From positions 1 through 33,971 of the IMG/VR virus record IMGVR_UViG_3300009788_000220: a DNA stretch of 33,971 bases; one strand, given 5' to 3'. Numbering within the stretch: the first letter of the stretch is position 1; every line of letters starts with the position of its first letter. This document shows, in pieces, positions 1 to 33,971 of this stretch. This DNA comes from a virus. The translations under genes were made by a program, and so were the position numbers. The notes below the pieces were generated by a model. It was given only the letters and a program-made list of their open reading frames with translations, made no database searches and was not told where the DNA came from.

Positions 1-195
1 ATTGGTCTCCTCAAGTAGTTCAGATTCCAAACAACACAATCGCTTTTTAAGAGATCCCATCACAGCTATCAGTGACGGTGACGGTTGTTCCGAATCCACG
101 GCTATCAGGTGTTCCGTCACTCCAATCAGATGTCTCAGCTCTAGAATCCGCCGAGCAGTTCCGGTCACATTTTCCGGTATATCGAGTTTAGTCAT
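1..195 (-). CDS. Hypothetical protein, cut by the left window edge
   Basis: An open frame of 65 codons starts with ATG at 195 and runs off the left edge with no stop. The start is well supported: GGAGGAGAC lies 7-8 nt upstream and is embedded in the last codons of the preceding gene, which it overlaps by 8 nt. The visible protein begins MTKLDIPENVTGTARRIL and reads ...LLEETN at the edge, the same peptide ending seen in two neighbours, where it encodes the ribosome binding site of the next gene. I recognise no domain. It was called on start context alone. Confidence 0.6.
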   Translation of the reverse strand, partial: MTKLDIPENVTGTARRILELRHLIGVTEHLIAVDSEQPSPSLIAVMGSLKKRLCCLESELLEETN

Positions 196-664
196 CGTCT
201 GTCTCCTCCAACTGGCTCACGGTGATTTCAACGTGCGGTTGCTCGTCGCCATTGAAGCCGCCCCAATCGAACAGTTCATTCGGCGTCGTCAGAATAGGAT
301 TTCCGAGATACATCAATTCAGGTTCGCACTGTTCAAACATGACAACTGCCCCTGATTTGCCTTGCCCAAGTGAATAACCGAATTCCCACGATGCCGACCG
401 GCCAGACGGCAAGACCAGAACACACGCATCGCAGGCATTAAGAGCATCGATATCACTCTTGAATCCCTCTTTTGCAATAGGGTGCTCCAATGCGTCTCGA
501 TACTGTTGTGGCGTCCAATTCTCCCAATCAGGGTGAATTTCTCGCCAACTGAATCCATGCTTCGGGTTACGAAAGTCGTATACTTCGTGTCCGCATTTTT
601 GCAACATCACGATAACGGCAGGCTGCAATAGATTTCGCCATGAGCTTGCAACGTAAATTTTCAT
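188..664 (-). CDS. Nucleoside 2-deoxyribosyltransferase-like protein
   Basis: This 158-aa protein begins MKIYVASSWRN and continues with GHEVYDFRNP, HPDW, CDACVLVLPSGRSASWEFGYS and GKSGAVVMF. That order is typical of the deoxyribosyltransferase-like Rossmann superfamily: an N-terminal K-I-Y-V/A-S strand, an acidic D-F-R loop and a central E in the S-x-E-x-G-Y segment. Enzymes of this family cleave or transfer deoxyribose between bases, and phage copies are thought to act in nucleotide salvage or base modification, although the true substrate here is unknown. The last 18 residues (DEQPHVEITVSQLEETDD) duplicate the C-terminus of the RusA-like neighbour at 1229-1687. This tail appears to be a transferred junction, not part of the fold. 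Confidence 0.75.
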   Translation of the reverse strand: MKIYVASSWRNLLQPAVIVMLQKCGHEVYDFRNPKHGFSWREIHPDWENWTPQQYRDALEHPIAKEGFKSDIDALNACDACVLVLPSGRSASWEFGYSLGQGKSGAVVMFEQCEPELMYLGNPILTTPNELFDWGGFNGDEQPHVEITVSQLEETDDD

Positions 665-697
665 TAGTCTGTCTCCTCCAACTGGCTCACGGTGATT

Positions 698-910
698 TCA
701 ACATCCCGACAACTCGTCGCCTTGCTTTAGTCCCGTATTGCATGTCTTACACCAGGCGACGAGATTAAATATTTTAACGCGGTCATAGTCGAGAGTGGAT
801 TGCTTACAGACAGGGCAGACGATTCTGACATTCGCTGACATTGAATTATCGCGTTGGTCTCGCTGTACCGCACATATGACAGCCATCAGATTTTCGTTTG
901 TCCATTTCAT
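698..910 (-). CDS. Small zinc-ribbon protein
   Basis: A 70-aa protein with CPVCKQS at about residues 32-38 and CKTC at about 54-57. Two CxxC pairs some 20 residues apart are likely to bind one zinc ion. Its ATG overlaps the stop of the upstream gene (ATGA at 907-910), and GAGGAGAC precedes it. The C-terminus (GDELSGC) lies inside a copy of the local junction repeat. Relative to the other copies there is one extra base, which produces an early TGA, so the gene ends at 698 without the HVEITVSQLEET tail found in two neighbours. Function unknown. Confidence 0.55.
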   Translation of the reverse strand: MKWTNENLMAVICAVQRDQRDNSMSANVRIVCPVCKQSTLDYDRVKIFNLVAWCKTCNTGLKQGDELSGC

Positions 911-1236
911 CCATCCGTCTCCTCAAGTAGATCTTGTAACTTTCGAGAAGCGTCAACTATTTGCCTCGTGTCCATAGACTTGCATCTGCAACAGCGTGTC
1001 CAAGGGTCTATATTATCTACGTGTAACCCAACGTGTCCGCATTCCCAGCACCTTCGCCATTGCAGCATAGATGCAGCCTCAAGCATCTGAATAACTGTCG
1101 GGTTCTCGGCAAGTTTATTCTTCAGACGCTCGCACTCACTACACAAATCTGCAACCATCGGAACCAGGTCTGACCCGTACCACGGTGCGTCTGGGTCAGA
1201 TAAAAATTCTCTAATAAGGTCTATGGTTTCAGGCAT
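907..1236 (-). CDS. Hypothetical protein with Cys pairs
   Basis: A 109-aa protein with an acidic helical N-terminal half (MPETIDLIREFLSDPDAPW) and a C-terminal half containing CWECGHVGLH and CCRCK, consistent with a zinc knuckle. It overlaps the RusA-like gene by 8 nt and the next gene by 4 nt, so it is translated as part of the same leftward series. The final residues LLEETDG encode the GAGGAGAC ribosome binding site of the next gene. I recognise no named family. Confidence 0.5.
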   Translation of the reverse strand: MPETIDLIREFLSDPDAPWYGSDLVPMVADLCSECERLKNKLAENPTVIQMLEAASMLQWRRCWECGHVGLHVDNIDPWTRCCRCKSMDTRQIVDASRKLQDLLEETDG

Positions 1237-1687
1237 CGTCGGTCTCCAGTTGGATCACAGTGATTTCAACGTGCGGCTGCTCGTCGCCGGCAGCGTACAT
1301 CTTCGTAATCCGCCCGTCCCACACTTGCCCGTCATCAATCCATAGGGTCCCGGTTAACGCATCGAGCACGGCTTTGTCGAGATTATCGCGGTCGTTGCGT
1401 TTGATAATGTACGGCACACGCGGCATTGGTCTTCGCTTCCACATCATTTTTTTCGGACGCGGCATCAGAAAAAAACAATCAACTTTTAGTGCACCGTCAA
1501 GCGGTGGTCCTGAATAGACTTCCCGAGCCGCCAGCCGAACCGTCGCTTTGAAGTCATTCACAGCGTGTTTTGATGGTGTGTAATTCGCGACAAACTGACG
1601 TTTTCCTTTCCCGCGAATTGCGTGCCGCTGCCTCGGTTGTGCGACCGGGACCGCCGGTACCTGGATGGTGATTCGGATTTCAGTCAT
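1229..1687 (-). CDS. rusA: RusA-like Holliday junction resolvase
   Basis: A 152-aa protein with the RusA fold signature: an N-terminal beta strand with PVAQPRQR, a central hydrophobic strand (LKVDCFFLMP), then RNDRDNLDKAVLDALTG followed by LWIDDGQV. The D-x-D-N-L-x-K motif and the later D-D pair are the metal-binding acidic residues of the family, which resolves four-way junctions as a dimer. Phages use RusA to debranch replication and recombination intermediates before packaging. The length fits the family apart from a tail, DEQPHVEITVIQLETDD, that is nearly identical to the end of the gene at 188-664. It overlaps both neighbours by 8 nt. Confidence 0.88.
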   Translation of the reverse strand: MTEIRITIQVPAVPVAQPRQRHAIRGKGKRQFVANYTPSKHAVNDFKATVRLAAREVYSGPPLDGALKVDCFFLMPRPKKMMWKRRPMPRVPYIIKRNDRDNLDKAVLDALTGTLWIDDGQVWDGRITKMYAAGDEQPHVEITVIQLETDDA

Positions 1688-1919
1688 CGATTAGCACCTC
1701 GTAACCGAAGACGACTCGACGCCACGAGTTGCCGACCCCTGGCCCCCCCCCCTCGTTCCACTTAAGACGAATCAACTCAAGCAACCTCGTATCATCGACG
1801 CCATCAGGTTCTGCGTCTTCGTCCGTGGTGTAACTTCCCCACACAATAACTTCTTCGATCATCTCAAAAAACTCACGCACTCGCCGCAAGTCGTCGGCAG
1901 TCGCCTTCGCCATTTTCAT
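1680..1919 (-). CDS. Hypothetical acidic protein containing a G10 tract
   Basis: A 79-aa protein, MKMAKATADDLRRVREFF..., with a second possible start two codons later. A run of ten G on the coding strand (positions 1743-1752) encodes consecutive glycines in NEGGGPGVG. Such a tract is prone to slippage, so the C-terminal half could be frame-variable or the length misread. The gene overlaps the RusA-like gene by 8 nt and lies 3 nt after the DnaC-like gene. Family not recognised. Confidence 0.5.
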   Translation of the reverse strand: MKMAKATADDLRRVREFFEMIEEVIVWGSYTTDEDAEPDGVDDTRLLELIRLKWNEGGGPGVGNSWRRVVFGYEVLIDD

Positions 1920-1922
1920 CGC

Positions 1923-2630
1923 TCACCCCTTCAATTCCGATCGATAGCTTGGCCAGTTGCAATGCAAACACAGCGATCCGTGTTTCAGCCTGTCAATTAC
2001 TTGCGACCCAATACGAGTCTTGGCGTCATCTGCATCCTCAAAGTTCGCCGAGACGAAAATCGGTTTCAACCTACGGTATCGCCAGTCAATCAGCCGAAAC
2101 AAAAACTCAGCTTGCCCTTCTTTTAGCTCGCCCCACGGTGGAACCGGGTCGGAGATCACCAGCACGTCCGGCCGTTCGTATTCTTTAAGTAAATCCTTTT
2201 CTGACGACTCGCGGCGAATGGAATCACGTCGTTCCGCAAACAGATCCATGCCGTTTGTCCATTTGACATTTCGACCAGCCATCACAACTTTATGAGCCAT
2301 GCCGACGAGCAAATGATCCTTGCCAACGCCTGGGGGGCCATATAAGACGATCCCACACCCTTCCTTGAGGTTTACATCAAGATCGGCAACAAAACGCCGT
2401 AGAGAGGCAACTACACCGCCCTGAGAGTCCGTTGAGACCTCAAAGTTATCCAGCCGGCACGATTTGTATCGCTCGCCGATATCAACCACCAATTCTCCCC
2501 ACGCGCATTTCATGTCATCCAGACTCATTCCCTCAGAGCGTGGCTTTGTGCTCGGGGTCGTACACTTCGCCAGCACCGAGGTCACGTGTTTTTCGAGTTT
2601 TGTCAGATTTCCATTCGCTTCGATCATCAT
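1923..2630 (-). CDS. DnaC/IstB-like AAA+ helicase loader
   Basis: A 235-aa AAA+ ATPase. Walker A is YGPPGVGKDHL at about residues 97-107, a Walker B-like strand is RPDVLVISDPV at about 154-164, and IGSQVIDRLKHGS near the C-terminus fits the sensor and arginine-finger region of DnaC-type loaders. These proteins load the replicative helicase at the phage origin. The gene directly follows the replication initiator, the usual order in lambdoid-type modules. The start at 2630 (or 2627) has AAGGTGGA upstream but overlaps the initiator by 98 nt. A shorter start at 2528 would avoid the overlap but has poor spacing to its GAGGG. Confidence 0.8.
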   Translation of the reverse strand: MMIEANGNLTKLEKHVTSVLAKCTTPSTKPRSEGMSLDDMKCAWGELVVDIGERYKSCRLDNFEVSTDSQGGVVASLRRFVADLDVNLKEGCGIVLYGPPGVGKDHLLVGMAHKVVMAGRNVKWTNGMDLFAERRDSIRRESSEKDLLKEYERPDVLVISDPVPPWGELKEGQAEFLFRLIDWRYRRLKPIFVSANFEDADDAKTRIGSQVIDRLKHGSLCLHCNWPSYRSELKG

Positions 2631-3324
2631 TCCACCTTTCTTGGTTAAACCAAGTTGCTGGGTACGGCGTAAACTGCTGCTCAGAAGCCGCCCGAGACTT
2701 CGCGTATTCCTTTACGGCTGCGAGAAGTTCGCCATTGCTGATTTTTGTCAAAGCCTTCTCAATTGCCTGGATTGCCTTTACTTTCCCAACTTTTCTAGGA
2801 TACGCATCATAAATCGTCTCAATCTCATTGAGATCATTTTGAGCAATAGTCTTCTTAGGGATAGGGATAGGGATAGGGATAGGAGGGAGGGTCACCGCTT
2901 TATCACGTTTCAATCCCGTTTCTATCACCGCTTTATCACGTTTCAATCTCTGCTGTGGAGGTAATGTGGTGATAATAACCTCGTCAACTGGCGAATCATC
3001 CAAGTGTTCATACAGTTCGGGGACCATTCCCCAATACAACCCAATTTTTCGTTTCCCCCTAGATTCATAATGAAGCCATCCAGATTCGACTGCCGATTTG
3101 CGTGCTCTGTCAAGACGACCCCAGCTTGTGAATCCGAGTATTGGTATCAACTGACCGTTGTAGAAACTGACTGGACCACTGTATCGCTTGGAATCCTCCA
3201 CATGCAAAACGACAGCAACTAAAAGCATTGCATCGCTGCCAATCTCTTGAGCCGCACAAACCTTTGTCATCAGCCGAAATGTTCGGTGTGCGAAATGCGA
3301 ACTCCTTTTTGGATATTCGGCCAT
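2533..3324 (-). CDS. Phage replication initiator (O/DnaD-type)
   Basis: I place the start at ATG 3324 because GGAGGGGG lies 6 nt upstream; the frame stays open further back but runs through a structured leader. The 263-aa protein begins MAEYPKRSSHFAHRTFRL. It has an N-terminal winged-helix-like part (residues 1-100) and a proline/isoleucine-rich linker with a repeated LKRDKAV and PIPIPIPIP. The C-terminal block IYDAYPRKVGKVKAIQAIEK...PYPATWFNQERW is typical of phage replication proteins. The expected role is binding the origin and recruiting the helicase and its loader, which is the next gene. The repetitive linker DNA may be the origin itself. Confidence 0.78.
   Translation of the reverse strand: MAEYPKRSSHFAHRTFRLMTKVCAAQEIGSDAMLLVAVVLHVEDSKRYSGPVSFYNGQLIPILGFTSWGRLDRARKSAVESGWLHYESRGKRKIGLYWGMVPELYEHLDDSPVDEVIITTLPPQQRLKRDKAVIETGLKRDKAVTLPPIPIPIPIPKKTIAQNDLNEIETIYDAYPRKVGKVKAIQAIEKALTKISNGELLAAVKEYAKSRAASEQQFTPYPATWFNQERWNDDRSEWKSDKTRKTRDLGAGEVYDPEHKATL
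2857..2948 (-). repeat. Putative replication origin repeats inside the initiator gene
   Basis: Two kinds of direct repeat sit in the linker-coding part of the initiator gene. One is four perfect copies of the hexamer TAGGGA (plus strand, 2857-2880). The other is two perfect 24-bp copies at 2892-2915 and 2925-2948, spaced 33 bp apart. In lambdoid phages the origin iterons lie inside gene O, so position and structure fit an origin. Simple repeat expansion in a disordered linker could also explain them. Confidence 0.45.
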
Positions 3325-3342
3325 AGCCCCCTCCGTGCGGAC

Positions 3343-3424
3343 ACAAAAAAAGAGTTCGACAACGAAGTAACCATGGTGGAAGCCACCCAGCAAGCTGGGT
3401 CGGTTACTTCGTTGCAGAACTCTT
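3343..3424 (-). terminator. Branched hairpin with U-tract in the leader of the replication initiator
   Basis: Positions 3350-3372 pair with 3402-3424: 13 bp plus 8 bp separated by a 2x2 internal loop. The enclosed segment can form two small hairpins (GGTGG/CCACC at 3375-3387 and CAGC/GCTG at 3388-3397), giving a branched, junction-like fold. In the minus-strand transcript the outer stem ends in seven or eight U residues, and the initiator ribosome binding site follows about 10 nt later. This looks like an intrinsic terminator or attenuator controlling readthrough into replication genes. Confidence 0.65.
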
Positions 3425-3511
3425 GTTTCGTTTTTATCTTCATGGCTTCCACCAGAATGCACATTAACACTACTGATGTGCGAAGTCAAGAACTCCGTTT
3501 CGTTCGCTCCG

Positions 3512-3706
3512 TCAGTCATCTTCCTCAGATAGTTCCCACTTGCGGGAATCGCTAAGAAGTACAGAAAGGCGGTCAAACATCATGTCGAGACAGTCCGAAC
3601 ACAAATTGAACGTCTGGATGTACTGACAACCTGCACACTTGGAATTTTCGTAGACACTCAAGTCTACAATGTGCAAATCTGTTTGTTTGCCGCATCGATG
3701 ACACAT
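3512..3706 (-). CDS. Small C4 zinc-finger protein
   Basis: A 64-aa protein with CHRC at residues 2-5, CAGC at about 24-27 and CSDC at about 36-39, so at least one zinc-binding ribbon. It starts two nt after the stop of the gene at 3709-4002 and ends with an acidic LSEEDD tail. It is the last gene before the branched hairpin at 3343-3424. Function unknown. Confidence 0.5.
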   Translation of the reverse strand: MCHRCGKQTDLHIVDLSVYENSKCAGCQYIQTFNLCSDCLDMMFDRLSVLLSDSRKWELSEEDD

Positions 3707-3708
3707 TT

Positions 3709-4002
3709 TTATTCGGTTTGCCTTTCGGAATTTTGTTCCTCCATTAGCTTCAGTACTTCTTGAGTGGTGCGTTCAGTTAGTTTGGTTTTTGTCATTTTCA
3801 CGATGCTACCAATTTCTGGGTGCAAGGCTTCCCACGCCCTGATTTTAGATACTGCCAGAACAAAGACTTCGTTGTGGTGGTTGTCGTCCCAATCGCCACT
3901 GTCTTCAAAAACGAACAATTCGCGTCCGTCGTCACACTCTCCACGTCGCAGCCAGTCGGCGAACGAGCCTACTACTTCGGCCGGCGGTTTCTTGGTTGTC
4001 AT
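3709..4002 (-). CDS. Hypothetical acidic protein
   Basis: A 97-aa protein, MTTKKPPAEVVGSFADWLRRG..., rich in D/E with a central block FVFEDSGDWDDNHHNEVFVLAVSKIR and a helical C-terminus. No recognised domain. It sits 12 nt after the methyltransferase gene in the same leftward series. Confidence 0.5.
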   Translation of the reverse strand: MTTKKPPAEVVGSFADWLRRGECDDGRELFVFEDSGDWDDNHHNEVFVLAVSKIRAWEALHPEIGSIVKMTKTKLTERTTQEVLKLMEEQNSERQTE

Positions 4003-4014
4003 TGGGTTTCTTTC

Positions 4015-4983
4015 TTAAAATAGTGAATCCTGTTTCTGATCGATCAGAGCAGACTCAACATTCTTTTTCGCTTGTCGAAAATACGACTCTTTCAGTTCAA
4101 CACCGACACCCCGGCGGCCGTTAATCACTGCCCCATAAACCTCAGAGCCAACCCCCATAAACGGAGTCAGTACAGTTTCACTGGGATTCGACCGAAGAAC
4201 AATAATCCGTTCGATCACATCGAGCTGCAGTGGATGCAAGTGACGTTCATCGTCTCCTTCCTTGCTTTCCTTGAATGGAAGTACTCGCCCTATTCGGACG
4301 TCGTCCCAAAATGCAGAGGCATATTGACGCCAGATCCAGTGTGAGAATCTATTTTCACGCTGCTTACCTTTGTATTCTCGATACCGATATAAATCGGTTG
4401 GAATGTCCCGTTCTCCAGCGTATTCAAGCAACCCGACAGGATGTTCTATTGGAATCGGGTTATCACCCTTTTTCCTAAACAGTAATAAGTAATCGGCACC
4501 GGCAACGTCACACAGAGATGAATCTTCTACTATTTGTCGATGTGCGAGCCCTCTAGCCATCGTCCGGTTCCGAACAGCTAGCGGTTCTTTCCAAATACAA
4601 TGCTTCGCCCAATACCAGAACCCGAGACGCTCGTGCAGCCGGATAATATCCCCCGGAAAGTCAGTTAGACCACGCTCTCCGCTACGCGGCACGTCAATAC
4701 AATGTACGGCAGTAAATCGACCGGGCAGAGTAACACGGTTGATCTGTGAAACCAGAAAATCATAATGCTCAAAAAACTCATCGTAGGTTCTGGAGTTTGA
4801 TAGGTCCCGGTCAGAGGAAGTATAGTTGTAGATTGCTCCGCCATCTTCAGTCGCGAACGGTGGCGAGTAAACTGATAGGTGGACTGATTCGTCGGGCAGT
4901 GTCTGGATGACCTCACAACAGTCACCGTTATAGATTGCATACTGGTCGGTGATCTCCTGGTCGATTGTATTATTTACAGGCAT
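4015..4983 (-). CDS. DNA methyltransferase, N4-cytosine/N6-adenine class
   Basis: From ATG 4983 the protein is 322 aa. I prefer this start to the one at 5034 because GGAG lies 8 nt upstream within the last codons of the preceding gene. Catalytic motif IV is SPPF near residue 40 and the cofactor motif I, PFMGVGSEVYGA, is near residue 280. Motif IV before motif I, with a target-recognition region between, is the beta-class order common in solitary phage methyltransferases. SPPF is more typical of N4-cytosine enzymes than the NPPY/DPPY of adenine enzymes. No restriction endonuclease is evident beside it, so protection of phage DNA against host restriction is likely. Confidence 0.87.
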   Translation of the reverse strand: MPVNNTIDQEITDQYAIYNGDCCEVIQTLPDESVHLSVYSPPFATEDGGAIYNYTSSDRDLSNSRTYDEFFEHYDFLVSQINRVTLPGRFTAVHCIDVPRSGERGLTDFPGDIIRLHERLGFWYWAKHCIWKEPLAVRNRTMARGLAHRQIVEDSSLCDVAGADYLLLFRKKGDNPIPIEHPVGLLEYAGERDIPTDLYRYREYKGKQRENRFSHWIWRQYASAFWDDVRIGRVLPFKESKEGDDERHLHPLQLDVIERIIVLRSNPSETVLTPFMGVGSEVYGAVINGRRGVGVELKESYFRQAKKNVESALIDQKQDSLF

Positions 4984-5549
4984 TCCGCGTTCTCCGTAAT
5001 AAAAGTACGTATACGGTGAGTCGGGTGAAACCACTCTGTCCCGCCACCAGTCTTATGGGACGCAAATCTGACGTGAATTGCTTTCTCCTGCCGCTCAGAT
5101 CCGGACATTTTAGCGAAGAGATTTAGAGGCTCAGATTCTCCCGTCTGTAATTCATTGAGTCGTCTAAATGGATCACCACCAGTCCACCCGATTTTGATAT
5201 GGCCGCGAGTGTTCTTGATAAAATAGATTGTTCCACCCGGCATAGAAAAAAGAGTCCCTGCCTCAAGATTGCCTTTTGTTATATCTTTTTTCTTTCGAGT
5301 TGATTTGCGTTCGCGAATAAATGTCAATAAAATATACGATTGTTTCCATGGCCATTCGGCCGGATCTCCACCACACTCTTCGATCCACACATCTTTGATC
5401 AGGTTTTCTAGTTTGCAAATACATTCAGGGTTTCGCACCCAATCTTCACTCCCAGGTTTTAAGCCGAGAGATTCCATGTCGTAATATACCTTCGAGCAGC
5501 AATCCTCTAGGATCTTATGTGTTTTATTTTCGTTCAGTTTGTTAGCCAT
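4974..5549 (-). CDS. T5orf172/GIY-YIG-like protein
   Basis: A 191-aa protein. The N-terminal 110 residues are of unknown type. The C-terminal 80 residues match the T5orf172/MUG113 branch of the GIY-YIG superfamily: TIYFIKNTRGHIKIGWTGG, then RLNELQTGESEPLNLF, HVRFASHKTGGGTEWFH. The glycine-lysine-isoleucine-glycine block corresponds to the GIY-YIG strand pair, and the later E-W-F to the conserved end of the domain. Such proteins are proposed nucleases in phages, but the role is not established. It overlaps the helicase by 16 nt and the methyltransferase by 10 nt. Confidence 0.75.
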   Translation of the reverse strand: MANKLNENKTHKILEDCCSKVYYDMESLGLKPGSEDWVRNPECICKLENLIKDVWIEECGGDPAEWPWKQSYILLTFIRERKSTRKKKDITKGNLEAGTLFSMPGGTIYFIKNTRGHIKIGWTGGDPFRRLNELQTGESEPLNLFAKMSGSERQEKAIHVRFASHKTGGGTEWFHPTHRIRTFITENAECL

Positions 5550-6904
5550 TCTGGTGTCCTCGCCACTTCTGTGAAATTATCACTGGAATTTAGGTGAAGC
5601 TCATTTGACACTGCTTTCGTGACTTCAGTAAACATCCTGTCTGCCTGATCCGACTTCCTCTTTAGATTCCTTAAGACGTTGACCTCGCCCTCGGTAACTA
5701 TCACATCAACTGTCACTTTTCGCGTTTGTCCGAACCTCCAGCATCGCCGGACTGCCTGATAGTATTGCTCAAATGAATGCGACGGAAACATAAACACATC
5801 AGAGCAATGCTGCCAATTAAGCCCCCAGCAACCAATCTTCGGCTTTGTGACGAGCACCCTTAATTCACCCCGCGAGAACGCAAGTAGTCTCTCCTCTTTC
5901 GCTTCGTCACTCATTGATCCCTTAACCTGTAACGCATCGGGGATCATCTGCTCGAGCCTGTCGGCCTCATCGTTCAGATGACACCAAGCGACAGCGGGCC
6001 GACTCCCATTGATTGCATTAGCGACCACCTCGCATCGCTCTTCAAGCGTATTGCGTCGATCTTCACGTTGTTCCTGCAGGTCCCTTGCTGGCGTCGTAAA
6101 GAGTTGCCCCGATCGCGGCTTTGTGTTTTCCAACAGGGTTTCTTTCTCGATCAATTCCGGAAGCACAAACAGGTCGTCGCTGAATCCTAGATCCGAGGGC
6201 TTCCTGATTGCTCGGGCCCATGAACAAACCCATCTCCAGAAGGGATGCTCTGCATGCCCTCGAAAACGATACTTCAACCGCCCCCATGCATGATGATTGG
6301 TGGAGTCTTCTTTCTTGAAAAACTTAGTGATCATATCTGTATAGCCGAGATACCCAAGAGCTTCCGATGAGGTTCCCATTTCTTGAAAATCGTTGGGGGA
6401 AGCAGTAGCCGTGCAGAGGAGCCGATACGGTATCAGTCTCATGAATTCAGTGACGATTGCTTTGCGTTTTCCGTTGAAGTTCTTGATTGCAGATGACTCA
6501 TCACATACCACCCCTGCGAAATCCGACTGATCGAAGTAATGCAATCGTTCGTAATTCGTGACGATGATTTTCTTCTGCGTGCTAAACTTCCCGTCCCTCG
6601 ACTGTTCACAATCAATTCCGAATTTTTCTCCCTCTTCAATCGTTTGTCGAGAGACAGCTAGTGGGGTGACAATAAGGACCGGTTTGTTTGTTTTCTCAAT
6701 TATGTTTTGTGCCCACACAAGCTGCATCGGAGTTTTTCCGAGACCGCAATCTGCGAAGAGAGCTGCCCGTCCTTTTTTGATTGACCATTCGACTAGAGAC
6801 CGCTGAAAATCAAATAAGAAATCAGGAACCCAAAGGGGATCGAAACCACTCATTGAATCGAGTTGCGACTTACTAGCTATGAACGTTTCGTATCGTGTCG
6901 CCAT
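5534..6904 (-). CDS. SNF2-type superfamily 2 helicase
   Basis: I use ATG 6904 (456 aa, MATRYETFIASKS), which has GGGGA 8 nt upstream and overlaps the membrane protein gene by 28 nt. Motifs in order are the Q-like LFDFQRSLVEW, Walker A ADCGLGKTPM, DEAD-box-like VVCDESSAIKN, motif III TATASPND, motif V-like TKPKIGCWGLNWQHC and motif VI QAVRRCWRFGQTRKV. This is the arrangement of phage SNF2/DEAD-box helicases, which remodel or unwind DNA during replication or recombination. The companion genes (methyltransferase, RusA, annealase) agree with that. Confidence 0.88.
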   Translation of the reverse strand: MATRYETFIASKSQLDSMSGFDPLWVPDFLFDFQRSLVEWSIKKGRAALFADCGLGKTPMQLVWAQNIIEKTNKPVLIVTPLAVSRQTIEEGEKFGIDCEQSRDGKFSTQKKIIVTNYERLHYFDQSDFAGVVCDESSAIKNFNGKRKAIVTEFMRLIPYRLLCTATASPNDFQEMGTSSEALGYLGYTDMITKFFKKEDSTNHHAWGRLKYRFRGHAEHPFWRWVCSWARAIRKPSDLGFSDDLFVLPELIEKETLLENTKPRSGQLFTTPARDLQEQREDRRNTLEERCEVVANAINGSRPAVAWCHLNDEADRLEQMIPDALQVKGSMSDEAKEERLLAFSRGELRVLVTKPKIGCWGLNWQHCSDVFMFPSHSFEQYYQAVRRCWRFGQTRKVTVDVIVTEGEVNVLRNLKRKSDQADRMFTEVTKAVSNELHLNSSDNFTEVARTPEWLTN

Positions 6905-7104
6905 GCAATGATTCCCCAAATCGCCAACCCAAAATAAATTGCCTGTAGAAACGCCTGGGAGTAGATACCGTGCCATAGGTCGATTGCAGTCCAAGCTAGG
7001 TTCGTGAATCCCCATATATAGAAGCACTCACGCCGCTTGCGGATGTTGAGGACGACGCCTATGAGCGACAGTGCGACGATGCACCACTTGAAGGCTTCAA
7101 ACAT
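6877..7104 (-). CDS. Small PnuC-like membrane protein
   Basis: A 75-aa protein with about three hydrophobic segments (WCIVALSLIGVVLNI, FYIWGFTNLAWTAIDLW, AFLQAIYFGLAIWGIIAW). The F-Y-I-W-G-x-x-N-x-x-W pattern and the final GIIAWRHD recall the single-module PnuC-like proteins often found in phages and annotated as nicotinamide riboside/mononucleotide transporter homologues. At this length it would need to oligomerise to transport. A role as another inner-membrane protein cannot be excluded. Confidence 0.6.
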   Translation of the reverse strand: MFEAFKWCIVALSLIGVVLNIRKRRECFYIWGFTNLAWTAIDLWHGIYSQAFLQAIYFGLAIWGIIAWRHDTKRS

Positions 7105-7480
7105 CTTTCAACCTATATTCCTTACAGTAGTTTCCATCCCTCTTCTCTAGTTTTTTTTGAAATGCTAGGTAATTAACCTCATTCCGGGCAATTTCTTCTT
7201 GTCCTTGAATAATCCTGAGATCATCAGGTATTTTTTTCTTATTGGCGCTGAGCGATCCCCTACTTAAAAATCTCCTCATCGCTCTCTCGGGTCGCACTAG
7301 ATGTGCACCAACTGCCATTGCTTCTTGAGCTGTGTGCCACTCCCCGTCTGCAAACAAGGCGTTTATGGCAATCCTCACGGCACTAATTTTCTTACTTAAA
7401 AAGACCGTTGATGGCTCTTCGGATTGATGGCCAGTTGGCTTTTTTTGATTTGAATTCATCACTATCCCTGTCATAATCAA
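7097..7480 (-). CDS. Hypothetical basic protein with HTH-like segment
   Basis: Up to 127 aa, or 120 aa if translation starts at ATG 7459. The middle part (AVRIAINALFADGEWHTAQEAMAVGAHLVRPERAMRRFL) reads like a winged helix-turn-helix: a helix, the DGEWHTAQE turn and a recognition helix rich in Arg. The C-terminus is charged. It overlaps the ParB-like gene by about 70-90 nt, unusually long for this genome, and the membrane protein by 8 nt. Confidence 0.5.
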   Translation of the reverse strand: MIMTGIVMNSNQKKPTGHQSEEPSTVFLSKKISAVRIAINALFADGEWHTAQEAMAVGAHLVRPERAMRRFLSRGSLSANKKKIPDDLRIIQGQEEIARNEVNYLAFQKKLEKRDGNYCKEYRLKDV

Positions 7481-8336
7481 TCCCGGAAACTAAGTCGCCA
7501 CTACCATTTACAAATGACGCCATCTTGTTATAGGTTCTATTAAATTGTGCATGTTTATCCATCGTAATTCCTCCACGTTTTCGCGGAATTTCTGACTTGC
7601 GATCCTCTAAAATATCTTCAAGAAGGACAAGTTGCTTTGCTTCCGTCCTTTGTTCATTGATGTCGTCCATAAATCCCCCTAATCTGATAGCGGTGACTGA
7701 TGGAATCGACGCTAACTTTACAGACTCCCGCAAAATGTTATCACTGTGCATAACCTTATTTAGATGGATCATATGACTTTGGCTCAGGCTTTGCGTTTTC
7801 AGTCCTAGAGAATTGCAGTGCTGTCGAACTTTCATTCCTTTCAAGTATGTTTGCAGTGTTCCAGTCTTAAGTCCACATTTTTTAGCGGCCTCTGCAGCAG
7901 TACACCCTGTTTCAGATTTAATGTCGGCTGCAAACGCAATTGCTTGTGACTTATTTTCTCGTAGTCCCTCTTTTCGATTAGATAAAAATGCAATGATCCG
8001 GTAGTCGATTTCGTGCTTTAGTTTAATTATGTAGGCAGTTACATGAGTAAACCCAGCTTCTTTTGCACCGTGACATCTGTGATTTCCACAGACTATTACA
8101 TATTGATTGCCTTCCATTGCGAGGCAAACATATGGGAATGGATCTCCATTGAGCATCCCTAATCCGTATTCTTCGACTGTTGATTCATCCAATTTACGAC
8201 CAACACGTCCCGCATTTTGGGAACTTTTACCCCAGCTGATTTTGCTTAACGGAACTTTGTGAATCTCCCATTTAATCCCCTCATTTTTCAGTAGGTATTC
8301 GGTTTTAATGCACGTGACAAAATTGATAGGCGTCAT
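7392..8336 (-). CDS. ParB/Srx-like nuclease-domain protein
   Basis: I use ATG 8336 (314 aa), preceded by GAGGAT. The frame upstream of it runs through a terminator hairpin. Residues about 20-110 have the ParB-like N-terminal domain: a P-x-S-x-I start (VPLSKISWGKSSQNAGR), GDPFPYVCLAMEG and VIVCGNHRCHGAKEAG, equivalent to the conserved G-N/E-H/R-R motif that binds CTP or nucleotides. A helix-turn-helix stretch follows (CTAAEAAKKCGLKTGTLQTYLKG). Phage ParB-like proteins act in DNA partition, nicking or gene regulation, and which applies here is unknown. Confidence 0.75.
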   Translation of the reverse strand: MTPINFVTCIKTEYLLKNEGIKWEIHKVPLSKISWGKSSQNAGRVGRKLDESTVEEYGLGMLNGDPFPYVCLAMEGNQYVIVCGNHRCHGAKEAGFTHVTAYIIKLKHEIDYRIIAFLSNRKEGLRENKSQAIAFAADIKSETGCTAAEAAKKCGLKTGTLQTYLKGMKVRQHCNSLGLKTQSLSQSHMIHLNKVMHSDNILRESVKLASIPSVTAIRLGGFMDDINEQRTEAKQLVLLEDILEDRKSEIPRKRGGITMDKHAQFNRTYNKMASFVNGSGDLVSGIDYDRDSDEFKSKKANWPSIRRAINGLFK

Positions 8337-8361
8337 AATATTATCCTCAAAAGTCCTGTCT

Positions 8362-8407
8362 AAAAAACGGGACGCCCGCACTGGGCCAGCATACTACGGA
8401 CGTCCCG
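8362..8407 (-). terminator. Intrinsic terminator upstream of the ParB-like gene
   Basis: A 7-bp stem CGGGACG/CGTCCCG (8368-8374 with 8401-8407) encloses further GC-rich sequence and is followed in the minus-strand transcript by six U residues (8362-8367). It lies between the small gene at 8443-8667 and the ParB-like gene, so the ParB-like gene and those after it probably have separate transcription or an antitermination step. Confidence 0.7.
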
Positions 8408-8442
8408 CCCACCTGGTGGGGCAACAAGCCCCAGTCAGTTCT

Positions 8443-8667
8443 TCAGTTGATTTCTTGTTCTCTTGTAGTTCTGATGTCAAGCCGAGTGAAATATTCCATC
8501 GCAATTTCTGTCTCTAGTCCATCGTATGGTCCCAAAGAAATGTAACCGCCGCTGCCGGAATCAGCGGGGTACAGAAGACAAAACCCGATACGCATGTCAC
8601 CGCTCGAAATTTGCTGACACCCGCCGTCCTTGGGACCGCCGAAAAACTTGAGTATTATGGTTGCCAT
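8443..8667 (-). CDS. Hypothetical small protein
   Basis: A 74-aa protein, MATIILKFFGGPKDGGCQQIS..., with predominantly beta-type sequence and the G-G-P-x-D-G motif seen in many short phage proteins of unknown function. It overlaps the stop of the exonuclease gene by one base and is followed by a terminator, so it closes that transcription unit. Confidence 0.5.
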   Translation of the reverse strand: MATIILKFFGGPKDGGCQQISSGDMRIGFCLLYPADSGSGGYISLGPYDGLETEIAMEYFTRLDIRTTREQEIN

Positions 8668-9689
8668 TATTTATCCTCTTCGTCTTCATCTTCTTTTTTC
8701 GTGCGATAGAACGACGCGGTTCGCTTCGTAGTTTTCGGCTTGTCGAAACCATAGATGTCGCCGGCATCAGTCCGAATGTCACCGTTGACCTTCACATAGC
8801 TCTTCGCCAAATCTTCCATTTCCTTTAGCCGTTTCTTGACAACAATCATCCGCTTGACCCATAGCTTCGGATCGTAACTGCAATCTTTGACCTCGATATC
8901 CGCAGCCGGACAACGAATCGCATAATCACAGATACGACACTTCTCACGCACGGGCCACGTTGGAACGTCTTCAATAGGCGTCAGTCTGTTCTCAAACCAG
9001 TTCTGTATCGCCATCTGGATGCGAGTCCGTATTGGGCCAAGATCCGTTCGGCGAAACTCAACCGCCCAAGACACAAGGTTGTAACGAGTGTTCCACACAG
9101 AAATTCTGACAGCTTCGACTTCGGGATAGTTCATCAGCACAAGAAAAGCGTGTAGCTGGAACTGGAACGATTCACTCACTGCCTGTTCGTTGAATTTCTT
9201 CCTGCCCGTTTTCCAGTCGATCTCTGCCAGCAATGCCGGCGAATCTGTAGCATGCAGCAAATCCAACTCCGACGTGACGCGAACCTTCAACGATTCGAAG
9301 TCATATGAGAGTTGCCCCGACAACTCGCCCGCACCGCCGTCGAATCGAAGGATGTTTTGGAAGTGCAGTCCAGTTAAGAATTCGGAGAACTTATAGATAC
9401 TGTATCGGAAGCCATTGATCACTTCCGGCTGCAGGTCAGTCCGCGATTCCCATAGTTCTCTCTCGATCTCGTTACGCAAATCGTGTGGACTCAGCACGCC
9501 CTGCGACTCGATATAGGTTGTGATCGTACGGCTGATAGCCCGATGGATTTCTTCGCCGGACTCAGCGATCGCAGGCATTGAACATGAATGCGTTTCTGAG
9601 AGCCGAGCCTGTGCTGGGCACTCCGCGTACATCTGTAGGATCGAGCGGTCGAGCACGGTGTAATCGTCATCTAGGAAGTCAAATGTCAT
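8667..9689 (-). CDS. PD-(D/E)XK exonuclease, Cas4/AddB-like
   Basis: ATG 9689 overlaps the annealase stop (ATGA), giving 340 aa beginning MTFDFLDDDYTVLDRS. The catalytic core is LLAEIDWKTGRKKF at about residues 164-177, with E-x-D-x-K as the metal site, followed by the QFQLHAF motif-IV-like helix. A C-terminal cysteine group (CRICDYAIRCPA plus an early cysteine) resembles the iron-sulfur fastener of Cas4/AddB nucleases. Paired with an ERF annealase it would resect DNA ends for single-strand annealing recombination. The last residues are very acidic (KKEDEDEEDK). Confidence 0.82.
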   Translation of the reverse strand: MTFDFLDDDYTVLDRSILQMYAECPAQARLSETHSCSMPAIAESGEEIHRAISRTITTYIESQGVLSPHDLRNEIERELWESRTDLQPEVINGFRYSIYKFSEFLTGLHFQNILRFDGGAGELSGQLSYDFESLKVRVTSELDLLHATDSPALLAEIDWKTGRKKFNEQAVSESFQFQLHAFLVLMNYPEVEAVRISVWNTRYNLVSWAVEFRRTDLGPIRTRIQMAIQNWFENRLTPIEDVPTWPVREKCRICDYAIRCPAADIEVKDCSYDPKLWVKRMIVVKKRLKEMEDLAKSYVKVNGDIRTDAGDIYGFDKPKTTKRTASFYRTKKEDEDEEDK

Positions 9690-10501
9690 TTCGTGGGTTC
9701 CCCTCCCCGTTCGATAGCTGCCCGCTCGATACACTTCGCAAGCATCATCGTCGTCCAGGACGAAAGTTTGCGTAGTTTATCTTCATCAATTTCGAGGATC
9801 GCAGACGCCCAGGCTGCGAAAGCGTCAGAATCGGAGTTGTATGTGCCCCACTCATCCACCAGAGTTTTTAACTGCTCTTTCGTTACACGCTCGCCGCGCG
9901 GCTGCGTCTTCGGTGACGATGCATCGTGTATCGGGTTCTCATGCTGAGGCGGTTCACCCGCAGCCAGTCCGTCGTCGTCCGTCGTGTCGATGCCAAGAGC
10001 ACCAGTCAATGCGTAGCGACGAGCAAAAGAAATTGCGCTAGCAATTTTTTGGGTGTCGTTGACTCGCATTTTCGCATCGATACGAATCGGAAACTTTGAT
10101 GTCTCTTTCGCTCCGTCACGATGGCGAACCGTGCAGGTGACGTGCTTATCGTCGTCAGTGACACTGAAAGAAACAGACAACCCCAACTCATCCAGCAGCG
10201 GACGAATCGCAACTTTAATATCGGTTAGACTGGCAAACTTATATTTTGGGCCGCTTGGAATGTTCACATCATTCTGCTTCAAAACCGGCGGGCAACGGCT
10301 CTGAAACTCATTCAACGCCTGAACCAAGGCAGCTTCCGCCCGTCGTTCCTCGAACCGCTCATAAAGTGCCGCGAGCCGTTCAAAAGTATCGACATCGGCA
10401 CTTTGCTTAACGGCAAGTTCCAACAGTCGAGCTGGTTCAGACAGCACGATTGACACATCCTTGCTTTCAGCCGGCACAAGACTCTGTTGTTTTTCACTCA
10501 C
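9686..10501 (-). CDS. erf: ERF-family single-strand annealing protein
   Basis: A 271-aa protein matching the ERF family: an N-terminal helical part with FEERRAEAALVQALNEFQSRCPPVLK, then KYKFASLTDIKVAIRPLLDELGLSVSF, and later KIASAISFARRYALTGALGIDTTDDDG, which holds the family's R-R-Y-x-L-x-x-x-L-G-I block. ERF proteins form rings on single-stranded DNA and anneal complementary strands. The exonuclease that generates the substrate is coded immediately downstream with a 4-nt overlap. Confidence 0.88.
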   Translation of the reverse strand: MSEKQQSLVPAESKDVSIVLSEPARLLELAVKQSADVDTFERLAALYERFEERRAEAALVQALNEFQSRCPPVLKQNDVNIPSGPKYKFASLTDIKVAIRPLLDELGLSVSFSVTDDDKHVTCTVRHRDGAKETSKFPIRIDAKMRVNDTQKIASAISFARRYALTGALGIDTTDDDGLAAGEPPQHENPIHDASSPKTQPRGERVTKEQLKTLVDEWGTYNSDSDAFAAWASAILEIDEDKLRKLSSWTTMMLAKCIERAAIERGGEPTK

Positions 10502-10520
10502 GGCGTCTCCAGTTTTTTAA

Positions 10521-10949
10521 TCAGACCATCTCATACTTAACATTTGGCAAAAACGTCCCGTCGTGGTCGATAATGTTTTGCATGATCATAATCATTCGGT
10601 CTTCGTGATTGGGGATTTCGTCGAACCACGTGTATTCAAATGCGTGTTCAATGTTTGAGGTCTGTTTATTTGAAAAATACGGATATAACCAATTGGAATA
10701 ATTAAAAGAATCTGTATCCTTAATCCAACGTCCGTTGGATAGATTGTATTTGGCGACGAATAGTGCTCCAACCGCGCACGCTCTGCAGGGTTCGCCGGGG
10801 GCAGGACGTCCACAGTGTTCTACTTTTTTCAAATAGAACCCCTTTGACGCTTCAATTATTCCGGCGTGAATCTGCTTTATTACGTCCTTCGCAATCGCAA
10901 CCCGTTGCTGCGGCTTGGTCATTCTGTCAAACTTTGTTTTCTTGGGCAT
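10521..10949 (-). CDS. Hypothetical protein with GEPCRACAVGAL motif
   Basis: A 142-aa protein. The segment HCGRPAPGEPCRACAVGALFVAKYNL carries a Cys pair in a C-x-x-C-A-x-G-A context seen in a group of phage proteins of unknown function. The remaining sequence is helical and ends HDGTFLPNVKYEMV. The gene stands alone between a terminator upstream (10981-11004) and the annealase gene 20 nt downstream. Confidence 0.55.
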   Translation of the reverse strand: MPKKTKFDRMTKPQQRVAIAKDVIKQIHAGIIEASKGFYLKKVEHCGRPAPGEPCRACAVGALFVAKYNLSNGRWIKDTDSFNYSNWLYPYFSNKQTSNIEHAFEYTWFDEIPNHEDRMIMIMQNIIDHDGTFLPNVKYEMV

Positions 10950-10980
10950 TGACTGATCTTCCCCATGTTTTATTGGTCCT

Positions 10981-11004
10981 AAAAAAACCGGCCATCCGTG
11001 GCCG
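10981..11004 (-). terminator. Intrinsic terminator after csrA
   Basis: CGGCCA/TGGCCG (10989-10994 with 10999-11004) around a 4-nt loop is followed in the minus-strand transcript by a seven-U run (10981-10987). It ends the csrA-containing unit before the gene at 10521-10949. Confidence 0.75.
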
Positions 11005-11021
11005 CGTGGCGATCCGTCAAG

Positions 11022-11219
11022 TCACCCATCCATGGGTTCTATGTCTGCGGAAACCGGACCGGCTGACGGTATCCAATCAGATATTTCCGCCCGGTGAATT
11101 GGAATCTCTTTCGGTGCATCAAATCCCAATCGTACCTTGTCGCCTCGGATTTCGACGACCATAATCTTGATGTCGCCGATGATGATCTGTTCGTCTACTT
11201 TTCTAGATAATACAAGCAT
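11022..11219 (-). CDS. csrA: CsrA carbon storage regulator
   Basis: A 65-aa protein starting [16 protein letters not shown], with a strong AAGGAGG ribosome binding site 5-6 nt upstream of ATG 11219. It contains the full CsrA strand order: MLVLSRK (first strand with the RNA-binding R6 equivalent), [17 protein letters not shown] and IPIHRAEI, the second RNA-binding patch. CsrA dimers bind GGA motifs in mRNA leaders and change translation or stability. A phage copy could redirect host metabolism or regulate phage messages, many of which carry GGA-rich ribosome binding sites. Confidence 0.92.
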
Positions 11220-11235
11220 CCCTGCCTCCTTGTTA

Positions 11236-11499
11236 TTAGTCACTGTCCACGAACAACTTGGTCTCGAAGAACCATCGGGACCCGAATTCGTACTCACGGT
11301 ATTCGATCCAGCCCCGCTGCCCGATTTTTGGGGTCCTGGTGTTGATGGCTCGGCGATCCAATCGATATGTTTTTCCGTTGTCGCATAAAATGAGCACGAC
11401 TGCGTTGTTCCAGCTGTCTGTTGTAGACCCGACGATCACAGCATTACTGATGGTTGCCGTCGCCTGGGTGAGGTCGGTTGTTTTCGGTGCTGTGCTCAT
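11236..11499 (-). CDS. Hypothetical beta-rich protein
   Basis: An 87-aa protein with alternating polar and hydrophobic residues ([41 protein letters not shown]) suggesting a small OB-like or beta-barrel fold. It overlaps the upstream gene by 4 nt and precedes csrA by 16 nt. Function unknown. Confidence 0.5.
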
Positions 11500-11822
11500 A
11501 CCGGCACATCCTCGCCGGTTGCTTTGAAGATTACTTGACGAGCCATTTCAAAAAAGTAATCTGCTTTTTCAAGCTGGAATCCAACCGGTCCTGAACGGTT
11601 CCGGTAATCCACAATTTTTTCGCACGTTGCCAGTAGGTCCGGCGCGGTTGCAATCAAGCGGCCGTTGGCCCTTGCCTCTTCACTCCCCTTGTTTGTGTCT
11701 TCGTGCCACGCCGGGTAGAGAACGCTCGCAATGGGATAAAAATTTCCATTCCAATAACGCCTGATAAACCGGCTGCCTTCACTCCACTCCCATTCTCCTG
11801 GCGTGTGTTTCGATGTGCTCAC
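11496..11822 (-). CDS. Conserved phage protein (HTPGEWEW type)
   Basis: A 108-aa protein beginning MSTSKHTPGEWEW and containing EEARANGRLIATAPDLLATCEKI. This H-T-P-G-x-W plus N-x-R-L-I-A-x-A-P-x-L-L combination recurs in a widespread family of phage proteins whose function is not known. It overlaps both neighbours by 4 nt. Confidence 0.65.
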   Translation of the reverse strand: MSTSKHTPGEWEWSEGSRFIRRYWNGNFYPIASVLYPAWHEDTNKGSEEARANGRLIATAPDLLATCEKIVDYRNRSGPVGFQLEKADYFFEMARQVIFKATGEDVPV

Positions 11823-12226
11823 ACCGGCACCTCCTCGCTTACATCTTTCAGGGAAAGGAAGCTGTCAGGGCATTCGTATCGATAAACTTCTTCTACACGC
11901 TCCGGCTCGGCGGGCACGGTGAATTCTTCCGTGGCGGGGATTGTCTTCTCCCCAACTTTGATACGCTGACAGGTGAGTTTTTTTGCGATTGTGAACTGAA
12001 GTTTTGAATATCCAAACATGATGTTTGCATCGAGATAATTACCTTCAGCATTTTTTTCAACGTTGCCAGCGGCAGCGACCGTTCTGCCAAACTCCGCTTT
12101 GTTTCTGCAAAAAACAGTTTTGTATATGTCTCCATACTCCAGGTCCTCATCAAACGGACGCGACTCCAAGTAATCGGCAATCTCACGCAGCGTGCGAACG
12201 AATTGCTGCTTGTTGGTTTCTGACAT
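11819..12226 (-). CDS. Hypothetical protein
   Basis: I prefer ATG 12226 (135 aa, MSETNKQQFVRTLREIADYL), with CAGGAG 7 nt upstream, over the longer frame starting at 12274. The N-terminus is helical and the rest is mixed beta. It would be the first gene of the leftward early transcript from the promoter at 12320-12348. No family recognised. Confidence 0.55.
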   Translation of the reverse strand: MSETNKQQFVRTLREIADYLESRPFDEDLEYGDIYKTVFCRNKAEFGRTVAAAGNVEKNAEGNYLDANIMFGYSKLQFTIAKKLTCQRIKVGEKTIPATEEFTVPAEPERVEEVYRYECPDSFLSLKDVSEEVPV

Positions 12227-12281
12227 GGCGTTCTCCTGGTTGCGTCCCGGTCCGCCGATGACGGAGAGGGACAAGGTTCAA

Positions 12282-12316
12282 TTAAAAAAGTCAGTCAAAC
12301 AAAAGTTTAACTGACT
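12282..12316 (-). terminator. Hairpin with U-tract directly at the early promoter start
   Basis: AGTCAGT/ACTGACT extended by AAAC/GTTT (12289-12300 with 12305-12316, one mismatch) closes a 4-nt loop and is followed in the minus-strand transcript by six U residues (12284-12289). It follows the XRE gene and could end its message. It also begins within a few nt of the expected start of the promoter at 12320-12348, so it may act as an attenuator or stabilising 5' hairpin. Confidence 0.65.
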
Positions 12317-12319
12317 GCG

Positions 12320-12348
12320 AATATAACAAGAGTGTTATAACCTGTCAA
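12320..12348 (-). promoter_or_regulatory. Leftward sigma70-type promoter with operator
   Basis: On the minus strand TTGACA (12343-12348) and TATATT (12320-12325) are separated by exactly 17 nt. Within the spacer and the -10 is a perfect inverted repeat, TATAACA-N4-TGTTATA (12322-12339). A near copy of the same palindrome lies in front of the XRE gene, so this promoter is probably repressed by that protein. The -35 overlaps the XRE stop codon. Confidence 0.7.
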
Positions 12349-12596
12349 GCGGGTTTTTTCTTTTTTTTCTTGCGTGGACGAAACTGCTCAACGGGCACAG
12401 AGAGTACTTCTGCGAGATTGAAAAGTTGAGTTGCGTCAGGGCAATGGTGCCCATTTTCCATCCGATTGATCGTAGCAAACGCTACTCCAATTTTGTCGGC
12501 AAGCTCTGTTTGAGTCATGCCGAGATTGAGGCGTAATACTCTCATGGTGTCACCAAAGCACGCGATTAAATCTTCTCTTCGGATTACAGTTGACAT
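12345..12596 (-). CDS. XRE-family helix-turn-helix repressor
   Basis: An 83-aa protein with a single HTH_3 domain: LGMTQTELADKIGVAFATINRMENGHHCPD (about residues 25-54), in which TQTELADKIG and FATINRMENG form the two helices of the DNA-binding turn. The C-terminus is a lysine cluster (RKKKKKKPA). It lacks a cI-type peptidase or dimerisation domain. Its promoter places the transcription start at or next to ATG 12596, so the message is probably leaderless, as for lambda cI. Palindromes ATAACA-N4-TGTTAT at both of its flanking promoters are its likely operators. Confidence 0.85.
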   Translation of the reverse strand: MSTVIRREDLIACFGDTMRVLRLNLGMTQTELADKIGVAFATINRMENGHHCPDATQLFNLAEVLSVPVEQFRPRKKKKKKPA

Positions 12597-12618
12597 ATTA
12601 TTAGTATAACAGTATTGT
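12590..12618 (+). promoter_or_regulatory. Rightward promoter of the guide-RNA island
   Basis: TTGACA at 12590-12595 and TATTGT at 12613-12618 are separated by 17 nt. This is the only strong plus-strand promoter I see ahead of the island. Its -10 lies inside the palindrome at 12606-12621, so the XRE protein would be expected to repress it. The -35 overlaps the first codons of the divergent XRE gene. Confidence 0.65.
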
Positions 12619-12631
12619 TATTGCGTGTCAA
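12603..12631 (-). promoter_or_regulatory. Promoter of the XRE repressor
   Basis: On the minus strand TTGACA (12626-12631) and TATACT (12603-12608) are 17 nt apart, a consensus-like sigma70 promoter. The -10 ends 6 nt before the ATG at 12596, which predicts a leaderless mRNA. It overlaps the rightward promoter and shares its operator. Confidence 0.75.
12606..12621. promoter_or_regulatory. Shared operator between divergent promoters
   Basis: A perfect inverted repeat, ATAACA-GTAT-TGTTAT, is placed between the -35 and -10 of the repressor promoter and over the -10 of the rightward promoter. The same half-sites with a different 4-nt centre occur at 12322-12339. Binding by the XRE protein would tie expression of the guide island to the repressor circuit. 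Confidence 0.7.
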
Positions 12632-12646
12632 ACTAAGTGAGTCACC

Positions 12647-12717
12647 GGGACGTCCAGACAACAGGTCGATCGACGCCTTGTAACCGAAAGGAACCTTGGC
12701 CATGTCATGGGCGTCCC
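12647..12717 (+). ncRNA. Guide hairpin unit 1 (leader unit)
   Basis: The inner stem is GGTC (12664-12667) with GGCC (12698-12701). Inside are GA, spacer A TCGACGCCT, core TGTAACCGA (12679-12687), spacer B AAGGAACCT and T, exactly the layout of the main array. The stem extends outward through GACA/TGTC and CCA/TGG to GGGACG (12647-12652) with CGTCCC (12712-12717). It lies in the leader between the rightward promoter and the 185-aa gene and carries the TGT core variant. Confidence 0.8.
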
Positions 12718-12758
12718 AACTTTAAGTTCAACAAAACTCTATTCACGGAGGATAACAA

Positions 12759-13316
12759 ATGAAATTTCCCGAAGAGATGATCAAAATCGTGAAGGACGCC
12801 AACGCGAATAACCCGTCGAAGCCCGAAGATGCCACAGCTGCGGCACTGCTGGGGATCACTCGCATGTCGTCCTATGACGATTTGGTTGTAATGCTGGTTG
12901 AGCAAGCTGTCAAAAATCTAATATTTGACGAAAGGCACTTAATCAACGTCAGAATCAAGTATCAAGCGGGTGCGTATAATACCAAAACCAAGACTGTGGT
13001 AGGCGACTCATCCGCTGTGATGCGTGCAGAAATATCCGCCTATCTTTACAACGTTGCCGGAACGTCGCTGGGCGAGGTGCTGGGCAAGGACCTCTTGGAC
13101 ATCGCGGACATCGAGGATAACAGAGCCGAGGGTCACGTTTTTAATTCCCGGCTGTTGCGTCGTCTGTCGGACGTCGTTCCGGATGACAAGAAAGTAAAGA
13201 ACGCGATAACCGACAAGAAGCTGAAGGCTCTGTTTTCCGAGTTGCAGGCAGTGCCGGGACGGAAACAGGCAGCCGCCAGCGATCCAAACGTAGATAAGGT
13301 ATTGGCGGGTGCGTAA
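12759..13316 (+). CDS. Unknown protein of the guide-RNA island
   Basis: A 185-aa protein with a GGAGG ribosome binding site 7 nt upstream of ATG 12759. It begins MKFPEEMIKIVKDANANNP and is mostly helical, with a central IKYQAGAYNTKTKTVVGDSS beta-like turn and a basic C-terminus (DDKKVKNAITDKKLKALFSELQ...GRKQAAAS). I recognise no family. It lies between guide unit 1 and the 12-unit array on the same strand, so it is almost certainly co-transcribed with them. RNA binding, guide processing or an unrelated cargo function are all possible. It contains no guide unit. Confidence 0.75.
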   Translation: MKFPEEMIKIVKDANANNPSKPEDATAAALLGITRMSSYDDLVVMLVEQAVKNLIFDERHLINVRIKYQAGAYNTKTKTVVGDSSAVMRAEISAYLYNVAGTSLGEVLGKDLLDIADIEDNRAEGHVFNSRLLRRLSDVVPDDKKVKNAITDKKLKALFSELQAVPGRKQAAASDPNVDKVLAGA

Positions 13317-13328
13317 TTGAGACAGGTG

Positions 13329-13972
13329 GCGGATGGACGATTCGAGGTGTGAAACCGAAAGTGGCGCTGTCCAGCCGCTCATCGCAGCCGGGCGAGAAAG
13401 CCTGTGAAATCGAAAGGTCCGTTGCCCGGCTGTTTGAACAACGAAGCAGTTAGACGAGGGTGTGCGTGAAACCGATTCATAACCTGTCCATCTGCTTCAG
13501 CCGGGCGAGTCCTGTATTGAAACCGATTCAAGCTGTGTCTATCTGCTTCAACCGGGCGATATGATCGATGCAACCGAAAGGGAGAATGCCCGGCTGTTTG
13601 AACAACGAAGCAGTTAGACGATCTCCCGTGTGAAACCGAAAAGAAACCTGTCTAGCTGCTTCAGCCGGGCGATGTCGTGTTTGAAACCGATTGAGCCAAT
13701 GCCCGGCTTTTAGAACAACAGGCGAGGGAAACCATGAAACCGAGGGGCGATTTGCCTGTTTTATTACTGAGTTATCGGGCGAGTGCCTCGATGAAACCGA
13801 GAGACGTTGTGCCCGATTTTGTGACTGGCGACATCCGCTTTGAAACCGACTGAGGCTGTGCCAGTCTTTTACGAACGAAGGATCGAAAGATATTTTGTAA
13901 CCGACGAGGTTGATGATCCTTCTTAACCCGTGGGCGAAATTCAATCTGAAACCGAGACCCCATGTGCCTACG
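13329..13972 (+). repeat. Array of 12 dual-spacer guide hairpins (units 2-13), TIGR-like
   Basis: Each unit reads arm, GA, 9 nt (A), 9-nt core, 9 nt (B), T, arm. Cores start at 13350, 13405, 13467, 13518, 13569, 13631, 13682, 13735, 13792, 13841, 13896 and 13947 (pitch 49-62 nt). A/B pairs: 2 TTCGAGGTG/AAGTGGCGC; 3 GAAAGCCTG/AAGGTCCGT; 4 GGGTGTGCG/TTCATAACC; 5 GTCCTGTAT/TTCAAGCTG; 6 TATGATCGA/AAGGGAGAA; 7 TCTCCCGTG/AAAGAAACC; 8 TGTCGTGTT/TTGAGCCAA; 9 GGGAAACCA/GGGGCGATT; 10 GTGCCTCGA/GAGACGTTG; 11 CATCCGCTT/CTGAGGCTG; 12 AAGATATTT/CGAGGTTGA; 13 AATTCAATC/GACCCCATG. The core is TGAAACCGA except in 3 (TGAAATCGA), 6 (TGCAACCGA) and 12 (TGTAACCGA). Arms of 4-13 nt pair within each unit except unit 5. 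A and B do not pair with each other. Paired 9-nt spacers match what I recall of TIGR arrays; the long unit-specific stems differ from simple tandem repeats. Confidence 0.92.
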
Positions 13973-13988
13973 CTTTTAGGAGAAACCG

Positions 13989-15068
13989 ATGACCAAAACC
14001 GAGATTGCTGAGACCTGTACCGGACTGCAAGCACTGCAGCGACAGCGCGCGTGGTACATCAAGTCGCGTAACATGATGGGAAACCGCCTACAAGCGACCG
14101 TGGCGGGGATGCAAGGCTACAATAGCGGGCTGAAAGAGGCCGAGCGTAAGAAGCTGTTTCTTGAAGCCGGTAAGCACATCAAGAAAGTCGGCAGAGGTGA
14201 GGCGGAACAGAACCCACTGATACTGACTGGCTTGATAGCAATCAAAGCCTTCGAAGATGAAAAGAAATCTACCGAGAAAGAAATGCTCAAGCTGGTAAAG
14301 CAACTGCCTGTCGCGTCATGGGTCGAGAAGCCGGAACAACGCGGATTCGGTCTGTTGTTCCTTGCAATCGTCGTTGGCGAAACGGGTGACTTATCAAACT
14401 ATTCCAACCCCGGCAAACTCTGGCGTCGGCTTGGCTGTGCTCCCTTTACCAAAGGCGGCGAGACGCTGATGGGTGCAACTTGGCGGGGACGCGGTAACGG
14501 AAAACGCGGTGAGAAACTGCACGCTTCGGATTGGGAAGCGTTCGGCTATTCGCCACGGCGGCGGTCGATTGCGTTTCTGATTGGTGAGAATATTGTTAAG
14601 CAAAATTGGATTGTGGCGGACGGCGAGGACGAGCGTGAAACCGAGGATTATTCTGCCGTTCCGCTGCAATCCGATTGTATTGATGAGTCCGGCGACAGAG
14701 GCTTTGAAACCGATGCCCCCGGTGCCGACTCATCTGACGAACTCGATACGCCCGGCGAGCTGGGCGGTGAAACCGAGAAACGTATTGCCGGGCCGTATCG
14801 AGAACGTTACGATGAAGCAAAAAAACGAGCCGCCAAGATACACCCTGAATGGATCCGCTGCGACAAGTGCGACGGGACCGGCAAGCTCGAAGCTAAGAAG
14901 TGTGGCAATTGCAAAGGCACGGGTGAACTTTTAATGCACTGCCATCGGCACGGCATGCTGCTAGCGACGAAGCGTCTGTTAAAGAAGCTGTGGCAGGAGT
15001 GGAATCAGTCGTTCGGCGAGGGTCTGTGTGAAACCGAAGAGGCAATTGCCGAACTTGTGGAAGTTTGA
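13989..15068 (+). CDS. Tas-like (Nop5/IS110 C-terminal-like) protein of the guide system
   Basis: A 359-aa protein, ATG 13989, with AGGAG 6 nt upstream. Residues 1-105 are helical and coiled-coil-like. Residues 118-150 (RGFGLLFLAIVVGETGDLSNYSNPGKLWRRLG) resemble the helix-hairpin-helix of the IS110 Tnp_20 domain, and RRRSIAFLIGENIVKQN follows. After a linker (about 207-268) come YDEAKKRAAKIHPEW and HCHRHGMLLATKRLLKKLWQEW (317-338), as at the end of IS110-type proteins. A zinc ribbon with two CxxCxGxG motifs (Cys 291, 294, 305, 308) is inserted before it. There is no N-terminal DEDD domain and no clear HNH or RuvC motif, so it would match a nuclease-free Tas type that binds guide RNA. The linker and C-terminus are encoded by four guide units. 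A degenerate transposase is the alternative. Confidence 0.75.
   Translation: MTKTEIAETCTGLQALQRQRAWYIKSRNMMGNRLQATVAGMQGYNSGLKEAERKKLFLEAGKHIKKVGRGEAEQNPLILTGLIAIKAFEDEKKSTEKEMLKLVKQLPVASWVEKPEQRGFGLLFLAIVVGETGDLSNYSNPGKLWRRLGCAPFTKGGETLMGATWRGRGNGKRGEKLHASDWEAFGYSPRRRSIAFLIGENIVKQNWIVADGEDERETEDYSAVPLQSDCIDESGDRGFETDAPGADSSDELDTPGELGGETEKRIAGPYRERYDEAKKRAAKIHPEWIRCDKCDGTGKLEAKKCGNCKGTGELLMHCHRHGMLLATKRLLKKLWQEWNQSFGEGLCETEEAIAELVEV
14616..15054 (+). repeat. Four guide hairpins inside the Tas-like coding sequence (units 14-17)
   Basis: Units with the same exact spacing lie in the reading frame. Cores start at 14636, 14705, 14768 and 15029, all TGAAACCGA. A/B pairs: 14 GGACGAGCG/GGATTATTC; 15 CAGAGGCTT/TGCCCCCGG; 16 GCTGGGCGG/GAAACGTAT; 17 GGGTCTGTG/AGAGGCAAT. 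Arms: 14616-14624 with 14655-14664; 14682-14693 with 14724-14734; 14742-14756 with 14787-14802; 15011-15017 with 15048-15054. All four are read in the same frame, giving the peptide pattern G-[D/E]-x3-E-T-[D/E]-x3-A (GEDERETEDYSA, GDRGFETDAPGA, GELGGETEKRIA, GEGLCETEEAIA). The core is read as xxT-GAA-ACC-GAx, which avoids its out-of-frame TGA. Confidence 0.9.
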
Positions 15069-15291
15069 CCCATCGAAGGTCGAGTTGTAACCGAGGGTGA
15101 TGTTGATGGGTCTTAATACGAATCGGCGAAGTTGAACATGAAACCGAAGGGGAATTTGCCGATTGAAACGGAACCAGCAGGGCGGCGACAGAGGCGATGA
15201 AACCGAGGCTATTATTGCCGATCTTGCTGGTTCCGCAGAATGCAACGGCTCGGCGATGTCAAAAATGAAACCGAGCACGTCTTTGCCGAGC
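15068..15291 (+). repeat. Four guide hairpins after the Tas-like gene (units 18-21)
   Basis: Cores start at 15086 (TGTAACCGA), 15139, 15198 and 15266 (TGAAACCGA). A/B pairs: 18 AGGTCGAGT/GGGTGATGT; 19 AGTTGAACA/AGGGGAATT; 20 CAGAGGCGA/GGCTATTAT; 21 TGTCAAAAA/GCACGTCTT. Unit 18 begins at the stop codon of the Tas-like gene (5' arm 15068-15074, 3' arm 15105-15111). Unit 20 has the longest arms (15170-15186 with 15217-15234). Unit 21 ends GCCGAGC followed by TTTTT at 15292, so it may also end the transcript. Confidence 0.9.
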
Positions 15292-15390
15292 TTTTTGAGA
15301 CGCGGGGCGGCTGGAATGCGAATGCTTTTAACCAAATCTAATTCGCCAATATTTCAGTCGCTCCGTTCTTTTCAGCCATGAGACAATCTA

Positions 15391-15597
15391 ATGCCAACCC
15401 CAGCCTACGACCCAACACCGGAGCAAATCCGCAAGATCTGCGAGGAGATCCAGGCGACCTGGACAGACCAAGAACGCCGGAAGCGAGCTGGTGGCAGCTT
15501 CGCGGAACCTTACTTGTGCCTAGATCGACGGCATCGCATTCGCGGCGATCGCGTGCCTAGATCTGACGTAACTAGCAGGGATTTCGGCGAATTGTAG
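15391..15597 (+). CDS. Small hypothetical protein at the end of the island
   Basis: A 68-aa protein, MPTPAYDPTPEQIRKICEEIQATWTDQERRKRAGG..., whose first 35 residues look like a genuine conserved helical motif (I-x-x-x-C-x-x-I-Q-A-x-W-x-x-x-E-R-x-x-R). The remainder is Arg-rich and less convincing. No good ribosome binding site precedes ATG 15391. Its last 26 nt overlap the end of the convergent gene at 15572-15967. A direct repeat of GTGCCTAGATC occurs twice in its second half, about 37 bp apart. It may be a truncated gene. Confidence 0.4.
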   Translation: MPTPAYDPTPEQIRKICEEIQATWTDQERRKRAGGSFAEPYLCLDRRHRIRGDRVPRSDVTSRDFGEL

Positions 15598-15967
15598 AGA
15601 AACCACATTGGTAGTCAGCACAGCCCTCACAGCACGCGACGTCGTCAAGAGCCTTGCCCAACGTGCAGCTTCCGTGGACGGCACAATGAAACGTTTTCAC
15701 CTTGACGGTCCCACAGCAAGACGGGCAATCGATGCGTCCGTTTTCTTCGCCGATGTGGGTGCAGGGTTCGACTTGCGATTTCTTTTCAATACTGTTCGGA
15801 ACATTTACATACGGGCAATCACGCCACTCACCGTTAAAAAAACGAAGGCATGTGCTTTCCGAAACAATTCCTGGTGTTCCGAGAATTCGGTTTGATGCAC
15901 AGTATACCTTGCCGTTCGATTCTGTGTTTGATCGATGAACGCACTCTGGAAGAGGAGGCTTGTTCAT
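15572..15967 (-). CDS. Cys-rich hypothetical protein
   Basis: A 131-aa protein with about seventeen cysteines, including DCPSCCG, CAVHGSC and CCEGCADYQC. Groups of CxxC suggest two zinc sites, and the C-terminal block (C..C-G-x-V-x-V, C-x-V-H-x-x-C, C-x-x-C-x-x-Y) recurs in bacterial and phage proteins of unknown role. It is the last gene of the leftward late series before the oppositely oriented guide island. It overlaps the next upstream gene by 4 nt. Confidence 0.6.
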   Translation of the reverse strand: MNKPPLPECVHRSNTESNGKVYCASNRILGTPGIVSESTCLRFFNGEWRDCPYVNVPNSIEKKSQVEPCTHIGEENGRIDCPSCCGTVKVKTFHCAVHGSCTLGKALDDVACCEGCADYQCGFSTIRRNPC

Positions 15968-16413
15968 GCTGGGGCTATCGTGATTGTACTTGGCAGATTA
16001 TTGCATTGTGAACTTGACGAGGCTAGCGTCATAACATTACTTCCAAGACAATCAAATGACGCTAACGAACGGGTCCATCTCCCAATAGTAGGATTTCCCT
16101 GCGCTGTTAGTACCCATTCCACACCAAAAGTTGTATTTAAGACCCAGAGTTCGCCTGTTCCAGGGGGAGAAAAACAACTTGATTGCGCTGGTTCACTCGC
16201 CCATGTACAATCAATTCCAAAGTCGGGGAGTTGAATGTCAGTTCCGTTAAAAACTGAACATGTTGAACAATCTCCATTGGTTATACCTGAAACTGTGATT
16301 TTCCATACCGACGGAGCTAAATCGGTACACTCGGAACAGGTAATACCGCAACACGGACACTCCGGCCAAAAGAACTCCGGCGGCCACGGCAGATGGAAAA
16401 GCTTTGAAAGCAT
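15964..16413 (-). CDS. Putative structural protein with Cys-rich N-terminus
   Basis: I place the start at ATG 16413 (149 aa), in a TGATG overlap with the preceding stop and with GGGGA upstream; ATG 16419 is also possible. The N-terminus holds WPECPCCGITCSEC. The remainder is beta-rich and Ser/Thr/Gly-rich (WKITVSGITNGDCSTCSVFNG, LWVLNTTFGVEWVLTAQG), as in tail or fibre-associated proteins. Its position after the tail genes supports a virion role, but no family was recognised. Confidence 0.5.
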   Translation of the reverse strand: MLSKLFHLPWPPEFFWPECPCCGITCSECTDLAPSVWKITVSGITNGDCSTCSVFNGTDIQLPDFGIDCTWASEPAQSSCFSPPGTGELWVLNTTFGVEWVLTAQGNPTIGRWTRSLASFDCLGSNVMTLASSSSQCNNLPSTITIAPA

Positions 16414-16736
16414 CAGCATTCCCCGGCAATCAGTTCCCACCCGCCGCCGATGAAGATTGCGGTGCACCACTTGCCTGTTTCCAGGTCGGCGAAGCGATTG
16501 TAAGCATCTGGAGAGATTCCAGTGGTGGTCTCGCTGCCTTTTGTCGTCCCGGAATACAAATCAATTGTCTCGGTTGCACCCTTGTCGTGAGCAATAGTCG
16601 TCTTGGCAAGACTGATATTCAGACCGGAACCACCCCACCGCCCGCGATGCCCCCGCGTGTTCCGCATGCGGTTCGCTTCGGCACGGACGATAACCTCTAT
16701 CTCCGCAACCGCATCATCGGATAGGTTATTCGACAC
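16413..16736 (-). CDS. Hypothetical protein of the tail region
   Basis: A 107-aa protein with an acidic helical N-terminus (DDAVAEIEVIVRAEANRMRNTRG) followed by a Gly/Thr-rich part (SGTTKGSETTTG, FADLETGKWCTAIFIGGGWELI). It overlaps the next gene (TGATG) and begins 3 nt after the gene at 16740-17366. Structural or assembly role inferred from position only. Confidence 0.5.
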   Translation of the reverse strand: MSNNLSDDAVAEIEVIVRAEANRMRNTRGHRGRWGGSGLNISLAKTTIAHDKGATETIDLYSGTTKGSETTTGISPDAYNRFADLETGKWCTAIFIGGGWELIAGEC

Positions 16737-16739
16737 GGC

Positions 16740-17366
16740 CTACCCCTTGATGTCACAGAGGAGCCATGCAGCCCCGATTATGCCGATTACAGCCCCTGTG
16801 GCCGTATTGTCACGAATGGCTGTATGGATTCGAATATCGAGGATATCACCCGCCACAAGTGCTGATGACGTTAGGTCGAAATCAATATCCGCAGCAGTCA
16901 GAGAATTAATTGTGGTCGCTGCGGTCGTCACCAAATCGGCAGACAAGCCATCCTCCAAGTCGCTTTCAAACGCGACCACATCCAAATTAGCCGAAACATC
17001 TGCCACTGTCGTCTTCATCCCCGCATGAAATCGCAGTTTGACAGTTTCACCTGTAACATATTCTGGAGGCAGTGCCACCATGCAGCGGGCGAAGTTATCG
17101 ACAACAGCATCGTTGTTCTGGTGATCTTCGGTCTGTAAGCTCGGCGGGTTCGTCGCCCACGTACCCCCCACAAGCCCTAAATCGTCCGTCAAGGGCGTTC
17201 CGGGCAGGTTTGTGTGATATGCGTCAAACACGCGCCACGCGGTCCATGGGATGGCATATTTTGCCAACGACTCCTGTAAGAGGTCCGAGCGGTTGATCTG
17301 GGGGTTTGTTCCGAGAATCAGTACGGATTTTTGAAAAAGGACGTCTTCGGTGAAGGTTACTGTCAT
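16740..17366 (-). CDS. Putative tail or virion structural protein
   Basis: A 208-aa protein with a beta-sandwich-like pattern (VKLRFHAGMKTTVADVSANLDVVAFESDLEDG, TSSALVAGDILDIRIHTAIRDN) and a hydrophobic C-terminus. It resembles jelly-roll virion proteins in general character. No catalytic motif or named family is recognised. Confidence 0.5.
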   Translation of the reverse strand: MTVTFTEDVLFQKSVLILGTNPQINRSDLLQESLAKYAIPWTAWRVFDAYHTNLPGTPLTDDLGLVGGTWATNPPSLQTEDHQNNDAVVDNFARCMVALPPEYVTGETVKLRFHAGMKTTVADVSANLDVVAFESDLEDGLSADLVTTAATTINSLTAADIDFDLTSSALVAGDILDIRIHTAIRDNTATGAVIGIIGAAWLLCDIKG

Positions 17367-17393
17367 GATTAATTCCCAAAATATTGCAAAGTA

Positions 17394-18245
17394 CTAAAAT
17401 GGCAAATCACCAAAATCGAATTCGTGGTAAATGTTGTGAGTTCTAATTGTCACATTATCCAATGTCGGGTCCACAAGCCTTTTACCGTTGCCGTCGAGAG
17501 GGACGGGAATGCTGACTGGATTTCCATCATCGTCAAGTATAGCAATTCTTTTTGTATCCACAGTTGGATGGATTTCCATCAACCCGACATCCTGAGCTTC
17601 CAGTTGCCAAGTTAGCCTCTGGATGTGAATCGTCGCGCTGATTCTCCGGAACCCTGTTAGATTTCTAAACTCTTGTTTCCCGGCCGTCACTTTTTGAATC
17701 TTCGCTCTCTTGATGGGAACATTCAGGCCGTCGATCGTTACCGGCTCTGAATTCAGTGCGTCTTCAATGCTCAAAAACCACGGCGGGATTGACAAAACAT
17801 TTCGTGTCATCGTGACGGAAAGCCTCGAATCATCACGTTCAAACGGAGGGTCATAGAAATGTCCCGCGCTGTTCACTATCGCTTTTCCATCTAAATCAAT
17901 CACAACCGGCTTCTGAAATTGCTCCGTGTCCCACGTAAACTCCGTTGGATCAACCAGCGGGTTGGCAGCCAGTTCTTGTTCCGTGGAATAGCTTGCCGTC
18001 ACAATCCATATTCTTGGCGAAAACGCCTCCTGGTCCGCTCTCACGTTCTGGCAGAACGCCTGGTTGTCTTCTGGAAACCGATCGCCAATTTTAGGCGTCC
18101 CCGTAAACGTCGCCTCAACCGCCGTGTCGAAATTTGAGTTTGTCTCAACGCGAAACACACGGGTGTATCGACGCCCGCCTTTCAGGTCGCCTTCACCGCC
18201 GCGGCCGTCCCAGATTTCTTTTACTCCGTTTTCGATGATTGCCAT
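17394..18245 (-). CDS. Putative distal tail/baseplate protein
   Basis: A 283-aa protein placed directly after the tape measure gene, where distal tail or baseplate proteins are usually found. The sequence is mixed beta with YTRVFRVETNSNFDTAVEATF at the start and repeated Y/F/W-rich strands. The C-terminus is NIYHEFDFGDLPF. The function is inferred from gene order only. Confidence 0.5.
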   Translation of the reverse strand: MAIIENGVKEIWDGRGGEGDLKGGRRYTRVFRVETNSNFDTAVEATFTGTPKIGDRFPEDNQAFCQNVRADQEAFSPRIWIVTASYSTEQELAANPLVDPTEFTWDTEQFQKPVVIDLDGKAIVNSAGHFYDPPFERDDSRLSVTMTRNVLSIPPWFLSIEDALNSEPVTIDGLNVPIKRAKIQKVTAGKQEFRNLTGFRRISATIHIQRLTWQLEAQDVGLMEIHPTVDTKRIAILDDDGNPVSIPVPLDGNGKRLVDPTLDNVTIRTHNIYHEFDFGDLPF

Positions 18246-18250
18246 TTTAT

Positions 18251-19870
18251 TTACGGCTTGAACGTTTGGACTGTATTGCCCTGCTCGATCTTCCTTTCTA
18301 TCTTTTCGATTCCCGCCGCTATTTTTGCCGAACTCTTCTTGATTTCCTCAGTATTATTGGCCGTCTTCTCTTCCGGCTTTCTCCCGCGTGATGCGTTGAG
18401 GATACTGGAGATCGCTTCGCGGGAACCGGCCGTGGCGATACCGGCGAGTCGCCGTCCAGGTTTGGGAGTTGCTTGCGAGCCTAATGCAGCGGCACGTTCT
18501 CCCAACTTATTCCTAAACGCACCGAATTCCTGTGGCGTAAGAAACCCTGCATCATTCAATCGCTTCACTTCTTTGAATTGGTCTACAATCTTGTCGAGCG
18601 GAGACTTGAACAACTGCTTGAGACGTTCTACGGATTTTTTGTTGTTTTTCAATAATTTCTGCTCTGCATCACGCCTTTGTTTAATTCGATCTGCATCAAT
18701 CAAGAAGTCGAGATTTGGGCCTGGACCGGGAGTAACGCCCTTCAACGCCTTCTTTTCAGCCGCTTGTTCGGCCGCTTGTTCGGCCGCTTGCTTTCGTCGG
18801 TCAAAGTCTATTAAGAAGTCAAGGTTCGGCTGATTCTCTTTTACTTTCTTGAAGTCGTTTGCAAGAATCCTAAACTCACGCCGCAAAGGAATTGCCTTCT
18901 GCAGCAAATCAGTAACGGCGTCTGTTGATACTTTTGTAAATTTCTTAAATTCATCCTGGAAGTCTTCGGATTTGAACGCTCTTATGGCTTCCTCGATGAA
19001 TTCAGGGCGGACATTTCCGGCCGCTAAATCTGAACCGACACCGGTTCGTCCTTCTAGGGATGGTTTTTGACCACGCTGCTTTAAGATGGAGTTAAGAAAG
19101 TTTACAGCCTCTGTAGCTCCTGCTTGCGACTGACCCGCAAGACCCTTTCCAAATTCCTGAACACGAGCGCCTCTTAAATCCTCCGCACCTCCCAATCTAG
19201 TGTTGGCATCTTCAGCTGCACGCTTCGCCGATAGTAAGGCTTTACCCGCTCCAGCGAAATCGGTTGGATCGGCGTCTTGCCGCTGCCGTTCAAACTGTAG
19301 GTTTGCCAACTTCAATTTATTCTGACGCTCTATTGCATCGTTCATCTTCTCGATGCCATCCGTCGCCTTTTCAGCAGCATTGAAAATTTTGAAAAACACA
19401 GGGATCATCGCCACACCTGCAGCCACAAAACCAGCCATTGCACCTAGTGCCGGTCCACCTGCAATAAACGCGAATTGCGTCAAGTTGTTGATGCTACCAC
19501 GAAGCGCGCCTTGCCACCCGTTGACACCAAAACTAACCGCCGCATCCTCTGCACCACGCGAGAGTTCAAGAATTCCGCGTACTCCTGCAGTCGATGATTT
19601 GCCAAGTTTATTGGTTGATTTGCCAACTTTGTCAAATGTGTTTACCATTTGGTCGACGGGTTTCTTCGCTACCTCAGCAGCTTTTCCGACCCCAAACATT
19701 GCATTTATCTGTTTGCGGTTAGCCACTGCGGACTTATTAGCAGCGGTTCCCATTTCAAACATTGACTTTACCATCTTGGCATTGATCGCTCTTGCTCTAT
19801 CCATTCCAGACTTGAAAGGCTTGATATCCGCCGAAAGATTGACGACTAAATCTTGAGCTGCAGATGCCAT
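18251..19870 (-). CDS. Tail tape measure protein
   Basis: A 539-aa protein. The N-terminus (NLSADIKPFKSGMDRARAINAKM) is the usual start of siphovirus tape measures. A glycine/alanine hydrophobic segment (LTQFAFIAGGPALGAMAGFVAAGVAMIPVFF, about residues 130-160) may cross the membrane, and long charged helices follow. There is an internal repeat: PNLDFLIDFDRRKQAAEQ recurs as PNLDFLIDADRIKQRR, with AAEQ repeats between. The protein sets tail length; 539 residues predict a short tail of roughly 80 nm by the usual 1.5 A per residue rule. It follows the chaperone pair, as expected. Confidence 0.85.
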   Translation of the reverse strand: MASAAQDLVVNLSADIKPFKSGMDRARAINAKMVKSMFEMGTAANKSAVANRKQINAMFGVGKAAEVAKKPVDQMVNTFDKVGKSTNKLGKSSTAGVRGILELSRGAEDAAVSFGVNGWQGALRGSINNLTQFAFIAGGPALGAMAGFVAAGVAMIPVFFKIFNAAEKATDGIEKMNDAIERQNKLKLANLQFERQRQDADPTDFAGAGKALLSAKRAAEDANTRLGGAEDLRGARVQEFGKGLAGQSQAGATEAVNFLNSILKQRGQKPSLEGRTGVGSDLAAGNVRPEFIEEAIRAFKSEDFQDEFKKFTKVSTDAVTDLLQKAIPLRREFRILANDFKKVKENQPNLDFLIDFDRRKQAAEQAAEQAAEKKALKGVTPGPGPNLDFLIDADRIKQRRDAEQKLLKNNKKSVERLKQLFKSPLDKIVDQFKEVKRLNDAGFLTPQEFGAFRNKLGERAAALGSQATPKPGRRLAGIATAGSREAISSILNASRGRKPEEKTANNTEEIKKSSAKIAAGIEKIERKIEQGNTVQTFKP

Positions 19871-19872
19871 CT

Positions 19873-20208
19873 CTACCTCCGAAACATTGCCGACGCCGTT
19901 TCCGGCGACACGAATTGAGTCTCTTCTTTAGTCTCGTATTGTTCTTTCGGAAGACCGACATATTCTGCGATGTCTGCCATTTCAACGGGTTTGTCTTTCT
20001 CGCCCCGGTTCTGATTCACAAGGCACGACGCTATAAAAACCAAAAGCCGCTGGAACCACATTGCTCCCATCGGCTCAATTTCGTTCCACGCTACCAGCTC
20101 GTCCATCACTCGCGGCGTCATCGCGTTCAGCATCTCGTCAACACGGTCCAATTTCCCGGACGACTTCGCGACCTGCAGGGCTAAGAGTCGACGAGGTCGC
20201 CGTCGGAG
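19873..20208 (-). CDS. Tail assembly chaperone, frameshifted T domain
   Basis: Translation after a -1 slip at 20208-20214 continues through 19873 without a stop (LRRRPRRLLALQVAKSSGKLDRVDEMLNAMTP...), adding 111 residues to the G protein for a fusion of about 237 aa. The segment contains DELVAWNEIEPMGAMWFQRLL and a C-terminal PETASAMFRR. In lambda-type phages the G and GT proteins bind the tape measure and recruit tail tube subunits. There is no good independent ribosome binding site, and the only nearby start is a TTG at 20151, which supports expression by frameshift. Confidence 0.72.
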   Translation of the reverse strand, partial: LRRRPRRLLALQVAKSSGKLDRVDEMLNAMTPRVMDELVAWNEIEPMGAMWFQRLLVFIASCLVNQNRGEKDKPVEMADIAEYVGLPKEQYETKEETQFVSPETASAMFRR

Positions 20209-20585
20209 TTTTTTACCGCGTCCTCAATGTCATCGCTGTTGATTTTGCAATGCGTGGCACACTCGTTGTACAGATACTGTGCGTCACCTGCGTCCCAATC
20301 GGCAAGCTTCTGTGAATCTTTTGTCGGCAAGATTCTGTTTCCGTCAGCATCAACGAGACACAAGGCAATAAATCTACGATTCGCATCCTTCAATTTGCTC
20401 GCTATGAGTTTGTCGCCTTTTTTCGATACCGATGCCGACTGGTAGTTAGAGAACTCCTGCTCGGTGATTGACTGAATCCGCAAGTGATGACCCGATACCG
20501 GTAACTCGACCGCTCGATACCTACGCTTGATTGGAGCGCCAAACAACACGTCAGGCTGAGTCAATTCCCCATTCGTTTCAGTCAT
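20181..20585 (-). CDS. Tail assembly chaperone (G-like)
   Basis: A 134-aa protein located between the tail tube region and the tape measure. The family is called from this position, the size and the frameshift arrangement, not from residue identity. It contains YRAVELPVSGHHLRIQSITEQEFSNYQ and RFIALCLVDADGNR, a pattern found in tail chaperones. Its normal stop is at 20181-20183, nine codons after a slippery heptamer. ATG 20585 overlaps the stop of the upstream gene by 4 nt. Confidence 0.72.
   Translation of the reverse strand: MTETNGELTQPDVLFGAPIKRRYRAVELPVSGHHLRIQSITEQEFSNYQSASVSKKGDKLIASKLKDANRRFIALCLVDADGNRILPTKDSQKLADWDAGDAQYLYNECATHCKINSDDIEDAVKNSDGDLVDS
20208..20214 (-). promoter_or_regulatory. 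-1 ribosomal frameshift site A-AAA-AAC
   Basis: The coding strand reads GT-A-AAA-AAC in the zero frame of the G-like gene, the X-XXY-YYZ form of a classical -1 slippery site. A slip places the ribosome in the open frame of the T-like domain. The GC-rich sequence just downstream (CTCCGACGGCGACC) could form a stimulatory structure. Confidence 0.75.
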
Positions 20586-20818
20586 TCGTCTTGTCCCTCT
20601 ACAAATTCCATGAACGCATATTTCGTGATGACTGATTTAATTCCCTGCATGTCTCGATTGCTGATATTCTTTTCGAGTATTACAATCGGATTCCGCCCGG
20701 CAGTCACGTCAATTTTTATTGAACGAATCCCGTCGATTGGGATCTGCAGTGCCTCACAAAGTTCACGTGCTATCTGTTTTCCATCGACTTTCACAAACGG
20801 ATCTTCAATAACAGGCAC
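20582..20818 (-). CDS. Hypothetical protein of the tail region
   Basis: A 78-aa protein with VDGKQIARELCEALQIPIDGIRSIKIDVTAGRNPIVILEK. The I-x-x-I-K-I-D-x-T-A-G sequence resembles small phage proteins that sit beside tail genes and carry a beta-hairpin followed by a helix. It is 3 nt after the gene at 20822-21235. Function unknown. Confidence 0.5.
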   Translation of the reverse strand: MPVIEDPFVKVDGKQIARELCEALQIPIDGIRSIKIDVTAGRNPIVILEKNISNRDMQGIKSVITKYAFMEFVEGQDE

Positions 20819-20821
20819 GTG

Positions 20822-21235
20822 CTATTCCTCTTCCTCGTCGTAGTCATCTTCAGAATCTTCATCATCAAACGTCTCTGCGTTTGGTCCCGGTATGTCAGAG
20901 CCATCAGGGTTGTAGCCTATCATCAAGCCAGCGTCATACCGGTCAAAATCCTCTGAATTGATACCACGTGATAGCCGCTCATAGGCGTGCTTAGACTTAA
21001 CTATGCGTTCGTGACTCATATTCGCCCGTTTCTCACACTCTTCATCGGCGGGCTCGCAAACGCCATGCTGGACGAGCCTGAACGATTCTTTGTGATTGAT
21101 TACCGCTCCCTTTTTCCAGAAGCGAATCTTGACGTCTTCTCCGTTACGATATACTTCTAAGACATGCGTATCATCTCTGTGAAGTTGCGGAGGACCGTTA
21201 TACTCGACGTCATCCCGTATATATCTTGCTTTCAT
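20822..21235 (-). CDS. Hypothetical protein with very acidic tail
   Basis: A 137-aa protein with a small beta domain at the N-terminus (THVLEVYRNGEDVKIRFWKKG), a helical middle, and a C-terminal run of D/E residues (ETFDDEDSEDDYDEEEE). Acidic tails of this kind occur in several small proteins of this genome. Position suggests a tail-related or scaffolding role. Not recognised. Confidence 0.5.
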   Translation of the reverse strand: MKARYIRDDVEYNGPPQLHRDDTHVLEVYRNGEDVKIRFWKKGAVINHKESFRLVQHGVCEPADEECEKRANMSHERIVKSKHAYERLSRGINSEDFDRYDAGLMIGYNPDGSDIPGPNAETFDDEDSEDDYDEEEE

Positions 21236-21247
21236 GTCAGTTACTCA

Positions 21248-21673
21248 TTAAGTCGGATATGTCATAAGTCCATCAAGCTTGAGACTGATAGAAGCCTTGA
21301 GTCCGTCGTCCATATCGACAGTCCATCCGTAGCCAGTTCCAGCCATTGTGAAGTTCGCAGTTGTGACTGCGGCATCCGCAAACGAAATCTGCCATAAGCG
21401 ATCTGCTGCGGAAAGTTCTGGGGCCGTTACTCTGTCTGTAATACTTTGATGGCCCGCCAAAACTGGGTCCATGAAAATTTCAAAATCTACACTCCCCCCT
21501 TCACTGTAGCCAGTAGGTGTATGCGGAATTGCGGCTCCGCCATCGAGTGTTTTATTCTCAAAAGTCTGAACTTCCGCCCCGGAGTGATCGATTGATATAA
21601 CTTGAGCTACGGCGACGAGCGACGAGCTGACGGTATGTTTTATTATTGTCCCTTTGCAAATAACCTTCGCCAT
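21248..21673 (-). CDS. Major tail (tube) protein
   Basis: A 141-aa protein beginning MAKVICKGTIIKHTVSSSLVAVAQVISID, which fits the first strands of the siphovirus tail tube fold. SVDFEIFMDPVLAGHQSITD (strand plus D-P-x-x-x-G-H) and a C-terminal G-W-T-V-D-M-D-D-G-L-K-A-S-I-S-L-K block follow; the last is typical of tube proteins, which end in K-x-x-G. It lies four genes before the tape measure. Confidence 0.7.
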   Translation of the reverse strand: MAKVICKGTIIKHTVSSSLVAVAQVISIDHSGAEVQTFENKTLDGGAAIPHTPTGYSEGGSVDFEIFMDPVLAGHQSITDRVTAPELSAADRLWQISFADAAVTTANFTMAGTGYGWTVDMDDGLKASISLKLDGLMTYPT

Positions 21674-21704
21674 TATTGGCTCCCTTATTCAAAATAACCT
21701 ATTT

Positions 21705-22250
21705 TCATGTGTCCCTACCAACTATAAAAATGTCGTAGGTTAGATCTGCCGACGACGTCATTGTCAGTAGGTGGTCGCTCGTGTCCGAAACAGCAAATGC
21801 GGGGTCAGCACCCGCACCGAATATAAAGAACCCGCCCGGCGGAATCGGACCAACCGCAGCGGTATCAACTCCGTTGAACGGCGTCGCCCACGCGGTGGCC
21901 GCGTTTTTGTTGCCAACGGTTAAATTACCCGTGGATGTTGAATTGTTTTCGACAATTACAAGAACAATATCTATCTGCGTGACGGACCCACCGATCGCGT
22001 TCTCTCCGGCTCCAGCCCCAAGATTGATCGTACCAAAATCAAATACGTCGATATCTTCCGACGTCGCACCACTGAGTGAGCGACCCTTAGACCCCCAAAA
22101 AATATCAGCCTTGTCCGTCGTGGTCCCGTCTGTGAGTGCTAGTGTTATTATTTTACTAATCGGATGTGAGACGGTGTCTCCGTCCGTCAACGTATTGATG
22201 TAAGTGCCGGAGAGACTTGCCCTGAATGTTGCCGTCAGTGCGTCTGCCAT
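21705..22250 (-). CDS. Putative virion structural protein
   Basis: A 181-aa protein, beta-rich and low in charge, with LTDGTTTDKADIFWGSKGRSLSG and GPIPPGGFFIFGAGADPAFAV. The latter motif, P-P-G-G-x-F-x-x-x-G-x-x-x-P, resembles strands of jelly-roll decoration proteins. It lies between the tail terminator and tail tube genes and may be a second tail or decoration component. Confidence 0.5.
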   Translation of the reverse strand: MADALTATFRASLSGTYINTLTDGDTVSHPISKIITLALTDGTTTDKADIFWGSKGRSLSGATSEDIDVFDFGTINLGAGAGENAIGGSVTQIDIVLVIVENNSTSTGNLTVGNKNAATAWATPFNGVDTAAVGPIPPGGFFIFGAGADPAFAVSDTSDHLLTMTSSADLTYDIFIVGRDT

Positions 22251-22258
22251 TATTTATC

Positions 22259-22666
22259 TCACACAGGTTTATACTGAATTTGAAAATCTAAAGTCGTGAC
22301 GTACAACCCGCCATCGCTGCCGTCCACTGGTTGCTCGAAATCGTCCGATTCACCAGTGAATAAAACCGCGTCAATCGTTTGGTCCCCTGCGGCCCCGGTA
22401 TAGTCTTTCAGAAACGCCCGAACTGCCTTTGATAATATGTCGGCTCTGGTGGATGTCCGTGACTTACAGTCTACATCAAAGTCAATGAATCGAAGTTCCG
22501 AAGTTCCGTCGAGTGAATTGTTTTCGTCGCTGGTCATCTGGGTGATCAGTATGTGATCCAAATTTTCATCCGCACTTTGCGGCAAACGAGTTACATAGAC
22601 TCTGTCGCTGACAATCGACGTGATCGCATTCGTCGTTTTGAATAGTTTCTGGAGTCCCGTTTTCAT
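22259..22666 (-). CDS. Tail terminator-like protein (DUF3168 type)
   Basis: A 135-aa protein. The N-terminus LQKLFKTTNAITSIVSDRVYVTRLPQSADENLDHILITQMTSD has the order of DUF3168 and tail terminator proteins: a helix, the S-D-R-V-Y-x-x-x-x-P-Q motif and a strand, then a helix with A-D-I-L-S-K-A-V-R-A-F-L. These cap the tail tube and join it to the head. It overlaps the next upstream gene by 4 nt. Confidence 0.7.
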   Translation of the reverse strand: MKTGLQKLFKTTNAITSIVSDRVYVTRLPQSADENLDHILITQMTSDENNSLDGTSELRFIDFDVDCKSRTSTRADILSKAVRAFLKDYTGAAGDQTIDAVLFTGESDDFEQPVDGSDGGLYVTTLDFQIQYKPV

Positions 22667-23199
22667 TTCTTAAATTCACGCTCAATACCTTTGCCAATGT
22701 TGTCTTTTACCTTTTGGATAAACGCCGCCTCGCTTTTGGCAAAACCGAGTTTGACGGCTGGTAAGGAAGGCATGATTCCAGTTTTGCGAAGCGTTGTGCA
22801 TTGGAATCTCGCTACTGTGCCCAATAACGGCCAATGGGGTGCTCGACCGAGGCCAACACCGGGACGACCGGGACGTGAGCCACGCACAGCTATTTTTCTC
22901 CCAATACACGGGCCTCGGGACTTACGCTTACCTTTACGGTCAGGTCTCTTCTGCCCAACACCTGCACCAACTTTTGCCAAAATTAGACCGTCACCTTTTC
23001 TGGTATTACGCCGGAACCGGAATCCAATCGATTTCTTTACATCCTTCATGCTTGGCGGTATTTCTGATTTGATAGCCTTGGCGATGACCCGCATCCCCGC
23101 TCGAATCCCTGCCGCAGCAACTTTTCTAGCAGACTTGTTAGCTAGTTCGTTAAGTTTGCGGTCCAGTTCTTTGTCACCCGTCAAGAGCTTGGTTGCCAT
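22663..23199 (-). CDS. HK97 gp10-like neck/minor tail protein
   Basis: Using ATG 23199 (TGATG overlap with the previous stop, GGAA upstream) the protein has 178 aa. It begins MATKLLTGDKELDRKLNELANKSARKVAAAGIRAGMRVIAKAIKSE, the typical N-terminal helix and A-x-x-x-x-A-x-x-G-x-x-x-x-x-A-I pattern of HK97 gp10-like proteins. The middle is very basic and Gly/Arg-rich. Its position between head closure and tail terminator agrees. Confidence 0.75.
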   Translation of the reverse strand: MATKLLTGDKELDRKLNELANKSARKVAAAGIRAGMRVIAKAIKSEIPPSMKDVKKSIGFRFRRNTRKGDGLILAKVGAGVGQKRPDRKGKRKSRGPCIGRKIAVRGSRPGRPGVGLGRAPHWPLLGTVARFQCTTLRKTGIMPSLPAVKLGFAKSEAAFIQKVKDNIGKGIEREFKK

Positions 23200-23546
23200 C
23201 AATTCGGTTCCTTGCACTGCATCTCAATAACCTGTCTTTGCTCATCGATGTCATAGGCGGCCACAATATTGATTGTTCTATCTCCGACTCTGATTCGCAT
23301 TTCCGAGTCGATTTTTCGTGTCAATCTGCCGTACGGGACCTGGATAATGTGGCTCACTTCCGCGTTGATTTTGTCAGACTTCCACCACTCACGCCCGCCT
23401 TTGGTTTTGATATTCGCCCAACTTACGACGTGGGTTTCCCAGTTCCCTTCGTCTTTCAGATCCACTTCGCCGTGATCGTCCGTTTCTGGATTCAGTTCGA
23501 TCCGTTGAATCGTGATACGCCGGTTGAAGTTGCCTGATTCCATCAC
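23199..23546 (-). CDS. Head-closure protein (head-tail joining)
   Basis: A 115-aa protein beginning MMESGNFNRRITIQRIELNPETDDHGEV, the usual start of SPP1 gp16/HK97 head-closure proteins (R-x-x-I-x-x-Q). Further matches are WETHVVSWANIKTKGGREW and a C-terminal RDRTINIVAAYDIDEQRQ-like strand pattern. The second ATG (23543) is also possible. Gene order connector, closure, gp10, terminator is standard. Confidence 0.78.
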   Translation of the reverse strand: MMESGNFNRRITIQRIELNPETDDHGEVDLKDEGNWETHVVSWANIKTKGGREWWKSDKINAEVSHIIQVPYGRLTRKIDSEMRIRVGDRTINIVAAYDIDEQRQVIEMQCKEPN

Positions 23547-23549
23547 ACA

Positions 23550-24413
23550 TCACCCAATCACTCCTGAGAATTTGTCGTAATAGAGAAGGGCATCTACCGT
23601 TGTTCTAAGACGATCCGTCATTGTGCCGATCGGTCCCCGATTCCAGTACCAGTCGGCAACCATTAGCTTGATTGCGTGCTTGATCCGTTGTGGGACAGTC
23701 GATCCTGCTGGCACGCCTGTTCCGTAGCCCGCGACAAACACTATGGTCACGTCGTCGATATGGCCGCGTGTTGACGGCCAAGTTTTATTAAATGCGGGAA
23801 TTATCCGTCCGGGCTGTGAGGTAAAGTCAGGCGTAAAATCTGTCCCTGTAACGAGCGTCTGAGAATCGCCTGCGAAATCGACGTAAGAAACTGAAGTAAT
23901 TGATGCCAACGGTTGTTTCGGGATCTGAATTTCATCCGGCGGAAACCTGTCCAGATTCAGAACCCATGTCTGAGTCATCAGTGACGACCATTGGTATTGC
24001 TCTGCGTATTCGCGTGCGGCGACTACCATCTGGCGGATGTCGTCCTCGTCGGGAGTCGAGATGAAGACTTTAACTGCTCCCGTATGGGAGATAATCGGAG
24101 TCCCGAACACGCCACGCTGGAATGTGACATTGTTTCCGGATACTTCCGTGACCTCCATGATCTCGCTGCCGATTTTAATCAGCAGTCCGGAGACAAACGT
24201 AATCCGCCCGTAATTCGTAACCGCACTGCTTATCGTCACAGGATTTGTCGTGTTGCCAAAATCTGTCGAGTTATGCGTCTCCAACGAATCGACGTCAACC
24301 ACACCGTCAAGCCTCAGATGACGCATCGCTTCCGCTGTCGAAATCGGTTCCCTTATCGGTGCGACCGTTCGGTTGAGCGAATAGTTTTTAACGTCGTCGA
24401 TTACAAGCATCAA
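23550..24413 (-). CDS. Head-tail connector (gp6/phiE125 gp8-like)
   Basis: A 287-aa protein. It starts with PISTAEAMRHLRLDG, the helix found at the start of gp6-like connectors (normally P-I-S-L-x-E-A-K-x-H-L-R). Residues 55-120 are an inserted beta-rich domain (NPVTISSAVTNYG...GNNVTFQRGVFG). The connector fold then resumes at DEDDIRQMVVAAREYAEQYQWSSLMTQTWVLNLDRFP and ends IKHAIKLMVADWYWNRGPIG. The insert makes it about 100 residues longer than most relatives. Confidence 0.78.
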   Translation of the reverse strand: MMLVIDDVKNYSLNRTVAPIREPISTAEAMRHLRLDGVVDVDSLETHNSTDFGNTTNPVTISSAVTNYGRITFVSGLLIKIGSEIMEVTEVSGNNVTFQRGVFGTPIISHTGAVKVFISTPDEDDIRQMVVAAREYAEQYQWSSLMTQTWVLNLDRFPPDEIQIPKQPLASITSVSYVDFAGDSQTLVTGTDFTPDFTSQPGRIIPAFNKTWPSTRGHIDDVTIVFVAGYGTGVPAGSTVPQRIKHAIKLMVADWYWNRGPIGTMTDRLRTTVDALLYYDKFSGVIG

Positions 24414-24910
24414 ACAAGGTTTCCGTCAGTGCTTAACGGTTCCCATAGAGCCCCGAATGTGATCTCTGCGTCTGCAGGTGCATCCGTGGTCGTGTACCGA
24501 TAATCGATACTTGTCACCGCAGCCGTTTTCTTCACGACGATAAACGGCGACAACAATCCTTGACCAGCCGAAGCAGGCTCAGTGATTTTTGCCGCCGCGT
24601 TATCGTCGAGCGTCAAGGCAACGGCGGCTAAGGCAGTTTTAGAAACCAGTGTCCCAACGGCGAGACCGCTGAGAGCTATTCCGGTAACGGCTTCCGTCAG
24701 ATCGATCGTCGCCGTCTGGTCGTTCGTTCGAAGGTGGCCCTTCGTGTGATTCGTTAAATCCGTCGCACCGGTCACGACGCCCCAGATGCCGTGAACCAAG
24801 ACCGACCCGGTGACGGTAAACAACACAACGCTGGCGGTTGTGCCGCTGGCGTCGAGTGTCGCAACCTTACGGGCGAGCAGGATTCGGCTTGATTGGTCCT
24901 GGATTCTCAC
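24410..24910 (-). CDS. Putative head structural protein, GTG start
   Basis: I place the start at GTG 24910 because AGGAAGG lies 5 nt upstream and the preceding gene stops at 24912; the frame upstream of this has no supported start. The 166-aa protein is rich in Ala, Thr and Val (TTASVVLFTVTGSVLVHGIWGVVTG...TIDLTEAVTGIALSGLAVGTLVSK), the composition of a beta-structured virion or decoration protein. Not recognised. Confidence 0.55.
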   Translation of the reverse strand: MRIQDQSSRILLARKVATLDASGTTASVVLFTVTGSVLVHGIWGVVTGATDLTNHTKGHLRTNDQTATIDLTEAVTGIALSGLAVGTLVSKTALAAVALTLDDNAAAKITEPASAGQGLLSPFIVVKKTAAVTSIDYRYTTTDAPADAEITFGALWEPLSTDGNLV

Positions 24911-24911
24911 G

Positions 24912-25190
24912 TCAGCCTTCCTGGATAACGGACATGTTTGTAGCGACTGCCGCAAAGAACTGAAGTGCACCTAATTCTTTCGGACCGCCGTTTATTTCTA
25001 CCGCAGCCGTCCCGAGCGGATCGCTCGAAGCCGTTGCCGTACCGTCGTCCATGTAGATTCCCGCAGCGTGCGGGCGTAGTGTCACTTTTTTAGTAGCATC
25101 TTCGAGAGCCGTACCGGTAATCAACGTTGCGAGTGTTGCGGTTGCCGATACGGAGACGATTTCGATTGTCGGCTTGATTCCGCTTCCCAT
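24912..25190 (-). CDS. Hypothetical head-region protein
   Basis: A 92-aa protein from ATG 25190 with GGAGGAG 4 nt upstream. Sequence beta-rich: IKPTIEIVSVSATATLATLITGTALEDATKKVTLRPHAAGIYMDDG. The start overlaps no gene, since the preceding stop is at 25192. Position among decoration and connector genes suggests a virion component. No family recognised. Confidence 0.5.
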   Translation of the reverse strand: MGSGIKPTIEIVSVSATATLATLITGTALEDATKKVTLRPHAAGIYMDDGTATASSDPLGTAAVEINGGPKELGALQFFAAVATNMSVIQEG

Positions 25191-25191
25191 G

Positions 25192-25407
25192 TCACTCCTC
25201 CGATTCGTCTGATTCTTCTTCCGTCTCTTCCGGTGGCTCCTCTGCGGACTGAACCGGTCCGCAAAGGGACTCGGCGAAATCCATCGCGTTCCGCTTACTA
25301 TCGGTCGTGAGTAGAACGTCGCCGGATACATCGGTAACCGTGTATTTACGACCGACGCTTTCAGCGAGATTTTCAGAGATACAGTAACCGTTACAGAGTT
25401 CTGGCAT
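25192..25407 (-). CDS. Small acidic hypothetical protein
   Basis: A 71-aa protein. The first 45 residues form a small mixed domain (VGRKYTVTDVSGDVLLTTDSKRNAMDFAESL) and the last 20 are mostly E/D/S (EEPPEETEEESDESEE). The acidic end encodes the GGAGGAG ribosome binding site of the next gene. Unknown function. Confidence 0.5.
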   Translation of the reverse strand: MPELCNGYCISENLAESVGRKYTVTDVSGDVLLTTDSKRNAMDFAESLCGPVQSAEEPPEETEEESDESEE

Positions 25408-25418
25408 ATTTATTTTCC

Positions 25419-26327
25419 TTACGCGACAGCAGGTTCAAGCGAACCGCTCAAGTCGGTTTCAAAGTCTTCGTAATAATTTTCAAGTGATCCAAGATCACCG
25501 TTGACGATGCCCCCCGTGGCATGTCCGCCACAACATCGATTGTCCGCGCAAATACCTGTTGCCGTGGCAGCCATGTTGATGCACCCATCCGCAACACCGT
25601 TTGTATTGAGAATATAGTTGTTGATTATCGAACATTTAGTGACGACTCCCGCGCCGCCAAGACACATTGTTTGAAAAATTCCCATCAAGATGTTGTCGCG
25701 AATGACGTGTCCGTGCCCGGTACCCGCAAGGTTCAGAAAATGCGTGTTTGCCGTCCCGACAGCATCAGCGTGGCAACCTTCGATGGTTATTCGATCGGAC
25801 GCAGTAGCCGCAGCGTCCTGCACCCAAATCTTCGCGTTTAAGGTCGCCGATGTGTCAGTAAACCGGCAGTTCCGCAACGTGAAATCGTCCGCATTCACGT
25901 CAATCGCAGCAGTAATATCCAGGAAATTGGCTATGAAATGGATGTTCTCGATAGTGACGTTTGCGGCGTCAATATCGACATCGGCAGTGATAGCCGTGTC
26001 GAGTGTTACGGTAGGAGTCGCCGCACCATCGCCGATCCCGAGCAAAGTTATCCCAGCCACATCGAAATCGAGAGCGCCGGCGGCCGATCCTACCTCGGCA
26101 TGTCCAGGCATTGCGTAAATTATGTCGCCATTATTTGCCGTACATTGACTGACTGCGAAATCAATCGTTGCAAACGGAGCGTCCGGGGTCTGCCCGTAGC
26201 TGTTTGTGTCGCCGTTGTCAGCGGCCCCGCTATCAACATAGAAGCGATTTCCTGTCGAACGGGACATATCTTCGACGGTCGAGAGGCCGCCGAGTTGATT
26301 TTTGTAGAACAATGCTGAACGTGCCAT
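25419..26327 (-). CDS. Right-handed beta-helix virion protein
   Basis: A 302-aa protein with repeated rungs of the pectate-lyase-like beta-helix: ITLLGIGDGAATPTVTLD, VTIENIHFIANFLDIT, FTLRNCRFTDTSATLN, ITIEGCHADAVG, HVIRDNILMGIF, CSIINNYILN. The N-terminus (FYVDSGAADNGDTNSYGQTPDAPFATIDFAV) is the usual cap. The I-x-N-x-x-I/F repetition and lack of a clear catalytic cluster point to a structural or host-surface-binding role. It is unusual to find it next to the capsid gene and not in the tail fibre region. Confidence 0.75.
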   Translation of the reverse strand: MARSALFYKNQLGGLSTVEDMSRSTGNRFYVDSGAADNGDTNSYGQTPDAPFATIDFAVSQCTANNGDIIYAMPGHAEVGSAAGALDFDVAGITLLGIGDGAATPTVTLDTAITADVDIDAANVTIENIHFIANFLDITAAIDVNADDFTLRNCRFTDTSATLNAKIWVQDAAATASDRITIEGCHADAVGTANTHFLNLAGTGHGHVIRDNILMGIFQTMCLGGAGVVTKCSIINNYILNTNGVADGCINMAATATGICADNRCCGGHATGGIVNGDLGSLENYYEDFETDLSGSLEPAVA

Positions 26328-26360
26328 GTCAGGGTATCTCCTGTGTTAGGCTGGTGATGT

Positions 26361-26846
26361 TTAAGTGTTGCTGTGCGGAGTGACGTAGACTTTCTCGCCA
26401 CTCACTGCGGCACCGTTTTTCTCCGCGAACTTCTCTTTCGCGTTGTACAGAACCATGAACGCATTGATGTTGTCCACGCCCGTGTTTCCAGCCTCCGCAA
26501 GGCAAAAGTTGACGAAGGGCTTGCCTACAGGAAGGTCTTCGTTTCGAATTTCCAGTATTACGAAATCTCCGTCAGCGTCGATCGGCGTGTCAGTGTCGTA
26601 ATTCCCGGTAGCAGAATCCGTAGTGACTTCCACATTCCCGGTTCCGGACGAATCTGACGCAGCCTCAATTCGACACTCGTCGAGATCGTCGCCAGCATCC
26701 CATGTTCCAACTTCGACGTAAACTAAACACGACTCGAAGCCGGACATGTCCATCCAAGTGGCGAGACTTGCGCTCGTGCCGCCGATGTCCGTCGTGTTGA
26801 TCATGCTGATCTTCGCGTCGTGCGAAAGTTGATATCCGCCTGCCAT
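26361..26846 (-). CDS. Putative capsid decoration protein
   Basis: A 161-aa acidic protein directly downstream of the capsid gene. Beta-rich with MDMSGFESCLVYVEVGTWDAGDDLDECRIEAASDSSG and FVILEIRNEDLPVGKPFVNFCLAEAG. The G-F-E-S-C-L-V-Y-V-x-V-G-T-W segment resembles head-fibre or decoration proteins in several phages. Role inferred from position and fold pattern. Confidence 0.55.
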   Translation of the reverse strand: MAGGYQLSHDAKISMINTTDIGGTSASLATWMDMSGFESCLVYVEVGTWDAGDDLDECRIEAASDSSGTGNVEVTTDSATGNYDTDTPIDADGDFVILEIRNEDLPVGKPFVNFCLAEAGNTGVDNINAFMVLYNAKEKFAEKNGAAVSGEKVYVTPHSNT

Positions 26847-26881
26847 TTGATTTCTCCCGTATTGGAGTTTGCGTTGATTTG

Positions 26882-28222
26882 TTAGGCTCGCACTGCGAGG
26901 GTGATAAACGGCGAGATGGTTGGCGTTCCCTTGAATGGAGTGAGTGCCGATTTCCGTTTGGGCTTTCCGTCCACACGGAGAATGAATCGGAATACTTCCT
27001 GGTCAGTCAAGAACTCGACGTGCATCGAACGTGCCGACTGAATCCCACCCTTGTCGATCGTCTTGTACTGCGAGAAATTTCCGAAAATAATGTCCCCGAC
27101 CGAGCCAACCGTCGCGCATTGTTCAATCGGTCGAATTGGACGGCCCAGCAATGTTCCAAACGGAGCACCGGAAATTCCGCCGGCCGGCAGGAAAACGGGC
27201 ACGCCGCCGGTGCCGACCGTATGCTGCAGCTTGAAGAGTTGCGGCCAGCAGTCCTGATTGATGAACCATTCCGCACCGCTCAGGTATTGAGCCATCATCC
27301 GCGAATACATATTTTCAATGTTTTCTGAAATGATGGTTGCGGCTCCCTGCGGCGTTTCTTTTGCAACGCTGACTGTCGAGGCAAAGCCGACGATGCCCTG
27401 CGGCTTACCGGCCCCGTCGCCGTTTATGGCAGCATCGTCAAGTTGGAAACCAAATTCTTCCCTGAAAGCTTGGCTGATCACAGACTCCAGAGCCGACGTG
27501 TCCATGAGCAATTCGTCAGTTGCGTAGAACAAGCCGATCATCTTTTTCAACGTCAACTCGAATTGGTAAAAGTCGGGCTTCGACTTTGTTGCCGCCTCGC
27601 CCTCGGTAGCCCAAAAGGTTTGGATGCCGCCCCAACGGCTTCCATTTGCCCGGCTGGTTTCATTGACTGCGTTTTGCTTCAGCCCATTCGAGTTCGCCCC
27701 GATCGTCGTATTGTCGGCACGTCCCCAAACGACTGATGTCTCATACGTGTCTGCGAGTAGCTGTTGGGAGAAATCTTGCTGAACGAGAAATCCGCCGGTT
27801 GACGGGGAACCTTCACTGGCACCCTGAACCGCAGCTTGGATCTCAGCCTGCCTGGGATCAATCGTCCGGCTTATGCAGATATCTTTAATCGCGACCAATT
27901 GTTGGCCGAACGAGCTAAACGGCTGCGGAATGCTTGCCGCCTGTTGCGTGTCTGTGACGTTTGTGATCTGATCGTCGCCGACAATCGTCGAACTCACCGG
28001 GTCGATGTTCAACTCGGACGCCCGGAATTCTTGCTCACGGGTGATGCGAGCCGCGAAGACTTCCCGTTCAGCATCGAGCGAGTCGTATTCCGCTTTCTCG
28101 GTGTCGGTGAAATCAGTATCGCCCCCATCCTCGGCACGCTTATCGAGTTCTGTGAGCAGAGCGTTCTGACGTTCCCGGATTTCCCCGTGTTCTTTTTGCA
28201 GCTTTAGAAGTCGATTCGCCAT
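26882..28222 (-). CDS. Major capsid protein, HK97 fold
   Basis: A 446-aa protein with GAGGAG 8 nt before ATG 28222. Residues 1-75 are a coiled-coil delta (scaffold) domain (LLKLQKEHGEIRERQNALLTELDKR...EREVFAARITREQEF), normally removed by the head protease. After a linker the HK97 core follows: GSPSTGGFLVQQDFSQQLLADTYETSVVWGRA, KKMIGLFYATDELLMDTSALESVISQAFREEFGFQLDDAAINGDGAGKPQG, and the C-terminal EVFRFILRVDGKPKRKSALTPFKG. The Asp-containing G-D-G-x-G-x-P-x-G motif and length fit the family. Confidence 0.93.
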   Translation of the reverse strand: MANRLLKLQKEHGEIRERQNALLTELDKRAEDGGDTDFTDTEKAEYDSLDAEREVFAARITREQEFRASELNIDPVSSTIVGDDQITNVTDTQQAASIPQPFSSFGQQLVAIKDICISRTIDPRQAEIQAAVQGASEGSPSTGGFLVQQDFSQQLLADTYETSVVWGRADNTTIGANSNGLKQNAVNETSRANGSRWGGIQTFWATEGEAATKSKPDFYQFELTLKKMIGLFYATDELLMDTSALESVISQAFREEFGFQLDDAAINGDGAGKPQGIVGFASTVSVAKETPQGAATIISENIENMYSRMMAQYLSGAEWFINQDCWPQLFKLQHTVGTGGVPVFLPAGGISGAPFGTLLGRPIRPIEQCATVGSVGDIIFGNFSQYKTIDKGGIQSARSMHVEFLTDQEVFRFILRVDGKPKRKSALTPFKGTPTISPFITLAVRA

Positions 28223-28242
28223 TTTACAGTCTCCTCAAAGAC

Positions 28243-28290
28243 AAAAAAAAGCGGCTCTGGAATTGTGAATAAACACAGTTCCAAAGCCGC
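28243..28290 (-). terminator. Intrinsic terminator upstream of the capsid gene
   Basis: GCGGCT plus GGAA (28251-28262) pair with TTCC plus AGCCGC (28279-28290) around a loop. In the minus-strand transcript an eight-U run follows (28243-28250). It is only about 20 nt before the capsid ribosome binding site and directly downstream of the two minus-strand guide units, so it could define the 3' end of a short guide RNA. Confidence 0.75.
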
Positions 28291-28380
28291 TTCTGCGTAC
28301 TTTGTAAACTTACTTATGTTTTACTGTCTGTTTGTGTGTCCTGCCGGATCACACGCAAACATCAAGAATAATCTCAAAAA

Positions 28381-28477
28381 CAACCAGCACACGCAAGGTC
28401 GGTTTCAGCCTCTTCATCGCCGGTTGTTTCAAAAGTTGGGCAACCGGGACCTCGTCTTCATGTAAGCCGTCGCCCAA
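28381..28477 (-). ncRNA. Two solitary guide hairpins on the minus strand (units 22 and 23)
   Basis: Unit 23 is transcribed first. Its arms TTGGGC/GCCCAA are at 28472-28477 and 28436-28441, spacer A is CGGCTTACA, the core TGAAGACGA (28452-28460) is a variant, and spacer B is GGTCCCGGT. Unit 22 has arms CAACCGGC/GCTGGTTG (28419-28426 and 28381-28388), spacer A TGAAGAGGC, core TGAAACCGA (28399-28407) and spacer B CCTTGCGTG. Both keep the exact GA-9-9-9-T layout of the plus-strand island 13 kb away. They lie in the 293-nt non-coding gap before the capsid gene. Confidence 0.88.
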
Positions 28478-28515
28478 TGTCTCAACGTTACAAGTATCTC
28501 AAAACAGATGCAAGG

Positions 28516-28758
28516 TCAAATCACCCGCTGCGGAAGGAATGACCATTCCCCACAATAATCATCCTCGTAAACATTCGGCCACTTTAGCCAATCTGAAGCC
28601 CCATGAATTACAGGAGACGAGCCTGCTGAGGGGCTAGGTACGGCGTACATAGCTTGCGGAGACGGGGGGTATCTCTTGCAATCGCCCATCCCCAATGGTT
28701 CTCCATCATCTATGCTTTCAGAAAACCATTTACAAGTTTTGCAGAAGTGATCCATCAA
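28516..28758 (-). CDS. Small Cys-rich zinc-binding protein
   Basis: An 80-aa protein with FCKTCKWFSE, MGDCKRYPP, WPNVYEDDYCGEW. The pattern C-x-x-C-K-W-F ... G-x-C-x-R-x-P-P ... W-P-x-V-x-x-x-D-x-C-G-E is common in phage and bacterial zinc-ribbon proteins of unknown role. A related arrangement occurs in the gene at 31391-31735. It overlaps the protease gene by 4 nt. Confidence 0.65.
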   Translation of the reverse strand: MMDHFCKTCKWFSESIDDGEPLGMGDCKRYPPSPQAMYAVPSPSAGSSPVIHGASDWLKWPNVYEDDYCGEWSFLPQRVI

Positions 28759-29645
28759 ATAACCCTATTTGCTTCCAGCCGCCGCCGCTCAGCCGCCGCC
28801 CTGGTCGATCTCCTCGGTTTGAGAGTACCGGTCATTTCGCTGACAATCTGCTCTAGGGTTGCGACACGGTTGGCCATGTTTCTCTCAATGGCTTCTTTTG
28901 CACCGAAGACACGCCCGCCGCCGAAGTCGTTTCGAACTCGCGTTTCGGTCGTGTTTCTGTTCTTGGCGAGTCCGGCTACGAATTTGTCGTGGAACATATC
29001 AACGTGCTTCTGAATTTCGGCACGCGCTTCATCTTCCAACGGAGCGTGCGGGTGCCCCTCAACTTTGTGCTTACCCGCATGAATGAACGTCGGCTTCAGG
29101 CCGACTTTATCATCAAGCTCCGATTGATCGACGTGTATGGCGACCACGCCCACGCTTCCGACCATTCCGGAAGGAGTCACAACCAATTCATCCGCCGACG
29201 TCGCAATCCAGTAAGCTGCCGAAAACACTCCGGCATTCGCCACAGCCACTATAGGTTTTTCTCCACGGCGGTTTCTAATTTTCGTGGTGACCTCATCAAG
29301 TCCGAACGCCGTGCCGCCCGGAGAATCGATATCCATGACAATTCCACCGACTTCTGGGGAATCCATTAAGGCGTCAAAATCCCGCCCGAACTGCTCTGAT
29401 GAGGTTCCAAAAGAGGACTCAATGGAACCGGCCCGATGTGAAATGGTGCCGAATAGTGGCAGCACGGCCACGCTCCCATTACGAACAGGTTTGCGACGTG
29501 CCGCTTCAATTTCGAGTAGTTTATCGGCATCGATGGCCACGCCGTTCACCCTGGCTTCCATCACGCCGATGATTTCTTCGAGTTTGCTCGGCAAAATTGC
29601 CCACACTTCGTTTGTCATTGCCCGGATGATTCGTTCATATTTCAT
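28755..29645 (-). CDS. S49-family head maturation protease
   Basis: A 296-aa SppA/protease-C-like serine peptidase. VAVLPLFGTISHRAG opens the fold, MDSPEVGGIVMDIDSPGGTAFGLDEV is the conserved S-P-G-G block, and VANAGVFSAAYWIATSADELVVTPSGMVGSVGVVAIHVD contains the nucleophile serine in the S-A-A-Y-W motif and the later G-S-V-G-V region with the catalytic lysine nearby. Residues 170-200 (GKHKVEGHPHAPL) fit the family. It should trim the capsid delta domain during head maturation and may also yield an internal scaffold. Confidence 0.88.
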   Translation of the reverse strand: MKYERIIRAMTNEVWAILPSKLEEIIGVMEARVNGVAIDADKLLEIEAARRKPVRNGSVAVLPLFGTISHRAGSIESSFGTSSEQFGRDFDALMDSPEVGGIVMDIDSPGGTAFGLDEVTTKIRNRRGEKPIVAVANAGVFSAAYWIATSADELVVTPSGMVGSVGVVAIHVDQSELDDKVGLKPTFIHAGKHKVEGHPHAPLEDEARAEIQKHVDMFHDKFVAGLAKNRNTTETRVRNDFGGGRVFGAKEAIERNMANRVATLEQIVSEMTGTLKPRRSTRAAAERRRLEANRVI

Positions 29646-29817
29646 CTTTTATGGCCTTTGGTTGAAGAGTTTCTTTTTCTATAGCTATTTTTAAAAGACG
29701 TTTAAGAAAAGCCTTCTCACGCACATTGCAGGCAAGCTGATATCGCAACTCTTCCTCTGATGGAATTGAATCAAGAAAGTCCTTGTGCTCTACCGTAAAG
29801 CCAGACGTTCTTTGCAT
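29635..29817 (-). CDS. Small hypothetical protein overlapping the portal gene
   Basis: A 60-aa protein from ATG 29817, with AAAGGA 8 nt upstream inside the portal coding sequence, so it overlaps the portal end by 28 nt and the protease start by 11 nt. It is helical and charged (SIPSEEELRYQLACNVREKAFLKRLLKIAIEKE). Function unknown; a small scaffolding or coupling protein is possible. Confidence 0.55.
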   Translation of the reverse strand: MQRTSGFTVEHKDFLDSIPSEEELRYQLACNVREKAFLKRLLKIAIEKETLQPKAIKDEI

Positions 29818-31397
29818 GTGATCGATCCTTTGATTGTCTCGGATAAGAGTTCCGACCGTCCGGCAGCCCACTCCTCAATCGCCGCTCTTGTACAACAAAT
29901 ACACAAGTCCGCCTTAGTAAAGTCAATGTACTGCTCAACAATAATATCAGTATGCAGTTTTTTGCTGTTCGACTCCAAGGCAAGCCCCAGAGCCGACAAC
30001 GTTTTGTACATGAATTCGGCGTGCTTCTCATAGAAACCGTCTATCCATTCAGACAGCTTTACAAAGTCCATCTCGGCGTCTTGTCCGATACGCCGTTGGA
30101 TTTCGCGTACTTCCTTTTTGGTAATCCTGTCGACGGCATCCGCTAAGACAATGCCGAACCACGCCGCCTTTTCCTCCGGGTCGTTCGGTTGATCTGATTC
30201 GTTCTCCCCACCGCCATCCTCATCCGGTTCGGTTGGACCGCTCGACGTGTTCGGATTCTCAAAGCTGTCACCGCCTTCCCGTGGATTCATGTTCTCTTTC
30301 TGGCGTGCCTCGTTTGGCGAAAGCATTGTCGAGGCGATGCCTATCGAATAGACCTCGTACCTGGTCTTGATGTCCGCTCGCAATTGAGCATCAATCAAAA
30401 ACTCTGCGAAGAATACCTCATCGTCGATAACGTCCCGCTGCAGTGCCAGCTCCCAGCGTGTAGCCCACGGACGCATCGTATTCGTGAGAAAGTCGAGTGA
30501 TTGCTGCTCGATGTTGGAAAACGTCGCTTTGTCTAGAGACTGAATCAAGTGAGGGGGGACGCGCATCATCCGTGCGATTTCCTCGACGGCAAACTTGCGA
30601 GATTCGATCAGCTGTGCCTCTTCTGCGTTGATGCCGATCTGTTGCCAGTCCATGCCCTCCTCTAAAATCCGAATCCGGTGTGCCCCGTCTGTGGCGACGG
30701 TTAATCCCCCAAACGACTTTTGTAAATTCTTTTGGGCCTCTTCGCCGAGCCTGTTGGGATGCTTCAGCACGCCGCTAGGTGTGCCATCGTTGCGGTAGAA
30801 GTTGCCCGCATACCGTTCACCGGCCATCGCGGTGCCGATCGTGTCGGCACCCAGTTCGACCGGGTCGAGACCCAGCAACCCGCTGAATGACATCCCGCGA
30901 ACGTGAAAGATTTCGTCTTGGTTGAATATGGTTTCTTTACCGATTTCATCCTTGTGCGTGTACCGTAGTCTTCCGTTTGCCAATTGCTCGACTAGCATCC
31001 TGTCAGGATTAAGCGGCATCAAATCCGCTCCACCGCCGCCGGTCGGCACGATCTCACAAAAAGCGTTACCCCTCAGCAATATGTGCCCTTCAAGCATTTC
31101 GACAAACTCGAACCGCGTCTGCCAAGGATTCGGCTGAAACTTCAGCGTGCGGTACATCGGGTGATTCTCAGCTCGGTCTTTCCCGCCGTCAGCTCGGTTG
31201 CGGTAAATGATTAACGGGAAGCTCGCCAGCGTCTCGGCAATCACGCGAACGCATGCCATTAGTGCATTCAGGCTCGCCGCAGTCTGTGGAGTGACCTTCA
31301 AACCGGCCGAAGTCTGCACGCCAATCGGACTGTACCAGAAATCGTCAGTCGGCCCCCGTGGCACTGCGGCTCTTGTTCCGAGGAGGGTTGTTAACAT
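29790..31397 (-). CDS. Portal protein, HK97 family
   Basis: A 535-aa protein with the HK97 portal signature: LKVTPQTAASLNALMACVRVIAETLASFPLIIYR, HPMYRTLKFQPNPWQTRFEFVEMLEGHILLRGNAFCEIVP, EIFHVRGMSFSGLLGLDPVE, GTPSGVLKHPNRL and FAVEEIARMMRVPPHLI...SNIEQQSLDFLTNTMRPWATRWE. The C-terminal 150 residues are a charged extension (PNTSSGPTEPDEDGGGENES, then a helical tail). It forms the dodecameric DNA channel at one head vertex. Confidence 0.92.
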   Translation of the reverse strand: MLTTLLGTRAAVPRGPTDDFWYSPIGVQTSAGLKVTPQTAASLNALMACVRVIAETLASFPLIIYRNRADGGKDRAENHPMYRTLKFQPNPWQTRFEFVEMLEGHILLRGNAFCEIVPTGGGGADLMPLNPDRMLVEQLANGRLRYTHKDEIGKETIFNQDEIFHVRGMSFSGLLGLDPVELGADTIGTAMAGERYAGNFYRNDGTPSGVLKHPNRLGEEAQKNLQKSFGGLTVATDGAHRIRILEEGMDWQQIGINAEEAQLIESRKFAVEEIARMMRVPPHLIQSLDKATFSNIEQQSLDFLTNTMRPWATRWELALQRDVIDDEVFFAEFLIDAQLRADIKTRYEVYSIGIASTMLSPNEARQKENMNPREGGDSFENPNTSSGPTEPDEDGGGENESDQPNDPEEKAAWFGIVLADAVDRITKKEVREIQRRIGQDAEMDFVKLSEWIDGFYEKHAEFMYKTLSALGLALESNSKKLHTDIIVEQYIDFTKADLCICCTRAAIEEWAAGRSELLSETIKGSITCKERLALR

Positions 31398-31735
31398 TCA
31401 AAATCTCCACACCAATCGCGGTAACGTGTCTCCGGCCAGAACGCAGTATTGTCTTCGCCTACATCGTTATTCTCTATTATTCTTGGAGAATGTCGCCTGC
31501 AAGACCCATTGTAATCGGGAATTGGTTTGTCAAGTATTATAGAAATTTCCTTATTCCATAAGGGGTTTTCATAACATTCCCAAAACCGGCATTTTGCACA
31601 ACATTCTCCGGGAAATGTGCTTCGGAATTCATTCTCCTGTGCGTCACTCATATACACACCAAACTCGACAACCTCGCCAGCATAATACAACTCTGGAATC
31701 CCATCCGTCTCAGTGTGATTGTTTGTCGTTTCCAT
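31391..31735 (-). CDS. Cys-rich zinc-binding protein
   Basis: A 114-aa protein with CCAKCRFWEC, GSCRRHSPR, FWPETRYRDWCGDFEC, the same Cys framework as the gene at 28516-28758 but with a 50-residue N-terminal extension. It overlaps the portal by 7 nt. These two proteins flank the portal and protease genes and are likely distant paralogues. Function unknown. Confidence 0.6.
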   Translation of the reverse strand: METTNNHTETDGIPELYYAGEVVEFGVYMSDAQENEFRSTFPGECCAKCRFWECYENPLWNKEISIILDKPIPDYNGSCRRHSPRIIENNDVGEDNTAFWPETRYRDWCGDFEC

Positions 31736-31736
31736 A

Positions 31737-31886
31737 TTATTTTCGCCTCAGTATCCCGTAGACGGCACAACCTAGCATCAATCCGCCGGAAATGACCAAC
31801 GATAATGACGGCGAATACCACCACGCACCAACTCCCAACAGGGCGAAGCCGCCGAGTCCTACGATGTTCAGCAGTGTGTTTCGCAT
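31737..31886 (-). CDS. Small two-helix membrane protein
   Basis: A 49-aa protein read directly from the sequence: MRNTLLNIVGLGGFALLGVG, a short AWWYSP turn, and LSLVISGGLMLGCAVYGILRRK. Two hydrophobic segments separated by a tight turn and a basic end suggest an inner-membrane hairpin. Its stop (31737-31739) is one base from the start of the next gene. No strong ribosome binding site is visible. A holin-like role is conceivable but not supported by any motif. Confidence 0.55.
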   Translation of the reverse strand: MRNTLLNIVGLGGFALLGVGAWWYSPSLSLVISGGLMLGCAVYGILRRK

Positions 31887-31900
31887 CTATTTTTTCAGGA

Positions 31901-32125
31901 TTAGCATCGCTTTACAGATTGCCAATGTTCTGCGGTGATGTTTGGCTTAAACAGGACTCCCGCACTGTTGCAAGCGGTTCCTATATCTGAACGGGTAAAT
32001 TCAAGCTTAACTGCTTCCGGCCATTTTCCATTTTGCATCTTGAGTGGTTGTCCGTTGCCGTCGAGTAGGACAAGTTTACCATCTTCTAATATCTCAAAGT
32101 CGAGAACTTCTATTTTATCTCTCAC
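31901..32125 (-). CDS. Hypothetical protein after the terminase
   Basis: A 74-aa protein, MRDKIEVLDFEILEDGKLVLLDGNGQPLKM..., in which V-L-L-D-G-N-G-Q-P-L recalls short beta-domain proteins of head modules. It overlaps the terminase stop by 4 nt. Not recognised. Confidence 0.5.
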   Translation of the reverse strand: MRDKIEVLDFEILEDGKLVLLDGNGQPLKMQNGKWPEAVKLEFTRSDIGTACNSAGVLFKPNITAEHWQSVKRC

Positions 32126-33939
32126 AGCGTCAAGATCCCCCGCGTCTCGTAAACCGACGTACCATCCTCTCCCATCAATCCAGCCAGAGCCATGATTAAA
32201 GCGACTATCCCGTCGATTTTTCTATGATCCTCGTGCTTCGGTTTCACTGGTCGCTTATTATTGTTCATGTCCGTGTAAACCGTCACGTGACCGGCCTGCC
32301 AATCGAGTATCGGATTTCGGTTGTGATGAATCTTTCCACTTATGACCAGCCTTTCCAATTCTACCGTAGGCGCTGCAAATGTCATGAGTGTTTGCGGAAA
32401 CTCTATTCTCGGTACGCCGGTTCCCTTTACGAGGATATGGCCGTCAGCCGATAACCCTTCGTGGATTTGCTGAGTAAGTCCGTCCGCATAAACTCGGTCG
32501 TAATTGAACCCCTGGACCTCAAAATTAGAGAAGATTTCGCAGATATCTCGTAGCAAATGACCAAGGTCAACGGTACTGCCCGGAGTGACTGTCAACCAGC
32601 CTTCCTCTTCCCACTGACGATAGAGATGATGGTTCTGATTTTTGTGATTGTCTACAGTTTCCCTCGGAAGCCAGAACCAAGCAAGGCATTGGAATAAATC
32701 GTCCCCATCCGGGAAGCATAACACCAGAGATGTCATGTCCTGAGTCTTCGACATATCCAGCCCGCCGAAACATTTCCGACCGTAAAGCTCAGCTTCCGTG
32801 AAGGATTCTCCGCACGCATTCCAATGCTCTTTAGTCAGCCAGGGATTGACTGCCGTCGCCCAGACGCCGTAACTCAGCCGCATAAAGTTCGGCTTGTCGC
32901 TGGGGGTCTGGATGATATCGCGGATATCGTTGATGAAATCCTCTTCCTTGATGATGTCACCCAGACCCGGATTGCATTTTTTCGCAACCGGGAGTTCTAT
33001 CGATCCTTTCATCACTGAGTTGACCTCGGCGTTCGCTTCATCCTCGTCAACCGAGAGGATCATTGCGAAGAATGAATCATCGAAAAACTTGCCATCGAGC
33101 AGTGCCTGAGCCTTTTCCCGCTGCCGGTAGCAGACGGACTCGATGTCGTTGCCTGCATTGGTGATGACAAGTTCAAGCGGCTGGCGACGTGCCCGATAAC
33201 CGTACCGAAGCGAGTCCCACAAATCCATACCGAACCATTCATGCAATTCGTCGAGGATTGCACAATGAATGTTCAATCCATGCTTGCCACGCGGAGCAGC
33301 AGACAAAGCTCGGTAGTAGGACTGGGTCGCCCGATAACTGATATTTCCATTTGTGCGATTGATACCTAAAGCTGCATTGAATTCATCCGAAGCCTCGACC
33401 ATATTGATCGCTTCGTTGTGTACGATTCTGGCCTGGTCCCTGTCAGCACCGGTCGAATAAACTTCCGAACCGCCCTCAAGATCACCGACAAGCATGTACA
33501 ATCCGACTCCGGACGCCCACGTAGACTTGTAGTTTTTCTTCGGAACCTCGATATAGCTGCGACGAAAGCGGCGAGTTCCATCCTTACGGACCCAACCAAA
33601 GAGCGGATATGTCCACTTGAACCGCTGAAAGTCATTCAGAACAAACGGCTTACCCCGCCATTCACCCTTGGAAAACCGCAGCCAGTCAGCGAAGAAATTA
33701 CAGATGTGTTCTGCCAGCGGCTCATTGAATCGGCAGCCGTTTTTGACAGCATGTTCGTCCGCCGCGTTTTGAATCCACCGACGCTGACTTGCTTCGCTGG
33801 CGTTTATGTTGGTTGCTGGCTTCGGCGGGATCTTCAACAGCCCGTCTTCGGAACTCCCATGGCGATCGTGCCTAAACGTACCATCTAACTTGTGCTGCTG
33901 CACAGATTTGCGTCGCCCTGAGTTTTTATTCCCAGCCAT
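32122..33939 (-). CDS. Terminase large subunit
   Basis: I use ATG 33939 (605 aa); a TTG at 33957 would add six residues and neither has a strong ribosome binding site. The ATPase motifs are YIEVPKKNYKST (Walker A variant, about residues 130-140) and CAILDELHEW (Walker B). The nuclease acidic residues are in KCFGGLDMSKTQDMTSLV, VYADGLT and RKIDGIVALIMALAG. The protein packages DNA using ATP and cuts the concatemer. Its first 25-30 residues (MAGNKNSGRRKS...HKLDGTFRHDRHG) look like the start of P27-type small terminases; no separate small subunit is visible in the window. Confidence 0.92.
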   Translation of the reverse strand: MAGNKNSGRRKSVQQHKLDGTFRHDRHGSSEDGLLKIPPKPATNINASEASQRRWIQNAADEHAVKNGCRFNEPLAEHICNFFADWLRFSKGEWRGKPFVLNDFQRFKWTYPLFGWVRKDGTRRFRRSYIEVPKKNYKSTWASGVGLYMLVGDLEGGSEVYSTGADRDQARIVHNEAINMVEASDEFNAALGINRTNGNISYRATQSYYRALSAAPRGKHGLNIHCAILDELHEWFGMDLWDSLRYGYRARRQPLELVITNAGNDIESVCYRQREKAQALLDGKFFDDSFFAMILSVDEDEANAEVNSVMKGSIELPVAKKCNPGLGDIIKEEDFINDIRDIIQTPSDKPNFMRLSYGVWATAVNPWLTKEHWNACGESFTEAELYGRKCFGGLDMSKTQDMTSLVLCFPDGDDLFQCLAWFWLPRETVDNHKNQNHHLYRQWEEEGWLTVTPGSTVDLGHLLRDICEIFSNFEVQGFNYDRVYADGLTQQIHEGLSADGHILVKGTGVPRIEFPQTLMTFAAPTVELERLVISGKIHHNRNPILDWQAGHVTVYTDMNNNKRPVKPKHEDHRKIDGIVALIMALAGLMGEDGTSVYETRGILTL

Positions 33940-33971
33940 TGTTCTTATTCTTGCCAAAAAAGACGCACGTG

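What the first reader, a model, noticed from the sequence alone, without database searches (positions are those of the whole stretch)
12647..15291. A dual-guide hairpin array (TIGR-like) beside an IS110/Nop-like protein
Seen directly: 21 plus-strand hairpins share GA-N9-core-N9-T inside a stem with no spacing exception, while both 9-nt segments differ in every copy. The A and B segments of a unit are not complementary, so they are free to pair with something else. Established: IS110 recombinases use bridge RNAs with paired guides, and TIGR-Tas systems, as I recall them, use two 9-nt spacers around a constant loop with a Nop5-like protein, mainly in phages. Inference: this is a phage-encoded RNA-guided DNA recognition system. 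Possible roles are attack on competing phages, superinfection exclusion or regulation. Long, unit-specific pairing arms instead of identical repeats make it unlike a simple array.
Basis: partly seen in the sequence, partly recalled or inferred. Interest (0 to 1): 0.97.

Follow-up and report, generated by a model that had tools for sequence, protein, structure and literature searches.

The report
Phage TIGR-TasA hairpin guide array
A phage carries a recently described kind of RNA-guided DNA-recognition system (TIGR-Tas, hairpin-array type); unusually, some of its guide hairpins lie inside the gene of the guided protein, a second gene travels with it, and the guide sequences change far faster than everything around them.

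Summary
In detail: 21 plus-strand hairpin units GA-N9-TGAAACCGA-N9-T, all 42 spacers different, plus two more on the minus strand at 28389-28471. The system is a stem-loop TIGR array with a nuclease-less Tas protein (TasA), a kind published in 2025 (PMC12045711). Evidence: the 359-aa protein matches NCBIfam TIGR_Tas (E 6e-17, below the curated cut-off); its model's best PDB matches include TasH and TasR; relatives carry the same arrays; the box motif changes together at both positions, CGA here, CCA in a sister clade. Apparently new: (1) guide units inside the tas reading frame, recurrent in both clades; (2) an uncharacterised companion gene upstream in 36 of 41 loci; (3) spacer-only turnover: duplicated blocks differ at 36/54 spacer but 5/97 other positions, and two near-identical phages differ mainly in spacers. 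No target was found in own or related phage genomes, so the role, guided binding to foreign DNA, is inferred.

The parts
12590..12618 (+). sigma-70-like promoter reading into the operon, overlapping a divergent promoter (12631-12603, minus) of the HTH repressor
   Evidence: consensus scan only: 10 and 11 of 12 matches; total count is near the shuffled expectation
12345..12596 (-). 83-aa Cro/C1-type HTH protein, divergent from the operon; possible regulator
   Evidence: Pfam HTH_3 3e-15
12668..12697 (+). unit 1 (GA..T), solitary hairpin in the leader of the companion gene
12759..13316 (+). companion gene, 185 aa, conserved immediately upstream of tasA; function unknown
   Evidence: homologue upstream in all close loci and in 36 of 41 loci overall; no Pfam, PHROG, NCBIfam or PDB fold match
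13339..13965 (+). 12 guide units between companion gene and tasA (13339, 13394, 13456, 13507, 13558, 13620, 13671, 13724, 13781, 13830, 13885, 13936)
13385..13535 (+). three-unit block, copy 1 of a duplication
   Evidence: against 13549-13699: spacers 36/54 mismatches, all other positions 5/97
13549..13699 (+). three-unit block, copy 2 of the duplication
13989..15068 (+). tasA, 359 aa: Nop domain with coiled coil, no N-terminal nuclease, optional zinc motif
   Evidence: NCBIfam TIGR_Tas 6e-17; fold matches to TasH, TasR, IS621 and Nop5
14607..14789 (+). in-frame insertion (residues 207-267) in the loop KQN^GPYR that encodes three guide units
   Evidence: 12 relatives have only 1-5 residues here; W, L018, L019, L020 and L008 have units
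14625..14654 (+). guide unit inside tasA
   Evidence: fold z -4.2
14694..14723 (+). guide unit inside tasA
   Evidence: fold z -2.7
14757..14786 (+). guide unit inside tasA
   Evidence: fold z -5.4
14853..14936 (+). CXXCXGXG zinc-like motif, residues 289-316 of TasA
   Evidence: weak Pfam DnaJ_CXXCXGXG and Anti-TRAP matches
15018..15047 (+). guide unit inside tasA, at its 3' end
15075..15284 (+). four guide units downstream of tasA (15075, 15128, 15187, 15255)
28389..28471 (-). two further guide units (28471 to 28442, core TGAAGACGA; 28418 to 28389, core TGAAACCGA) between the head protease and major head protein genes, on their coding strand

Best explanation
This is a phage-borne stem-loop TIGR-TasA system. 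Tested here: the genes, the array geometry, the box motifs and the fold. Inferred from Faure et al.: the operon (leader unit, companion gene, array, tasA, array) is transcribed as a long RNA; each hairpin is cut out as one guide; a TasA dimer holds the guide, box C (CGA) and box D (TG) of the stem side contacting one protomer and those of the loop side the other. Spacer A then pairs with one strand and spacer B with the other strand of a target that reads A + 0-2 nt + rc(B) in duplex DNA. TasA has no nuclease, so it binds and bends but does not cut; the most likely effect is to block transcription or replication of competing mobile elements or of host defence genes. Units inside tasA must compete with translation: cutting them out destroys the tasA message, which would act as a built-in limit on the protein (inference). 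Spacers turn over much faster than arms, boxes and linkers, which fits a changing foreign target and not a fixed self target.
For: NCBIfam TIGR_Tas E 6e-17, ahead of IS110 7e-9. Foldseek: first four hits are TasH-tigRNA structures (probability 0.96-1.00), then ISCro4 and IS621; VIA-align Z 8.1 to TasR 9mty over 183 residues at 4.2 A, starting at residue 112 of TasR, so its nuclease part has no counterpart. One DNA pattern recovers arrays in other phage contigs, and every one with enough sequence has a TasA relative. Sister-clade units read CCA-N9-TG(N4)CCA-N9-TG with 9/9/9 geometry in 63 of 73, so the box changes together at both positions. A and B have the same position-specific base preferences (r 0.75, none of 2000 column permutations as high), as expected if both halves meet equivalent sites. 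Spacer-only divergence in duplications and between near-identical phages. No own-genome targets.
Against: No RNA or binding data. The TasA model is of modest confidence (mean pLDDT 60), Z about 8 can arise for helical proteins, and the Foldseek E-values are weak (0.03-0.1). The NCBIfam score is under the curated cut-off (62 against 100 bits). No target was found for any guide. The zinc motif and the companion gene are not explained.
Confidence: 0.9

Rival explanations
1. The array guides an RNA-targeting complex, like box C/D snoRNPs: each spacer pairs with host or phage RNA and TasA recruits a partner (perhaps the companion protein).
For: Nop fold and C/D-like boxes are shared with snoRNPs; a companion protein of unknown function is conserved.
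Against: No fibrillarin- or L7Ae-like gene was recognised among the genes scanned next to tasA; the published family, down to TasA with stem-loop arrays, is placed with DNA-targeting Tas (PMC12045711). A+B and B+A arrangements also showed no enrichment.
Confidence: 0.06
2. The guides serve the phage itself: TasA binds sites in its own genome to regulate genes or to help integration.
For: Operon next to a C1-type repressor; two units sit in the late operon; Faure et al. suggest a DNA-bending aid to integration.
Against: 147 units in 14 phage genomes have no more own-genome matches than shuffled A/B pairings, in four geometries; spacers change between near-identical phages while their neighbourhood does not.
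Confidence: 0.08
3. It is a degenerate IS110 element whose bridge RNA was multiplied; it still recombines DNA.
For: IS110 profile match 7e-9 and PHROG 'transposase' 3.5e-12.
Against: The model aligns to IS621 and ISCro4 only from about their residue 121 on, so no DEDD catalytic domain precedes the Nop part; the TIGR_Tas profile scores higher; IS110 carries one bridge RNA, not a multi-unit array with its own conserved partner gene.
Confidence: 0.03
4. Sub-hypothesis on turnover: spacers are not mutated or acquired; halves of units are exchanged by recombination at the shared core and arms.
For: Unit 13507 is a chimera of two arm types. L039 against L097 keeps A and changes B in one unit; L099 has two units with the same B and different A.
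Against: Among same-arm pairs, spacers agree no more than between unrelated units (0.27 against 0.274) and only 3 of 762 spacer comparisons agree at 8 or 9 positions, so reshuffling of an existing pool does not suffice; some pairs are partly diverged (L036 2461/3621, L039 1128/1497).
Confidence: 0.3

Closest known systems
TIGR-TasA with stem-loop array, Peromyscus gut contig (Faure et al. 2025, PMC12045711, Fig. 7)
   Same: Nuclease-less Nop-domain protein; variable palindromic arms; [quoted passage not shown] sub-arrays around the tas gene; 13 hairpins there, 23 here.
   Different: Box C is CGA here. Units inside the tas frame, a conserved companion gene and spacer-only turnover are not mentioned in the main text; the supplement could not be read.
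Dual-repeat TIGR with TasA, TasR or TasH
   Same: 9-nt spacers A and B, constant loop repeat, boxes that agree between edge and loop, single Nop-domain effector.
   Different: No constant edge repeat in the window. A relative with the same core (contig of L009/L013/L022) has a 45-nt period with a near-constant edge and about 31 units, so both layouts occur within one clade.
TIGR tasParB operons (Faure et al., fig. S14)
   Same: tasA in an operon with a second conserved gene and arrays between and around them.
   Different: The companion here has no recognisable ParB match in Pfam, PHROGs or NCBIfam and accompanies stem-loop arrays; relationship not excluded.
IS110/IS1111 bridge-RNA transposases (IS621, ISCro4)
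   Same: Nop-like RNA-binding fold, paired guide segments.
   Different: No catalytic domain; array of many guides.
Box C/D snoRNP (Nop5, Nop56/58)
   Same: Fold similarity (Z 6.2-6.5 to Nop5), C/D-like boxes, guides in pairs.
   Different: No recognised fibrillarin or L7Ae; boxes form no k-turn consensus.

Membership tests
TIGR-Tas (TasA, stem-loop array) | Tas protein with a Nop domain related to known Tas | tested here: met
   NCBIfam NF052498 E 6e-17, 62 bits (curated cut-off 100, so not called as equivalog; the model is of the endonuclease); fold matches to TasH and TasR
TIGR-Tas (TasA, stem-loop array) | TasA: no HNH or RuvC domain fused N-terminally | tested here: met
   the Nop coiled coil begins near residue 3; no nuclease family in Pfam; alignment to TasR starts at its residue 112
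TIGR-Tas (TasA, stem-loop array) | array of units with two 8-12-nt spacers between box C and box D, arms palindromic and variable | tested here: met
   23 units, 9+9 spacers, arms pair with their own partner
TIGR-Tas (TasA, stem-loop array) | boxes agree between edge and loop and change together | tested here: met
   CGA/TG at both places in the window clade; CCA/TG at both places in the sister clade
TIGR-Tas (TasA, stem-loop array) | units transcribed and processed to tigRNAs bound by Tas | not testable with these tools
   needs RNA sequencing
TIGR-Tas (TasA, stem-loop array) | tandem-spacer recognition of both DNA strands | tested here: inconclusive
   no target found; equal A and B base profiles fit symmetric roles
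IS110 transposase | N-terminal DEDD catalytic domain | tested here: not met
   protein starts at the Nop coiled coil; IS621 and ISCro4 aligned only from about residue 121; no Pfam DEDD match
CRISPR-Cas array | identical repeats and cas genes | tested here: not met
   arms differ between units; no cas gene among the proteins scanned
Known Rfam RNA family | match to a curated covariance model | tested here: not met
   no match at gathering threshold in the window

The most novel reading that the evidence does not exclude
Stem-loop TIGR systems of this lineage diversify their spacers by a dedicated, spacer-restricted process in which the conserved companion protein takes part, and the guides inside tasA make guide production and effector translation mutually exclusive, a built-in feedback. 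Either part would be new for TIGR.
Probability: 0.2. Interest if true: 0.9.

Novelty: new variant of a known kind. Interest (0 to 1): 0.7.

Why it matters
Faure et al. name as open how TIGR arrays arise, persist and expand, and where spacers come from, and regard TIGR as generally a single-protein system. Here that becomes testable: duplicated blocks and near-identical phages show spacers being replaced while everything else stays, and a partner gene with no known fold travels with tasA in two clades. An isolated, sequenced phage with a Sinorhizobium host (RHph_X2_25, L002) carries the tasA and companion genes and stem-loop units, so the work does not depend on metagenomes. Guides that double as coding sequence of their own effector would be a new kind of gene overlap.

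Tried and rejected
Single-protein search for TasA relatives in viral and genome contigs found nothing confirmed; the DNA pattern and the alignment did. Plasmids: none. Own-genome targets in the window: none above shuffled pairing; 14 genomes: none; 0.89 Mb of related phage and bacterial DNA: none. Exact 9-mers of spacers in the window: 19 against 11.3 +/- 3.3 for shuffled letters; not pursued, since single 9-mers carry little weight and the control does not keep codon bias. Searching single 18-nt targets in the whole viral collection was not done: several chance hits per guide are expected. Adenine-directed mutagenesis as in diversity-generating retroelements was considered for the spacers; the partly diverged pairs show mixed substitutions (my reading of the pairs), which does not fit. 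Structure of the companion: model pLDDT 75, pTM 0.41, Foldseek gave nothing credible; that is not evidence of a new fold. A search for strain-level copies of the window's own array found none. Two further metagenome-contig comparisons (L005/L006 and L041/L042) were identical or nearly so over their overlap and gave no information.
Full report
1. Observation. The window contains 21 plus-strand units GA-N9-[TGAAACCGA or one-letter variant]-N9-T between 12668 and 15284. All 42 nine-base segments are different, and A and B of a unit are not complementary beyond background. Arms pair with their own partners (7.0 of 8 positions against 5.0 for foreign arms). Scanning for the boxes with a stem of at least 6 pairs gave no hit in shuffled versions of the window. 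Some units, notably 13507, have mismatched arms; 13507 looks like a recombinant of two unit types. Two more units lie on the minus strand at 28389-28471, between the head protease and major head protein genes.

2. Surroundings. The window is a 33,971-base virus record with terminase, portal, protease, major head protein and helicase genes. Order at the locus: divergent C1-type repressor (12345-12596, minus), promoter-like site (12590-12618), one unit, a 185-aa gene (12759-13316), twelve units, the 359-aa gene (13989-15068) with four units inside it, four units downstream. No Rfam family matches.

3. The 359-aa protein. NCBIfam's TIGR-Tas model matches at 6e-17, the IS110 model at 7e-9; both are below their curated cut-offs. 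The AlphaFold2 model is only moderately confident (mean pLDDT 60), yet the first Foldseek matches are four TasH-tigRNA structures, followed by ISCro4 and IS621, and VIA-align gives Z 8.1 to TasR (183 residues, 4.2 A) and Z 6-7.5 to IS621, Nop5 and Prp31. Z near 8 can be met by unrelated helical proteins, so I rely on the agreement of sequence profile, structure ranking and array, not on Z. No nuclease domain precedes the Nop part: this is a TasA.

4. Relatives. The pattern GGCGA-N9-TGAAACCGA-N9-TGCC found 14 stretches in viral contigs, several with whole arrays. A TasA alignment then found 33 viral and 12 genomic loci. A tree of 42 proteins gives two large clades. In the window's clade the units use CGA/TG; in the sister clade, which includes loci in alphaproteobacterial genomes, they use CCA/TG, and 63 of 73 units there have the same 9/9/9 geometry. 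The box therefore changes together at the stem side and at the loop side, which is what Faure et al. report for TIGR. Rhizobium phage RHph_X2_25 (L002) carries a TasA relative, a companion gene and units with CCA/CG. The contig of L009/L013/L022 has about 31 units with a 45-nt period and a near-constant edge, close to the dual-repeat layout but with the window's core.

5. Known kind. Faure et al. 2025 (PMC12045711) describe stem-loop TIGR arrays with TasA, variable palindromic arms, paired 8-12-nt spacers and box C/D motifs, and show by RNA sequencing that hairpins are processed as units. The finding is thus a member of that kind. The target rule used here (A + 0-2 nt + rc(B)) is my derivation from the cut geometry and gap tolerance in that paper.

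6. Guide units inside the tas gene. Four units lie in the window's tasA frame. Three of them form a 61-residue insertion between KQN and GPYR; most relatives have 1-5 residues there, while L018, L019, L020 and the fragment L008 also carry one or two units at the same place. Other loci carry units in the N-terminal extension or the C-terminal tail (L019, L020, L022, L025, L027), and in the sister clade units occur within the open tas frame in L002, L036, L037, L043, L044, L045, L048, L049, L052-L054, L058-L060 (for those near the start, the true start codon is not known). The units must be read in one of the two frames that avoid the TGA of the core; in the central loop it is always GAA-ACC-GA. 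The tree needs at least three changes for the central-loop trait. The paper's main text places arrays upstream and downstream of tas genes; I could not read the supplement. That excision of these guides limits tasA expression is inference.

7. Companion gene. A profile from eight upstream proteins matched a gene just upstream of tasA in every complete close locus and, without iteration, in four sister-clade loci (E 4e-8 to 3e-4). After iteration it is present in 36 of 41 loci with at least 1.2 kb upstream: 33 counted by the script plus L037, L052 and L054, whose open frames overlap tas by more than the script's limit. Iterated E-values are inflated by training, and L035, L040 and L051 are weak; position and strand are the independent support. 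No family or fold was recognised.

8. Spacer-only turnover. In the window a three-unit block is duplicated; the copies differ at 36 of 54 spacer positions and 5 of 97 others. In L020 a two-unit block: 27/36 against 3/81. In L039, three copies: 18-25/36 against 2-5/76. Across loci of the window's clade, ten pairs of units with alike arms have spacer identity 0.27, the same as 471 pairs with unlike arms. In the sister clade only 3 of 762 spacer comparisons between same-arm units agree at 8-9 positions. Between two phage contigs from different samples, L039 and L097, array arms, cores and about 150 bases of intergenic DNA are identical, while one unit has both spacers changed and the next keeps A and changes B (by my count from the alignment, 16 of 36 spacer bases and no other base before the downstream gene). 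Either spacers mutate or are replaced faster, or selection for new spacers is very strong; recombination of halves also takes part. L021 (23/36 against 14/76) and L040's first block are less clean because linker lengths differ. Short-read assembly of repeated arms is a caveat for single cases, less so for all of them.

9. Targets. 147 units from 14 phage genomes show no excess of own-genome matches over shuffled pairings in four geometries, nor in 0.89 Mb of related DNA. A and B share position-specific base preferences (r 0.75; 0.81 without the window), an independent hint that both halves meet equivalent sites.

10. Verdict. Membership in stem-loop TIGR-TasA: about 0.9. Function as guided, non-cutting interference with foreign or host DNA: inferred, perhaps 0.5. 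New points worth following: units inside tasA, the companion gene, and spacer-only turnover.

Noticed in passing
28389-28471, minus strand: Two guide units in the late operon between head protease and major head protein, far from tasA; one has the core TGAAGACGA.
   Followed up: partly
14853-14936: CXXCXGXG zinc-like motif in TasA (residues 289-316), also in L008, L022, L024 and L025 but absent in L016, L020 and L027: an optional insert.
   Followed up: no
12570-12640: Overlapping divergent promoter-like sites between the C1-type repressor and the companion-tasA operon, which suggests lysogeny-linked control.
   Followed up: no
L002 4423-6760 (Rhizobium phage RHph_X2_25): An isolated phage of Sinorhizobium with a TasA relative, a companion gene and CCA/CG stem-loop units, two of them inside the tas frame; annotated as hypothetical proteins.
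   Followed up: partly
L020 3683-3960: Tandem duplication whose first copy begins inside the 3' end of tasA, so a scrap of the tasA sequence is copied with the units.
   Followed up: partly
L036, L039, L040, L096, L099: Arrays that alternate two hairpin types (ggtcgcca..tgcgacc and cccggcca..tgccggg or cgcggcca..tgccgcg) with different spacers; L096 has 23 units.
   Followed up: no
L033 1987-3281: Possible isolated units 0.4-2 kb upstream of the companion gene with diverged cores; may be decayed units or chance.
   Followed up: no

Follow-up and report, generated by a model that had tools for sequence, protein, structure and literature searches.

Spacer change within copied scaffold blocks of a stem-loop TIGR guide array in a phage TIGR-TasA locus

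A three-unit block of scaffold is present twice in a phage array of short repeat units, with arms, boxes, loops and linkers largely preserved and the enclosed spacers largely different. The repeats are a TIGR guide-RNA array belonging to a TIGR-Tas locus, carried on IMG/VR record IMGVR_UViG_3300009788_000220 (viral DNA, positions 1 to 33,971; this whole stretch of 33,971 nt is hereafter the window). Together with three further phage contigs, we describe four independent block duplications, in all of which spacer identity is at the level of random pairs. We consider it probable that the whole pattern reflects a phage TIGR-TasA locus in which blocks of units are duplicated and later change is confined to the spacers.

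Layout of the TIGR-TasA locus

The window holds 23 stem-loop guide units, each with 9+9 nt of spacer, that follow the formula [arm]CGA-N9-TGAAACCGA-N9-TG[arm] with self-complementary arms; the repeat units from which the original prediction started are a part of this full set. One unit precedes the gene P0002, 12 lie between P0002 and tasA, four within tasA and four behind it, and the remaining two, at 28.4 kb, are encoded on the minus strand. When the window's own 23 units were used to build a covariance model, cmsearch recovered exactly these 23 in the window, and none weaker up to E = 1. The stems covary: 90.6% of stem cells were paired versus 60.6% in shuffled sets (score 0.85 vs 0.27; reached by 0/500 shuffles), and 49 cells were altered on both sides. 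In an arm-swap test, own arms paired at 5.0/6 versus 2.64 for arms swapped between units (p 2e-4). An Rfam scan gave nothing reaching the gathering score and a tRNA/tmRNA search found none. Elsewhere in the window, a 36-nt exact direct repeat (197-232 and 667-702), the longest in the window, is unrelated to the array, and 2856-2950, within a minus-strand ORF, holds short tandem repeats of two kinds, the hexamer TAGGGA and a 24-nt repeat with its copies 33 nt apart.

On the plus strand the array opens with an isolated leader unit with a TGTAACCGA loop (unit 1, 12659-12706; 33.6 bits), followed beyond P0002 by unit 2 (13330-13377; 39.9 bits). Units 3 to 5 form copy 1 of the duplicated block: unit 3 (13385-13432; 45.4 bits; spacers GAAAGCCTG / AAGGTCCGT), unit 4 (13447-13494; 37.9 bits; GGGTGTGCG / TTCATAACC) and unit 5 (13498-13545; 33.7 bits; GTCCTGTAT / TTCAAGCTG). 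Copy 2 comprises unit 6 (13549-13596; 41.7 bits; TATGATCGA / AAGGGAGAA), unit 7 (13611-13658; 40.4 bits; TCTCCCGTG / AAAGAAACC) and unit 8 (13662-13709; 50.7 bits; TGTCGTGTT / TTGAGCCAA). Five more units lead up to tasA, namely 9 (13715-13762; 48 bits), 10 (13772-13819; 46.3 bits), 11 (13821-13868; 44.8 bits), 12, again with a TGTAACCGA loop (13876-13923; 36.6 bits), and 13 (13927-13974; 40.9 bits), and four follow the units embedded in tasA: 18 (15066-15113; 40.1 bits), 19 (15119-15166; 45.8 bits), 20 (15178-15225; 44.4 bits) and 21 (15246-15293; 47.5 bits). Main-array units are spaced about 49-69 nt apart and are separated by their individual stems and linkers. One unit in the set that was sorted into scaffold and spacer categories carries TGATACCGA. 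According to the gene calls, the two satellite units lie between the genes for the head maturation protease and the major head protein (unit 22, 28433-28480, minus strand; 35.2 bits) and upstream of the major head protein gene (unit 23, 28380-28427, minus strand; 35.7 bits); at 28380-28480 they share the strand of the head genes, 13 kb from tas.

The gene at 13989-15068 (plus strand; 359 aa) encodes a Tas protein that is a Nop domain alone, and we class it as TasA because it has no nuclease domain: a Pfam scan found no HNH or RuvC family, and the AlphaFold model (pLDDT 84) opens directly with a long helix. The Tas family profile (A4) matched the solved structures 9mty of TasR (E 2e-12) and 21kl of TasH (E 1e-4), 9MTY being the code of the TasR structure in the main text of Faure et al., 2025 (PMC12045711). 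The best folds for the TasA model were TasH chains (prob 1.00, E 2e-3), then IS110 recombinases, and Pfam Transposase_20 matched 7/20 Tas family members.

Four units lie within tasA (14616-15056), as judged by score and reading frame. Three are in frame between the Nop core and a conserved C-terminal helix, unit 14 (14616-14663; 41.7 bits; GEDERETEDYSA), unit 15 (14685-14732; 36.5 bits; GDRGFETDAPGA) and unit 16 (14748-14795; 44.9 bits; GELGGETEKRIA), and unit 17 (15009-15056; 49.1 bits; GEGLCETEEAIA) is at the C-terminal end. The insert that units encode between core and helix is predicted to be disordered (223-259) and should be translated, since the C-terminal helix lies beyond it. It is absent from L019, L023, L025 and L031; L017, L018 and L006 have embedded units at the same tas site and in the same frame, reading G-D/E-xxx-ET-xxxx-A. 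Units placed within the effector gene suggest that array processing would cut or mask the tas mRNA: excision of the embedded RNAs would destroy the message, a possible built-in feedback.

Upstream of tasA lies P0002 (12759-13316, plus strand; 185 aa), a conserved partner gene: in 16 clade loci, counting the window, a homologue immediately precedes tasA, and weaker matches occur in L048, L051 and L054. The partner alignment (A3) was too weakly conserved for use as a scan profile. P0002 had no match in Pfam, PHROG or the PDB, and its predicted fold had no meaningful PDB match; with neither a Pfam ParB match nor a ParB fold match, it is not the co-operonic ParB partner of a TasParB system. A two-sequence search matched a homologue in Rhizobium phage RHph_X2_25 (E 3e-13); this phage is in culture, which makes a bench test possible. 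In this phage (L065, MW960032.1, 2546-4612) the partner and Tas homologues lie beside a divergent repressor C gene, and inspection by eye shows hairpin-like units around tas that have different boxes. A linked repressor gene is thus seen in both RHph_X2_25 and the window, where an HTH_3 gene (12345-12631, minus strand) points away from the TIGR operon and the promoter-like sites of the two overlap in opposite orientation, an arrangement that resembles a repressor control region. The site at the TIGR operon start (TTGACA-17-TATTGT, 12590-12618, plus strand) and the divergent one for the HTH gene (12631-12603, minus strand) have 10 and 11 of 12 consensus matches and are weak evidence, the consensus scan having found 3 sites versus 1.9 expected by chance.

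Targets for the guides were sought in 0.53 Mb of the window phage's own and related phage sequence. A self-target search without array masking was confounded by the arrays. With arrays masked, and allowing both spacer orders and gaps of 0-2, near-matches in own and related contigs were not above those of shuffled spacers.

Duplicated blocks and their spacers

Copy 1 of the block spans 13387-13540 and copy 2 13551-13704 (plus strand), and the two are identical at 93/100 scaffold positions versus 18/54 spacer positions. When 13387-13540 was compared with the sequence 164 nt downstream, arms and linkers agreed at 53/58, boxes at 15/15 and loops at 25/27 positions, and spacers at 6/27 (A) and 12/27 (B). 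The original prediction had reported a 34-nt identity between 13424-13457 and 13588-13621, which we recover as an exact repeat of 35 nt (13423-13457 and 13587-13621, offset 164); when the whole window was shuffled 20 times by mononucleotide, the longest exact repeats measured 13-16 nt. It was likewise correct that the core after this repeat is identical, the loop TGAAACCGA being the same in both copies, and that the following segment differs at two positions (TGTCCATCTGCTTCAGCCGGGCGA at 13485 versus TGTCTAGCTGCTTCAGCCGGGCGA at 13649). That all enclosed spacers are unrelated is mostly accurate and slightly too strong, as the B spacers of units 3 and 6 have AAGG in common and those of units 4 and 7 a terminal AACC. 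Spacer positions A9 and B2 agree in 6/8 pairs, which by our own estimate is not significant after correction. The 12/27 B-spacer identities in the window and the A9/B2 matches hint at some constraint or a remnant of common ancestry. Unit 5 (13506) combines two types, with a left flank like units 6 and 8 (18/20) and a right flank like units 4 and 7 (18/20), and its arms barely pair (score 8.0).

A unit pattern search followed by a Tas alignment (A1) yielded a single clade of about 16 IMG/VR contigs, and most of these carry the same kind of unit. In related loci the covariance model found 103 units, all on the tas strand and all within the window's Tas clade; none were found in the distant Tas loci searched. 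Regular dual-repeat-like arrays of 45 and 47 nt take the place of stem-loop units in L020 and L062/L026, and both array types thus occur within one Tas clade. The sole near-identical pair of stem-loop arrays, L003/L004, is 100% identical over 3333 bases. Neither the exact scaffold pattern nor wider unit-pair patterns, which mostly recovered contigs already in the set, revealed a close relative of the window phage. A plain protein scan of viral contigs with P0001 gave no match, and in the collections searched no orthologous arrays were found that differ in spacers on a common scaffold. L059/L060 (92.5% alike) were considered as an ortholog pair and rejected; they appear to be IS110-type elements that lack an array.

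Paralogous blocks within loci therefore stood in for orthologous arrays of close relatives. Four independent duplications were found, in the window (3 units, +164), L018 (2 units, +150), L003 (2 units, +108) and L019 (+114, where a second unit was also seen and only the first enters the counts); all four loci are metagenomic assemblies. Pooled, the scaffold is identical at 298/318 positions and the spacers at 44/144 (A 19/72, B 25/72), the latter approximately the level between unrelated units (Fisher p 1e-33 for arms and linkers versus spacers). JC distances were 0.05-0.15 substitutions per site for arms and linkers versus at least 1.27 for spacers, a spacer-to-scaffold rate ratio of at least about 8-fold and centrally about 20-fold. 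Across 991 within-locus unit pairs in an extended unit set, spacer identity was flat at about 2.4/9 at any flank identity, and 0 pairs had duplicated guides. In L018 the block begins with the last codons of tas (GATTGAATGGTGG), an exact copy of which lies downstream, with no evident function there; copying is the simplest account of it, over convergence or long constraint. In L019 a 10-nt spacer stands opposite a 9-nt one in otherwise copied scaffold. In L020, comparison of 2475-2520 with 3888-3933 shows two consecutive units whose spacers agree in part (11/18, 12/18); this may be an older duplication in which the guides are half changed.

Together, these results support the predicted faster change of spacers than of scaffold in the window and in three more phage contigs. 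Of the prediction's two options, spacers "exchanged or mutated", the spacer-length difference in L019 favors exchange, and the partly common B-spacer ends in the window would fit stepwise change.

How the spacers may have changed

In the account we favor, the transcribed units would fold into stem-loops, each with two 9-nt spacers between a box-C-like CGA and a box-D-like TG. By analogy with the solved TasR and TasH structures, TasA would bind the units and be guided to DNA, with each spacer pairing with one target strand; to judge from the main text of Faure et al., 2025 (PMC12045711), the most likely effect of a TasA lacking a nuclease would be to bend its target or to stop it from being transcribed or replicated. 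The array would grow by the copying of blocks of two or three neighboring units, and because such units recur in order, duplication probably came first and spacer change second. After copying, almost only the spacers would change, faster than by background mutation, through a spacer-confined process of replacement or diversification, combined with selection for new guides. Candidate agents of replacement are recombination between arrays by an ERF-type annealing protein, an ERF-family gene being present at 9686-10498, and the conserved partner P0002. The mosaic structure of unit 5 suggests that recombination takes place inside the cores of units. Because arms and some linkers have a function or recur (TTTTGAACAAC-like), their conservation may in part reflect selection and not a young age.

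In a more ordinary alternative, the duplications are old and no special process exists: point mutation accumulated under purifying selection on the stems, boxes and processing sites of the scaffold, and the spacers were free or diversifying toward new targets. Stems and boxes are clearly constrained, window linkers recur in sequence, and the partly common B-spacer ends in the window would fit gradual, stepwise change. We nevertheless judge this alternative unlikely. Arms vary widely within one array, so that identity in both arms and linkers speaks for recent copying; L018 retains an intact piece of the tas 3' end though that piece has no evident function; arms and linkers have diverged little against spacers that are saturated; and the spacer-length difference in L019 favors replacement over point mutation. 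Somewhat more plausible, though still on the doubtful side, is unequal recombination between lineages that have a scaffold in common but differ in spacers, bringing both versions next to each other; the pattern would then be reassortment and not turnover after duplication. Unit 5, with a left arm of one type and a right arm of the other, and the phage-encoded ERF annealing recombinase agree with it. This explanation moves the question, however, since lineages sharing a scaffold and differing in spacers must already exist, and such variants were not found in the collections searched.

An assembler could also have joined strain variants into a chimera, since each of the four cases comes from a metagenomic contig and involves repeats of 20-35 nt. 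The exact stretches common to both blocks are short relative to current assembly k-mers, which argues against such joining, as do the occurrence in four different contigs and the differing offsets (164, 150, 108 and 114 nt); a chimera would in any case require that variants with other spacers on the common scaffold exist, and we regard it as quite improbable. A diversity-generating retroelement, or other mutagenesis by reverse transcriptase, comes to mind since short variable inserts in an otherwise constant scaffold are reminiscent of the variable region of a DGR. It is very hard to credit here: the scanned larger ORFs of the window include no reverse transcriptase (small ORFs were covered in part), differences between copies are not adenine-specific, and no invariant template repeat is apparent.

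Returning to duplication followed by spacer-confined change, a stronger form of it is that TIGR arrays have their own guide renewal, in which scaffold is copied and the two 9-nt spacers between the boxes are then precisely swapped for others, with P0002 as a possible component. We hold this only tentatively, as a minority possibility. If true, such a route would be an adaptation mechanism unlike the Cas1-Cas2 mechanism of CRISPR. The paralogous blocks in four phages provide direct sequence evidence on guide turnover and named loci in which to measure it, and spacer change in a kept scaffold bears on the stated open question of how TIGR arrays gain new guides.

Relation to known systems

TIGR systems are recently described relatives of CRISPR and snoRNA systems. 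CRISPR arrays resemble the present one in combining a constant scaffold with ever-new short guides; here, unlike in CRISPR, guides are split 9+9 and multi-unit blocks are probably copied before the spacers change. The window proteins scanned include no Cas1/Cas2-like adaptation genes, and the locus does not belong to CRISPR-Cas. Box C/D snoRNPs likewise pair a Nop domain with C/D-like boxes, as set out in the main text of Faure et al., 2025 (PMC12045711), but the characterized Tas proteins target DNA; a fibrillarin or L7Ae-type partner was not seen. IS110/IS621 bridge-RNA recombinases have a related Nop-like RNA-binding domain and gave the next-best folds after TasH. They differ in that the clade studied here is without the N-terminal DEDD recombinase domain and has a guide array, not a bridge RNA; neither the TasA model nor Pfam revealed an N-terminal DEDD/RuvC-like catalytic domain, which places TasA outside IS110.

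Among TIGR systems, the dual-repeat arrays FpTIGR, TaTIGR and SpTIGR share with this one two 9-nt spacers, a 36-nt core unit, and a loop that starts with TG and ends in a C-box-like triplet; unlike theirs, the main-array units here are set apart by individual stems and linkers. The array belongs to the "stem-loop" TIGR subtype, in which palindromic variable arms replace the edge repeats. Stem-loop arrays have been described, from a Peromyscus gut contig, in the main text of Faure et al., 2025 (PMC12045711), and with that stem-loop TIGR-TasA the window shares a Tas protein that consists of the Nop domain alone, paired short spacers flanked by box C/D-like motifs, palindromic arms that vary between units, a phage setting and units flanking tas on both sides; its loop has a constant length, as in the "intermediate" type of the same paper. 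Unlike that system, the window has in-frame units within tas, satellite units in the head operon, a conserved P0002 that is not ParB-like, and paralogous blocks with replaced spacers, four features absent from the main-text parts of PMC12045711 that were compared. The element itself is a variant of a known TIGR kind, and the turnover of guides within a preserved scaffold is what makes it interesting.
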